A DNA stretch of 64,000 nt from Haliclona indistincta. Lineage: Eukaryota; Porifera; Demospongiae; Haplosclerida; Chalinidae. The position numbers were made by a program, and so were the translations under genes. The notes under the pieces were generated by a model. The model searched no databases. It was given only the letters and a program-made list of their open reading frames with translations, and was not told the DNA's origin. The DNA lies in contig OZ024790.1 of NCBI GenBank assembly GCA_964017065.1, positions 2,040,631 through 2,104,630 of the forward strand, given 5' to 3'. Below are positions 1 through 64,000 of the stretch, piece by piece; position 1 is the first letter of the stretch; each line of letters opens with the position of its first letter.

Positions 1-181
1 ATAACTCCTTGGCCTTCTCTCTATCTCGGAGCTCTCTCTTTCTCTCCTCTTCTGCCTTCTTAGCAGCTGCCTGGAATAATGAAACAATATCATAACAATG
101 TAACAACAATAACACAGAAATATATTAGAGGTTCATCAAAATATGGCTTGCTCAAGACAACCAAAAATAAATGTTGTAATA

Positions 182-317
182 GTTCGACAGGATCTACGCG
201 ATTTAGAATAGAAGCCCGAGAGTCGTTGCTATATAGCATCTGAGTGTAACGAGGGCGCTATGGTAACGGCGCGAGGGCTTCTTGATTGCGTAGATCCGAT
301 TGGATGCGCTGTCTAAC
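182..317. repeat. Palindromic element, family A copy 1
   Basis: This is an imperfect inverted repeat. The left arm starts near 182 (gttcgacag) and the right arm ends near 317 (ctgtctaac). The arms share the skeleton ggatctacgcgattt..gaagccc and meet around a short centre. The left arm lacks about 12 bases present on the right. The element resembles the one at 9501-9629, including the flank that follows it (tagcaaca..aaacagaa). It is probably a mobile palindrome or the end of a larger transposon. No coding role is visible. Confidence 0.7.
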
Positions 318-1002
318 TGATTTAGACCATAGCAACATTAAACAGAAATGTCGCGAACCACAAGCCAGCGCAGTAGAATTAGTAAAAACTGAAGCGCACA
401 AAACCGTTATCTGTGTCGTGTGGTGAGATTCCATGACGACAGTAAGTCACGCAGCTATCCAACACTATTGGTCAACATCACATAGTTGTGGTCTAAAGGA
501 CTGTAGAGAATACTGCAACAAGATCAGATGAAACAGTCACAAATAGCTGAAATATAATGGATTAGTGTTTTAAAGAATAAAAGTAAGAAACTTCGTCTAC
601 ATTGAGTTCGAGAGCGACTTCATCAACTAATTCTAGAGGAACTAGAAGAGTGGATGATTGGTTAGCTCTGGGGACAACAGAGATAAGATTAATAACCCAA
701 CTATTATGTTCAACAACTTGATCTGAAAGGGTCTGTCAGAGACAGGACTAGACATTGTTGCACAATCACACTTTGTACTCTGAACACATGTATTATTAGT
801 TTATCATTCCTGATTCTCACTGTTGCTGTGTTTATGCTGTTTATGTGTTTAGACAAGACAATGTCTACAACACAAACTTGACCTTAAATACACACACTAT
901 AAATTATACACAAATACTATATACTATCCGTGTGTTAGAGTATAGCTCAATGTTATTGACCAATCAGATTCATTAGATCCGAGGATCTATTTGCTGTAGA
1001 GA
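318..1002. other. Non-coding stretch with one half of a direct repeat
   Basis: I see no convincing gene here. Bases 677-840 are repeated in the same orientation at 2289-2443, starting with agataagattaataacc and running through actctgaacaca. The rest is A+T-rich sequence without a recognisable feature. Confidence 0.5.
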
Positions 1003-1065
1003 CCATCCGCGAACAGATAGAGTCCTTCCGCGAACAGATAGAGTCCATCTGTGAACAGATAGACC
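1003..1065. repeat. 21-bp tandem repeat, three units
   Basis: Three consecutive 21-bp units of the form ccWtcYgYgaacagatagagt start at 1003, 1024 and 1045. The period is a multiple of three, so minus-strand readings stay open across it as a seven-residue repeat. That explains the overlapping short ORFs here better than a real gene does. Confidence 0.75.
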
Positions 1066-1206
1066 ACAGTTTGCTTAGTGAAAGTGCATTCATAACAAGC
1101 CATAACATCATTATTACAAGACACATGATGAGAGGGCTTGTACACGTGTGAGCGTGAGTGAGTTCCAGAAACTTGCGTCGAAAAGCCACTAGCAGACACC
1201 ATAGCG

Positions 1207-1401
1207 ATGGCGGAAGGAGACGAGACAGAGTACCACCAAGGTGTAACAAGGCACGGGAAACCGTTTAGCGACGTACTCCAGCTAAACTTGCCTGTGTTTC
1301 CCATCGCTGAAGTACGGCCGTGTTCTTCACAAAACTATTTGCGCAGCGTCGAAAAATCCTTGTTGGATAGCAACGGTTGCTATACTCTAAGCCTGCTATA
1401 G
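1207..1401 (+). CDS. Short ORF, possible first exon of an unrecognised gene
   Basis: The 64-codon ORF starts in a reasonable context (agcgatggcgg) with MAEGDETEYHQGV. Its last codons run into the palindromic element at 1399-1532, which supplies the stop, so the natural 3' end is probably lost or spliced. I do not recognise the protein. The composition is hydrophilic, with no signal peptide or membrane segment. It may be chance coding, or the first exon of a transposon gene, because other palindromes of this family also lie beside short ATG-initiated ORFs (9725 and 59226). Confidence 0.2.
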   Translation: MAEGDETEYHQGVTRHGKPFSDVLQLNLPVFPIAEVRPCSSQNYLRSVEKSLLDSNGCYTLSLL

Positions 1402-1532
1402 ACCTCGGCCAACGGGATCTACACGGTATAGAAACCCTCGCGTCGCCATAGAACCTTCTCGCTACGTGCTCGGGTTCTATATGGCTTCCTCTCGGGTTTC
1501 TATACCGCGTAGATCCCATGGCCTCGGTCTCT
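1399..1532. repeat. Palindromic element, family C
   Basis: The inverted repeat has arms reading tagacctcggcc..gggatctac and their complement ending ggcctcggtctcta. Inner arms read cggtatagaaaccc and gggtttctataccg. The core ggatctacgcg..tagaa..ccc resembles family A (182-317, 9501-9629), which suggests related but diverged palindromes. Confidence 0.7.
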
Positions 1533-1800
1533 AACCTGAATGATAATTGTTTAATAGACTCATTACAACACAATGCAGCAATCAACCGGTGTACAATCAC
1601 AGACAGCAACAGTCACTAGTTGCTGTCTAGTTGTTGTTGAGCATAGGTAATGTGTCAGCTACATGTCACTAGGTATCATACTGTACATGTTTAATCCATT
1701 ATAGGTTATAGGTGGTGCCCATGGTCAGAGCAGAGAAAGAAACAGCATTACATCACTGGGTGTGACAGTATCTGTACCACTGCTGGTCAGTGACAGCGCT

Positions 1801-2769
1801 GTATAACACATCAATAAGGAGGTCTTCTAGTTCAGAAGAGCTGAGAGTGACAATTGGTATGCTCTGGAAGAGGCAGATCTGCACGAGGGTGTGATACAAC
1901 CAATCAAAAACCGGCAAGGACCGACAAAAGTCATTAGGTAGCAAGATTTCATTACTAAGCTATATAAACTAGTGCCCATAATAGACACAGAGGTCGGTAA
2001 AGAAACAGCATCACATCACCTTCCACTAAAAACCAGAATGTCATCTCCAGGTTTGATTTACACTGCTCTGTTCGCTGTATTTTCAACTGACTGTAACTTC
2101 GCAAAACGTCACCGTTAACTAGAAGTTCAGAATAATTATTCTTTACAAATTTTATACAGATCAGAAGAATGAGTAAATAGAGACCAACCCACGGGTCACT
2201 GGTTCAAATCCCACCAGAGCAGGAGAGAAAAGGCATCAAAGTATCTCAAAAAGCAAAGCCTACCAAGTCACGTAATAAGCACACAAGCAGAGATAAGATT
2301 AATAACCAAACTATTATGTTCCACAACTTGATCTGAAAAGGGACAGGACAAGACAGCACTAGACATTGTTGCACATCCGCACTTTGTACTCTGAACACAG
2401 TCTATCATTCATGATTCTCACTGCTGCTGTGTTTATGCTATAATATCTTTTCCAAGCAGTTCTCGTCTAACTGGTAACTGCGTCGTTTCAACTCTGCGAC
2501 AAGGGTCCTCCTCCTCAGCTATTGAGGAGGAGACTATGAAGAGAAAAGGATGGTACACTCTGGATGTGACAAATGACAGCAACTATCACTGTATTACACA
2601 TCAATAAAGAGGTCTTCTTCTAGTTCAGAAGAGCTGAAACAATTGGTATGCTCTGGAAGAGGCAGATCTGCACGAGGGTGTGACACAATCGATCAAAAAC
2701 CGGCAAGGACAAAAGTCATTAGGTAGCAAGATATCACTGCTAAGCTATGATATAAAGTAGTGCCCATAC
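1801..2769. repeat. Direct repeat pair (1801-1980 and 2591-2769)
   Basis: Two near-identical segments in the same orientation start at cacatcaataa.gaggtctt and run to agtgcccata. They differ by small indels and substitutions. Together with the pair 677-840 and 2289-2443 this shows that the first 2.8 kb contains an old duplicated block. The material between the copies (1981-2590) shows no gene. A box-B-like ggttcaaatcc at 2201-2211 has no convincing partner box A. Confidence 0.7.
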
Positions 2770-2858
2770 ACTTCTTTAGTTTTTTTTAATCTTATTATGG
2801 ATGCCAGTTGAAGGTATAGGACATTGACACAGCTAGCTATTAATTGTGTATTTTTCAG

Positions 2859-2975
2859 AAATCAGCTCTCAATGGACATGGAAGCTTTCACATACAAACA
2901 CATAGCCCAACAAGCAGAAAGAATGAGTGCCATTGAAGAGAAACTAGATTGTATGACCCAGTTCTGCCCTCAAAG
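2859..2975 (+). CDS. Candidate internal exon, helical segment
   Basis: A 117-nt open stretch lies between a good acceptor (tatttttcag, ending 2858) and a donor (caaag|gtatag, from 2976). It is divisible by three and encodes a charged helical segment containing MDMEAFTYKHIAQQAERMSA. This would suit a coiled coil in a multi-exon gene, but I cannot link it to a named family or to neighbouring exons. It could be a remnant, since the surrounding DNA is heavily duplicated. Confidence 0.3.
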
Positions 2976-3964
2976 GTATAGTAAAATAGACCACAGTAGT
3001 GCTCATAATTTAACTTCAAAGGTTATTGTTGCATTATTATTAAATGGAACTATCCTTCTAGTGCAGAAGAGCTACAACAAATGAGTGATTGGTATTCTCT
3101 GGATGATGCTTAGAAGAGCTGCAAGAGATGAGTGACTGGTACTCACTGGATAATGAAAGATGATGTGCTACCTGCACAGAATGATCTTGTTACATATTTG
3201 ATCACTAGAGTAACGAGTTCGGAGAGGCAGAGTGAGCTAGTGTAGACTTGGGAGAGACAACAAGGAAAAGCATGGGCCTGTCCTAAGTCAGCAAATACAA
3301 GAGTATAGAGGCCAACATTTTTATTCTTCCAAAAAATGAAATATTGATTATAATTTAACGAGGTTCATCCTTATTTGGGAGCTGTGATCGGTTTTCTTAA
3401 ACGTTATAAAGATGAATCAAGATACACTGCAAAAATGGACTACAATATCATATGAGTCACCATCACTCACCATCAAAGGTCAGCATTAAATGTGCATAAC
3501 CTAGTATATAGCAACACTAGCAGCCTTCACTGGCTATAGCATTGCACTGTCTTCCAAATTACTGATGTGAAAAAATAAATGGATGCCACTACTCCCTATA
3601 CATGTCTGCATTAGACCATGACATGTCAATTGACAGAGGAAAGAATACATGCACCCTGAATGAATGCACATGCACAAAGGTTACGTTTTGCTCTGTCATT
3701 TAATAGCTCTTTAACCCTCGGGACACATGTTTGAGGGTTGAGGATGGTATTTTCCTTAAATGTTAATAGGTTATATCCAATTTTTTTGATACATGTGGTA
3801 TGAATGTAAGAAGATCAATCTCTTTGTCTTTCTCTGCAACTGCAAAGGCACAGAAACAACAAATAAGTAAACTAAGAAAAGAAATAGCTGGCTTAGAAAG
3901 ACTTCATGCTGATGGCAAAGAAGGTAAATATCTATCTATATCTATATTTTAAATTTTTAATATT

Positions 3965-4095
3965 TATGAGAGTCTCAGAAAATACTGGACGCCAAGTTTG
4001 TCCATTCCAGGACGAAGTCAAGAAAGGCCAGGAGGAGGATGCAGCAGCGAAGGCGTTAAATCACGTACGAAGAGATGGTTGTGAAAGCCAGTGAA
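3965..4095 (+). pseudogene. Truncated copy of the gag-like ORF found at 8945
   Basis: The sequence tactggacgccaagtttgtc and the following gaggatgcagcagcgaaggc match the ORF at 8945-9205 (same order, small insertions, then loss of frame). Translated, both contain a GQE.DAAAK..L..VRR segment. This copy has no start codon of its own in context and loses similarity after about 4075. It is a decayed fragment of the same mobile or duplicated gene. Confidence 0.5.
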
Positions 4096-4380
4096 GCCCA
4101 AAGATACGAATGCAAGCAACAGTGTAGCAATGCAAGCAACAGTGTAGCAATGCAAGCAACAGTGACACCAGCAACAAATTTTCACAAATTTAGACTGATA
4201 AATTTCTATTCATTGGTGCTAGAGATAGAAAAGAAAAAATGGTGACATTTCCCAGAATGGATCAGTGTACAGGCCAAAAATATATAAAACAAGAAAGTTG
4301 ATGGGTCGGACAACTAATCATTGAGACCTGAAATTCCTGACTAAAGATAAGATGAAATAGGATCATTGTTATGTTTATAG

Positions 4381-6015
4381 AAGACCAGACACACACAGGG
4401 ATGAATGTGCGGCCAAGAAGAACAATGAGATGAGAAACACAGGAGTGCGCTGCACAGTGGAGTGGGCTCGTGGGAAGATCTACCCCGGTTTAGTGCTGGC
4501 TATTGGTAAGGCTTAATGTTCGCTTTATACGCTGTATCATTGCGGTTTGTGAGTATAAGGACTGAAAGTGAAGTTGTAAAAGCCACAGAAATGACTGGTG
4601 ATTTGGAAGAGAAGGCAGAGAAAAGCACTGAGAAGAATAGAAAAAAATCTAAAGGGAAGAAAGGGAAGGAAGAGAAGCTAGGAGAGGCTAAGAAAAGCAA
4701 GGAGAAGGAAAAGTGACCTAGGAAAAGAAAAGCTGACCAGGTCAACCGATATGACTAAATTTTAATTCATCACTACTACTGTCTTGTCAAAATTATGATG
4801 GTAGGTGATGTTCCTATTGCCTATCACTAGATGTCACTGATATTATCAGCAACTCTGGGAGGTATAATCAACCAGGCATGGCTCAGGCTATTCTTCATGT
4901 ACTTGCAAAGAAGGCAATGATAAATGTAGATGCCTTCCAGGAGATCGAAAAGTCCGTTTATACAATGAAATACTTATTTAATGGGAAGGTAAGAAATTAG
5001 TGTGAAAAAATTGGATATACTGCTATTGTCACACGGAGCAACAAGTGTGTCCATTAACATTTAATCCTCCTATCCAACGGAGGATTACAAACTGCTCACA
5101 TGAGAACTGAAAACTGCTCAAATGAGCAGTTTGGGAGTCTCACAGTTGAGTAAGAATTATTTTTTTACAAATTTAAGGTATTGAAAGAATTCTACTTGGC
5201 TTGCACTGTTCTGCCGGACTGTTTTCCAGGAAATGGCATGGCTCAGGCTATTCTTCATGTACTTGCAAAGAAGCCAATGATAAATGTAGATGCCTTCCAG
5301 GAGATCGAAAAGTCCGTTTATACAATGAAATACTTATTTAATGGGAAGGTAAGAAATTAGTGTGAAAAAATTGGATATACTGCTATTGTCACACGGAGCA
5401 ACAAGTGTGTCCATTAACATTTAATTCTCCTATCCAACGGAGGATTACAAACTGCTCACATGAGAACTGAAAACTGCTCAAATGAGCAGTTTGGGAGTCT
5501 CACAGTTGAGTAAGAATTATTTTTTTACAAATTTAAGGTATTGAAAGAATTCTACTTGGCTTGCACTGTTCTGCCGGACTGTTTTCTAGGAAATGGCATG
5601 GCTCAGGCTATTCTTCATGTACTTGCAAAGAAGGCAATGATAAATGTAGATGCCTTCCAGGAGATCGAAAAGTCCGTTTATACAATGAAATACTTATTTA
5701 ATGGGAAGGTAAGAAATTAGTGTGAAAAAAATTGGATATACTGCTATTGTCACACGGAGCAACAAGCGTGTCCATTAACATTTAATCCTCCTATCCAACG
5801 GAGGATTACAAACTGATCACATGAGAACTGAAAACTGCTCAAATGAGCAGTTTGGGAGTCTCACAGTTGAGTAAGAATTATTTTTTTACAAATTTAAGGT
5901 ATTGAAAGAATTCTACTTGGCTTGCACTGTTCTGCCGGACTGTTTTCCAGGAAATGGCAGCTTAAAAGACGCCGGGCTATATACATTGATTTATTATTAT
6001 CCTAAAAGTCTTTAA
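4381..6015 (+). CDS. Unrecognised multi-exon gene with tandemly multiplied exon (3' part)
   Basis: Inferred exons are 4381-4505, 4831-4988, 5178-5348, 5538-5708 and 5899-6015. A lysine/glutamate-rich open stretch at 4560-4716 may be an extra exon. Exon 1 reads GVRCTVEWARGKIYPGL and ends in phase 1 at a gtaagg donor. Exon 4831 begins in phase 1. The two middle exons are each 171 nt (57 codons, phase 0), framed by a tttttacaaatttaag acceptor and a gtaaga donor. They encode VLKEFYLACTVLPDCF followed by GNGMAQAILHVLAKK, with one residue (A or P) differing. The last exon begins the same way, then ends in a different tail with a TAA stop. The VEW..GKIYPG motif recalls small 'W.DGK.YPA' modules beside BEN-type domains, but I cannot name the family. 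Upstream exons are not identified. Confidence 0.4.
4876..5957 (+). repeat. 360-bp tandem triplication spanning exon halves and an intron
   Basis: Three head-to-tail units begin with gcatggctcaggctattc at 4876, 5236 and 5596. The period is exactly 360 bp, and the last unit carries one extra A. Units are nearly identical, so the event is recent. Each unit contains the 3' part of one exon, an intron, and the 5' part of the next exon, so each junction makes a chimeric exon. The breakpoints share ggca (ccaggcatgg upstream, aatggcagct downstream). Confidence 0.9.
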
Positions 6016-6619
6016 TGTATGGCAATATGAGCCATACATATGTGACAAGAAGAAAAGAAATCCGTTATTGTGTCCTGCAAATTCAGCGACTCTTGACAAC
6101 TTTCCAAAGGAGCTGTAGTTAAGAGACACGAGGAGCAAGGTGAGGGTAGTTGTAGGACAAGGTGTAATAAAGCACCAAAGGTGCAGTGCCTCGATGGAAT
6201 TGAGTGTCTGCATGCAATTGCGCTGACAACAGCCTTGCACACACTAATGAAAATTTTCTGTACCTATGGAGCCTCGCAAAATGCTCTGAAGGTATCATGT
6301 CACTCTCTGAATACACACAGGCAATAACAGATACAAAGAAGTGAAGAAGCTATGGCATAAGCCTTCAGGATCAAATTGACAAACTCCCTTTTTGCAACTG
6401 ATTGACAATCCAGAAACTAAAGGAGCTAAGACTAAAAGATACAGAGCAACAGGTTCGTGTAGACTATCCTCAAAAAGTGGAACAACTCCTCTCACCTAAG
6501 ACATAATCTTGAGACAAAGACATGTACTATTGTTAGGACTGTCAGCAAACATGTGTAGGAAAACACTTAAGGGTTATTGCTACGTTAGACATCAATGGGG
6601 ATCTCCCTCCATTGTAGAA
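6016..6619. other. Non-coding stretch
   Basis: No gene is recognisable. Bases 6172-6200 (agcaccaaaggtgcagtgcc) resemble the start of the CCTCGG-type TIR element found at 13111 and 33841, so a decayed fragment of that family may lie here. Confidence 0.4.
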
Positions 6620-6782
6620 GAGCTCATGGAAATGAATGACTGGTACTCTCTGGGTAATGGATGATGATGTGCTACCTGCACAGAATGATCTTCTCACAAA
6701 TTTGACCACAAGAGTAACAACAGGTGAGCTCGTTGGTTTCTTTATTATGGTTACTCTTTTACTACAACACTAGAGCTCTTAG

Positions 6783-6933
6783 GAAGAAAACCTACATGGT
6801 CAACCGAGGCAGTAAATATTTTGCTAGAGGGTGTTAACCTTTATGGAAAAGGAAAATGGCTAAAAATCTTTAACTCTTATTCTGGATCTTTTCCTCGTGA
6901 CACCATAAAGAGTTCAGAGAGGCAGGGAAATGA
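6783..6933 (+). CDS. Myb/SANT-type DNA-binding exon
   Basis: This open exon lies behind an acceptor (gagctcttag) and before a gtgagc donor. It encodes RKPTWSTEAVNILLEG followed by NLYGKGKWLKIF. The spacing of the two tryptophans, the central glycine (YGKGKW) and the 'W..E....L..GV..YG.G.W..I' pattern match the Myb/SANT helix-turn-helix, most like the telobox form of telomere-repeat-binding factors. The third tryptophan position is not conserved in the visible part. The preceding exon appears to end at 6722 (acaacag|gtgagc) in phase 1, compatible with this exon. It was probably a host or transposon DNA-binding protein. Whether it is still expressed is unclear, because the preceding open frame is short and broken. 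Confidence 0.5.
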
Positions 6934-7140
6934 GTGAGCTAGTGTAGACTTTGGAGAGACAACAAGGAAAAGCATGGCCCTGTCCCAAGTCAGCAAATAC
7001 AAGAGAATAGAGACCAACATTTTTATTCTTCCAAAAAAATGAAGTGATTATAATTTAACGAGGTTCATCCTTATTTGGGAGCTGTGATTGGTTTCTTAAA
7101 CGTCATAAAGATGAATCAAGATACACTGCAAAAATATATT

Positions 7141-7942
7141 TGTTTAGAAATGGATGTGGTAAAGTGTATGTTAATCGACTTCTTGATTTAGTTCTCGACT
7201 ATTATGGAAGGAACTACATAGTTCAAATATCTACAACAAGAAGCTCATGATCAGACTGGTGTGGTTATCCAGCTTTTGCTTCGCCGAAACAAGTCGATGC
7301 ACTCCATGGTAAATTGGATCACCAATACAACATTTTTTTCTTTTTAGGCGTTGTTGACATTCAGATTAAGAACAGAAATTGTGTCTTGTGTATTCCGCTC
7401 GTCAAATTGGAAATTGAATATACAGATGTTTGTGGATCAGTAAAGTTACTATTTCCACTCCTGGTCTCATCAATGATGTAGTTGCACGAATTGTGTTTCA
7501 CTTACAAACTTGGAATCTATAACTTTTAACAAGTGGAATTCTAGCAGAGAAGCCATTGTCCTTTATAAGAAACTTGTCTCTTGTAGGCGATCTACTCTTA
7601 ACTTGTGATTTAAGTAAAGATTCTTTCGTCATACTAGCCAACAGTGAACTTGATGAGCCAGATGAATCGTGCTCACCACGCTACTTAGATGACTATCGCT
7701 TTGGATGTATAGAAGGAAAGATCCATACATCACAAAGCGATAGTCAAATTCAGCTACAGATACAAGCTAACATGGTCTTATCCACAGTTGAGCAGTTAAA
7801 GCACCATGTCAAACAAGGGATTCCTATGCAGGAGATTCTTTATTTAAAAACTATAACAACCCATGGGATAGCTGTGTGTGCTACAGATAGAGATAATTTA
7901 CTACTACGATTGACAGCTGACTTCACCATCTCTAACAGATAG
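7141..7942 (+). pseudogene. Degenerate coding region of unknown family
   Basis: A broken reading begins near 7141 (LFRNGCGKVYVNRLLDLV..) and continues through several stops. It ends in a 128-codon open stretch from 7556 to 7942, which contains SFIRNLSLVGDLLLTCDLS and ends ADFTISNR. The amino-acid texture is protein-like, with alternating hydrophobic strands, but I do not recognise the family. The upstream stops and lack of clear introns suggest a decayed gene or transposon protein. If 7556 is a real start, the product would be a small soluble protein. Confidence 0.3.
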
Positions 7943-8036
7943 TCTCTAACAAGTGTGACACACAAATTATCAACTGACTAAGATGCAAGACATCTTACAG
8001 CCTACTATGGTCAACCATCCAATGAGTGCTGGTCAT

Positions 8037-8235
8037 TAATCCCAGACCAACGCAGTTAACTGCCCCAGTTAATATTGGTTTTGCCCCATGGCTTTTGACA
8101 AGAATCAATTAACACCTGCTCATTATGCTGCTTTCAATGATCTGAGAATCGAGCTCTCTGTATTTAAAGGATTTTAAAGTCCACTGACCAGTCCTACATT
8201 GTAATAGGGTCAGCTGGGTCAACCATTAAAAAGAA
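8037..8235 (+). pseudogene. Ankyrin-repeat gene fragment (copy 1)
   Basis: Frame-by-frame reading gives NQLTPAHYAAFN followed by DLRIELSVFKG, a typical ankyrin half-repeat ('TPaHyAa..'). It ends in a stop near 8175. A paralogous copy lies at 9837-10260 and is interrupted by a 175-bp MITE. The piece has no start codon or complete repeat, so it is a relic. Confidence 0.5.
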
Positions 8236-8944
8236 TTATAGCAAAAAAATCTTGAGTTGACAATATCTTGCTAAAGTCTCAAAATCACTTTGCGGACATT
8301 AATTATTTATTCTTTAGGCAGATAATCTAGTATCGCTTGGTGTCTTGCTTGGTCAAGTACTGATGGGGGAACATAGATGTCTTCCAAACATTACAAGCCT
8401 TAACCAACAGAGGTCATTGGTACCGGTAACGCATAATTACCTGACGTTATGACGGGTCCGATTTTATCATCTTTTTTGTTTTAGAAACAACGTACCACCT
8501 CTTCGTATACAGTGGGGCCACACGGATTTTATACGAGGAGATGCGTGAAGAAAGAAAATGTCGGTCAATAAAATCAACGTCTCGTGAATTAGTAAGATTA
8601 AAAAAAAATCGAGGACATTTTGCGACTTAAATGTGGAAGTTTGCTTTGAAGGACGGCGATCGTTGGAGTCACAGTCATGAATTTGTTCACAAGGCAACAA
8701 CATGTAGTAAACAAGAATTTTCAGCTATTATGGGCAATGCTGTCAATTTATTCATTCCCACATCTTCTGAAGTGCGACTGAAGGAGGAAAATAGAATCCT
8801 TAGAGTGAAAGTGGAAGATCCTTGTCTGGTACAGTAGTATATAAGCTGTAGATACTATAGATTTCTAGGTTTTGTGTAGTACACAATCTAGTTTTCTCTC
8901 TGCTTCTTTCACTGAAATCATCAAAACTTCGCATATACTTCGGT
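8236..8944. other. Mostly non-coding stretch with a short plus ORF at 8631-8837
   Basis: A 68-codon ORF (8631-8837, beginning MWKFALKDGDRWSHSHEF) is the only open stretch of note. It has no recognisable domain and no clear splice partners. It could be the first exon of an unknown gene or chance. Nothing else is seen. Confidence 0.25.
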
Positions 8945-9205
8945 ATGACGGATCCTACTCTCGACGTCCCTGAACCTGCAGCAGAGATGGCTGCGATGCT
9001 CAGAGAGATTCGAGAGTCTCAGAGAAGACTGGACACCAAGTTTGTCCAGGTCCTGAAAGGGCAGGAGGATGCAGCAGCAAAGGAGTTAAAGTGCGTACGA
9101 AGAGAGAAGATTAACACATACAGAAGAAATGGAAATGAAGAGCAAGCCATGTTCAATGAGAAGGTAGAGGACACTCTGGTGGCAGCCCAAACAAGCATAG
9201 GTTGA
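8945..9205 (+). CDS. Gag-like or coiled-coil ORF, retroelement-like
   Basis: The 86-codon ORF starts MTDPTLDVPEPAAEMAAML and continues through RESQRRLDTKFVQVLKGQ, a DAAAK..KCVRREK segment and EEQAMFNEKVEDTL. The acidic N-terminus followed by a heptad-like, highly charged helix resembles N-terminal gag or ORF1 segments of sponge retroelements. That assignment is from texture, not from a catalytic motif. A truncated copy at 3965-4095 shows that the unit is dispersed. The ORF ends shortly after the conserved helix, with no reverse transcriptase downstream, so this is probably a 5' fragment. Confidence 0.35.
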   Translation: MTDPTLDVPEPAAEMAAMLREIRESQRRLDTKFVQVLKGQEDAAAKELKCVRREKINTYRRNGNEEQAMFNEKVEDTLVAAQTSIG

Positions 9206-9269
9206 CTCCTATGATATGACAATCACAATCTTATTAACACAACACAATCAATGATGTTGTGTTCACTGA

Positions 9270-9465
9270 ATCAAGACCTTTATGATGCTTGCAAGAGAGG
9301 TAATGTGACAAGAAAGGAAATTTTGACACTAGGAGCTAATGTCAACCATTATGACCAATCAATGATGTTGTGTTCACTGAAAAGAACTCTATGATGCTTG
9401 TAAGAGAGGTAATGTGACAAGAATGAAGGAACTCTTGACACTAGGAGTTCAGTCAACCATGTCGT
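9270..9465 (+). pseudogene. Ankyrin-repeat fragments, two tandem copies
   Basis: Two adjacent degraded copies (about 9275-9351 and 9376-9465) read LYDACKRGNVTR.KELLTLG, the classic ankyrin pattern 'L..A...G......LL..Ga.vn'. Both share aatgatgttgtgttcactga upstream. Frames are broken in both. They probably belong to the same relic gene as the fragments at 8037 and 9837. Confidence 0.55.
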
Positions 9466-9500
9466 CTTAAATTTCAGCAAGAGATAGCTACTAAATAATA

Positions 9501-9629
9501 GTTAGACAGTGCATCCGATTTAGAAGCCCGAGGGCCGTTGCTATATAGCGTCCGAGCGTAGCAAGGACGCTATGGCAACGGCACGAGGGCTTCTAAATCG
9601 CGTAGATCCGATTGGATGCACTGTCTAAC
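9501..9629. repeat. Palindromic element, family A copy 2
   Basis: The inverted repeat starts gttagacagtgcatcc and ends ggatgcactgtctaac. Inner arms are gaagcccgagg.ccgttgc and gcaacggc.cgagggcttc, around the centre gtccgagcgtagcaaggac. The left arm lacks about 20 bases found on the right. The motif tagcaaca..aaacagaaa follows, as at 182-317, and a short ATG ORF follows at 9725. Confidence 0.8.
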
Positions 9630-9724
9630 TGGTTTAGACTATAGCAACAGCAAACAGAAACGACGCAAGTCAGTTGAAAATCAAACTAAGCTAGCAGCAA
9701 GTCACTTGTCTACGGTCTGCTATA

Positions 9725-9817
9725 ATGGACGACTACATTAGTGACGCTCAGTTTGTAGAGGCACTAGACACTTTCGAAGACATGTACACACCAACCTGCT
9801 TCATTAGCAGTGGCTAG
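9725..9817 (+). CDS. 30-codon ORF next to a palindromic element
   Basis: ATG at 9725 opens MDDYISDAQFVEALDTFEDM and stops at 9817. The acidic, helical 'MDDY.sD..F..AL..FE' texture looks like a genuine N-terminus rather than noise, but it is too short to place in a family. It sits about 95 bp beyond the palindrome at 9501-9629, the same arrangement as the ORF at 59226 beside palindrome B2. It may be the first exon of the transposon that carries the palindrome. Confidence 0.3.
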   Translation: MDDYISDAQFVEALDTFEDMYTPTCFISSG

Positions 9818-9836
9818 TGTCCTTCTGGACCACCAT

Positions 9837-10260
9837 TGATGTCAACTGCCTCCTCTGCTTGTAAGACAGTTATAATCTAACACTGCCCAACTAATATTGC
9901 AATAACCATGGCATTTGACAGAATCAATTAACACCTGCTCTTTATGCTGCATTCAATGGTCTGAGAACCAAGCTCTCTGTACAGCAGTTTGAAGAGATCT
10001 TAGAACAACACAAGTAATACATTGACCAATCGAACACGGCTGGTCACGTGCGGGCATCAGAGAATTGGAGTGCGTGTTTGATTGGTCAACGTAACGATTG
10101 GTCAAAGTGTTACTTTCTCTTTGACTGTGCTGTTGCAAGATCTCTTCAAACAGCTGAAATTAAAAGATTTTAAAGTCAGTCGACCAGGTCTATATTGTAA
10201 TAGGGTGGTTGTGGAAAGATACTTCAGTAAAGCAGTCACAATGTTACTAACTTATCTCCT
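9837..10260 (+). pseudogene. Ankyrin-repeat gene fragment (copy 2), split by a MITE
   Basis: This is paralogous to 8037-8235. It reads NQLTPALYAAFN up to ctctctgta at 9981, then resumes after the inserted element at about 10157 (aaaagattttaaagtcagt..ccaggtc..attgtaatagggt). Copy 1 shows the uninterrupted order. It is non-functional. Confidence 0.5.
9982..10156. mobile_element. 175-bp MITE, cagc-ended family
   Basis: Ends are cagcagtttgaagagatctt and its complement aagatctcttcaaacagctg. The interior is palindromic with gattggtcaacgt. It is related to the element at 11987-12171 (cagcggttttcgaagatctt). It interrupts ankyrin relic copy 2, while copy 1 at 8160 preserves the empty site. Confidence 0.8.
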
Positions 10261-10698
10261 TGTGACAAAGGAACCACATTAAAGAGATAGCAGTAGACTA
10301 GAGTCCAGAAACAGTTTGAATCACATGTAGACTGACTTGTCATATTACCACAGTAAGGGATCTATGCAGAAGGACAACATAGCTCCCTCCTGCACACGTT
10401 TAATTTTTGGAACTTGCTGGAATTACTAGAGCTAAGTAGTAATTAAACGTGTTCTACACGGTATTGCTACAACTTGATTTTAGCCGTATATTAATACAGT
10501 AGGTAGCTTAGCAACTAGTCAAGCAACAAGGAGTTAAAGTCGGTTAAGCATTTAGATCGCCAGCCTAACAGTACACAGTACAGTGCGGTTGCGCAGGAGA
10601 AACACTAGACTATGAAAAGCTTGCATCAAACTAGATTGACCTCGGCCTATCTTCTACCCCAAAGTCTAGCTCAGTTCTATAAAAGCAACTGAGAAAGA
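10261..10698. other. Non-coding stretch ending in a TATA-like box
   Basis: No gene is seen. tataaaa lies at 10678-10684, about 15 bases before the ATG at 10699. A TATA-driven start site near 10708 would therefore fall inside that ORF and favour a later ATG, such as the one at 10769. Confidence 0.35.
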
Positions 10699-10768
10699 AT
10701 GGGTTGTGCTACCTTTGTCTGTGCCCTGATAGTCGTGGGTACTATCCGAGAAGGATGGTGCCTACCAC

Positions 10769-11491
10769 TTGCAAACCTGGAGACTGCGGAAGCGGGAAGA
10801 CCTCCTATTGCAGGCGGTCTCTCAGTTGACGAAGCCGCACCAGAAGGTCGCTGGAGTCGTTCCGTGCTCCCAGCTGATGTGCGTGAACGAAGGGCTGTTG
10901 AACCCGATGCACTACGGCCACCGGCATCTGGTCGAAGGGCTGCTGAACCCGATGCACTACGGCCACCGGCACCTGGTCGAAGGGCTGCTGAACCCGATGC
11001 ACTACGGCCACCAGCACCTGGTCGAAGGGCTGCTGAACCCGATGCACTACGGCCACCGGCACCTGGTCGAAGGGCTGCTGAACTCGATGCACTACGGCCA
11101 CCGGCACCTAGTCGCTCAGCCTCGGTGCACGGCAGAAAGCTTGCACCAGACTGTCACTGGGGTCGTGACTGAGATAAATACGTCATTAATGGCCGCAACA
11201 GTACATAGTCACGCCGGGGACAGGCCTTGTCAGTCCTGTCCACTGTGCTTTGGAGTGGATCACTACAGGGAGGAGTGCGCGTTGGCATCTCTAGAGCTCA
11301 TCAAACTCTGCGCATACAAGTGGTTCGCTCTCTTGGTTTATTTCTCTCTTGGTTCTTTCCGCTCGTTCTATACGTCAATGTCGGATCACGAGGATGGAGC
11401 TCTTGATCCAGGAGCTGGAGTTCCGGACCCTCTGCCGCTCCCGGTGGTGCTATCGCCGGAGGTGGAGGCGAGGATCGAGCAGGCAGCCTAG
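10769..11491 (+). CDS. Gag-like ORF with CCHC zinc knuckle and 15-residue repeats
   Basis: The 240-codon ORF has three parts. Five 15-residue repeats (MHYGHRHLVEGLLNP) come from a 45-bp tandem repeat. A central part holds CPLCFGVDHYREEC, an exact CX2CX4HX4C zinc knuckle at about residues 157-170 (bases 11237-11278), the hallmark of retroelement gag nucleocapsid. The C-terminal stretch begins MSDHEDGALDPGAGVPDP and may really be a separate downstream start. No protease or reverse transcriptase follows, so this is an isolated gag fragment or a non-autonomous element. A second plus frame (10699-11172) and a minus frame (10805-11107) are also open across the repeat, so only the frame with the knuckle has independent support. 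Confidence 0.45.
   Translation: MQTWRLRKREDLLLQAVSQLTKPHQKVAGVVPCSQLMCVNEGLLNPMHYGHRHLVEGLLNPMHYGHRHLVEGLLNPMHYGHQHLVEGLLNPMHYGHRHLVEGLLNSMHYGHRHLVAQPRCTAESLHQTVTGVVTEINTSLMAATVHSHAGDRPCQSCPLCFGVDHYREECALASLELIKLCAYKWFALLVYFSLGSFRSFYTSMSDHEDGALDPGAGVPDPLPLPVVLSPEVEARIEQAA
10888..11112 (+). repeat. 45-bp tandem repeat, five units
   Basis: The unit begins cgaagggctgctgaacccga and continues with tgcactacggccaccggcac. Five copies run with a few substitutions, and the repeat is G+C-rich compared with its surroundings. Because 45 is divisible by three and the unit lacks stops in several frames, long overlapping ORFs arise on both strands. Confidence 0.9.
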
Positions 11492-11986
11492 ACGAAAGTT
11501 TGTTGAATTATGGACTAAAAGACTGACCGGCATGGTAGATGGTGCCGGCAAGGAAGAAGGACTACTATTAGAAGTATCAGAGAACTGTTGTTCATCACAG
11601 TCTGCATGCATTGTATTATGTCCCAAAACAGCATAGGATAGTCCGAGAGACAAGCAAACAATCTTCGTCCTAACACAACAATGTGTTGATTATACAACCA
11701 GCTTCACCAGATTACGAACATGAACATTCCATAAGTTTGGAGCTATAGACCATCCTTAAATCAAAGTACTAGACACTATGTAGATACCTCCAGTCAGTTG
11801 AGCATTGAACACAGTGGTTTGGGTTTATACGCCATGTTGCCGTAATAATGAAGCACCAAAGATGCAGATCTGTCTTGCATGATTGCATACTGCACACTGG
11901 ACATGCTTTGACAGCACACAGCAACTACAGCTATTCCATCAGCAGATGATGATTGTAACAGATTTATAAAGTACAATGTATTGATA
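11492..11986. other. Non-coding stretch
   Basis: No supported gene is seen. gaagcaccaaagatgcag at 11850 resembles the start motif of the CCTCGG TIR family, so a small remnant of it may be present. Confidence 0.4.
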
Positions 11987-12171
11987 CAGCGGTTTTCGAA
12001 GATCTTGCATAAACGAGGCAAAAGCGGAAGTGTGACGTTGGCCAATCAAATTCACTTTTCGTCACGTGTATAGCTTCGGCTAGTCACGTGTATCTCACTT
12101 ACGTGCGTTTGATTGGTCAACGTCATACTTCCGCTTTTGCCTCGTTTATGCAAGATCTTCGAAAACCGCTG
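11987..12171. mobile_element. 185-bp foldback MITE with TA target duplication
   Basis: The outer 60-odd bases are an almost perfect inverted repeat, beginning cagcggttttcgaagatctt and containing gcataaacgaggcaaaagcg. The arms also carry ccaatcaaa and tttgattgg. TA lies on both sides (11985-11986 and 12172-12173), as expected for Tc1/mariner-type or related insertion. There is no coding capacity. Confidence 0.85.
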
Positions 12172-12244
12172 TACAAGCTGGCAAAAATAACAGAAGCCAA
12201 TAGTATGCTACCACAGTGTAATAATTAGCTGGGTGTGCAGAAAG

Positions 12245-12515
12245 GCAAGCACATTGCCATGCTTGAAGCAGCATTTTTTGCTGAACTTTATTTGGACCGC
12301 CACGCTATCCTGCAGTCCAGATCAAAACCTAGCCAGTTAACCATGGACACATTCGACTTCGGAGAAGTCCAAATCGCCAGCAACGGTAAACAAAGTAAGC
12401 AAATCACGCCATAACTCACAAACAAAGCTTCAATTAAAAAATCTAAGACCATCCAGTTCAGACAGACACACAAGATTACTGTATGCCTCATGGCTCCGCC
12501 CACTGAGGCATAATA
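12245..12515 (+). mobile_element. CCTCGG-family TIR element, partial copy
   Basis: Contains ttcggagaagtcca.atcgcc, caaatcacgccataactc and the end gcctcatggctccgcccac, all shared with copies at 13111-13680, 33841-34508 and, inverted, 35339-35705. The start is truncated relative to the longer copies. Confidence 0.65.
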
Positions 12516-13110
12516 ATAGAAGGTGCATACCACACATTTATCACCAATGCCTCTAACTTGATGCAGTCTGGATTACTGTCTGGTTCACATAACAATTTTT
12601 AAGAATCAACTACAAATTATCTGGTAACCATCAAAAATATCACATTGAGTTATAAACCAGATACAAATGTTAATAGCTTTCACAAAGAAACAGAGCATTT
12701 CGTACAGTAGAGTTACACGAGGCAAACAATAACTAAACTAGATTATGCTCTGGGCCTGTACTTCAAATACAAATCTGTCCATACAGAGGAATACTAAGTT
12801 ACACAACTGTCACGAATTTAATGGTGAAATAGATACAGTAAACAAAACATTCAAATAATTTTATAACAGATCGTGTATAGCAAGGTATGGAGCATGCTTA
12901 GTTGTGAAGTCCTTTCTCCAATATATAAAGTACTGTTGACAGCCTCGTTCCATTGATGGTAACTGCTTGTGATCTGGTATTATCAGATTTCGTTTATGGA
13001 AGCGCACTAAACTAGGTTTTAGTAAGCTCTTTTGTCAACTGTTTTTCATAAATATTCAATCCCACATCCTGTATGATAAATGCTACTGATGATTCTTTCT
13101 GATAAAAATA

Positions 13111-13680
13111 GCACCATAGGTGCTGATGCCTCGGTGGTTGACATTATATCCACAAACACAACTATCCACCATTCCACAAACACAGCAACTGCAGATGCAT
13201 GTCTACAGGATTTCTGTACAGCAATCACAATGCAGTGCTTTAGTTATGCAATCAGAAGCCAATCAGTGCTAACCACATTTAAACTGGGCGTGTCTACAGT
13301 TTAAGCACAGCAACGCATACCACGAGCGAGATAGCTTCCATAGCTTGCTTACACGATTTCTCTGGACCTGCGCTGCTATCCTGTAGTAAAATTATAACCT
13401 AACAACTGCTAAGCAGTCAACTGTGGACAGCTTTGCCTTTGGAGAAGTCCAGATAGCCAGAAACGGGCATTGAGGTGAGCAAATCACGCCATAGCTCTGG
13501 AACTAAGCTTCGTGTAAAGATTTCAAACACTCAAAACCGAGATAATATCGAGTTCTACCTGCATTGCAAGTTTCAGAGCTTACCTTTTTGCGTGCGCCAC
13601 AGAAATGGTGTAACAGACAGAATGACTGACAGACAGCACGATTACCGTATGCCTCGTGGCTCCGCCCACCGAGGCATAAT
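13111..13680 (+). mobile_element. CCTCGG-family TIR element, long copy
   Basis: Starts near gcaccataggtgctgatgcc and tcggtgg, and ends gcctcgtggctccgcccacc and gaggcataa. The outer atgcctcggtgg and ccaccgaggcat form a short terminal inverted repeat. The right end can itself fold (cctcgtgg..ccaccgagg). It is non-coding and probably non-autonomous. Bases 12516-13110 between the two copies show no gene. Confidence 0.7.
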
Positions 13681-13837
13681 AATAGCTGTTTGGTTCAAAA
13701 CTGATTAGTTACACAATGCAAAGACAACGAAAACTTATTATAAAGAGATAAAGATAACTACTATCCACAGAGCACAGTGTGTATGGTAATCACAGCAACA
13801 TGCTACTTAGCATAATGTGACGTTGATAAGGATTTGG

Positions 13838-14548
13838 TTAAGTTGAAAATAGTTCTTTCGAGTTGCTTACATAGGACAAAGCAACTTTCTTTGAGTCCAA
13901 AGCATATTGACACTGTTTGAAGTATATGGGGAAACTGAAGTGATTTTCATGTTCCAATTTATAGTATTTTTGAATAGATACTAGTGCATAGACAATGTAA
14001 AAAAGTAATAATAGTTACAATACAACACAAGGATTTACACTTCACTTGGTTAAAACAAAATACTCTGCAACACAAAATTTGTTGTGTGAACAATGTAGAA
14101 TAACATAATATGTATGTATAACAGTGATTTTTATTATGTTGCTGTGTCTTGAACAGCTTGTACCGTATGTCTCTACCATTAGTCATTTTGTTGAAAAGAT
14201 GGGAAAGTGAACTGTTTGAACTGGATGGCAACTGATGGTGAGTGTTACACGTACCATCATTCTATTCAAAGAACAGTACCAATATTATGCTACAATAGCA
14301 GCTAACAATCAGATTACATACGCCATTATTTAAAACACATGATTCACTACTTCACTCTATTGACAAATCTTGGGCTACAACACTACTACACTGACCCCGC
14401 TGTTGTGAAATAAACACGAGCTCTATTCACAGTATAAAGATCCACATGTAGTATGAAAGATGAAAATTGTTCTTTCGTGTTGTTTACATAGGACAGTGCA
14501 ACTTTCTTTTGAGTTCAAAGCATATTGACACTGTTTGAAGTATATGGA
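13838..14548 (+). repeat. 90-bp direct repeat (13838-13929 and 14459-14548)
   Basis: Both copies contain ttgcttacataggacaa.gc or close variants, followed by caaagcatattgacactgtt and tgaagtatatgg. The interval between and around them (13681-14740) has no recognisable gene. Confidence 0.65.
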
Positions 14549-14740
14549 GCACTAGCGACAACTTGGATGTTGAGCTGACAAGAATATCCATTTTCATTTA
14601 CGCATTTTAGTTTCGATTTGTCATTGAGCAAACCAAACATAACATTGTAACAACACTAACACATACATGTAGTAATCATCAGATTTATACAAGAGGTACT
14701 TATTACAGTGACTTACCTGAACACAACATTATATTGAACA

Positions 14741-14822
14741 ATACATACATACATAAATACATACATACACACACACACACATACATACATACATACATAC
14801 ATACAAACATACATACATACAC
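14741..14822. repeat. CATA/CACA microsatellite
   Basis: Runs of catacata interrupted by acacacac. The minus-strand 'MYVCMYV' reading across it is a product of the repeat. Confidence 0.9.
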
Positions 14823-15049
14823 ACGTTATATCGTACACTGACAAATAAATACACAGTATGTGACAAAAGTAACTAGACACTAGCCACAACAACACTCAGT
14901 GAGTGAGCACATCACAATTTATTTGAAAGCGCTACACTTATAAACTGGCTTCTAATTGTACGTATGTGCGCAATTTTATTGGAAAGCGTTGAACATGTGA
15001 ACTGGCTTGCAATCACGTAAGTTAAAACACAAATTAGAGCGACTTGTAA

Positions 15050-18000
15050 TACAAGCTCAGGCTTCACAGAGAAATAGTATGCTATGTTACATGCTCAGGC
15101 TAGGTAGAGAAATAGTATGCTATGTTACATGCTCAGACTAGGCAGAGAAATAGTATGCTATGTTACATGCTCAGGCTAGGCAGAGAAATAGTATGCTATG
15201 TTACATGCTCAGACTAGGTAGAGAAATAGTATGCTATGTTACATGCTCAGGCTAGGCAGAGAAATAGTATGCTATGTTACATGCTCAGGCTAGGCAGAGA
15301 AATAGTATGCTATGTTACATGCTCAGGCTAGGCAGAGAAATAGTATGCTATGTTACATGCTCAGGCTAGGCAGAGAAATAGTATGCTATGTTACATGCTC
15401 AGGCTAGGCAGAGAAATAGTATGCTATGTTACATGCTCAGGCTAGGTAGAGAAATAGTATGCTATGTTACATGCTCAGGCTAGGCAGAGAAATAGTATGC
15501 TATGTTACATGCTCAGGCTAGGTAGAGAAATAGTATGCTATGTTACATGCTCAGGCTATGTAGAGAAATAGTATGCTATGTTACATGCTCAGACTAGGCA
15601 GAGAAATAGTATGCTATGTTACATGCTCAGGCTAGGCAGAGAAATAGTATGCTATGTTACATGCTCAGACTAGGTAGAGAAATAGTATGCTATGTTACAT
15701 GCTCAGGCTAGGCAGAGAAATAGTATGCTATGTTACATGCTCAGGCTAGGCAGAGAAATAGTATGCTATGTTACATGCTCAGGCTAGGCAGAGAAATAGT
15801 ATGCTATGTTACATGCTCAGGCTAGGCAGAGAAATAGTATGCTATGTTACATGCTCAGGCTAGGCAGAGAAATAGTATGCTATGTTACATGCTCAGGCTA
15901 GGTAGAGAAATAGTATGCTATGTTACATGCTCAGGCTAGGCAGAGAAATAGTATGCTATGTTACATGCTCAGGCTAGGCAGAGAAATAGTATGCTATGTT
16001 ACAAGCTCAGGCTAGGTAGAGAAATAGTATATGCTATGTTACATGCTCAGGCTAGGCAGAGAAATAGTATGCTATGTTACATGCTCAGGCTAGGCAGAGA
16101 AATAGTATGCTATGTTACATGCTCAGGCTAGGCAGAGAAATAGTATGCTATGTTACATGCTCAGACTAGGCCGAGAAACAGTATGCTATGTTACAAGCTC
16201 AGGCTAGGCAGAGAAATAGTATGCTATGTTACATGCTCAGACTAGGCAGAGAAATAGTATGCTATGTTACATGCTCAGGCTAGGTAGAGAAATAGTATGC
16301 TATGTTACATGTTCAGGCTAGGTAGAGAAATAGTATGCTATGTTACATGCTCAGGCTAGGCAGAGAAATAGTATGCTATGTTACATGCTCAGGCTATGTA
16401 GAGAAATAGTATGCTATGTTACATGCTCAGGCTAGGTAGAGAAATAGTATGCTATGTTACATGCTCAGACTAGGCAGAGAAATAGTATGCTATGTTACAT
16501 GCTCAGGCTATGTAGAGAAATAGTATGCTATGTTACATGCTCAGGCTAGGCAGAGAAATAGTATGCTATGTTACATGCTCAGGCTAGGTAGAGAAATAGT
16601 ATGCTATGTTACATGCTCAGGCTAGGTAGAGAAATAGTATGCTATGTTACATGCTCAGGCTAGGTAGAGAAATAGTATGCTATGTTACATGCTCAGGCTA
16701 GGTAGAGAAATAGTATGCTATGTTACATGCTCAGGCTATGTAGAGAAATAGTATGCTATGTTACAAGCTCAGGCTAGGTAGAGAAATAGTATGCTATGTT
16801 ACAAGCTCAGGCTAGGTAGAGAAATAGTATGCTATGTTACATGCTCAGGCTATGTAGAGAAATAGTATGCTATGTTACATGCTCAGGCTAGGTAGAGAAA
16901 TAGTATGCTATGTTACATGCTCAGGCTAGGTAGAGAAATAGTATGCTATGTTACATGCTCAGGCTAGGCAGAGAAATAGTATGCTATGTTACATGCTCAG
17001 GCTAGGTAGAGAAATAGTATGCTATGTTACATGCTCAGGCTAGGCAGAGAAATAGTATGCTATGTTACATGCTCAGGCTAGGTAGAGAAATAGTATGCTA
17101 TGTTACATGCTCAGGCTAGGCAGAGAAATAGTATGCTATGTTATATGCTCAGACTAGGTAGAGAAATAGTATGCTATGTTACATGCTCAGGCTAGGCAGA
17201 GAAATAGTATGCTATGTTACATGCTCAGGCTAGGTAGAGAAATAGTATGCTATGTTACATGCTCAGGCTAGGTAGAGAAATAGTATGCTATGTTACATGC
17301 TCAGGCTAGGCAGAGAAATAGTATGCTATGTTACATGCTCAGGCTAGGTAGAGAAATAGTATGCTATGTTACATGCTCAGGCTAGGTAGAGAAATAGTAT
17401 GCTATGTTACAAGCTCAGGCTAGGCAGAGAAATAGTATGCTATGTTACATGCTCAGGCTAGGTAGAGAAATAGTATGCTATGTTACATGCTCAGGCTAGG
17501 TAGAGAAATAGTATGCTATGTTACAAGCTCAGGCTAGGCAGAGAAATAGTATGCTATGTTACATGCTCAGGCTAGGTAGAGAAATAGTATGCTATGTTAC
17601 ATGCTCAGGCTAGGCAGAGAAATAGTATGCTATGTTACATGCTCAGGCTAGGCAGAGAAATAGTATGCTATGTTACATGCTCAGACTAGGTAGAGAAATA
17701 GTATGCTATGTTACAAGCTCAGGCTAGGCAGAGAAATAGTATGCTATGTTACATGCTCAGGCTAGGTAGAGAAATAGTATGCTATGTTACATGCTCAGGC
17801 TAGGTAGAGAAATAGTATGCTATGTTACATGCTCAGGCTAGGTAGAGAAATAGTATGCTATGTTACATGCTCAGGCTAGGCAGAGAAATAGTATGCTATG
17901 TTACATGCTCAGGCTAGGCAGAGAAATAGTATGCTATGTTACAAGCTCAGGCTAGGTAGAGAAATAGTATGCTATGTTACATGCTCAGGCTAGGCAGAGA

Positions 18001-18182
18001 AATAGTATGCTATGTTACATGCTCAGGCTAGGTAGAGAAATAGTATGCTATGTTACATGCTCAGGCTAGGCAGAGAAATAGTATGCTATGTTACATGCTC
18101 AGGCTAGGTAGAGAAATAGTATGCTATGTTACATGCTCAGGCTAGGTAGAGAAATAGTATGCTATGTTGCATGCTCAAGCTA
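15050..18182. repeat. 38-bp minisatellite, about 82 copies
   Basis: The unit is tgttacatgctcaggctagg followed by cagagaaatagtatgcta (38 bp), repeated for 3.13 kb. Variation is confined to a few positions: c or t in agg[c/t]agag, g or a in cag[g/a]cta, t or a in aca[t/a]gctc, and a tatgtag variant. One unit near 16027 has two extra bases. The c form dominates early units and the t form becomes common later. The period is not a multiple of three and no ORF spans it, so it is not coding. Units lack the unique spacers of a CRISPR array. Confidence 0.97.
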
Positions 18183-18972
18183 CATGTAATCAGATTATCA
18201 GCAATAAGTTGAGATGCTACAACACATTTTCATTGATAGCAAAATCTGAAAAGCTTTATCTTTCACCCATTCATGCTCATCACGATTTGATTCAATATCG
18301 TACATTCTTTTTAGACATCACGTGCGCATATAATTTTTTAAAAATTGGTTTCGTGCAAGTTACTTTTGTCATATACTGCCTACACACACACACACAAGCT
18401 GAGTATCTGTCTGCTCACTGACCACTATGTGTGCTTGTCAAAGCCAACACACCTGTCCACCCAGCCAGATCTTGTACAAGCCAGTTCCCGGAATCTGGAC
18501 CAAGTCTAGACACCAGGAGTGACCACAGGTACTACTGTACTGTACAGGTACGGGCAGTCTTATAAGGACCTAGTGGTCCTACACTGCAGGCAATGGTGAC
18601 CATTGATGCAGAGCCAGTGTTCCCAGTACAGTTGTTTCACTACTTCTTGCAATCTAAAAGCGTCAACCGTAGAGCGTAAACTGTGTTCAAGCTGAATCAC
18701 ACAATGTAATAAACCTAAGGCACTGATCATGCTTCAAGCTTTTTTGGCTCTTGCAAGGTGTAATAAAACTGCTGTATACTGACTAGTATCACCAACTGCT
18801 AACCAGTTCTCCTCAGAACAGGAGCACTGACTGTGAGAAGGTGATGGACCAAGACCATCCATTAGTGGTCAATGGGAAGAACCAAGCTGTTAGCCCAACA
18901 CAATGAGTCTATGTACACAACCATTGAACACATGACAATACCATACATGTACAAGCAGCCATGTAGTCTCAC
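18183..18972. other. Stretch between minisatellite and AMSH exons
   Basis: This is where the next (3') exons of the minus-strand AMSH-like gene would be expected. I find no stretch encoding the rest of its coiled coil or a JAMM motif. No other gene is seen. A short (CA)n run is at 18385. Confidence 0.4.
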
Positions 18973-19188
18973 TTCTGTTTCCATCTTTGTCACATGTTCA
19001 TCCCTTTCTTGTTCGAATTTCTCTTTCAGCTTCTTCTTTAGTTCCAGAGCTCGTTCGAATGCAGGATTAAGTAGCTTGTTCACTCTAGTCTTGTCGGCAG
19101 GAGTGACCTTGGAATAGCCAGGATGCTTCGGCAGTTTCTCCACAAATAAACTGAGAGAGAGAGAGTGTGTGTGAGAGAGAGAGAGAGA

Positions 19189-19240
<52 letters not shown>

Positions 19241-19753
19241 GAGAGAGAGTGAGTGAGTGAGGGAGAGAACCAATGAGGAGAGTAAATAACTAGTCTATCA
19301 TACTACTTTGTCACATCCAGAATTTACTGATAAAGCATATTCAAGACACCAAACACTTGACACTAGCATGTCATAAAAATCACAAAAAAACAGAATATTC
19401 AAGTGGGCAGGCACAAAGTAATGAACGTCTACAGTAAACGCGGACACAACGAAGATTGAAGAAACAAGATGAGACTCACGTGGCAAACTTGTTGTACAAA
19501 ACGAAGGCCTGTTCCCACTGCCCCTCAGCATAATACGTTCTAGCCTGCAGTAGAGAGAGAGAAAGAAAGGCGGTTAAACATGGGTACAAGAAAGAAAAAC
19601 TTGTAAGAGTACCATTTTCTCCATCTGAGGTCCACTTCTGTAATAACGAAGAGCGGGTATCTTTGCATCGACCACCACAGAGCTCCCTGCATTGCTCAAC
19701 ATGCGCACCCGGGCGGCCGGGTCGAGCAAGAGTTCTTCGGGGACGATGGACAT
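18973..19753 (-). CDS. STAMBP: AMSH/STAMBP-like deubiquitinase, N-terminal exons only
   Basis: Three minus-strand exons were inferred: 19753-19613, 19544-19480 and 19150-18973. They join in frame through a GTACTC donor (weak), a CTGCAG acceptor, a GTGAGT donor and a TCTCAG acceptor. The product begins MSIVPEELLLDPAARVRMLS, then ALRYYRSGPQMEKM, AFVLYNKFATLFVEKLPKH and a charged helix LKKKLKEKFEQER. This order matches the N-terminal MIT-like region of STAMBP/AMSH, the endosomal K63-specific JAMM deubiquitinase that binds ESCRT-III. The catalytic MPN+/JAMM half (EXnHXHX10D) is not found downstream. The gene either continues beyond the minisatellite in unrecognised exons or is truncated. The frame extends upstream to 19804, so the start could be 17 codons earlier. 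Confidence 0.75.
19160..19262. repeat. (GT)n/(GA)n microsatellite in an AMSH intron
   Basis: Long gtgtgt run flanked by gaga runs, lying between inferred exons 2 and 3 of the AMSH-like gene. Confidence 0.9.
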
Positions 19754-19946
19754 GGCGGTCGAGTCCACCTCACGTGAAAAGAGAGAACTGAACACAAAGC
19801 ACAAGGTCCGGCTAGTTCGAATGTATAATGGTGATGACAGGGTTAAATATCACGTGCTCCTCGTGCGGTCTATTTTGGCGCCAAATTCAAATGTCATTGT
19901 TAACTGACATTGGTGTCAAAAATAACTATTTATGTGGTGTCTAAAC

Positions 19947-20725
19947 TTAATTTGTTTGTACCACAAGTCTTTCAGCATACATTTCTTGATACAGAGGCCA
20001 GCTCTCTCTAATACAAGCTGACACCTCTACAGGAGCATCACTGGGGACTACTGGTCCAGTATTTTCCTGTTCACCAGTGTTAACACGGCGGGTGAATCCA
20101 CTTGATGCTGCAACTGATCGATACAACAGACCACTGTAACTTTCTGAAGCTACTGACCAATCATGTATCATCCCAGGCTCCCATGAGGTCATGCCGGGAT
20201 TGTATCAGCATTGCAGTAAGCCTTCATCATTCTGTCAGGAGCATTTAGTAGATCATCAGCATCAATCACTACCACATGCTTTGTCTGACGAACATAGACG
20301 AACAGCTTATACAGACTTTGGAACCCAGCATCAACTGAGTTAAAGGACCAGTCTGGTATTTTCAGTCCACACTTGAACCAAGAATAGATTACTTTGTCAG
20401 GTCTTCTTATTAGAAATGTGTGAGTGTATGTTGATATTCCACCTTGCATGACTTCATCTAACTTGCCTTCTACATGTTTTGCTAGCTCTTTGACAAACAC
20501 AGCCTCGTAACAAGGATAATCCTTTAAAAGAATAAGTGTGGTTTCTGCATAACTAGCTCCAAGCAAGAGTTGTCTGCTGCTGTTCTGCTGTTCTCTGATA
20601 TAGCAAGGTCCCACGTACGGCTCGTGGAGAACTTTACAATCATCCAAAGTGCGCATTGATCGCTCGAACGCCGTCGAAACCGTATTTGGCGCAGCCCACA
20701 ATACTACACGAGTTGCCGGCGACAT
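19947..20725 (-). CDS. Sulfotransferase-like P-loop protein, frameshifted
   Basis: A minus-strand intronless reading starts at 20725 (MSPATRVVLWAAPNTVST). An in-frame upstream extension to 20860 is possible. The segment WAAPNTVSTAFERSM is the 5'-phosphosulfate-binding type P-loop of the sulfotransferase fold. FLIRRPDKVIYSWF matches the 3'-phosphate-binding motif (R.P....S). VVVIDADDLLNAPDRMM follows, as in family members. Near 20190 the frame breaks: the first frame ends NADTIPA-stop, while MTSWEPGM, the expected continuation, is one frame over and runs to the stop at 19947. A single missing base explains it, either pseudogenisation or an assembly error. The family includes sulfotransferases and 'branched-chain aminotransferase-like' P-loop proteins; the substrate is unknown. 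Confidence 0.65.
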
Positions 20726-20860
20726 GACTCCACACGACGCATACAAGGCTATCAGCTGCCATGCCATACGTGAAAACCTCCACTGCCGAGTAACGTAACT
20801 AAGCGAACTATATTTTAATAGCAATCCTGCTTGTGATGTGGCTAGTAGACATATTGTCAC

Positions 20861-21536
20861 TTCCTTTATTAGAGCTACTTCACACTGTAGTGAACAATAG
20901 TAATATTCACAGCTACTCTACTAGACATTTTAAACCACCATTCAACGAAATTTTACTTCAATCTTAAACTGTCACTCTGGAAGTCCTTTTCTATCTAATT
21001 TGTGCCTTTCCTTGTCTTGATGTAACTCAGGTGCTGATAAAACATTTATCTAATCTGATGAAACATCAGCAGAAATTTCAAAAATCTCAATTCAAGATTC
21101 TTGCATGCTCATGTTCTACGGTATATGTATGTGCAACAACAAATATTGGCTTTGGCACCTTCCATTGTATACTTAGTGAAGACTGATCTGTAATTTTTTC
21201 TATTTTATCTCAAAGAAAATAATGATGGTAAATAGCAACCAGTGCTAATTATAGGATGAACAGGTAAAAGACTTCAAATAGGAGAGAATGAGCTGACAAT
21301 AGAACAGTATTCCAGAGTTTGATTGATGATGGATAAAATGAATTATGATGATGACTTGCAATGAAGTTATTAACACACTAAGATGTAGGAAAGAATCATT
21401 GAATAAAGAATAATTACGGGAATCAAAAATAAGATTGCTATTCAATTAGCTAATAATGATTATCTACAATAAAATAATTACACCTGATGCTTAAGATGCG
21501 CCATAAAATTTTTGAACAATTGAAGAAGATTCAACA
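20861..21536. other. Non-coding stretch
   Basis: A+T-rich sequence between the sulfotransferase-like gene and the hAT transposon. No gene or repeat is recognised. Confidence 0.5.
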
Positions 21537-21634
21537 CACCATCATAGGCCTGCGCCTATTATGCTGGAATAATTTTGAGAATAATAGGTAGCGGAAAGAA
21601 TTTGAGAATATTCTAGAATAATCGGGCAAAAATT

Positions 21635-22005
21635 TTGAGTCACGTGCGTGAAGTAGTCATGGCAGTAAAAACTACCTTGTCGGTTGAGGCAGCAATAGAG
21701 GAGTTGATGATGGATGAAGATAGTGAGCGTGAATTAGTGAGTAGTGACGAAGCAACTGTCGATGAGGAAGAATCCGTGTTTCCTGAAAAAACACCGGCGC
21801 CGACGAATGTCTGTGACATGCCAGCTAGTTCTTCAAAGTCTACAACTGTACCTAGTGCTTATTCGATGTTGCGTCCTCCAACATCTTCACAGCTGTCAAG
21901 GAAACGAGCGATCGATCGCAATCCTCCTCCCAAAGGAAAGAAACGGGCGAAAGGGCCTAATCGTCAGAGCGATCCAAAATCCATCTCTCCTGAACAGCGA
22001 GTTAA
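21635..22005 (+). pseudogene. hAT transposase 5' exon, cut by a nested MITE
   Basis: The ORF starts MSHVREVVMAVKTTLSVEAA and is acidic, then basic (GKKRAKGPNRQS), up to the TTAA insertion at 22002-22005. Beyond the nested element, a gtatgt donor-like sequence follows at 22591, so this was probably a 5' exon of the transposase gene. No BED zinc finger is visible in it. Its link to the transposase is by position only. Confidence 0.45.
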
Positions 22006-22583
22006 GGGACTACACGGCGAACTATAGAAACGGCTTGATTTGCGTGCTGTTTTTTCTGGCTAACCATCTAGTACTTCACAGCGACTTTACCAACTGCTGG
22101 GCGGTCCTAGGGTGGAGCTAGAGGGCCGAGGGACCCAAATGTTTTACGACATAGTTTTTCTTTAATTTAAAGGTAGCAACCAGGGTGGGTGGGAGGGGGG
22201 AGGGCGGGCAAGCGGAGCGGGTGAACTTTGCCTACCTCTGGCGCCACAAATGACCTTGCTGCGTTCTTAGCTGACCTCTGTAGCTCAATTCTTGTGCAAA
22301 CCACGAAACTAATTAAATATTCGCGGCCTTGTGACTGACAGACTGAACACTTTACGCAAAAACGCATGCATACGTTTGCTCACCACGAGCCATTCAGTTC
22401 ACAAATCCATTTTGGTGGGCGTGGCTTGTCCGCTCATTGAATAAAATTTTTACTCTTTCTACAGTGTTTGCTCCGCCCACAAGCAGATTTGTGAGTTTCT
22501 TTGATGATAACTGTCTTTGACCACGCTTTGTTTGCCCGAAGAAACTGAAATTTTCGTCATTCTGATGTTCGACGTGTAGTCCC
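22006..22583. mobile_element. Nested TTAA-flanked MITE, piggyBac-like
   Basis: TTAA sits at both ends (22002-22005 and 22584-22587). The inverted termini read gggactacacggcgaa and its near complement ttcgacgtgtagtccc. TTAA target duplication is the piggyBac signature. There is no transposase inside. It is younger than the host hAT element, whose 5' exon it interrupts. Confidence 0.8.
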
Positions 22584-22703
22584 TTAAATGGTATGTAATG
22601 CTATTCATTGTCTAGAGTGCTATTTTTAGCTAACTATTGAGCATTAAAGATGCACGGTATGCGAATGAATGTTTAACTGTCTCCAATAAGAAGCTATTCT
22701 GTC

Positions 22704-23402
22704 GTGCTTGTTAAATTACAAACTCTTAAGGTAGAGCTAGCTGCTGTAGTTGATGCAGGAAAGCCTTTTGTCGAAGCTACCTATCAGTTAGAATCCGACA
22801 TTCCTATGGTGTTAGAGTGTTTCGATATTATTAGCTCACTTAGTGTAGCATGTAAGATGGAACACTACCCTAATGTCCAAGCAGTAGTAGCGTCTATAGC
22901 CAATGGCAAGAGCGAAGTCCAGCTGAAGTGGATGAAACATGCCAGGGAATGCATTAAGCCTGCCATCAAATATTTTGATGAGCACTTAAAAGCAGATCTT
23001 ATGGACATCCCATTGAAAGCATTCAAAGCAGCACGGTAATTTTCACCACATTTTGTCAAGAAAATCAAACCAGAATGTGCTGACTTGAGTAGCTTGCAAA
23101 ATCTTCCATTTATTACTCCTACAAGATTGTTAGAACTCAGGGACGAGTTTCCCAAATATGCTGTTCTCACAGCTGACCTCTCTTGTGATTATTCTAGTCT
23201 GAAGTTTTGGAAAGATCACGAACTTTCCATTCCTAAGTGGAGTGATGCTGCAAGGAATATCTTTCTTCTCCAACCTTCTTCTGCAGCAGCTGAAAGAGTA
23301 TTTTCTGTCTTAAATAACTCATTTGGAAAGAAGCAGCTAGGATCACTAGAGGATTATATAGAAACCTCTGTTATGCTACAATTCAACAAAAGAGGAATGT
23401 AA
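22704..23402 (+). pseudogene. hAT transposase, central and dimerisation region
   Basis: The frame from 22704 runs to a TAA at 23037. The same frame reopens at once and continues to the stop at 23402, so one premature stop separates the halves. The second part ends with PSSAAAERVFSVLNNSFG and QLGSLEDYIETSVMLQFNK, the conserved hAT C-terminal dimerisation domain ('aERvFS..g......L.......ml..N'). The N-terminal catalytic part and the DNA-binding finger are absent or decayed, so the copy cannot make an active transposase. Confidence 0.8.
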
Positions 23403-23888
23403 ACCAGTATAACGTAGCTATAATAGTTTGTAAACTTTGTTACTTTTTGTGTTGTACGTTTTTTGCAGTTCAATTGAATTCAAAAGAATAATCGGTGAAT
23501 TTCATGAGAATAATCGGGCCAAAAATTGAGAAATTCTAAAAAGAATAATGGGTAAAATAAAAAGCATAATAGGCTCAGGCCTACACCATCAGCACCATTA
23601 GAGTAAAGTAACACACACACAGTGATGGTATTAAGATAACAGATTGTGCAGCATATGGTACACATCAACCAGAGCAGAATCAGTGTGTGAATATTAAACA
23701 GAAGACTTAAAACACTAAAAGGAGTTGATAAGCTTTTCTCAGTATTGCATATGTATTGTGGGTGATGAATGGATAGCTCATGTCAATAGCTAGCTACTAC
23801 TCTGTAGTCCTACTCTGTGTCAACTTGCTACTACACTATTGTAGCAAACAACGCCGGATGTTTCACACCTCACCAGTAGCTAGCGTAA

Positions 23889-24172
23889 CTACCGTGAGGC
23901 AGAGGAGGCGCTTGCCTCCTCGCTTTTGACCAACCAAAATTTTTACTAACGTATATATCTTGCCTAGTACAGCTGTTTTGCCTGACACAGCTGTCTCTAT
24001 CTAGCTCTCCACTCCATCCAGGCTACGTACGCTATTTCACCATGGCTTTTTGCAATGGCGCGCTGCAACGAGGCAGTAAAAATGACGAAATCTAATGAAT
24101 ATTAATTAGTTATTTCCCAAAATCGCGCGCGCGCAAGCGCGCGCCTCCTCGGTTTCAAATTTCTAGTTACGC
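23889..24172. mobile_element. MITE-like element with gcgtaacta ends
   Basis: The left end is gcgtaactaccgtgaggcag, with aggaggcg following. The right end is cgcctcctcgg..tctagttacgc. Terminal similarity is short, and a (GC)n stretch lies near the right end. There is no ORF. Confidence 0.45.
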
Positions 24173-24282
24173 CCCTGCTCACACTATAAAGCAAGACTGG
24201 GTCTACTTCCCTTGATGTTCCTCGATGAGCTTTATGACATTTTGTTTATAAAAAGTCTATAAAGTATCCTGACCCAAGCTTT

Positions 24283-24470
24283 GTGGTGGAAAATATGTCT
24301 CATTTTGGTTACTTCCTACATGTACCATGCAGATCTGGATCTACTGCCAAACTAGTCCTCAAATACAGCTCCACCTCCTTATCGCGTCACTCCTATTTTC
24401 GTAGATTGGTTCGTATCTGGAACAGCCTTCCTCGATTGACCTCACATTGTCATTTCCCACATTAAATTAC
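24283..24470 (+). pseudogene. Non-LTR retrotransposon (LINE) 3' ORF fragment
   Basis: The open frame reads STSLSRHSYFRRLVRIWNSL and P, the pattern 'sR..fF.r.vriWNsLP' that ends many L2/CR1/Jockey-type ORF2 proteins. Only this C-terminal tail is present, with no reverse transcriptase upstream. It is a 5'-truncated copy. Confidence 0.6.
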
Positions 24471-25011
24471 CAAATCAACCAGCAATTCTGGTCTATTTGT
24501 ATTAAATTTTGATCCTTCTATTCTTTGTTCCTATCACCAGGTTCTACGAGCTGTTGCTTACCTTAACGAGCCTCTAGCTGCCAAGTTCCATCTAATACGA
24601 AACTGTACGTACGCGTACCGTCGGCCACCACAAGTCTATCTTTAGAAACACGGCCATCATGTGTGCAAGTCCAATTTTTAATCAAATGCGTGGGAGTGTC
24701 CCGCTCCTACACTCTTACCACGCTCTCTCTTTTAATTATGAGCTCCTGCTATCCCCTGTAATAAGTGTAGCCTTAATCCTATTGATGACATCAATAGGAT
24801 TAAGGCTACACTTAAGGCTAAATTAAGGCAAAAATTAACTCAATGATGTTAATTTCACCTGATACTTAAAATAAGGGTATTTATACCTCTTATGGATATT
24901 CCATCAGTACAGATCTATTAATTCTCTCCTGACTCCACATCCTCCTCTCTCTCTTCTACTGATTCTGTCTGTAAGATCTAAATTGAATAGAATCAAGTTG
25001 TTTCCGCCATA
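24471..25011. other. Region upstream of the NLR pseudogene
   Basis: Apart from the perfect palindrome at 24763-24813, no feature is recognised. A promoter for the downstream gene would be expected here, but no convincing motif is seen. Confidence 0.4.
24763..24813. repeat. Perfect 51-nt palindrome
   Basis: The 25-base arms aagtgtagccttaatcctat-tgatg and their exact complement are separated by a single A at 24788. A transcript would form a 25-bp hairpin with essentially no loop. It lies 0.25 kb upstream of the NLR pseudogene start. Confidence 0.9.
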
Positions 25012-25041
25012 GTGTTTCCGCATTCCGAGAAAGCTATCATG

Positions 25042-27598
25042 ATGGCGACAAGAACAGAGAGCCCTGAAATTCGGACAGTGAGAGGCAAATTCGCTATTGT
25101 CTGTGGTTCTATCTCTGCACCAGACGTGGTGAACTTTGCTGGCGAATTGCTACAAAGTAATCTCATCAGCGATGCTGGTCACCAGGCGGCCATTGCTGCC
25201 GTCGGTCACCGGTTTATCACCGACTGCTCATCTGGTCTCAGAAGCCGCGAACAATGTCTGCAATTCACAAGACAACTTCTACAAGTTCGTCTCTATCGTA
25301 GAGAGCAGGAACGCACAACTTGCTTCCACCCTCAGGAGTCAATACATGCAGCATGTGGAACCAGCAAGTATATCTGATCATAAACAAGTCCCTGATCCCA
25401 CCTATGCTGAGTGTGCGAGAAGTCTACGACAGGTGTATAGAAAAGCTGAGCCTCCAACCTGGGACCCTCTCCCTCAATGCCAGCATGTCAAACTAGCCAT
25501 GATAAAGGAGAAAGGAAAGCGATGTGGCAGTGACAACACGATTGCTGAGAGCAGAGTAGAGGGAGATGTGGACAAACTGTTGACAATAAAGGTACCTGTA
25601 GATTCTGATCAAATCTTTGATGCTGACATCTTTGACGATGAGCGTCAGGTGATTCTAGTTGAAGGAGTGGGAGGAATGGGAAAAACAAGTCTTGCCTACC
25701 AATATGCCAAGAAATGGGCTGAAGGAAAGTTGAGCACATTTGATGCTGTGGCTCTTGTTCGTCTACGAGACTTGAACGAACACGATGTACGTGAAGTTGA
25801 TCATATCTTGCCTCACCTTCTCTTCCTAGCTAGTGGTAACACCATATCAAAAGAGATGGCTCAACTTATCGTAGACAAGCAAAAGATTCTCCTCATCTTG
25901 GACGGTTGGGATGAGTCTCCAGCAAGCATTCGTAAGCCGTCATTCATCATGGATCTACTTCGGTCGGTTTCTCCTCAGACTAGAATGCTGATAACCTCTC
26001 GACCTGACTTCTCATTGGATCTTCATGGTATAGCTAACCGGGTAGAGATTCTTGGTTTCACTAAAGGTGATATTCACAATTACTTTGAGAATGCGTTAAA
26101 GTCACACCTGCCTGATAGTAAAGTGAAGTCAGCTTGTGATAAGCTGAGAAGTCATTTCCATCGCTACCCAGTTATCGAAAGCTGTTGCTACGTGCCCCTT
26201 AATGCTGCCATTCTAGCATACATATACCTCAATCGTGACCAGACCTTACCCATCACTTGATGTGAGCTGTTTCAAGAACTTGTACTATGCTGCATAGTCC
26301 GTGAGCTGGAAACTCGCCAACCCGATAGAGTCCTTGAAGATGTCTCCTCATTTGAGGACCTCCCTGCTGATCTCAAGGAGCAGTTACACAAGCTCAGTGA
26401 ACTAGCATTCAATGGAGTGATGCAGAACAAGATTGTTTTTACACAGAAGGAACTCACATCACTCTCTACATTAGGTCTGCTTCATAGTGTCCAGGGGTTT
26501 GGCTCAATTGGTAGAAAATTAGTCACTTGCAACTTTATCCATCTAGTCGTCCAAGAGCTCCTTGCTGCCTACTATATCTCCCGACTAGAACCAGCTAAGC
26601 ACTCTAAACAATTTGAAACTCTCTTGAATGACAATCTCAAGTTTCCTGTACTCCAGTTTTACTGTGGTCTGACCAGGCTCACCAATGAGAGTGTACAAAA
26701 CCTCATCACTAGATTTAACTTTAATCGGCATGGAGAGAAAAGTAAACGTTGCCTCTTAGCATTTTTGAACTGCATCTTTGAGGCACAAATACGCGATCAA
26801 TTGTTTTTTGAACAAATGGTTCAAAATCTAAAATCTATAGTTGATTTGTCTTTTATTTCTTTGAGTCCAATGGATTGTCGGTCTATGCGCTACTTTTTAT
26901 CTTCTATCAGAACCTTAGCGAAGGGAAAAATATACTTGGATATTGCTGGCAGCGGTATTGATGACCAGTGTTTGGGTATGCTACTAGGAATATCTACTGA
27001 GCATGCTGAGACATCCTCTACATCAGGTGTTTTAGAGTCTTTAGAAACCCTACAAGTGCAGCACAATAAATATACAGACACTGGGATTGCTTACATTACC
27101 AGAGCTCTTGTCTCCAACAGCACTTTAAAAACACTGGGAGTTGGTAATGAGCATGTAACAGACATGGGACTAGTGCCACTGTTGGAAGCACTACCAAGAC
27201 TACATTCACTGAAGATGTTAGTATTGTACTGTACATTGTCACATTCTAACGAATCTTTGAAGATGATCGGAGAGTGTGTAGTGATGAGAAGTACAATGGA
27301 AAAATTAATATTAGACCTTTTTTCTCCATCATTGCAGTCAGAAGAGGCAGTAACAGAGTGGTTCCAGAGTATTGTGGTTGGAGGGAACAGTCTCATACAT
27401 TCTCTTAAATCTTGCCAAGTTACTGAGCTTAATTTAGTCATCAATCTTCAAAAAATTTCATGTAATATCGATACAAATGATGTAAAAGCACTATTACATT
27501 CATTGCTCCAAACATCAGTCACTTTTATTAACTCAGAAAGAAGAAAAAACTCAGTTTTTACAAATCCTTTACATATTAATTTTGACTGCTTTCAATAA
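25042..27598 (+). pseudogene. NLR pseudogene: CARD-like, NACHT, LRR
   Basis: The start MATRTESPEIRTVRGKFA matches the CARD-like N-terminus at 60285. Near 25195 a gain of about 7 bases and a loss of 9 (relative to 60440) shift the frame. The reading continues in another frame as EAANNVCNSQDNFYKF and runs straight into a NACHT module with Walker A GVGGMGKTS, Walker B KILLILDGWDE and sensor TSRPD. At 26258 a TGA replaces the CGA found in the paralogue (56603 region), a C-to-T change at CpG. The frame then reopens to a stop at 27598 through winged-helix-like and LRR segments (DTGIAYITRAL, VTDMGLVPLLEAL). Two lesions make it a pseudogene. Here the CARD-like and NACHT parts abut with no intron, unlike in the paralogues. 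Confidence 0.85.
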
Positions 27599-27921
27599 AT
27601 TGTATACATACTTTCTGTTTCCAAAATGTTTATTTTACAACAATGAAGGAGAGCTCAATGAATCGTATGATAACAGATATTCTTTCTCTCTGCTTGCGCC
27701 GAGTGTTAAAAACAAAATGTTTTATTAATAAAGTATGGAGCATGTAAAAAGCAGACTCTTAATTACTCCCAATCTATTCCATTGCATCATAATTTACAAT
27801 AATTATTATTTAATTTCAGGGAAATCAAGACAGTAATAATAAAGAATTCAGTTTAGAGCTACAATGTAGGTTCAATCATATGTCACTAGTTAGTTCAAGC
27901 GGCACTGCCGTGTGCTGCTAG
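27599..27921. other. Duplicated 3' flank of the NLR
   Basis: Non-coding and nearly identical to 57955-58279. This proves that the duplication includes flanking DNA and is segmental rather than an mRNA-derived copy. Confidence 0.7.
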
Positions 27922-29232
27922 CTACTGATCCAGGAACTCTTCCATGAACTGGTTCACCTGATCAGGATCGTCCATCTGGAAAAAATGGTTGGCATCAGGA
28001 ATATGCCTGCAGTGAGAGAATGACACCATTAATCTCAGTAACCATCACACATCACACAATAAACTAGCATCAATCAATAATTATTATTATTTGAAAACAC
28101 AAATTTGTCATTAAATTTGTTCGTAACAAAATAAAACACAAAACTTATTAATGTTTGACAAGACGAACAAATAGGAAATCAAGGCTGTTCCATCACACTG
28201 ATTGCTCAAGAAAGTTACCAGTAATTAATTTTGTCTTGTGGACAGAACAAGCTTAGCCAATTTCCTAAAAATCACAAGCACACCACACCCATACAAAATG
28301 TCATGATTTGGGCATACAAGGAGGAAATGTATTTGATTTTGCATCAAGGTCTGGGTCTGTAAGTTACAGTAAGGCAAATATCTAATTAGTCGTGGCGTTT
28401 TCTGTAAAAGCTTCTACAAACAAGAGCGATCGACCAACATGTTGCCAGAGCACCAAAAACACCCTCTGCCCCATCATGCCCATCCACCTCTATGCGGCTC
28501 TTCGTGAATACAGAGTAAGAACCTTTTTGTTAAAAATACAGTAAGTGCTATTGGAGAATGGCTACACCGATTTTCGGTCAAAACGGATGTAATAGCTAGG
28601 ACACTGTAGATTGTACTGTACATAGGACAGCAAGGAAAATTCTTCGTTCTCCTCAGGGTTCATATGGATTTCGATCTCATTGATGCACACTAGTGTAAGA
28701 GTAATATTAATTTTTTTTCTGACAAAATTAAAGAGCTGATAACTAAACTCACAAAATTGATTTTATAAGTCTGTTACAAAAATTTGTACCATAGTGTTGT
28801 ACCTGATAGTGATCTTGGAACGCACCGACTCATCGTGCTTGTCAGCAATAGCACCATGAAGAGCAACATCTTTATCACCCTAATAGAGAGAAGAGAGAAA
28901 AATTATTTTAAAAGATGTGTACGTACATGTAGAACGAGTGAGTCAGTAGCCTGAGCAGGAACTTAGAAACCTACAACTTCTAATAGTGCAATGGTAATAT
29001 CGGATCTGCAACACATAAAATCATTACACACAGTATTAGACTTGAGCACAACATATCGTATTTCCTGTACCAATTTTAAAAACTGCATTTCACCAAACCC
29101 CTAGAACATGACTGTAATTTGTACTCACCCAAATCAACAGTGTTGGAACATTGATGGGATCTGAATTAGGAGGTTTCTCAGGATAACGCATCATAGCACG
29201 ATAGTAGTTGATGGGAGGAGTGAATGCACAAT
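27922..29232 (-). CDS. Epoxide-hydrolase-like alpha/beta hydrolase, 3' exons
   Basis: Minus-strand exons were inferred at 29232-29129, 28879-28803 and 28016-27922. They read AFTPPINYYRAMMRYPEKPP, VPTLLIW | GDKDVAL and HIPDANHFFQMDDPDQVNQF, then a stop. This is the C-terminal third of an epoxide hydrolase (EPHX3/4-type). The cap-domain tyrosine in NYYR, the acid of the triad in WGDKD and the catalytic His in ANHF are all present. Splice sites are intact and phases match. The 5' end stops at about 29232, where similarity to the second copy ends and simple repeats begin, so the nucleophile half is missing. It is probably a partial gene. About 580 bases (28175-28755) inside an intron are absent from the other copy. 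Confidence 0.65.
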
Positions 29233-29269
29233 AACTTCATCACGATTAGGGATATTAGATTTGGAACCC

Positions 29270-29270
29270 T

Positions 29271-29337
<67 letters not shown>

Positions 29338-29417
29338 AGGGAGGGAGGGAGGGAGGGAGGGAGGGAGGGAGGGAGGGAGGGCTGGGAGGGAGAGAGAGAG
29401 GGAGGGAGGGAGGGAGG

Positions 29418-29451
<34 letters not shown>

Positions 29452-29500
29452 GAGAGAGAGAGGGAAAGAGAGAGAGAGAGTGAGTGTGTGTATGTGTGTG
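29270..29500. repeat. (GA)n/(GGGA)n microsatellite
   Basis: Long gaga and gagg runs. The long serine/leucine/proline minus ORFs and arginine/glutamate plus ORF here are artefacts of the repeat. Confidence 0.95.
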
Positions 29501-29710
29501 TGTGGGTGGAGGGGTACGTGGCAGCAATCACTCACCAACATACAAGCAGCACAAGACCAACTCAGAAGGGCATCAACTCAGAAGAATTTACGCTGTGAAG
29601 TGTGTCAGCGATCCTTAACCAGACATCGTTGTCGTGCAGGCTCCATGCACATAGCAATCTATGATCGCTCATTCCTCTCATTCGAGGGGACGCGTGACCC
29701 ATACGGGTAG
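29480..29710 (+). other. Possible zinc-finger-like ORF remnant
   Basis: The frame contains LRCEVCQRSLTRHRC, a CX2C..H.C arrangement like the small zinc-binding tails in some LINE proteins, preceded by QAAQDQLRRA. There is no catalytic domain nearby. The N-terminal part of the frame is microsatellite. Chance cannot be excluded. Confidence 0.25.
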
Positions 29711-29728
29711 CGTTTATTCAAGGTTCAA

Positions 29729-29882
29729 GGTGTGTGTGTGTGTGTGTGTATGTGTGTGAGAGAGAGAGAGAGAGAGGAGGGAGGGAGGGAGGGAGGGAGG
29801 GAGAGAGAGAGAGAGAGGGGGTAAGCGAGAAGGAGCGAGTGAGTGAGTGAGTGAGTGAGAGAGAGTGAGAGAGTGTGTGTGT
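29729..29882. repeat. GT/GA/GGGA microsatellite
   Basis: Mixed simple-sequence tract with gtgtgt, gagaga and gagtgagt runs. Bases 29883-30270 that follow hold no recognisable gene. Confidence 0.9.
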
Positions 29883-30272
29883 GCAAGCTCACTATAGATC
29901 TCCTACTAAACCGTTGAACATCTTATAGTCGTGCATATGTAGAGTCAGCTCTGCATGGTATCCATGGCGACTGAAACATGAACATGTACTAGAAAAGAAA
30001 ATCCTAGTGATTCCAAGATACACATGATCAGTTAATCAGCTATAACCCAGGACATGAACAACTGTTTGCGTGATGACCTAATATGGCGTATCATGACTCT
30101 GTGCACAGAGGAAAAAAGGTGTATAAGTTTATGCAAAATAAACAACTCAGTGTTACGGGTCAGTGGAATAGCTGAACTTTTTTTTCTTGCTGCCTTTTGC
30201 ACAATATAAATCTACAGTGTCCTGGCTATTAATTTCCTGTTTTAATTTCCTTTTTTTGAACATGCAACCAAA

Positions 30273-30480
30273 CGAGGGAACAAGTTCATAATTACTTTGA
30301 CAGATTACTTCCCTAAGTGGGCTGAGGCAGCACCTTTAACTGACAAGTCAGCTCTTGGAACAGCCAAGTTCACAGCACACCGTTACACAGCTGTGCAATG
30401 TGATGAGGGTCTTACAAGATGTTGTTCAAGAATGTGGGCATACCAATCATCACCCGGTATTCAAGCTTGTACATGATGTT
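30273..30480 (+). pseudogene. Ty3/gypsy integrase fragment
   Basis: Reads RGNKFIITLTDYFPKWAEA followed by APLTDKSALG, which contains the first catalytic Asp region of a retroelement integrase core ('k.i....D.fskw.ea.pl...'). The remainder of the core is missing. It belongs to a different lineage from the complete gypsy at 42655-49144 (compare LLVIMDYFSKWPEVHPMP there). It is a relic. Confidence 0.65.
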
Positions 30481-31072
30481 CTATTCAAACAGGCAAGTAT
30501 CTGTATTCAAACAGGCAAGTATCTGTATGTGTGTACACACTTATCTATGGCGGTGCTGTTCACAATACAGGCAATGATGATAGCCCTAAAAAAAGAAGAA
30601 TGGTCAGTGCAGCCTCAGAGGATTTTATATCACAGGCTCTATATATGCCAGCGTGCATTCCATAGAACCTTAGAGTATTAACATCAACATGCATGTACAT
30701 ATCAATCGGAATTACTATGTTCAAACACTATCAGCTATGCAGTTTACCTTGGCGGAGAATGCGAGTCGGCCAACGTGACCGCCAGATTAGCGCCCCAGAG
30801 CTAGAGAGCGACCTGCAAACTTGAATTGCCTGCCCTTGAATTGGACTACATGGTGTGCTGCTTTGCCAGCATGGTCCAGAGACCTGAGTTGACTACGCTA
30901 TGAGGCGCTATAGGCAGGGGATCCCCATCCTCACGAAGGGATCCCTAATCTACCGGTATTGTGGGGATCCCGGGATCCCATTATAAATTTACATCCCCAA
31001 AATTTTATGACACCGGATCACAGTAAGCACACGCCCTCTGCACGTGATCTCACAAAGAAGGGCGGGTTCAAC
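30481..31072. other. Region upstream of the 2A/death-like gene
   Basis: Contains repeated ggatccc motifs at about 30918-30979 (ggggatcccc, gggatccc, cccgggatccc), possibly a small palindromic element. No gene is recognised. The promoter of the downstream gene should lie here. Confidence 0.35.
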
Positions 31073-31804
31073 ATGATCTCTCTTGAGTTATGGCGTGCTA
31101 AGATAGGACTGTTCAACTGTTCTCGTCCACCCAGCAGTTCTCTCTTTAATAAACTCCATCATCAACAGCAGTCCGTGGCTCAGGGCTGGTTTCTAGCTGG
31201 TGGTGGTGGTCGTGCTGGGCTGTTCTCTTTGTGTCACTCTCTGATAAGGCGCGCTCTCTTTTTGCTGCTCGTGGCAGTCATTACTCACCTCCTACTGTCA
31301 GCTGGTGACGTGGAACAAAACCCAGGACCTGTATTTAGAGGTATCTAGTACTTGGCCTATTAATGATCGGTTCACCATTGACTTACATGTTATTAATGCA
31401 ATGATCATGTCTTCAGTTTCCGTGCTTTATTTCTGTAGATGCTCAGCCAACTCTTCGAGAGTTGCAGTACATGTCCTACACTAGTGAGGACGGAAGAACT
31501 GTTCCCTTCGAACTCATGTATCGGATTAAACCACGACTAACACATCTGGCCATAGCTTTGGACTTTCCTCAGTACATCATAGATGACCTGGAAACTAAAC
31601 GAGATCCTGTGCTATATCTATTAGGTGGGTGGTTGAGAGGAAGCAACCAGCAGTATGATCTGAGACCACTGACCTGGGGAACACTGATCACTGCACTACA
31701 ACATGCTCATCTAATAGAGGAGGTCAAGATACTGAAGGAACATTTTGTAGCTGAACCTTCACCACGTCTCCCACAAGTAACTGAACGACCTGTATCATTA
31801 ACAA
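31073..31804 (+). CDS. 2A leader plus death-like domain, NLR N-terminus
   Basis: Exon 1 (31073-31340) starts MISLELWRAKIGLFNCSRPP. It contains a hydrophobic run ALFLLLVAVITHLLL and ends with the 2A motif GDVEQNPGP (DxExNPGP consensus), then VFR. A gtatct donor is in phase 1. Exon 2 (31439-31804) follows a ttctgtag acceptor in matching phase. It encodes a helical domain LTHLAIALDFPQYIIDDLE..PLTWGTLITALQHAHLIEE, which fits the death-fold pattern ('W..L..aL...gl...a..l'). It ends at a gtatgt donor, again in phase 1. 2A sequences make ribosomes skip the Gly-Pro bond. In sea-urchin and sponge NLRs, 2A leaders double as signal peptides, so the protein can be secretory or cytosolic. The rest of the gene must lie downstream. 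An upstream in-frame ATG at 30959 is less likely. Confidence 0.8.
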
Positions 31805-32935
31805 GTATGTAATTTCATGATTTAGTTGCTTACCTGTTGCAGGGGTTACATTTCCCATGCTAAATGACAGGGTTGTTTAAAGGCGTGTTCACATGGACTA
31901 TGCAAGGATCGAATGCGTATTCAATCCGGTTCGTCGGCATTCACATGAATCCGCTTAAAATCAATGCGCATCGAATGCGCATTGCGTTTAATCCACCTCT
32001 GGTGGTAGATTGAAAGTGGATTGGAAGCGAATTGAGACTTCAGCGTATGGGTGCACACCGTCGCGAGTCATTGCCAGAAATGCCGGGACATGGACTTTAA
32101 TTTTTCCGTATACTGTTCCGTATACTAACCTTAGTTAATGTATTACGGGAATTGAGAGCGACCTGAAAACACATCGCCCAAGGCCAACTAACGTCTGGAA
32201 AGCTTACGCCAACTAACGTCTGGAAAGCTTGAGACTCGTGGCTAACCTGCTGTATGCATAGCTTAGCGCTCGCACATGCGCTCTTTTTCCCCCGACGATC
32301 GTTAGCGCTCTCATTCTCGTAATACATTAATTAGTACGTGAATTTCGAGCATTTTCAAAATTTCTTACACGTTTTACCGGTTTGTGACAAAATTTGCGCC
32401 TTAGTTCGATCCGGATTGTTGCTCACAGCTATAAACAGACTTGCCTGATGCTTGTTTTAGCTCTGGTATAGACGTGCGCATATTTTTCCCCCAGAGGCAA
32501 AATTTGGTGATTTTTGTGCTGATAATTAGAAATTTCAAAATTCGGTATTCACTGATACTAGCTTTATCGTAGCTATCCTGCTTCAGCGATTCAGCACAGT
32601 CCTTCTAGCCAACTTCTTGTGCTTTCTGGATGTGTAGATGACTGTTAACACATCCTGGTGTGCAAAATATGAGAAAAACTGCTCATGTCCAAAAAATGTA
32701 TTAAATTTCTGGCAATGAGACAAAAGGCTCTTGATAGACTAGTAAGTAAACCTTCGTAATGGCCATTTGAAGCATCGTTGAAGAGCGCAGTGTAGCTTTT
32801 TGAACCGCGCAATTTGCTACATGTGAATACTCGTGATGCGCATTGAATTTGCTTCCAATTCGCATTGCCGGTTTTGGGGATACAATGCTTGTATACAAGC
32901 AACAACCTCCCAACAACTTTATATAAAATTATAGG
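31805..32935. other. Intron or intergenic DNA rich in inverted repeats
   Basis: Bases 31873-32000 hold repeated atgcgcatt motifs, seen again inverted near 32825-32870, so a decayed TIR element may span 31873-32840. Inside it, 32130-32335 is a smaller element with ends ttaatgtattacgggaattg and cattctcgtaatacattaa and a duplicated 22-bp segment (ccaactaacgtctggaaagc). No gene is seen. Confidence 0.5.
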
Positions 32936-33078
32936 TTAGATGACGAATCGATGCAACTACGGGATTTAGAGTGCCACAGAAACTGATGTATAGACGTCCC
33001 GAGCGCATAGCGCGAGAGTGTCTATTTCAGTTGCCAAGGCACTCCAAATCCCGTAGTTGCCGGTGATTCGATGTCTAA
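32936..33078. repeat. Palindromic element, family B copy 1
   Basis: Arms read ttagatgacgaatcgatgc, aactacgggatttagagtgc and their complements, with centre gtcccgagcgcatagcgcga. The flank acatggcaacaataaacaga follows. It is nearly the same as 59023-59165. Its outer ttaga.. ends and the following flank recall family A. Confidence 0.85.
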
Positions 33079-33205
33079 GGTATTTATACTACAGCTACAT
33101 GGCAACAATAAACAGACACCGATATTTTTTGAAAAACAGTGGTTGACGACCGTCCCTAAGCAACAAGTTCCTGCAGCATGAGCATTTCTTCTTACTTAAA
33201 AACAC

Positions 33206-35196
33206 CATAGGTTTATGAGACTACGTAACCAGGATTGGAAACGGAGCATGTGCATTGAAACACTCTGCGTCTGTTGCTAGGTGGATTTGCAATATGGCTG
33301 TCAGCTGCGCAGCAACTGTCAAATGACAAATGCTTAACCCTCCAACTGCGGACAGAAATTCTAACCTCTGTTTGTGTGGATTTGACTAACCTTTGTAACT
33401 ATTACACAGACAAACTAGTGCTATGATCACCGTTAATATGCAAAATCAACTTGCACAACTCGCGGGCTTATTGTCAATGACAAGTGCAGTTAACCATGCC
33501 TACTTGACGATCTGCCAACTGTTGTGTGCTAGAATGACTCTCACTGGAGCAAAAGACGCCGCTTCTTTGGTCAAAACACCATGTGTGGGACTAAGCTAGT
33601 GCATGTATGGCTGGTTTTTATGTTAAGATGCCCCAAGAGACCCAGTGGTGCTAGGTTTTCCCAGGGTGGGTCTGCCATCCCACCCCCAAGCGCCCTATTT
33701 TGCCTGCCGGCGAAATAACCTATCTTCGAATTTTGACACCCACTTCCTGTGACGTCAAACCTGCTAGGCAAAAGTAGTTGCCCGTCACTTGTGAAGGGTT
33801 AAAGGAGACACCTACACACATGGCAGATGCTGTGCGAACTAGGCACCAAAGGTGCTGATGCCTCGGTGGAATGCCACAATTTCACATACACAGTAAAGTT
33901 AAACTAGTACTGCAGCTGTTGTACCTTTCTGTACAGCAATCAGAATAATAGTTATGCAATCAGAAGCCAATCAGTGCTGACCACTAATTCAACTGGGCGT
34001 GTCTATAAAGTTCAATACGACGGAGATAGCGTCCATAGCTTGCTTACACAATTTCTTTAGAAATACGCTGCTATCCTGTGACTTATCAGAGTTTCTAGGC
34101 AGTCAACTGTGTCTACGGAGAACTCTAGATCATCAGCAACTACTGTAGCTCAAGCTCGAGCTGTAGGCCTTCGAGAGAATTTCGCTGGACCTACCAAGCT
34201 GTTTTGTAGTAAAAACGAACTCACTAGCTGTAAGGCAGTCAGCTATAAACTGTTTTGTCTTTAGAGGAGTCCAGATAGCCGGGAACAGCCATAGAGGTAA
34301 GCATCTCACGCCATAACTCACGAACGGAGCTTTAGAACCAACAATCTATCAGTACAGTTCCGAGCAAATAGCGATTTCTACCTGTGTTGCTGATATCAGC
34401 GCTTAGTTTTTAGCGTCCGATGCGCTATGCCGGCAACGGACAGAATGACACACACACACACACACCACGACTACTGTATGCCTCGTGGCTCCGCCCACCG
34501 AGGCATAATTAGCTTCACATGCTTGTTTGTGAGCTGATTAGCTTCACATGCTTGAGCGATTTTTCGTACTGTAACAGACCTTTATGCCTATAAACGAACG
34601 AGAAAGCCGGTATTTCACCGGCACACTGAATGCTACAAACAAATGCATCAATGGTACTATCCATTCAGTTGTATGAAACAATTGCCGATCTTTTAAACTG
34701 CTAGGCTGTCTTGGATCCCATGCAGTTGCTTGGTATTGTCCCAAAAGGGATTCCCATGAATTGGCTAAAAACAGGTAATTCTCTACCCTAGCAACAATTT
34801 TGTTCTACAAATTGCTAAATACTACACTACTTTATACAGCAGGCATTGGTTGACACGTAGAAACAACCAAGTAAACCACCAGAAGCTTCAGTAATTCACA
34901 GGAGGGATCCTTGCAAACGTGCTGTTTGTTTGGAGATGGAAAACTGCACGCAAAAGACTCTTTCATAGCAATCTCGGTTATAAGCTTTTACCATTGCTGA
35001 GAAGAGAGTGCATTGACTCTGAAAAGCTGGCTTGATTTCTTGAAGCGCCTTGAGCTTTCCAGCAAACGAGTCACAAAGGCCAAAAATCAGCCCAAAATTA
35101 CAATCGGATACGTAGTGCTTCACGAGGTTTGTACGCGTTGCTATTGATATCACACCATCGTTTCCAATCCCGGTTACATAGTCTCATAAATATATG
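33206..35196. mobile_element. 1.99-kb TIR transposon inserted in a family-B repeat
   Basis: Inverted termini of about 38 bp run catag.tttatgagacta and gtaaccaggattggaaacg on the left, matched by gtttccaatcccggttacat and agtctcataaatatatg on the right. Target duplications are aaaacac (33199-33205) and aaaacat (35197-35203). The homologous locus at 59279 (cgaaaacacgtgctgtg) is uninterrupted and shows the empty site. No transposase is recognisable inside. A CCTCGG-family element (33841-34508) is nested within it. Confidence 0.85.
33841..34508 (+). mobile_element. CCTCGG-family TIR element, nested copy
   Basis: Starts aggcaccaaaggtgctgatg and cctcggtgg, and ends gcctcgtggctccgcccacc and gaggcat. 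It matches the copy at 13111-13680 along most of its length (gtcaactgtg, ggagtccagatagccgg, ctcacgccataactca). Non-coding. Confidence 0.75.
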
Positions 35197-35338
35197 AAAA
35201 CATGTGCTGTGAACCGACAGCCACACCATCAAACGCCGGTTTGCGTTACACGTGGCAATGGCTGACCTTGGACTCCAACGAACGGTTAGAATGATAGTTA
35301 CTAGAGTTCAGCAACCTTTGTACGTGCTGTGTGCGTTT

Positions 35339-35705
35339 ATTATGCCTCGGTGAGTGGAGCCACGAGGCATACAGTATCGTGCATGTCTGTCTGTCTGTAT
35401 GTCTGTCCGCTCTAGTAGACTATTTCTGAAAGACGGCAAAGAATCAGCTGGTGGTAAGTGCAATATTGACATAACATGTCAATAGCTCGAACTTGATGGT
35501 CTTAGATTTTTGAATTAAAGCTTTGTTTGTGAGTTATGGCGTGGTTTACTTTGTTTACCGTTGCTGGTGATCTGGACTTCTCCGAAGTCGAATGTGTCCA
35601 TGGTTAACTGGCTAGCAGATTGTAGATTTGATCTGGACTACAGGATAGTATGGTGGGTCCGGATAAAATTCAGCAAAAACCTGCTACAAGCATGGCTGTG
35701 TGCTT
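35339..35705 (-). mobile_element. CCTCGG-family TIR element, inverted copy
   Basis: Begins tatgcctcggtgagtggagc and cacgaggcatac. Continuing, it is the reverse complement of 12245-12515 (gagttatggcgtgg, cttctccgaagtcgaatgtg). It lies just beyond the 33206-35196 insertion and the repeat it interrupts. Confidence 0.75.
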
Positions 35706-35740
35706 TTCTTTTTCCTCTTTCCTTTCCTCTTTCCTTAACA

Positions 35741-35935
35741 AAAATGATAGAGTGTATTGAAAGAAGATTTAAAATTAATAAAGGATTGTAACAATAGCAG
35801 TGTAATGCTACCTCCCTAAATTAACTGCTTTCGATAGTTGTGGTTAATTTGATAGGGAGGTAGCATCCTTTATTAATTTTAAATCTTGTTTCATACTTTT
35901 TCGATACACTCTTTCATTTTTGTTAAAATGTTTTA
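35741..35935. repeat. 195-bp inverted repeat
   Basis: Arms contain aagatttaaaattaataaag and its complement, with atgctacctccctaaattaa and ttaatttgatagggaggtag near the centre. It is a MITE-like foldback. Confidence 0.7.
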
Positions 35936-37166
35936 TTACTCATTAATAAGTGGTCACTTACCATGAATATTAATGACTTGTTGCATTTTCGCAACATTTC
36001 AGTGCTCAAAGGGATATAACCTAATCTCAGGTTGTAACAAGGATGTTACAGTTTCAAATTAATGGTTTTGATATGAGCGGATTGTGAAGAGATGCTGGTC
36101 GAAGCACGTTAGCTAGCGATAACTCTGCATCTACAATAAAATTCGAAAACCGGCTTTGCCAGTCTCTAGGTAGCTATCCTGTCTAGCTGCATACCGTGTT
36201 GTAGCGAGCCCGTGACGACTTCCTTTGTTAAAAAAATACGCCTCGTTTCTTCGTGCACCTCGTCTCGTTCTCTGGTAGTGCGCATCAAGTTACCTCTTCT
36301 GTGCAACATAAAATCTAGTCTATGCTCTAACTTCATACGGTGAGCTTTTTTCGTTAAAAGTAACGTCTGTATTATCAAAAGCGTTTCTTTCCAGCAACTG
36401 TGCTCTTCTGAGTGGGCAGTAACCTGCTGTGGTCTATGAATATCATGACTATTAACAATGTGTGCTAGACCCTCGTTCGACGCACTCCACCCCCCCATCG
36501 TCACTGATTCGCTCGCGTCGATAGAGGGTCCCATAGCTCGCTAGACTAGAAACAACCTTGACAGTTTTGCATTGGTTGTCACTGCATGTTGCTTGATATT
36601 ATTTGTACTCCTCCATCGACACTCAGGGGAGTATGAAGATAGTTCACGAAAGAGGCGGCGCCTAGACGATGCTGCAGTTCTTGATGGTATGTAGCATTTG
36701 GTTGACATGCATGTTATCTGATATTGATTTGATTGTGCAAAGTTTGTAGCTAAAATTAATGTTGCCAGCTAGGCTTGAGCAAAAATTCATCTTTGTTGTA
36801 ATCTGTTGCAAGTAAGAGTAGAGAGGTATTTAGATTCGCTTTAATGGTGAAATTATAAACAGTGGACAAAGATCACAATTTGGGTGCTGATGCACATATC
36901 ACATAATTACTAGAGGCAGATTGGATTTCACTTCAATTTAATGCATATTGAATCTGCTCTGATTACATTGCTTGCATGCACCATTCATACTGCAAACTAC
37001 AAAACCCCTTATAACCGCACTATGGTATGGGTGTATCACAACTGTGCATGTCACACGTACCTGCTATTTTCTTCTCAGCCTAGACGTCAGTGTGCGCTAG
37101 AGGATACATAGAAAACTACCTTGCTCATATCACCACATTGGTGGGCAGCAGGTTCAATTATATATA
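35936..37166. other. Stretch without a supported gene
   Basis: A 122-codon minus ORF (36534-36166) is present but has no recognisable motif and low-complexity basic composition, so I do not call it a gene. Nothing else is identified. Confidence 0.4.
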
Positions 37167-38254
37167 TGTTAGGCGCAAAGCGTCGATTAGGACAATCCAC
37201 GGATTGCCCTGCGCAAAGTATGGATCTATGCTTTGCGCGACAATCCACGGATTGCCCGCTTAAACCGTGGATCGCGCGAATCAAAGGGCTCAAAGCATGG
37301 ATTTGGTCAAACCATGGATTCGAGCTGGAAGATACATGTATACCTAATGATCCTAGTCTACTGCAGTACCATGCATGGATTCAGTTGCCGCCAAACCATA
37401 GATTCGTGCTGGGATTGCGATATCATCTATAAGAAATTGGTCCTACTGTCGTGTTAGTGCACAGTGCTGCATGCTCTCAAAGTAATTATAATTATTAATA
37501 GTTGTTCAACAGATGCTTTATTGATGCTAAAGCCCATAAAAAGCCGCAACAATTTGCTCTTCTTGTGTTGTTGGATTTTTTGGCATAGAGCTAGGATCAT
37601 CACCTGCAGTCAAAGAATGTACATAATCAATAATTAATCAGTTCGTGGACATTAACTGACCTCTTTAAAGAGCACATCCAGAGCTAACCGAAACTCTTGA
37701 TTCTCGGTTACCCCCTTAACTTGAAGAGGTATGCATGCATGCTGTAACAATGCACATTATTTACTCTTTAATAGATGTGTCAGATGAATCATCAGCTGGT
37801 CTCATTTGTGAAGATTGTTGTACATAGGCTCTTTTGTACCGCACAACAAACCTTTTTCTGTGGCTTAGCTGGCAAACACAGAACGTTCGACAGACCAAGA
37901 ACTGGGTAGTCCATCAACAAAAAACCGCGCGACTTAACCCAGAATTTAAAATGCACACTGGTCTCCCCGGCATCACCCGAAAGATAAGCCACTATCTCTG
38001 CTCCTCTACTCCTGGTCAGCACTTTACTCCCTGTCTTCTTTGTCTGCACGAAGGAACTATTAACAAAAGCCTCAAACGCCTCTCTGTCAACCATGGCCGC
38101 GGATCGGTAGACCTTGCAATAGCAGCTGGAAACGATTGTTCTGAAACACGTGTCTGAATCGAGAACAATCCGTGGATTGGCTGCGCAAAGCGTAGATCCA
38201 TACTTTGCACAGGGCAATCCGTGGATTGTCCAAATCGACGCTTTGCGCCTAACA
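37167..38254. mobile_element. 1.09-kb TIR element with palindromic iterons
   Basis: The ends are tgttaggcgcaaagcgtcga and the complement tcgacgctttgcgcctaaca, with about 90 bp of inverted similarity. Flanks are tata on each side. Both arms contain iterated dyads aatccacggatt / aatccgtggatt and gcgcaaagtatggatc. The centre encodes a protein on the minus strand. The TGT..ACA ends, 4-bp flank and encoded domain suggest a Ginger-type integrase transposon derivative. Confidence 0.7.
37792..38094 (-). CDS. KRBA2/Ginger-like integrase N-terminal fragment
   Basis: The 101-codon minus ORF starts MVDREAFEAFVNSSFVQTKK. It continues VLTRSRGAEIVAYLSG and HFKFWVKSRGFLLMDYPVLG, ending with basic residues. 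The 'F.FWV..+GF.L......G....L..P' block is what I associate with the N-terminal region that precedes the H2C2 finger and DDE core in KRBA2-type and Ginger-type integrases. Those catalytic parts are missing, so this is an internal-deletion derivative. It could be a domesticated small protein, but nothing here shows that. The frame also continues upstream of the chosen ATG to 38283 through the terminal repeat. Confidence 0.4.
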   Translation of the reverse strand: MVDREAFEAFVNSSFVQTKKTGSKVLTRSRGAEIVAYLSGDAGETSVHFKFWVKSRGFLLMDYPVLGLSNVLCLPAKPQKKVCCAVQKSLCTTIFTNETS

Positions 38255-38746
38255 TATATACATGTATGTATAATTGAGCGCACTAAAACGTACTTTGCAC
38301 CAATTTTTTTGCAGGCCTGACTTCAGTTGATTTACAAGGTGTGCTATTATATAGCACTACTCACTGCAGCGCTCTTGGTCGAGTAGCATGTATTGTTGTA
38401 AAGCAGTTTTTACTGTTCCGAGAAGAGAATGAAAGCTGGATAAAGCAGTAAACGTGATCATCAGTTGGTACAGAAAACGCTGTTGCTTTCAAAGAGGTTC
38501 TGTTATATAAGACTATGCAATGACTTGCTGTTTTTGTAGCTTGCACAGCTACTTTATGTAATTTTTTCACTGAACTGGCTTAACCCTTTATGCCCTAATG
38601 TCGCGATTTGGCGTCATACATACTTCAGACACCATATCTTTATCCAAAAGTGCTAAAAATAAAATTGTTATGAAATTAAGCTAAATTGAAGACTACAAAC
38701 AACCGTACAAAATCCAGTGGTTTTTGGCACGCCCCTCTGCTAAACA
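38255..38746. other. Spacer between two transposons
   Basis: No gene is seen. ttaaccctttatgccctaat at 38580 looks like one end of a TTAA-type element, but no partner end was found. Confidence 0.35.
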
Positions 38747-38933
38747 TACCATAGGGCGGTATTTTTCCGTGGTGTACAATTTTCGCGACAGCAATAATTC
38801 GCAAAATTTATTTTCGTTTTGACTCGAGGGAGAGGCCACACCCAGACCACACCCGTTAATTATTGAGCAGGCCGTATAGCATGCACTGCATGGGTGAAGC
38901 CACACGTGAACCAGCTGACGCCTAGCTAGGACC

Positions 38934-39920
38934 ATGGGAGAAGAAAGATTTGTAGTCGAAACAGTGGTGAGAGGATACCACGTATACAAAGATATATGGA
39001 AACCAAGACTTGGTGAATATCTGCAGTGTGAGATGGAGTTCGGGAATATTCACGATCCATATGCCGTGGCTGTAGTGCGTTGCGATGAAGCAGAAGTAGT
39101 TAGGCATGTACCACGCAAGATCTCTTCTCTGTGGTACTTTTTCTTCATTAAAAGGAAAGGTACCATCATTTGCCAGTGACAGGCAAACGACGCCGATCAG
39201 TAGACTTACCTCAAGGCAGTCTGGAAGTGCCATGCACTTTGACATTCAGTGGAAACAGCACAGAGATTAGAAAAGTGAAAACGCTCTTCGATAAAGCGCC
39301 AGCTGCAAATATTGAGCCGCCTGCCAAGAAAGCTAAAACTGATGAAAAAGCAGACGTTATTTCGAGCAGTGATTCTGAAGATGACGATGGCTTTGAAGAT
39401 GAGGTTTGGCTACAGTATCATGGCTGTTTGCTCACTGAGTGTGATAAAATAACGTGAATCAAATGATCTTCTCTCTGATTTGGATATCAACTATGCGCAA
39501 ATACTACTGCATCACCAGTTTCCTTCTGCTCAAGGACTGCGGAACACGCTTTTTCAAGACAAAGAACTACGAAAGATTGAGCGAGGAATACAGATAATCC
39601 ATGACAGGAAAAACCATTGGATCGTTGCTTCTACGATTGGTTCTGACAACACAGTATATGTCTATGATTCTATCTTTCGAGTTGTGGTAAATGCAACCAA
39701 GAAAGTGATTAGGAATGCTTTTATTGCCTCAGAAATTGAAATCGTGAAAACACAGAAACAGAGAGGTTCTAAAGATTGTGGATTATTTGCCATTGCTTAT
39801 GCAACTGCTCTGCTGAATGAAATCGATGTGTCCAATATTAAATTTCATCAAAGCAAAATGAGAGAGCACCTTTTATCATGCTTTGTTAATAAGAGTGTAA
39901 CTCCCTTTCCTCTGCTGTAA
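38934..39920 (+). pseudogene. HIRAN domain-Ulp1 (C48) peptidase fusion, frameshifted
   Basis: Segment 1 (38934-39177) reads MGEERFVVETVVRGYHVY, then LGEYLQCEMEFGNIHDPYAV, the HIRAN pattern with a conserved 'N..D..AVAV'. One missing base near 39174 moves the reading to segment 2, ending in the acidic linker SSSDSEDDDGFEDE. A second shift near 39455 leads to segment 3 (to 39920), a Ulp1/SENP-type cysteine protease C-terminus. Its putative triad is His in KNHWIVAST, Asp in VYVYDS and Cys in SKDCGLFAIAYAT. HIRAN domains bind DNA 3' ends, and Ulp1 peptidases cleave SUMO-like conjugates. Ulp1-like genes are known cargo of several eukaryotic DNA transposons. It is convergent with the transposase on the opposite strand. 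Confidence 0.65.
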
Positions 39921-40731
39921 TTGTAAAAGCATGCTGCAATTTCCTATGTTGTAAGAATACAAGTTTTTGAAAATAATTATTATTGACAAAAACTAAAACC
40001 ATAACAAATCTAAAACAATTATGCTAGCAAGTCTAGATGATTCCTGCTCCTCTGAACCCATTGATGATAATGGAAGGGTTAGCCTTGATGTAGTCAACTG
40101 TGTTCATTAGCCAGGTAGCTCCAAGAGGTTTCATCACAGCCATGCTGAGATCCACTAGTTTGTCTTTTCCACCAATCTGCTTGGAAACTTGAGTAGCATA
40201 CCAGTTTTGAAACTGACTGCGAAGGTTTTCTTTTACAGCCTTGTTTACGCTAACATCAAGTGGTTGTAACCTGTCAGTACAATTAGCTGGAACAATGACT
40301 AAGCAAATGTTGTGGGTATCGACTATGGACAGAATGTTAATTTGATGTGCACTGGCCTTTAAATCTGTCAAATATCACAAGTGCTGGGTGATTTTCTGCC
40401 AGTGACAATTCTCGTCGTTGCTGTTTGATATACGGCACGAATACACTCTCCAAATGAAGCTCCGTAGTCTTCTCATTTGCCCAATGGTTCTCAGTGAATG
40501 TGACATTCCAATCATCAGGAAACTTGTTGGGAGGAAGACATCGCGTTGTTTTACCAGCATATAATGATTTGAGGTGGAAGGAAGTACCAGCTAGCGATGC
40601 AGCAAATACCACCGTAATTTGCCTTTTGTCACCTAAACCAGCAACCTCGATCCGCTTGGAGCCTCCTTTTGCCATCGTCCAGTTACTCACAGGCACATAG
40701 TTGATACCTGTGTGATCCCAGTTGATCACTA

Positions 40732-41924
40732 CAGTGTTCCACACGAAGAGAAGCAAAAATCTATTTTTTACATTTTGGTTCATATCTCAGGAACCAAGTG
40801 TCCTATGATCATGTTGCAGGTACCATTATGATCCTCTATCCTTACTGAACACCCTGGTTCATATGGCTTCGCGTCACGTGACATAGGCGTGTCACAACAT
40901 GGCGCCGTATCACACCCACTGGAATGACAGTTTTAGGTTAGGATTTCCAGAACTACTGCTAGTTAAGATTTCTTAAAGCTGCATTACAACTATCACCTAG
41001 GGCTCTAACCTTCAGGCAAGTGTCCGGCTTGAACTAGCGTTAGTTCGGCAACGGGAACCGAAAGATGGATTTCGTGACAAGCCAAAACTTTAGGTATGGG
41101 AAATCCGATTCCGTGTGAGTTAAGCTCCAATACTTGGAGACTGCACAGCCAATACATCCATCCACACTTTGCCGCACACTAAGCGTCCCTAGAAATATTC
41201 ACAGCGACAAACGAGACTCTTCTCTGCACGAGTGCCGTTTTCTTGCCGCCATTTTGCGATTTTAATGGATTTTGTGATGTCACACGTTGGTTATGAGCAT
41301 GTGTTGCATCATAACTAGTACACTGATTCAATGTGTTTCAATAGTTATGATGTTTTACACAGCCAACAATTATTATGCGTTACATCACAAAAATCCATTA
41401 AAATCGCAAGATGGCGGCAAGAAAACGGCACTCGTGCAGAGAAGAGTCTCGTTTGTCGCTGTGAACATTTCTAGGGACGCTTAGTGTGCGGCAAAGTGTG
41501 GATGGATGTATTAGCTGTGCAGTCTCCAAGTATTGGAGCTTAACTCACACGGAATCGGATTTCCCATACCTGGCTTGTCTCGAAATCCATCTTTTTGTTC
41601 CCGTTGCCGAACTAACGCTAGTTCAAGCCGGACACTTGCCTGAAGGTTAGAGCCCTAGGTGATAGTTGTAATGCAGCTTTAAGAAATCTTAACTAGCAGT
41701 AGTTCTGGAAATCCTAACCTAAAACTGTCATTCCAGTGGGTGTGATACGCCGCCATGTTGTGACACGCCTATGTTACGTGATGCGAAGCCATATGAACCA
41801 GGGTGTTCAGTAAGGATAGAGGATCATAATGGTACCTGCAACATGATCATAGGACACTTGGTTCCTGAGATATGAACCAAAATGTAAAAAAAAAGATTTT
41901 TGCTCCTCTTCGTGTGGAACACTG
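40732..41924. mobile_element. 1.19-kb foldback element, arms about 545 bp
   Basis: Almost the entire element is one inverted repeat. The left arm is 40732-41280 and the right arm 41382-41924, with a loop of about 100 bases. Ends are cagtgttccacacgaagag and ctcttcgtgtggaacactg. TA flanks at 40730-40731 and 41925-41926. Arms differ by only occasional bases. There is no coding capacity. It sits inside the transposase, and removing it with one TA leaves that frame continuous. Confidence 0.95.
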
Positions 41925-42654
41925 TAACACTTTGGGTATTTCTTCCATTTCAATGATTGTCTGGATGTCGAACAGGAATTGGTCCTTTAGTGCTTTAAAA
42001 TCAGGTTCAGAAACCGATGCTTTAGTTGTAGCTTTTCGCTTTACGAACCCCATTCGACTCAAGAAACTCTTTGACCATTCCTTGGAAAGCCGGATGTGAC
42101 CACCATTCACTTCAAGCAAATCGCTATTGTGACTTTTGACAATGCCCATTGCAGCAGACATGACGATAGCTGAGTTGATTATAGATTTACCTTCTCTCAA
42201 ACCTTTTACATATTCTTGCAGTTGATTGTCTAGCTCTCTTCCTAGCAAACAGGGGTGACCTCTCGTCTTTTCAGGAAGTTCATTGACCTCCATGGACTTG
42301 CCTAACTTGAATCTTTGAGCAACTTCTTTCTTGTATTTAGCAACCCACTCCCTTACTGTGCTTTCTTTCAATTGGCGATCGACAAATTCCTTGCTAAAAT
42401 GCTTTATAGCATTGGTGACTCCATACTCTGCTGCTCTTTTAGCTATTCTGGCCTTTTCTTTCTCCGTGAAGCTGTGGTAGCGGCCTCGTTTTCGGCCTGT
42501 AGTGCCGTGTGCGTCCAATGAGCCATCTTGCTGAGCAAGCAGTCTTTCGACTTCTTTGTTGGCTGATGCTATAGCTGAAGCAGGCATAAGATCAGACAAT
42601 GGACCGTCCGGATTTGGGAGAACAGAACTCTTCTTCTCGCTCTTCTTAAAATAC

Positions 42655-42798
42655 TGTAACGAAATATTTCTTTTCGAAAATATACACAGAGAGAGAGCAA
42701 CCAGTGCCAGCACGAGGTCATATATATCATATCATAACATACAATAGTTATCATAGTTAATAGTTAATGGTTTATTAACAGTTCAGTCTGACGTTACA
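42655..42798 (-). repeat. Gypsy 3' LTR
   Basis: 144 bp, identical by eye to 49001-49144. It begins tgtaacgaaatatttctttt and ends gacgttaca. Confidence 0.97.
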
Positions 42799-42811
42799 CT
42801 CTCCCCCTCCT
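42799..42811 (-). other. Gypsy polypurine tract
   Basis: On the minus strand aggagggggagag directly precedes the 3' LTR, where plus-strand synthesis is primed. The integrase ORF stops at its edge (42810). Confidence 0.85.
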
Positions 42812-44711
42812 AGCTCTGTCCATAACGGTTAACTGGTTTGCGATTCCTAGTTCCCCGTCTCAGTCCTTTATTGGGGTCATTAACTGGAGATTTAGTAGTG
42901 GGCATATCTGATGCATGAACAGCAGTAGGAGATGATGATTGTGAAGATGAAACAGAAGCTGTTGGTGTCATTACTGGGGATGTGGTGGTAGCATCTGTTG
43001 TTCTCGATTTCTGTAATTGTGAAGATGATTGTGGAGATGAAACAGAAGCTGTTGGTGTCATTGCTGGGGATGTGGTGGTAGCATCTGTTGTTCTCGATTT
43101 CTGTACATCTGCAGGGACCTTGTACCAATTAGGTACATTCTTCCCATTGTATCGCCAGAGCCTATTTCGATGTACCACCTTTGGTTTAGTATGTGGTCCC
43201 AGGCGAATGCGATACACTAAATCATTGATTTTCTTGGTAATCACATATGGTCCCTGCCATGAATGTCCCAGCTTTGGCGACAACCCTTTCTTCCGCTGAG
43301 GGTTGTACAGCCAGACAGCCATACTCTCTCGCAAGGTGGCACCATCAGGATATTGATTGTCATAATACAACTTCATTCGATCACTCTTGATCTCTATGTG
43401 TTGTCTGGCATACCTGTGTATTTCCTCTAAACTCTCCTGTAAATTCTGAACATACCCCGAGGTATATGAGAGTGATGGCGCTTCCTCTTGAGGCCTTCCA
43501 AATGCTAGATCAATAGGCAGTCGAATTTCCCGCCCAAATAACAGTCTAGCTGGCGTATACCCGGTAGTATCATGAACCGCCGATCGGTAAGCCATCATCA
43601 TGAGAGGTACTAGTGTGTCCCAGTTGCGATGATTCTTATCGACAAACATGGACAGTTGGGCTTCAAGTGTTCGATTAAATCGTTCCACCATCCCATCCGA
43701 TTCAGGATGCAAAGGTGTGGTTCGTGTCTTTTCTGCTCCTAAGAGTAAACACATCTCAGCGATGAGCGATGACTCAAAATTGCGTCCCTGATCGGAATGG
43801 ATGGTAACCGGCACACCAAACCGACTTACCACTTCTTTCACCAGGATTTCTGCCACAGTGCTAGCTTCCTGGTTGGGCATAGGATGTACCTCTGGCCATT
43901 TAGAGAAATAGTCCATTATCACCAGTAAATATTTGTTCCCAGCTTCTGTTATGGGAAGTGGACCCAACACATCCACAGCTATACGTTCCATTGGTGCTCC
44001 AGCATGATGTTGTGCCATTCGAGCACGGAACCTCCTCGGAGGACCTTTACGAGATGCACACAATTCGCAGGAGCGACACCAGTCTTCTACATCTCTTCTG
44101 CACTTAGCCCAATAAAACCTTTCTCTCACCTTGTCTAATGTTTTGGCTATACCAAAATGCCCTCCAGCTGGTGTATTGTGCAACGAATGAAGAACACAAG
44201 TTCTCAACTGCTTAGGGAGAAACAATTGAAGTGTTCTGTATTCTCCTGATGGTGCTTCCCACTCTCGGTAGAGCAAGCCATCCTTTACTCGAAGGCTATC
44301 CCACTGTGCCCAATATAACTTAGTCTCCTCACTATATTGTGACACCTTCTCTCTACCTGGACGAGTTTCACTTTCTTTTCGCCACTGTATAATTGGACCG
44401 ATCTCATCATCCTCCTCTTGAGCTTGTAATATGTCTATATTGGACAATTGAATGGAGGAGTCTATAACTTGCTCAAGTCTTGTGGCTCCAACATAACCAC
44501 TAGTCTCAGCGCATTTCTGCAATTTAACTGTTGCAACCGATGGAGATGGACATTCCAACAATTCACGTTTGCAGACACTGGTCTCCTGAGCCTCTAATCG
44601 GTCACAATGTTTACAAACATTCAGGCATGGTCTGGATAGAGTATCAGCATTATTGTGTAATTTACCTGCTCGATGTTGAACACGAAAGTCGTACTGCTGC
44701 AGTCGTTCCAA
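42810..44711 (-). pseudogene. Gypsy pol, RNase H tail and integrase
   Basis: The 633-codon minus frame opens with ERLQQYDFRVQHRAGKLHNN and ADTLSR, the C-terminal end of the retroelement RNase H, detached from the rest by the MITE. The integrase H2C2 finger follows (GHFGIAKT..CRSCELC). The DD35E core has Asp in RIAVDVLGPLP, Asp in IHSDQGRNFE and Glu in PESDGMVERFNRT. After the core come a GPY/F-like region (SWQGPYVITKKIND) and a serine/threonine-rich tail with a duplicated segment of about 29 residues (TTDATTTSP.MTPTASVSS). The coding part is otherwise undamaged, but it is separated from its upstream half, so I mark it broken. Confidence 0.9.
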
Positions 44712-44736
44712 CCATCTAGCAATCTGTCCCTCTGGG

Positions 44737-45034
44737 CAGTGTTCTCGCTAGGCTTTTTTCTGGTGGTGCTGCACCACTTGGTTGTTACATTGCACCACTT
44801 GGTTGCCACTTGGTTGTTACATTGCACCACTTGGTTTTCACAATTTTTCTGCAATCCCAATGAGATTTTGGTAATTTTGTCTGATTAAGAGCAATAATGG
44901 TTGATTTATACCAACTGTTTTCACCTCCAAACCACAGCACATGTAGATTTTAATGATATTCACATTGAGTGAATTGACACTATGCAATTATGTGGTTTGC
45001 ACCACTTGGTCTTCAAATCCTAGCGAGAACACTG
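44737..45034. mobile_element. 298-bp hAT MITE inserted in gypsy pol
   Basis: cctctggg occurs at 44729-44736 and 45035-45042 as an 8-bp target duplication. Ends are cagtgttctcgctagg and cctagcgagaacactg. The interior has iterated gcaccacttggtt. The cagtg end and 8-bp duplication indicate hAT. It interrupts the RNase H coding region and must be younger than the gypsy insertion. Confidence 0.95.
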
Positions 45035-47741
45035 CCTCTGGGAATCTGAAGGAAAACAACCACTGTAGTGCAGCATGATCGGTTCGCAAAGTGAAACTAC
45101 GGCCGTACAAATATGGATGGAAGTGTTTGACAGCTTTTACCACAGCTAATAACTCTCTTCTAGTGGTACAGTACTGACGTTCTGGTCTACTCAACACCTG
45201 ACTGTAATATGCAATCACTCGCTCCTCTCCCATCTGCACCTGGGACAACACTGCACCAACCCCATATCCGCTAGCATCTGTGTCGAGTACAAAATGGTCT
45301 TCTTGTGTTGGGTAACACAGGAGGGGAGCACTAATAAGTGCTTGTTTGAGTTGCTGGAACGCATTCTCAGCTTCCAGAGACCAAGTGAACACGCGAGTCC
45401 CACCTTCAGTACATTGGTATAGTGGACGGGCTATATCAGTAAATCGGTCAATAAAACGACGATAGTAAGAACACAATCCCAGGAAACGTCGCACATCATT
45501 GACACTACCAGGGACGGGCCATTCCTGCACAGCCTTGACCTTATCTGGGTCCATGGTGAGACCTGAGCTGCTAACAATATGCCCAAGAAACTTCACTTCT
45601 CTCCGGAACAGAGAGCACTTTTTAGGAGAAAGTTTCAAACCTGCCTTCATCAATCGATCGAATACTGCTTCAAGGCTCTTAACGGCTGCATCAAAATCGG
45701 TACCAGGAACCAAAATGTCATCCAAGTACAAGAGACATACAGACAACGGTAATCCTGCCAAAACCTGCTCCATCAATCTCTCAAATGTGGCAGGGGCATT
45801 ACATAGCCCAAAGGGCATTACCTTAAATTGCCACAGGCCTCGTTGAGTGGAAAAGGCAGTTTTCTCTTTCGACTCCTCATCCAGTTCTATCTGCCAGTAT
45901 CCACTGACTAGATCTAACGTAGAGAACCATTCGGCACCAGCCAATGCTTCAAGAGTGTCGTCAATTCTGGGAAGTGGGTAAGAGTCTTTACGAGTCACTG
46001 AATTCAACTTGCGATAATCAACACAAAATCTTGTTCCACCTCCTTTCTTCTTCACTAGCACCACTGGAGAAGCCCATGGACTAGAAGATGGTTCAATGAC
46101 TCCCTGATCTAACATGGCAGTAACTGATTGTTGTGCTTCCTCTCTTACAGAGAATGGCAGACGACGTGGTTGTTGTCTAACAGGAATTGCTCCCTGAGTA
46201 TCAATGTGATGTTTAACCAGGTCAGTTCTGCCCAGATCGTTTAGTCCTGAAGAGAATACACTAGCATACCTGCAAAGCAGATCGTGTAACTGGGTAGTTT
46301 GCGGGGGAGTCAGTCCTTCCGAACTCTTTTCAAACAAAGATGTTAAATGCTCTGGGAGTTGGTCTCCACTTGCATCACCAATTTTTGATATGAGTACACT
46401 CTCCACTGGTTCACAAGCAGCCACAACTGTACCTCTTCGTAAATGACGAGCCTGGTCTGATAAATTCATTAATCTTACTGTCGCAATCGGTTCATCCAGG
46501 GTAACCAATGCTCTACCAACCAACAAATCTTGAATTGCTGAGGCAGGATTAGATTCCAAAGGACCAACAATTGCCCACTTCACCTCTCCTTGCTTTAGTC
46601 CCTCTACTTTCGCAGGCACAACACTCTCAGAACGTGGAGGAAGAGTTACCCTGCTTTCTAAGATAGCTCGGTATGTCTGCAGTCTTTCCCCTGGCTTCTT
46701 ACTACTATGCTTAAGCAAAGGCACCTCTTCCTCTCCGATAATCAACACTTGTTCTCGAAGATTCACCTGACAATCGTTGACTCTCAAATAATCCAAACCT
46801 AATATACAACAGTCCTGAATATCAGCGACCCAAAATTCCTGAGGCAGCATGCGTGACCCAATGCTCACTTGCAATAATACCTTCCCTATTATTGGAGCTT
46901 GTTCTCCGGTCACAGTTCTGATAGCACTCCCAGGTATAGGCTGGACTTGATTACTACTGGCTTTAGGCAACACATCTGGACGCACAATGGATATATTGCT
47001 CCCAGTATCGACGGTCATATCAACACATACCCCATCCAAAGTTCCAGCCACAAGGAGACTATCACTATTTGAGAAAATGGACCCGGTTTTGAACACGTCA
47101 ATAGCTTCTGACAACGGGACCGTGGGTGTTTTTGATGACATTACAGTAGAACAAGAGTGATTCATGGGGGATGATACAACGCTGTAAAGATGATGAGTGG
47201 ATGATTTTTTTTTGGAATGAGGGTGGGTAGATGTAGATGCACTGTAAGTGGAGGGTGAGGGTGAATAAGCAGCAGATGATGAAAATGATGACTGAATGCC
47301 GGAAAGTTCAACGGGATGAGATATGTTGTGAACTGGTGATACAATAACAGAACAACCATGATCTAATGACTTCTGAGGAGTGGTGACATGAGTTGCTGAT
47401 GTAGGCTTGGTGACAGAATGAACAGATGGTCTAAAGACAGGGGCGGAGTGATTAAGTGGAACTGATTTGGGTGATTGAACTATGACAGGATGAGAATTGG
47501 TAACAGATGATGATTTAGATGATGAATGACTATGATTGGTGTGTGCAGGTGCAAGATGAGTTTGAGCATGCAAAGGGGAAGGGGGGCAATCCATGGGAGC
47601 TAAACAATCAGAATCACATTCATTTTTATTTTTATTCTTATTTTTTGAAGGGGCTGCAAAATTCCCAGCCGAGTTCTGCCCCGCGAACTCGGCTAAGAGT
47701 CGTTTCCCGAGTGGAAAGTGCCCTTTTGCAATGTTGGGCAT
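44988..47741 (-). pseudogene. Gypsy pol, protease-reverse transcriptase-RNase H
   Basis: The 917-codon minus frame overlaps the end of gag by 49 bases in the -1 frame. A long serine/histidine-rich linker is followed by an aspartic protease with VDTGSNISIV. The reverse transcriptase follows with FCVDYRKLNSVT, PFGLCNAPATFERLM and the catalytic box YLDD (LLYLDDILV). The RNase H begins DTDASGYGVGAVLS and includes TDHAALQWLF. About 18 codons after that it runs into the MITE and stops early (QVVQTT). The reading is otherwise open, so the element was coding-competent until the MITE arrived. Confidence 0.93.
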
Positions 47742-48976
47742 TCTCGCTGTCTATGTCCCTTTTGATTGCACTCCCAGCAAACAATGTCTGATCTAACATT
47801 ACCACGCCTTGGTGATCTAGATCTTTTACGTGTTTCAACCGTGAGAGTCTGAACGGCAGTTACTAACTCTTGCAGCAGACCAGACATATTCTGATCAGCA
47901 AATGATACCTGCTTAGCAGGCTTCCCAACAGGCTGTAATTGTACTTCTCGCACATTGCGCACCTTGTGTCTGCTAGCCATCTGGAATGATTCCAGTTCTA
48001 ACGCTGTTTGTAGCGCATCACGGAGTGTCGAAGGTTTGCTTTGCAATATTCGCAATCTCATATCCTCGTCACACAATGAATCAACAAATTGATCTTTACC
48101 TAGTACTTGTACCATTGACTCACTTGCTTCAGGATAGGCAAGGCGAACAAGGCGTTCTACATCTTCCGCCAAACCTGCAAGTGGCTCTTCTTTGTTACGG
48201 CTTCTCATCCTCAACCGGGTTCGAAAGAGGTCAATCTGGTTCTTTGTACCGAATCTAGACTCCAGAGCCGATTTAAGAGCTGCATAATCTTGTCTCTTGG
48301 CCACCGGCAAATTGGTCAACACAGTGGCTGCATCTTCCCGCAGGTTAACAGCAAGGTGGGCCGCTTTCTCTTTGTCACTCCATCCATTCAGTTGAGCCAG
48401 CAACTCGAACTGTGTGTGATACACGTCCCAAGGTATCTTGCCATCGAACGGGGATGGGCGTTGCCGAAGACGGCCAGCGTCGTGAGTCGGCGGCTCCGTC
48501 ACGACTGGTGGAGGGCGTGATGGCTCGTGGCACTCGAGGGACACACCGGCGCCAGCGCGCGACAGATGCTCTGAGTCAGCCGTGGCCAGGGACGACAGCT
48601 CTCGCAGCAGCTCTTCCTTGAGTTCGTGTTTTAGCGAGTCTTGCTGTTCTTCCCAGCGGCACTCAAACCGCACTGCGTCTTTCACCACCTTGGCCTCCAG
48701 AGACTCCAGCCGCCTGTTCACCGTAGTCTTGACAGACTCGAGGTTAGACTGAACCGTGTTCATGAAGTTAACGGCCTCCTGCTGACGACGGGACAGCTCT
48801 TCTATGTTTCCCATTTGCTTTTCTAGCAGACTTTTTAAGCCGGTAGCTCTCTCCTGTTCTTCCTCAGCACGCCGTTCAACTTGTTGTTGAAGGGCATCCT
48901 GCTGCTGCTGGACTAGCTCTGTTAGTTTCTTCAACTGTTCTTCCATTCTGACCGTCGCAGCTCTCGTAACGGGCAT
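47693..48976 (-). CDS. Gypsy gag
   Basis: Start at 48976 (MPVTRAATVRMEEQL), 25 bases inside the LTR edge. The open frame extends further upstream into the LTR, but this ATG is the first after the primer-binding site. An N-terminal coiled coil (LQQQVERRAEEEQERATG) precedes the retrotransposon gag domain (WDVYHTQFELLAQLNGW..LRMRSRNKEEPL), and a basic tract ends in a CCHC zinc knuckle, CWECNQKGHRQREC. It forms the particle and packages RNA. The stop is at 47693, just after the slippery heptamer used to enter pol. Confidence 0.93.
   Translation of the reverse strand: MPVTRAATVRMEEQLKKLTELVQQQQDALQQQVERRAEEEQERATGLKSLLEKQMGNIEELSRRQQEAVNFMNTVQSNLESVKTTVNRRLESLEAKVVKDAVRFECRWEEQQDSLKHELKEELLRELSSLATADSEHLSRAGAGVSLECHEPSRPPPVVTEPPTHDAGRLRQRPSPFDGKIPWDVYHTQFELLAQLNGWSDKEKAAHLAVNLREDAATVLTNLPVAKRQDYAALKSALESRFGTKNQIDLFRTRLRMRSRNKEEPLAGLAEDVERLVRLAYPEASESMVQVLGKDQFVDSLCDEDMRLRILQSKPSTLRDALQTALELESFQMASRHKVRNVREVQLQPVGKPAKQVSFADQNMSGLLQELVTAVQTLTVETRKRSRSPRRGNVRSDIVCWECNQKGHRQRECPTLQKGTFHSGNDS
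47702..47708 (-). promoter_or_regulatory. Probable -1 ribosomal frameshift site for gag-pol
   Basis: On the minus strand the heptamer G GGA AAC sits in gag frame (codons TCG GGA AAC), three codons before the gag stop, within the gag-pol overlap. It fits X XXY YYZ, and a -1 slip leads into the pol frame. A downstream structure was not computed. Confidence 0.8.
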
Positions 48977-48981
48977 AAAGT

Positions 48982-48999
48982 ATCCCACTCCTGACACCA
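48982..48999 (-). other. Gypsy primer-binding site, tRNA-Leu type
   Basis: On the minus strand tggtgtcaggagtgggat follows the 5' LTR after one base. It is complementary to a tRNA 3' end of the form atcccactcctgacacca, which resembles eukaryotic tRNA-Leu. Confidence 0.8.
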
Positions 49000-49000
49000 A

Positions 49001-49144
49001 TGTAACGAAATATTTCTTTTCGAAAATATACACAGAGAGAGAGCAACCAGTGCCAGCACGAGGTCATATATATCATATCATAACATACAATAGTTATCAT
49101 AGTTAATAGTTAATGGTTTATTAACAGTTCAGTCTGACGTTACA
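49001..49144 (-). repeat. Gypsy 5' LTR
   Basis: 144 bp, identical by eye to the 3' LTR at 42655-42798. It lies upstream of gag on the minus strand and should hold the element's promoter. Confidence 0.97.
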
Positions 49145-49315
49145 ATACTTCAACAGCGCCATTATCGAATCTACTTGAATGCGCTGCGCGCGCTCAGAAA
49201 ATGACCACACCCATCACCCGCCCATTAATTTCGAGATTTTAATTTTCGGGATTTGGCCACAAATTTGCGAAATTCGTGAAAATTGTATGCCACGGAAAAA
49301 TACCGCCCTACGGTA

Positions 49316-52163
49316 TTGGCGACTGGCATTTCTATGGCTTCAGTACAAAATTCTCCACATTTAAAGAAAACAAAATGGCCACTGAGAAAATTTAAACATT
49401 TTACGGCTTCAGGACGTTCGGAAAACACATTTCCCATGTTCTCCATGGTCTGGGCTATATTTTGCACTCACCTAAACCACTGCTTGTACTTTTCATTAGC
49501 CTGCCCCAAAGTACTAACTTCGAGTAAAATTTGACGAGGTCGCTGCACTTTATTGGCTTGACTTCCGTAGTGGGAGGATCGTTTTGATCGACTTGAGTGT
49601 GAGCAATTGCAGCTACTCACTGGCGAAAAAGGATGCAAAGTGTCTTTGGACTTATAAAATTTACCACCAGGCAAAATATCAACGTTTGAACACTATTACA
49701 TTGTATGTAGCCGCCATCTTGTTTTTCTGTTTATCCCTGCATAGGGAGCACTACCGTGGTTCTCTAACATTTGCCTGCAAACTTCAGGTTATTGGCTACT
49801 GATTGGCCTAAGAAGTGTTGCAGAAAAGCAGCGAGAAAGCGTTCCAAAACGGGGTTCAAAGTCGTGACCGTCGCTCAATTGCAATTGTATTGGTGAGGTA
49901 AAAAGCATGTTTTTTTTCAAATTTTGAGCCTGGCCCAGGTTTGACAGAGTGCCTTTTTAGGTACCATTCGGTACCTAAAATGGCACTCTATCAAAATTTA
50001 GACTCTACGAAATTTAGACTGAGATATGGGAAAGCGTTCCCAAATGGGGTTGAAGTTGGGTGATCTTCAAGTTCTTGCTTGTTGTACAAGTAGTATCAAT
50101 AGCAAATTCGAATTTACCAATGTAAGTAATTATCATTGCATGATATGTAGGGATGGCCTCGAATTAAGATGGCGGCTACTCATGTGTGAAAATGAGTTTT
50201 AGCTCATATCTCTATTGTTATACATTTCTACTGCATTTTAACTATCTCTATAAGTGAATCTGAAGTGTAAGCGCTTGTAGGAAGTCTACGAAAGTCGCCG
50301 GGACTGCTTGCTTGACGACGAAAATCAAGATGGCAACTCTCAGGGAGCCGTTGCAGATCTTCGCTGTTTTAGCGTTCCTCGAGATTCCAGACATCTAGGA
50401 TTGATCAGATGATTGTTCTGAGCATGGAAATGCCTTTGGCGAAGCCGACAGACGTTTCTAAAGTGGTAAACTAAAATCGCCGCCCACGCGAATTGTTCAT
50501 CTTTCTTCTTCTTCTTTCTTTCTTCTTTGAACGAGCCTAGCGCTGTCCTGAGTGAACGAATCACTACCAAACCTGCACGATTGCACGTGTATATATCTGG
50601 AATAGTGCACTTACTTCTTAGATAGGCATTAAACACTACCAGAAGCGAGTAATCCTTGAAAAACATGGTTTTTGGGCCGTTTTGGACTGAAGACGCCATT
50701 AAATAATTAACCCTCTTGTCGCTCTTTATCATTAACTCCGCCCACATCGGTTTTGCAGCTATTCGAGCTATCTCGATCGATACTGCGTTTTGTCTCTGCT
50801 CTGAACGCTTCAGCGCGCAAGCCATGAGGTATGAAATTTGTCTAGAGCAGTACTATACCCTAAGTAACACTGATCTGTTCGTTAAAGCTTCAGATGGCGG
50901 GTTAAAACTGACATACCCAGATGTGAACAAGTATTCTAGCTTACCGGCAGCAAGATTCTACGCACAGTAAGATTCCTACACCACGCAGCGTAAGTTGTAA
51001 AGGACTAGAAGCCTCTGTGAGTGTGATATTGACATCAACAAGATTCTACTAGGCGTGCTCCTACTATTAGGCTTGCAGCATCATGAGTTGTCAGTATTAG
51101 TCCGAGTCTTCTTCAGCCACATGTAGTCAAATCATACCTGGACTTGATATTTTGCTGTCTGCGTCCTCGACTTCTTTAACTATTTTAAGGGTGCTCGGTC
51201 ATTATTAATATTCATCAGGCGGTCAGTATTTGTGAATATCATTAGCGGTTGTGAATATCGTCACGTGGATGTGAATATCATTTCACGCTTTGTAGTATGC
51301 TGTACTTCGTGTACGTGCTGAAAAAGCACAAAACAGTATAAAACTCGAGCATGAAGTGTTGGACTACGCTTGTACAGTGCAAAGATGGTCAGCTACACGT
51401 GACCAACACTGTAACGGAGATTTTTTTCGAATAGCGTACTCAACAGCCAAGATAACTTACGTAAGTACTGTTTGTCGCTGCTGTACTGCCAAAAGCTCTC
51501 CGTTACTGGATTCCTCGTGTCGAGATAGCCACAGAAACATGGTTTCAGCAACCTGGCATGCTCTGCTAAAAAGTTTTTCAGACGTGTAGGCGTGGTTTTT
51601 GTCGCGCCTCTGGCGGTCCTTCCCGGTAAGCTGTCTCGCTAAAACTTGATATCAACGTTCTCTAAGCTACTCTCCTGTGAAATTGTCCCTGGGTGCCTGA
51701 AATGGCCGTATTTTTCCTCTTTGGCGGCGATCTAACTGGAGGTCAAGACCTGCTTATAGGCACTAATAACCCGAACAATGACAGCCCGCGTGGGAATGTA
51801 TTAGGGTATTTGCTCACGTGAGTAGTAACCTATCCTGTACATGGGGTATTTATCTATGAAAGAATTAAGAATGATATCAGCTTATTTATTGATCTAAAGG
51901 AGTATTTAAATGGGCTATTCAGTGCTATAAAGAATCTTTTATTGACAGTCTCTCTATAATGTGTAGTTAAGCTACTTAATTGAACATGAGTCAAAAATAT
52001 CATTGTTTGACATTGGACCTCTCGTTGTAATTGGTCATTCTTTGTACATGAAGTTTACTGTTGCAACTGATAATAGACGCATAATAGGATTAAAGGGTTA
52101 AAGAGTATTGCATTGCAATTTTAAAAGAGTTTTAGTGTGGATTTAATGTGTCATGTTTTTTAG
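49316..52163. other. Repeat-rich stretch, shared blocks with 62.7-63.75 kb
   Basis: Bases 49490-49640 (gccccaaagtactaacttcg, gacgaggtcgctgcacttta) match 63561-63700 in the same orientation. Bases 49650-49740 match 62785-62870 inverted. A pyrimidine tract at 50490-50530 matches 62980-63010. A stem-loop at 49949-49990 has arms tttttaggtacc and ggtacctaaaa. No gene is supported. Exons for the N-terminus of the downstream NLR might lie here but were not recognised. Confidence 0.5.
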
Positions 52164-55100
52164 GTCACCCTGCCACTGTGGAGCCAGTAAATGTGGATGT
52201 GCAGCCTGATCTTGTGGAAAATCTCAGTTTTCTTCATGAAGAGTATGCTTACTTGTTAATGGTGCTACAAAAGTCTAAAATCTCCAAAGAGAGCTTAGAT
52301 GATCTGAAACTATTTTTGTCACGACTCTGTAAGTGTGTCTCAATTAAGAGCTGTCCTTCTCTTAATTGTGTTATTGACTTACTTGAAGTTGAGAAAAAAA
52401 TATTTATTTTCAACGTTGAACCTCTGATTGCCTGTTGCAGTATTAGACCCAATCACTTGTACAAGTCATTCTTTGAAAGCAAAGTCTGCAGTGCTGTACT
52501 GGAGTATAAAAAGCTACTCAAGGAATTTCTATCTAGCAAAAGTCTTAATAACTTTCATTTTTCTTTACGAAAAAGCTTAAAAGATATCAAGGATATGGCT
52601 GAGGTCACCTTGAAATTGAAGGACACTGATGAAACTGATGCAGGCACTGTAAACTGTGATACTGCTGACATATTAGAGAAACTTCCTTATCAACTTTTTG
52701 GAGTCACTAGCAAAGCTATGTTACTTTGTGAAGTTCGTACTGGTTGTGTGTGTGTCACATGGTGTTTTCCCGTATCACTGATACCTACGTTGAAAGAGAA
52801 GGCTGAATGCCTTTCACCAGAGTATCTGGCTAACATAGGTGTTTTGGAACTAGTGATTGGTCTACGAATTGTTCCTAATGAAGGTATAAGTGTTGTATGA
52901 TCATAGTTATCCTTAATTTTGTGTTGGTTATTTTAGGCGCTCTCAGTGGTGATAATACATCCTCTGTATCTCAAGTGATCAACCCTGCAAGTGGTTTTGC
53001 TGAAAAATCTGGTTAGAATAATGCATGCGTTTTTGTTTGTGTGTGTTTGCACATTGACGGAGCAATTTTTGCCCATAATATTATATCTGTATGTAATTAT
53101 ACCTTGATCTCTATTGTTGTGTACTCTTCTTCGAATTTTAAGCTCGTAATTTAAGTGTGTTTAATTTCCTAATTAGGTGATACTCAACAACCAGTGGGTG
53201 TGGCTAGTAGTGACGTGATGATTGCAGCAATGGTGAAGAGAAATGAGATTGAAATGCAAGAAAGATTATATTATGAAGAGAAGTGTTCTGAGCTTGAAAA
53301 GAAGCTAGAGGAAGCTGAAAAACAAAAGGCTGAGTTGGTTATATGCTCTACTAACAAGAGGGAGGAGTTAGAGCATGAACTTGAAGCGGTACGAAAAGAG
53401 AGATTGGAATATGAAGAAAAGTGTAATAAGCTCGAGAAAGAAGTGAAACAATTGGGACAAAAGAATTTTCACTTTGAAGAAAAATCCAAATCACTAAAAA
53501 AAGAGCTAGAAGATCGGATTGAAGTAGTACGAGAGTACGAGGAAAAATTAAAGGAGCTAAAGACTTTTGGGTTGTATGGACATAAAGGTATAGCTATGTT
53601 GTCTCTACTACATGAAACACTGCACATGCATGGTGATTAGCTTAGCCAAGGGCAATGCAATGACTTTGAGCTTTCACAAATACTGACTTAAAAATTCGAT
53701 TTTTCATGTATGAATTTCTAGTTTTTATGCTGGGCGTATGTAATTAAAAACACTCTCTGAATAACATTGAAAGAAATCTACATAGTGAGTTTCAGCTTGC
53801 TCTGATGAACAATTATGGACTAGGTTGAAGTTATGTTGGTGATGGTACAAAACCTGGACTGTGGTCTCATGGACTGGACCGTGGACTGGACCATGGACCG
53901 AAATATGGACTGAAATGTGGACCGAAAATGCTACGGCTGACGGTAAAACCCGGAATTTCGTTAAAATAATATAATATTACCCGTAACTACTAAACCCTAA
54001 ACCCAAGACCCTAAAAACCTTGGCCTAACAGCGCCCAGTATTCGCCTAACAGCGCCCAGTATTGGCCTAACAGCGCCCAGTATTCGCCTAACAGCGCCGT
54101 TAGGCAAATACTGGGCGCTGTTAGGCCAAGGTTTTTAGGGTCTTGGGGTTTAGGGTTTAGTAGTTACGGGTAATATTATATTATTTTAACGAAATTCCGG
54201 GTTTTACCGTCAGCCATAGCATTTTCGGTACACATTTCAGTCCATATTTCGGTCCATGGTCTAGTCCACGGTCCAGTCCATGAGTCCACAGTCCAGGTTT
54301 TGTACCATCCCGTTATAGAGTCAGGTTTGATTTAGTGATGTATTGGATGATTCTCATTAGGGGTGCAGAGTCATGCCCACGCATGTATTTTTGGCTGGTT
54401 GCTAGGGGACTGTATCTCAGAAGCTATACTGCTGATATTCCAAGAAACCAAATACCTCTGCTATAAGACTGGCGTAGGCTGTACACAATGCAAACTATGA
54501 GCGCTGAAATTGCCAGACGGAAACATGACGGGCGCGGCTAGATACAATGCTTAGGCTAATAAAACTTTCGTTCGCTCAGGCAGTAGAACTTCAGATTGTG
54601 CATATATACGTACTTCAACAAGGCGAAGACAGTAACATTGAGCTTTTTCATCTATTGTGCTCAAAAGTGCGATTTTGAGCTGCTTACCTCATGGTTTCCT
54701 ACTCAGAGGTAGTTTATTAACAAAAACTTTCTGTTATTGTCTTTATCTGGTCGCTAATAGTCATCATGTAAATATATCCTGGTGTGCATGGGTCTATTCT
54801 GAAGGCCACAGACAGAGTTTTATAGAGGAATGTATATTGTTCGTGATCTTGCCTGGCTACTGTCAATCATTATTATGCTTAACATGCTTGTACAAACAGT
54901 GAATATCGTTTGTGGTGTTGTAACAATGTCCAACTTGTACATTCCTGAATAAGTTAATGGTTTTTAGGGCCTGCACCCTTAAGTGGTCATGCAGCTATGA
55001 TAACACTGTACCATCCTAATCGTATATTTATGAGCAACCTTGACAGACGCAATGCAAAACTCGCTCTGATCGAGTGTGTCTTTATGTATAATGCAGGATG

Positions 55101-57954
55101 TAGCGCTGTACCATATTCTACAACAAGATAAATCGACATCATTCGTCGTGTAAACAATGGGCGTTTTTAAAGCCAAGCCCCTCTCCAGGCAGAAAACAGT
55201 AATAGCTAAAATTCAACTCTTATGAAGTATCTCTAGGTCCTGACGAAGAGTTTTTCTAACTGACAGAAATTGCTGCTATTTTGTGTATAATAATTATACT
55301 CTCAAAAAATTATGTTGGGATAGAAAATGAACATAACGTTTGTGTTTTCTTAAAATCGAAAGCTTTTAAACCAAAATTAATCTTCAATTGTACTTATAGA
55401 TAGTTTATAAGAGTTAAAATTAATTTTAGGTATTCCTTTCTGTTGAGATTTTCGGCTGAAAATGTGTATTGTTTACAGTTACATGTGCACCATCATGATA
55501 TTTTTGTAGATAACTATATCGTGGTAGTTTTAAATTGCCCAGTCCTATCTTAACTAACAATGCACATTATTTTGTATCAGCATGATTTTAGCTACTTAAA
55601 TTTACATGCTTTTAAATTTTATTGTCAACTTTGACATACTATCATCATCATCAGGTGAAAAATTGCAAAGTGTTCTCATCAGTGATGAATTACGATCAGA
55701 ACCTAAACGATTGAAAGAACAAGAACCAGAGAACCAACAAGACCAGTCCTGTGCTGAGTTTGTGAGCAGTCTTCGACATGTGTATAGAACAGCTGAGCCT
55801 CCAACCTGGGACCCTCTCCCTCAGTGCCAGCATGTCAAACTAGCCATGATAAAGGAGAAAGGAAAGCGATATGGCAGTGATAACACGATTGCTGAGAGCA
55901 GAGTAGAGGGAGATGTGGACAAACTGTTGACAATAAAGGTACCTGTGGATTCTGATCGAATCTTTGATGCTGGCATCTTTGACGATGAGCGTCAGGTGAT
56001 TCTAATTGAAGGAGTGGGAGGAATGGGAAAAACAAGTCTTGCCTACCATTATGCCAAGAAATGGGCTAAAGGAAAGTTGAGCACATTTGATGCTGTGGCT
56101 CTTGTTCGTCTACGAGACTTGAATGAACACGATGTACGTGAAGTTGATCGTATCTTGCCTCACCTTCTCTTCCTAGCTAGTGGTAACAGCATATCAAAAG
56201 AGATGGCTCGACTTATTGTAGACAAGCAAAAGATTCTCCTCATCTTGGACGGCTGGGACGAGTCTCCAGCAAGCATTCATAAGCCATCATTCATCAAAGA
56301 TCTGCTTCGGTCAGTTTCCCCTCAGACTAGAATACTGATAACCTCTCGACCTGACTTCTCATTGGATCTTCATGGTCTAGCTAACCGGGTAGAGATTCTT
56401 GGTTTCACTAAAGGTGATATTCACAATTACTTTGAGAATGTCTTAAAATCTCACCTGCCCAATAGTGAAGTGAAGTCAGCTTGTGATAAGCTGAGCAGTC
56501 ATTTCCATCGCTACCCAGTTATCGAAAGCTGTTGCTACGTGCCTCTCAATGCTGCCATTCTAGCATACATATACCTCTATCGTGACCAGACCTTACCCAT
56601 CACTCGATTTGAACTGTTTCAAGAACTCGTACTATGCTGCATTGTCCGTGAGCTGAAAACTCGCCAACCAGATAGTGTCCTTGAAGATGTTGAAGATGTC
56701 TCCTCATTTGAGGACCTCCCTGATGATCTCAAGGAGCAGTTACACAAGCTCAGTGAACTAGCATTCAATGCAGTGATGCAGAACAAGATTGTTTTTACAA
56801 AGAAGGAACTCACATCACTCTCTACATTAGGTCTGCTTCATAGCGTCCAGGGGTTTGGTTCAATTGGTAGAAAATTAGTCACTTGCAACTTTATCCATCT
56901 AGCCATCCAAGAGCTCCTTGCTGCCTACTATATCTCCCGACTAGAACCAGCTGAGCATTCTAAACAATTTGAAACACTTTTGAATGACAATCTCAAGTTT
57001 CCTGTACTCCAATTTTACTCTGGTCTGACCAGGCTCACCAATGAGAGTGTACGAAACCTCATCACTAGATTTAACTTTGATCAGTATATAGGGGATTTTA
57101 AGCGTTGTCTTTTAGCATTTCTGAACTGCATCTTTGAAGCACAAATACACGATCAATCGTTTTATGAACAATTGCTTCATTCTCTAAAATCTAGTGTTGA
57201 TTTGTCTTCTATTTCTTTGAGTCCAATGGATTGTCTGTCAGTGCACTACTTTTTATCCTCTGTCAGAACCTTAGCGAAGGGAAAAATAGACTTGAATATT
57301 TCTGGCTGCAGAATTGATGACCAGTGTTTGTGTATGTTACTAGGAATATCTACTGAGCATGCTGAGACATCCTCTACATCAGGTGTTTTAGAGTCTGTAG
57401 AAACACTGCAAGGTATGTTCAATGAATACACAGACACTGGGATTGCTTACATTGCCAGAGCTCTTATCTCCAGTAACACTTTAAAAACACTGTGGGTTGG
57501 TCATTACAGAGTAACAGACATGGGACTGGCGCCACTGTTGGAAGCACTAACAAGATTACGTTCACTGAAGGAGTTATTATTGCACTGGACATTGTTACAT
57601 CCAGATGAAACATTAAGGAGGATCGGAGAGCTGTGTGTAGAGAGGAGTAAAATGGAAAATTTATCATTATTCCTTTATTCTCCATCATTACAGTCAGAAG
57701 AGGCAATAACAGAGTGGGTCCAGAGTATTGTGGTAGGAGGGAACAGTCTCATACATTCTCTTAAGTCTTGTCAAGTTACTGAGCTTACTATAGTCGTAGT
57801 TCTTCGAAAAATTTCGTTTCCTATCGATACAAAGGGTGTTAAAGCACAATTACATTCATCTCTACAACAATCAGTCACTTTTACTAACTCAGAAAGAAGA
57901 AACTCAGTCTTTACGAATCCTTTACATTTTAATTTTGAAGTTATTTGTTTATAA
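52164..57954 (+). CDS. NLR: helical module, coiled coil, NACHT, LRR
   Basis: Inferred exons are 52164-52883, 52937-53011, 53177-53587 and 55655-57954, all joined in phase 1 with GT..AG borders. Exon 1 encodes a helical module ending GCVCVTWCFPVSLIPTLKEK and GVLELVIGLRIVPNEG. Exon 3 is a coiled coil (KCSELEKKLEEAEKQKAELV). Exon 4 holds the NACHT ATPase with Walker A GVGGMGKTS (bases from 56011), Walker B KILLILDGWDE and TSRPD. Helical domains then lead into NLR-type leucine-rich repeats (YTDTGIAYIARAL, VTDMGLAPLLEAL). The order is that of a cytosolic NLR that oligomerises after ligand sensing. The start codon is not identified because exon 1 begins at an acceptor (ttttttag), so more N-terminal exons lie upstream. 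The last exon is intact where the paralogue at 25042 is broken. Confidence 0.8.
53841..54309. mobile_element. 470-bp foldback element in an NLR intron
   Basis: Arms of about 215 bp begin gatggtacaaaacctggact and end with the complement. The outer arms contain degenerate repeats of tggaccg/tggactg. The inner arms contain aaaccctaaaccc. The centre has four short repeats of cctaacagcgcccagtatt. It lies wholly within the intron between the coiled-coil and NACHT exons. Non-coding. Confidence 0.9.
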
Positions 57955-58279
57955 TAAATTGTATACATAGTTTTTGTTACTAAAATTTTATTTACAACAT
58001 TAAAGGAGAGCTCAATGAATCGTACGATAACACGTATTCTTTCTCTCTGCATGCACCGAGTGTTACAAACAAGATGTGTTATTGATAATTATGGAGCATG
58101 TAAAAAGCAGACTCTTGATTACTCCCAATCTATACCATTGCATCATAATTTGCAATAGTTATTAATTTTAGGAAAATCAAGACAGTAATTATAATTATAA
58201 AGAATTCAGTTTAGAGCTACAATGTAGGTTCAATCATATGTCACTAGTTAGTTCAAGCGGCACTGCCGTGTGCTGCTAG

Positions 58280-59017
58280 CTACTGATCCAGGAACTCTTC
58301 CATGATCTGGTTCACCTGATCAGGATCGTCCATCAGGACAAAATGGTTGGCATCAGGAATATGCCTGCAGTGAGAGAATGACACCATTAATATCAGTAAC
58401 CATCACACATCACACAATAAATGAGCATATTTATTAAATTTGTCATTTATTTGTAACAAAATAAACACAAAACTTATTAATGCTGGACAAGAAGAACAGA
58501 TAGGAATATTTTAGAATGATTTATAAGTCTGTACCAAAAATTTGTACCATAGTGTTGTACCTGATAGTGATCTTGGAACACACTGACTCATCGTGCTAGT
58601 CAGCCATAGCACCATCAAGAGCAACATCTTTATCACCCTAATAGAGAGAAGAGAGAAAGATTATTTCAAAAGATGTGTACATGTAGAACGAGTGAGTCAG
58701 CAGCCTAAGCAGGAACTTAGAAACCTACAACTTCTAATAGTACAATGGTAATATCGGATCTGCAACACATAAAATCATTACACACAGTATTAGACTTGAG
58801 CACATCAATTTTTGATAACATATCGTATTTCCTGTACCAATTTTTAAAAACTGTATTTCTCCAAAGCCCTAGAACATGACTGTAATTTGTACTCACCCAA
58901 ATCAACAGTGTTGGAACATCGATGGGATCTGAATTAGTAGGTTTCTCAGGATAACACATATCATAGCACGATAGTAGTTGATGGGAGGAGTGAATGCACC
59001 GGGTTGAGAGAATACAT
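58280..59017 (-). pseudogene. Epoxide-hydrolase-like 3' exons, decayed second copy
   Basis: The paralogue of 27922-29232 lies just downstream of the second NLR. The last exon reads HIPDANHFVLMDDPDQVNQI then stop. The next exon has a TAG inside GDKDVALDGAMAD. The third exon has two extra bases after NYYRAM, which shift the frame. This copy extends a little further 5' (YSLNPGAF) before it is cut by palindromic element B2 at 59023. Three defects make it a pseudogene. Confidence 0.8.
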
Positions 59018-59022
59018 ATAGG

Positions 59023-59165
59023 TTAGACGACAGATCGAGGCAACTACGGGATTTAGAGTGCCGCGGGAACCGATGTATAGACGTTCCGAGCGCGTAGCGC
59101 GAGGGCGTCTATTTCGGTTGCCAAGGCGCTCTAAATCCCATAGTTGCCGATGATTCGTCGTCTAA
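59023..59165. repeat. Palindromic element, family B copy 2
   Basis: Arms read ttagacgacagatcgaggca, actacgggatttagagtgcc and their complements, with centre gttccgagcgcgtagcgcga. The downstream flank acatggcaacaataaaccga equals that of 32936-33078. Confidence 0.85.
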
Positions 59166-59225
59166 GGTATTTATACTACAGCTACATGGCAACAATAAAC
59201 CGACGCAGATATTTTTTGAAAAACA

Positions 59226-59384
59226 ATGGTTGATGACCGTCCCAAAGCTGCTGAGTTCCTGCAGCATGAGCGTTTCTTCTTGCTCGAAAACACGTGCTGT
59301 GACCCGGCTGCCACACCCACAAACGCCGCTTTGCGTTACACGTGGCAATGGCTGAACTTGGACTCCAACGAACGGTTAGAATGA
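59226..59384 (+). CDS. 52-codon ORF of the family-B repeat
   Basis: ATG at 59226 opens MVDDRPKAAEFLQHERFFLL and continues TWQWLNLDSNERLE before TGA. It looks like a genuine N-terminal exon, helical and charged, but is not recognised. In the other copy (33150 region) the ATG has become GTG and the region is split by the 33206-35196 transposon. The ORF lies about 60 bp beyond the palindrome, like the one at 9725. Confidence 0.35.
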   Translation: MVDDRPKAAEFLQHERFFLLENTCCDPAATPTNAALRYTWQWLNLDSNERLE

Positions 59385-60284
59385 TGGTTACTAGAGTCCA
59401 GCAGTCTTTTGTACTTGCTGTGTGCGTTTATTGGGCAATCTTTAAGCTGTCAACATAGCAAAACGTGGTAAGTTACTTGCTTTCTTACGTTTTCCATGCA
59501 CGACAAGTCAACTTATCGTTGCATCGATCGTAGCCAAGTACTCAGGACTATAGATGCTGTGCTGCCCATGCCAGACTACCAAAGCTAGCACCTGTACAAA
59601 AGAAACTCATGACAGAGGAAAACATGACCGTGAGTTCCAGCGGAAAAATATGAGTTCCAGCGGAAAAATACGAGTTCCCGCGGAAGAATACGTAATTTAT
59701 TTTCCTCCAACTGACAAATCAGATTCTAGAATTACATTGAACTGTAGTATAAACTATGGTAGTAGCAAACAACACTGGATAATTAATGTCTTGATCGAAC
59801 AATACAATCAAACATTGCAGCAAGCAAGACTATCTCTGGTAGCCAACTGCTTGGTAAATCTCTTTCTTGACTGAGATCATGGCAAAAAATGTTCGTTTCC
59901 AAACTCTACGGCTTGCAAAATGATGTGCCATCACTTTTAAGTAGAACTGAAGTAGCTAGCCTAATATTATCGTACTGAGGCTTTTTTAGAGGCTAGAGGT
60001 AAACCCTCGTGATATATAGTTACTGTAGCACTGGAAAGAGACTCAAAACTGACAAACCATAGAAGGACAAACACAATCTATGCCATAAAGTAGTAGCGAA
60101 TGATCAGCTGACGTCATTGCTTGCATACAGGCTACAGCGAATTTCACTTCCGTTGAAAATACCGCGTGCCCCGTATTTTGTATTTACCATACTTCACTAT
60201 ACACGGAACCACGGGATACGCAACACGCAGTTTTCAATGGAAGGGAAAGGCAACCTCAAGTTGTTTCCTTATTCCGAGAAGGCT
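59385..60284. other. Upstream region of the CARD-like gene, with a 20-bp repeat
   Basis: A 20-bp unit tgagttccagcggaaaaata occurs three times at 59631-59690. A 106-codon ORF (59554-59874) crosses it but has no recognisable domain. The remainder, up to the start at 60285, holds the presumed promoter; no clear TATA box is seen. Confidence 0.45.
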
Positions 60285-61047
60285 ATGGCGACAAGAACAG
60301 AGAGCCCTGAATTTCAGACAGTGAGAGGCAAATTCGCATTTATCTGTGATTCTATCTCAGCACCAGACGTGGTGAAATTTACTGGCGAACTGCTACAAAG
60401 TAATCTCATCAACGATGCTGGTCACCAGGCGGCCATTGCTGTCACCGGTTTATCACCGACTGACAAGATTGCTCATCTGGTCTCAGAAGCCGCGAAAAAT
60501 TTCTGCAATTCACCAGACAACTTCTACAAGTTCGTCTCTATCGTAGAGAGCAGGAACGCACAACTTGCTTCCACCCTGAGGAGTCAATACATACATGCGA
60601 GGGCTGGTCCCTCAGATTCAGGCGACTCTCCTGAGTACTTGACGGTTCTAAGGCACATTGCTGATATCAACCAACGCATCCCGCCAGCTGAACGATGTAC
60701 AGTCGCTGATAATCTGCTACAAGCCGGTCTAATTACTGCAGCCAGCCATACTAATGCCACTGCCATAGGCACAGGGATACCACATAATCAGTTGATTAGC
60801 TCACTCATGGCTGAAGCTATGGCTAGGATCAAAACGTGTTCCAGACTATTTTATAGTTTGATCACCATTTTGAGGACGATAGACGATACATTCGCCACTG
60901 AACTGACCACAGAATGCTGTGAGTACCCAAAATTTAATTAAGTTATAACTTTGTGTGATATGATTGTTTGGTCTGTAGCGATGTCAGGAGGAAGGAGTGC
61001 AGTAGAAATCGCTGCCAGAAAACGACAAGGCACACATCTTTCTCAAG
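60285..61047 (+). CDS. Double CARD-like N-terminus of an NLR, partial
   Basis: Exon 1 (60285-60918) starts MATRTESPEFQTVRGKFA. An in-frame upstream ATG at 60237 is possible, but MATRTES is the part shared with the pseudogene at 25042. It contains two tandem helical units of the same pattern. The first includes VVKFTGELLQSNLI and DNFYKFVSIVESRNAQLAS. The second includes ERCTVADNLLQAGLI and LFYSLITILRTIDDTFATEL. 'LL...LI..(S/P)....Ll..v....p..F..fv.il' fits the CARD/death-fold class. A gtgagt donor in phase 1 leads to a 69-nt exon (60979-61047, MSGGRSAVEIAARKRQ) with a gtatgc donor, again in phase 1. No NACHT exon is seen before 64000, so the gene runs off the window or is broken. Adaptor recruitment is the expected role. 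Confidence 0.7.
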
Positions 61048-61443
61048 GTATGCATGAAGTACTGGGTTGAAAGGTGCAGGTGCTTCGGTGAAATGACACT
61101 GAGGCATAAACTGCAGCTATTATACACTATACATGATTTCTGTACAGCAATCGCAATGCAGTGCTTTTATTAGTACAATAGTTATGCTGTCAAATATTAT
61201 TTTATGCAATGGGTTGAAGTTTGGCAGTCAGGAGTTATGGCAGAGTGCCTTCAGTAATAGACTAACTGAACCTCTGCACTGCCAATAATAAGAAGCCCAG
61301 CTTACCAGACAACTTTTCCTTTGTTACCTAGCACAAAATAAGTATCGCATGACAGTTTGTACATGAAAAAAATGAAATCATGCTTCTCATGAATGCACTA
61401 TTTCCATGGTGGCTCTTTGCGCCACACATATGAGCACCCTCAC
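61048..61443. other. Intron or intergenic stretch
   Basis: gaaaggtgcaggtgcttcgg and actgaggcat near 61060-61110 recall the CCTCGG family termini, perhaps a short internal-deletion copy. Nothing else is recognised. Confidence 0.4.
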
Positions 61444-62131
61444 TAGTCTGGCAGCCCTGCCCCTTCGCATTATTTTGGAAGGGTCTGGTGTCAGCAGTAT
61501 CAAAAAGTTACCAGTAGTTCCTCAAATTTTCACGTGACAATATTAGTAAAAAATGGCAGCAGTCAGTGTGCTGTTTGTTTCATCGATCTACGGTGTAACC
61601 TCTCTAATCCGGACACCATTGGGACTTAAATTTGTCCTGATTAACGGGGTGTTCTCTTTTTAGGGATTAAAATATACACGAGTCATCAATTGGTGCCCAG
61701 ATTTGGTGGCCTTTACAACGGGGTGTCCGCAATTGAGAGGTCCGGAAGAGCCCGGGGGGGGGGTCTCACTGTAGCTCTCAAAATTGGCAGAAGCTTTCAA
61801 ATTAAGCTATGACGTCTACCAATGGAAAGCAGGCAAAGCATAGACACTTTCAGTGCCGTGTTAACAGCGCAAGTTAGAAAGGCGAGCGTTCAAGCCAGCT
61901 CTAGCATTCTTACTCACAACCATTACGTTCAGTAGTTCGTTCATGACATTTGCATGGTCAAAACAGGTTTACAGCACCAGCGCCTTATGAATATTCATAA
62001 TTAATTGATTCTGTCGTGCATTTTGTACAATCTGATTGGATCGCAGAAATCCCTGCGACTGGTACAACTGTTCGATACTGCTGACGCCAGACCCTTCCAC
62101 AATAATGCGAAGGGGCGGGGCTGCCAAACTA
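61444..62131. mobile_element. 688-bp hAT-like MITE
   Basis: Inverted termini of about 60 bp read tagtctggcagccctgcccc, ttcgcattattttggaaggg and their near complements. Flanking octamers accctcac and cacctcac match at the last six positions, consistent with an aged 8-bp duplication. There is no transposase. Confidence 0.75.
61587..61775. mobile_element. Nested pogo/Tigger-type MITE, decayed
   Basis: The left end is cggtgtaacctctctaatcc and ggacacc. The right end has ggtgtccgcaattgagaggt and closes cactgta. This matches the general form of Tigger/pogo termini (cagtg.aacctctc...ggacacc). A run of G at 61754 lies near the right end. It sits inside the hAT-like MITE. Confidence 0.65.
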
Positions 62132-62156
62132 CACCTCACTATAATCATACAATTAT

Positions 62157-62710
62157 ATTGCCTACAGACTGGGATTGAACACTAGCTCACGTGAGCGCAT
62201 AGTAACAATACATTTTGGTGCGTGCACTCCGCGTTGCGCTTGACCCAAATGCCGCAATACATTAGTGAGCAGAAAGTCGTGAACTTTGTGTACCTCTACT
62301 GCAAATACGAACTATTTTTAGTGAACACTGTTGCTTTATAATTGTTATTCATGTTGATCGATGTGGTGTAGGCATGTTTTTCGGCGCTTAGCGGGGCGAT
62401 ACTGCAGCGCAGAATTCATACTTGCTAGTTGCTAGAGACCTTTTTTGTGTACATGTACCTCTGGACACAACATGACGAATATCCGATACCTTGGAGCTAC
62501 TGTTCGATGATTCGAATATGGTATAGGCTATAATCTGTATGCAGACAAAGCGTTATCTCGTCGCAAAACGCCTTTGATTCGGGCAGTTTTTGAATTAAGT
62601 AATACTGTAACCTTGCTGAACCACGCTGTATCCAAGGGCAAAATTCACTTCCGGCGCAACGCGGAGTGTGCACGGAAATGCCCAGTGTCCAATCCCAGTC
62701 CATAGGCAAT
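62157..62710. mobile_element. 554-bp TIR element
   Basis: The left end is ttgcctacagactgggattg and aacac. The right end is gtgtccaatcccagtccata and ggcaa. The inner arms share gcactccgcgttgcgc and its complement gcgcaacgcggagtgtgc. There is no ORF. Confidence 0.7.
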
Positions 62711-63770
62711 TATTAATATCTATGCTACAGTGTATTAGGGAGGCACGTAGTGACTTCCTATGCAGGAATGAACGAGAAAACAAGATGGCGGCTACATACA
62801 ATGTATTAGCATTCAAATGCTGATATTTCGCCTGGTGATGAATTTTATACGTCCAAAGACACTTAAATCTGCTCTCTGGCGTTGCCCCATCTTACAGTAG
62901 TAAAGAGATTGCTCGAAATTGTTACTAAAGTGACGAACCTGGAAAATGTGAAAATCGAGTTTCGTCATCTTCGTTTTCTTCTTTCCTTCTTTCTTTCTTC
63001 TTTCTTTCCTCCACTCGCCTAGCGCCTTTATGCGAGCAGTGCCGAGACCAAAACATCCACGAACAGTCGTGAAATTCTCTTGGCATGTGCCTTTTGAACT
63101 TTGTTTATAGCAAAACGACGATATAAATTTGACGAGTTCACAATTACGAACAGTTGTCAGCTAAGTGTTTGACGCCATAAATTATTGTGATTATGTAATA
63201 CGCACGTGATCAATCACACGAATTTATTAGTAGAGTATAAAGAGCACATATTGGCGTCTGGAGTCTTTGAACCACTTTTGGCATATTTGGAGCATCAGGA
63301 TGCCCGGAAATGCATACTTTGGCATAGAATATGGTCTAAACTGTGCTTGCTCACCTGGACACCACCAGGTTGTTGTATCAGTCACCAGGGCTAAACAAAG
63401 ACCAAAATTGGCTGAAAATGACTAGGTCGCAGCACTTAAGCGGCTTCAGTTCCGAAGTGGGAGTGGCCAACTCAAAGTTTAGTACATGGTCATCATGATA
63501 CATTTTGCAATCTTCAAAACCGCTGCTATTGGTGTACTTGGTGTACTTTTCAGTAGCCAGCCCCAAAGTACTAACTTTGAGCATAGTTGACGAGGTCGTT
63601 GCACTTTATTGGCTTCTCTTCCGAAGTGGGAGGAGCATCTTGACCATATTGAGTGTGGGTAATTGCGGCTACTCACTGGCGAGAAAGGACACAAATTTGA
63701 GATCAGTATCACAAAAGACACATGAGATATTTGTGAAAGAATTGATCAACATTTACGGAGCAAGATACCG
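62711..63770. repeat. Copies of the 49.5-50.6 kb repeat blocks
   Basis: Inverted and direct matches to the 49.49-50.65 kb region are present (tgtatgtagccgccatctt complement at 62785, gccccaaagtactaactt at 63562, ggctactcactggcga at 63667). The blocks are in a different order from the other locus, so this is a mosaic family. No gene is supported. Confidence 0.55.
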
Positions 63771-63771
63771 T

Positions 63772-64000
63772 ATAGCCGGTTGTTTTCGACTGGATTTAAT
63801 TTTCGATCACCGACTGCCGTTCGAAAATTAAATCCACGAAAATTTGAACCATACCAAAAATTTTGAACACCCAAAATTTTCTCGTGCAGACACATGTGAA
63901 CAGATCGAGGCTAGAGCCCACTTCCAACGCTTCTTACCAGAATCTGACGGTAGCAGCGAGCAGCGGTAGCAGTAAAACTGAACACCAAGCGCCTCTATTA
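63772..64000. mobile_element. Left end of a transposon-like element running off the window
   Basis: ataccgtatagccggttgtt is followed by a hairpin at 63794-63831 with arms ggatttaattttcga and tcgaaaattaaatcc. The 'taccgtat.g..ggt' start resembles the termini of the 38749-49313 element (taccatagggcggta). The other end would lie beyond 64000. Confidence 0.4.

Follow-up and report, generated by a model that had tools for sequence, protein, structure and literature searches.

A repeated exon pair in a sponge genome links a 2A-tailed leader to a predicted death-fold domain

The window, a 64,000-nucleotide stretch of the Haliclona indistincta genome (G000:C8:2040631-2104630; 144 Mb in 46 contigs surveyed), carries a 2A/StopGo motif at the end of a hydrophobic leader, followed across a short predicted intron by an exon with a predicted death-domain fold. 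Motif and exon layout were read directly in the DNA. The features, in window positions, are:

31073..31340, + strand: exon 1, the 2A-tailed leader, ending in phase 1 (DNA read)
31073..31117, + strand: conserved N-terminal motif MISLELWRAKIGLFN (dN/dS, database leaders, predicted helix 4-14)
31253..31303, + strand: hydrophobic core ALFLLLVAVITHLLLSA (Kyte-Doolittle mean 2.53; predicted helix 50-77)
31304..31330, + strand: 2A/StopGo motif GDVEQNPG/P, containing the D(V/I)ExNPGP octamer
between the Gly codon 31325-31327 and the Pro codon 31328-31330, + strand: predicted skip point
31341..31438, + strand: predicted phase-1 intron of 98 nt, GT...AG (DNA layout)
31439..31804, + strand: exon 2, phase 1-1, predicted death-domain fold (fold prediction, paralogues)
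31805..31810, + strand: candidate 5' splice site GTATGT right after exon 2, phase 1
52164..52883, + strand: candidate exon preceding the NLR at 55655 (phase 1-1 by eye), its tie to the 2A cassette hypothetical
55655..57954, + strand: NACHT exon of the nearest same-strand NLR downstream, a candidate partner only, phase-1 acceptor by eye

Exon 1 starts at the ATG at 31073 and translates as MISLELWRAKIGLFNCSRPPSSSLFNKLHHQQQSVAQGWFLAGGGGRAGLFSLCHSLIRRALFLLLVAVITHLLLSAGDVEQNPGP, then VFR; it comprises 86 codons through the proline of NPGP, followed by Val-Phe-Arg and one base, and the leader end reads ALFLLLVAVITHLLLSAGDVEQNPG/P. A second in-frame ATG, 22 codons upstream of 31073, is missing in the seven paralogue leaders L002-L008. 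The octamer pattern matches once in the window, where shuffled sequence gives an expectation of 0.01, and the hexamer just before the octamer, LLLSAG, is by eye compatible with the LLLLSG-like class, which has (A/S/C)G before the Asp. According to hydropathy, the core begins at residue 61 and stops 8 residues short of the proline. An offset of 60 residues is unusual for a cleavable signal peptide, and the window leader is not a classical N-terminal one. The original prediction had proposed a dual-targeting leader; the conserved motif at the N-terminus finds no explanation in that reading. The AlphaFold model of the leader has low confidence (mean pLDDT 64). An amphipathic helix was considered for the N-terminal motif and dropped because of its low helical amphipathic moment (0.09-0.21), and an Rfam scan of the window gave no match. 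Nine near-full-length paralogues of exon 1 share 79-91% identity, one of them carrying a stop.

The predicted intron runs from the donor GAG/GTATCT at 31341 to an acceptor AG finishing at 31438, and its phase-1 removal joins the exons into a single frame of 211 residues. The phase-1 splice proposed originally at 31340/31439 fits these exon phases with no frame break, and the placement of the 2A at the border between leader and domain is supported, with GDVEQNPGP on one side of the predicted intron and the predicted death-fold exon on the other. A script that looked for such sites at short range (GT no more than 22 nt from the Pro codon, AG before exon 2) found a phase-1 GT and a phase-1 AG rejoining the frames at 18 of 18 loci, the window's own and a near-identical pair counted in. 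The introns at these loci measure 45-98 nt, with two possible donors at some and weak donors (GTCAGC, GTTAGG) at a few. Since the frame offset between the unspliced exons is 0, 1 or 2 depending on the locus and several introns hold in-frame stops, removal of the predicted intron is the simple reading. The short intron is read straight through in frame in the near-identical pair L051/L052 and in the database proteins P0002, P0003 and P0004. Judged by eye, a donor comparable to the one after exon 2 stands at this position in 9 of 12 further distinct loci.

The predicted fold of exon 2 is a helical bundle of the Death domain superfamily, for which the best Foldseek E-values never came down to 0.001. 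When the window death exon was compared by itself with Pfam and with PDB sequences, nothing useful came back, so that the death-like assignment needs the paralogues and the fold. The original suggestion of a profile search against death-fold profiles gave a divided answer: the Pfam Death profile (PF00531) has no match in window exon 2, whereas 5 of 6 paralogue exons match it at E up to 10 (best 4.9e-4). The exon is thus 'death-like', as had been proposed, by its predicted fold and not by Pfam, whose support comes from the paralogues. Behind other 2A leaders, Pfam Death was found above cut-off for L004, L006, L030 and L020, and below the curated cut-off in L016 and L019. Among 20 proteins, window copy included, the downstream exons gave 6 Death matches at E 0.01 or better; the other 14 had no match, several of them being death- or CARD-like by eye only. 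A database protein, P0010, likewise combines a window-type leader with Pfam Death. Judged from these sequences, the 2A leader exon is shared among several death-domain types downstream.

Around the window copy, the nearest same-strand NACHT exon found downstream starts ~24 kb away. Joining the cassette to the exons at 52164 and 55655 would need an intron of 20-24 kb carrying transposon-like frames. The word 'receptor' in the original prediction is supported for the paralogues, which have NACHT downstream, but not for the window copy. This copy is the only listed 2A within the C8 NLR cluster (C8:2.03-2.60 Mb), the two unlisted motif sites lying beyond C8. Its similarity to the compared paralogue loci stops between 31726 and 31807, and a search for a third exon by paralogue similarity found past exon 2 only repeat-like matches and a general NACHT similarity of 55600-57951 to L040. 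A neighbouring NLR of the cluster, L116, shows by eye a death-like exon of its own, and no 2A is listed for it.

Window segments 25133-27598 (with a frame break), 55600-57954 and 60063-60941 are members of this large tandem cluster, whose close paralogues mostly share 88-95% identity over the NACHT part; 60063-60941 shows tandem CARD-like domains by eye and has no Pfam match. The stretch that separates the 2A cassette from the next NLR holds frames with a Gypsy-type look by eye (42810-49063, -) and a pair of frames, one HIRAN-like and one of an Ulp1-type protease (38919-39920, +), for which Pfam gave Peptidase_C48 above cut-off and a weak HIRAN.

The arrangement is repeated across the genome. 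D[V/I/M]ExNPGP occurs at 189 sites, with none for the reversed-pattern control; the site-based counts below use 187 of these, and the leader itself was read for a subset of the 187. In front of 19 of 43 exon-2 copies, a same-strand 2A begins 78-131 bp upstream; the remaining 24, some of which are fragments, have no exact 2A within 200 bp upstream. Downstream of the same 43 copies, a 2A was found for none up to 500 bp, for 5 up to 3 kb and for 8 up to 5 kb. Leader length across the family ranges from ~66 to 169 aa. In 38 of 40 leaders (44 picks less four duplicate loci, the picks L067 and L090 being non-members), the 17 most hydrophobic residues end 4-10 residues before the proline. Counts of the leader N-terminus are biased, as leaders were picked with a pattern requiring such a start; the N-terminal motif is common to leaders whose middles align poorly, although these too were picked partly for that start.

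Some 2A sites sit in transposon-like frames. By eye, the 2A frame of L103 runs on into what we take to be an endonuclease-like start, and the frames of L100/L106 presumably continue into a PHD-like stretch. Seventeen exact 2A motifs, about 0.25-2.9 kb apart, lie within 15 kb at G000:C4:10637345-10652476 (part of it being L041). They belong to short open frames arranged in tandem, many of which read SGDIETNPGPIAS; either a repeat or an array of exons could account for this. In L107, a MIDIAEWRARIG leader whose 2A stands at minus-strand position 481 runs without a stop into a cysteine-containing frame that has neither a Pfam match nor a death domain. Two window-type death exons, at C7:1343770-1344087 and C7:1396110-1396427, have no 2A just upstream; both lie ~1.8 kb before a 2A leader that itself precedes a Pfam Death exon.

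We then related the 2A sites to NACHT domains, 102 of 631 candidates having been scored. A same-strand 2A lies within 5 kb upstream of 22 of the 102 scored domains and is absent there for the other 80. The corresponding control counts were 1 on the downstream side and 0 for the opposite strand, and randomised sites gave a mean of 0.415 and a maximum of 3 in 200 draws. Seen from the motif, 22 of the 187 listed sites have a scored NACHT at most 5 kb downstream, so that the majority of 2A sites lack a tie to a scored NACHT, with 102 of 631 candidates scored. In the cluster at C7:1.60-1.72 Mb, NACHT follows the 2A at 8 of 8 sites. One locus of this cluster, L115, was modelled with five exons (166-679, 735-1073, 1187-1261, 1310-1381 and 1436-2871, ends by eye) that form a continuous frame of 811 codons, with every intron in phase 1 and the order 2A leader, death-like domain, two linkers and NACHT. 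At C7:4509012, a window-type cassette has a NACHT exon ~2.8 kb past its death exon, with a phase-1 acceptor by eye; its leader is interrupted by an early stop. A predicted location of the 2A near the N-terminus of a NACHT protein is supported for the paralogues by position and by the L115 gene model.

Selection on the leader is visible in the DNA as well. Among eight window-type leaders, found by leader similarity, dN/dS was 0.29 overall. It came to 0.13 over residues 1-18, 0.58 in the middle, 0.43 in the hydrophobic part and 0.025 across the last 12 residues. By this measure, both the 2A and the N-terminal MIS-ELWRA-IG motif of these eight leaders are under strong purifying selection, while the middle drifts. 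For 34 leaders (40 less those without a fit to the ungapped start), pN/pS was 0.157/0.589 at the N-terminus, 0.441/0.548 in the hydrophobic part and 0.097/0.714 in the 2A core, values biased by the selection of this set on motif and N-terminal start. The last 12 codons of L001-L008 show a synonymous divergence of 0.51; elsewhere in the leader it is 0.17-0.20, lower by a factor of 2.6-3.

A leader profile search returned 200 database proteins. Among the 120 listed, D[VI]ExNPGP is present in 119 and WRAx[IL]G in 118, and a group with KHG after NPGP makes up 31. One KHG-group protein, compared with the sponge's own genome, had a best-scoring match of 46% identity and none above 49% over its length. 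Given this low identity, the leader is probably conserved in at least one other organism. Another database protein, P0001, has 77% identity over 61% of the query and keeps the same exon with its flanks.

Taken together, we consider it likely that window 31073-31804 represents two exons of a repeated family, a 2A leader and a predicted death-fold exon, in which predicted skipping would yield, from one mRNA, mostly a free cytosolic death-domain receptor and a smaller membrane-directed share. The hydrophobic core would serve both as the upstream, tunnel-contacting half of the 2A and as the only membrane-targeting segment. Ending ~8 residues before the proline, it should still be inside the exit tunnel at the skipping decision. 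Cryo-EM and mutagenesis of F2A place its upstream hydrophobic residues in the exit tunnel, as given in the available part of PMC12846837; this position, combined with the class-fitting hexamer, suggests that one segment would be arrest peptide and membrane anchor. When skipping works, the leader would be freed and the downstream death-NACHT protein would begin with proline and remain cytosolic. When it fails, the core would emerge as a signal anchor and take the whole receptor to the ER membrane. As skipping would be decided before the segment leaves the ribosome, the two fates should be exclusive, and skipping efficiency would set the ratio of the two receptor forms.

The freed leader would show a tail-anchor layout, and skipping might be near complete, so that a tail-anchored mini-protein is made one-to-one with each receptor; we think this possible, if on the unlikely side. 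A conserved N-terminal motif, a Ser-rich spacer and a C-terminal hydrophobic helix followed by ~9 residues fit a tail anchor, and a signal sequence has no need of an N-terminal motif that is constrained where the middle is not and shared across divergent leaders, including 118 of the 120 listed from the database. Against this, the motif could act in translation or in the mRNA and not as a peptide, and the product is a predicted one whose model has low confidence. Such a conserved N-terminus hints at a second product, one that annotation would overlook. With more doubt than conviction, we extend this to a natural bicistron, in which a conserved tail-anchored mini-protein would be made in a fixed ratio with a death-NACHT receptor, the same segment would take the unskipped share to the membrane, and the state of the ribosome (e.g. 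elongation stress) would set the balance of sensor forms; the leader exon would have spread by shuffling to several types of death domain within the NLR repertoire of one animal, and would also have been kept in another organism. The window copy itself may be an orphan, its cassette having reached the C8 NLR cluster by duplication from the C7 family and being NACHT-less or decaying, with the family working as described. We regard this as a serious possibility, somewhat short of probable: the sole listed 2A of the C8 cluster, the loss of paralogue similarity near the end of exon 2 with repeat-like sequence after it, and the neighbour L116 without a listed 2A agree with it, but frame, 2A and both splice sites are intact, P0001 retains the same exon with its flanks, and compatible phase-1 acceptors exist at 52164 and 55655.

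That the motif is an inert relic or a mere membrane anchor without skipping is hardly credible, given an octamer that is strongly constrained and present in 119 of the 120 listed database leaders, with a StopGo-compatible hexamer upstream. A derivation of leader and 2A from a non-LTR retrotransposon in place of a host gene, to which the transposon-like frames among the 189 sites (L103, L100/L106; labels by eye) lend some colour, is very unlikely, as the MIS-ELWRA leaders that were read show, for the most part, a splice donor immediately past the 2A, and such leaders have death and NACHT exons downstream of them on their own strand; nor did viral contigs yield a confirmed relative. In the viral contig collection scanned, 30 pattern matches contained 0 relatives of the leader by tblastn, which leaves a recent viral capture unsupported; an ancient origin of the leader from an element may still apply.

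In non-LTR retrotransposons, the 2A is preceded by an N-terminal hydrophobic stretch. The sponge leaders resemble these 2A, named in the available part of PMC4981915, in joining a hydrophobic stretch to the motif, and this genome has transposon-like examples too. Unlike them, the window motif leads to a death exon across a predicted intron, with no join to an endonuclease or reverse transcriptase; conversely, no death or NACHT exon was seen in the transposon-like 2A examples read. With the LLLLSG-like class of viral 2A/StopGo, of which the available part of PMC12846837 reports one motif demonstrated as active, the window shares the D(V/I)ExNPGP octamer and a leucine-rich hexamer ending in AG before the Asp. 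It differs in that the sponge motif is N-terminal in predicted spliced host genes, whereas the viral one lies inside a polyprotein. The same 2026 study, in that part, continues to describe StopGo in nature as largely a viral device that cellular genes use very rarely; against this stand 189 exact motifs in one animal genome, with at least 22 of 102 scored NACHTs having one at most 5 kb upstream.

The Death plus NACHT architecture is that of the sponge NLRD receptors, and sponge NLRs are reported with transmembrane domains (available part of PMC12909245); the terms '2A-like' and 'signal peptide' are absent from the text available. The 2A leaders could explain these annotated transmembrane domains and, if active, would provide a testable reason for them. 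The original prediction had counted sponge NLRs among those already known for 2A, a precedent that we could not substantiate: 'sponge', Amphimedon and Porifera do not occur in the available text of PMC4981915, the two papers found to pair '2A-like' with Amphimedon are unrelated by title, and the available part of PMC5009743 ties sponges only to mitochondrial frameshifting. In the open-access literature searched, titles and abstract openings hold no description of 2A in sponge NLRs.

The sea-urchin precedent for dual targeting that the original prediction cited is real. The accessible part of Roulston et al. 2016 (PMC4981915) reports 2A-like sequences in 85 of 241 sea-urchin NLRs, an N-terminal 26-aa form in 14 of 87 NCBI entries, and a partition of the SpNLR2A6 product between two fates. 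If the sponge motifs are active, recoding would routinely govern where receptors are located in this animal and would be no sea-urchin oddity. Both systems have a 2A at the start of NLR-type proteins, a hydrophobic stretch joined to it, many members and an inferred dual targeting. The sponge leader is, however, ~66-169 aa long (86 aa in the window copy) instead of the 26-aa N-terminal element of SpNLR2A, its core is far from the N-terminus, and it has a separate conserved MIS-ELWRA-IG motif and its own exon with a phase-1 border. Finally, several death-domain types follow the leader, in a different animal.
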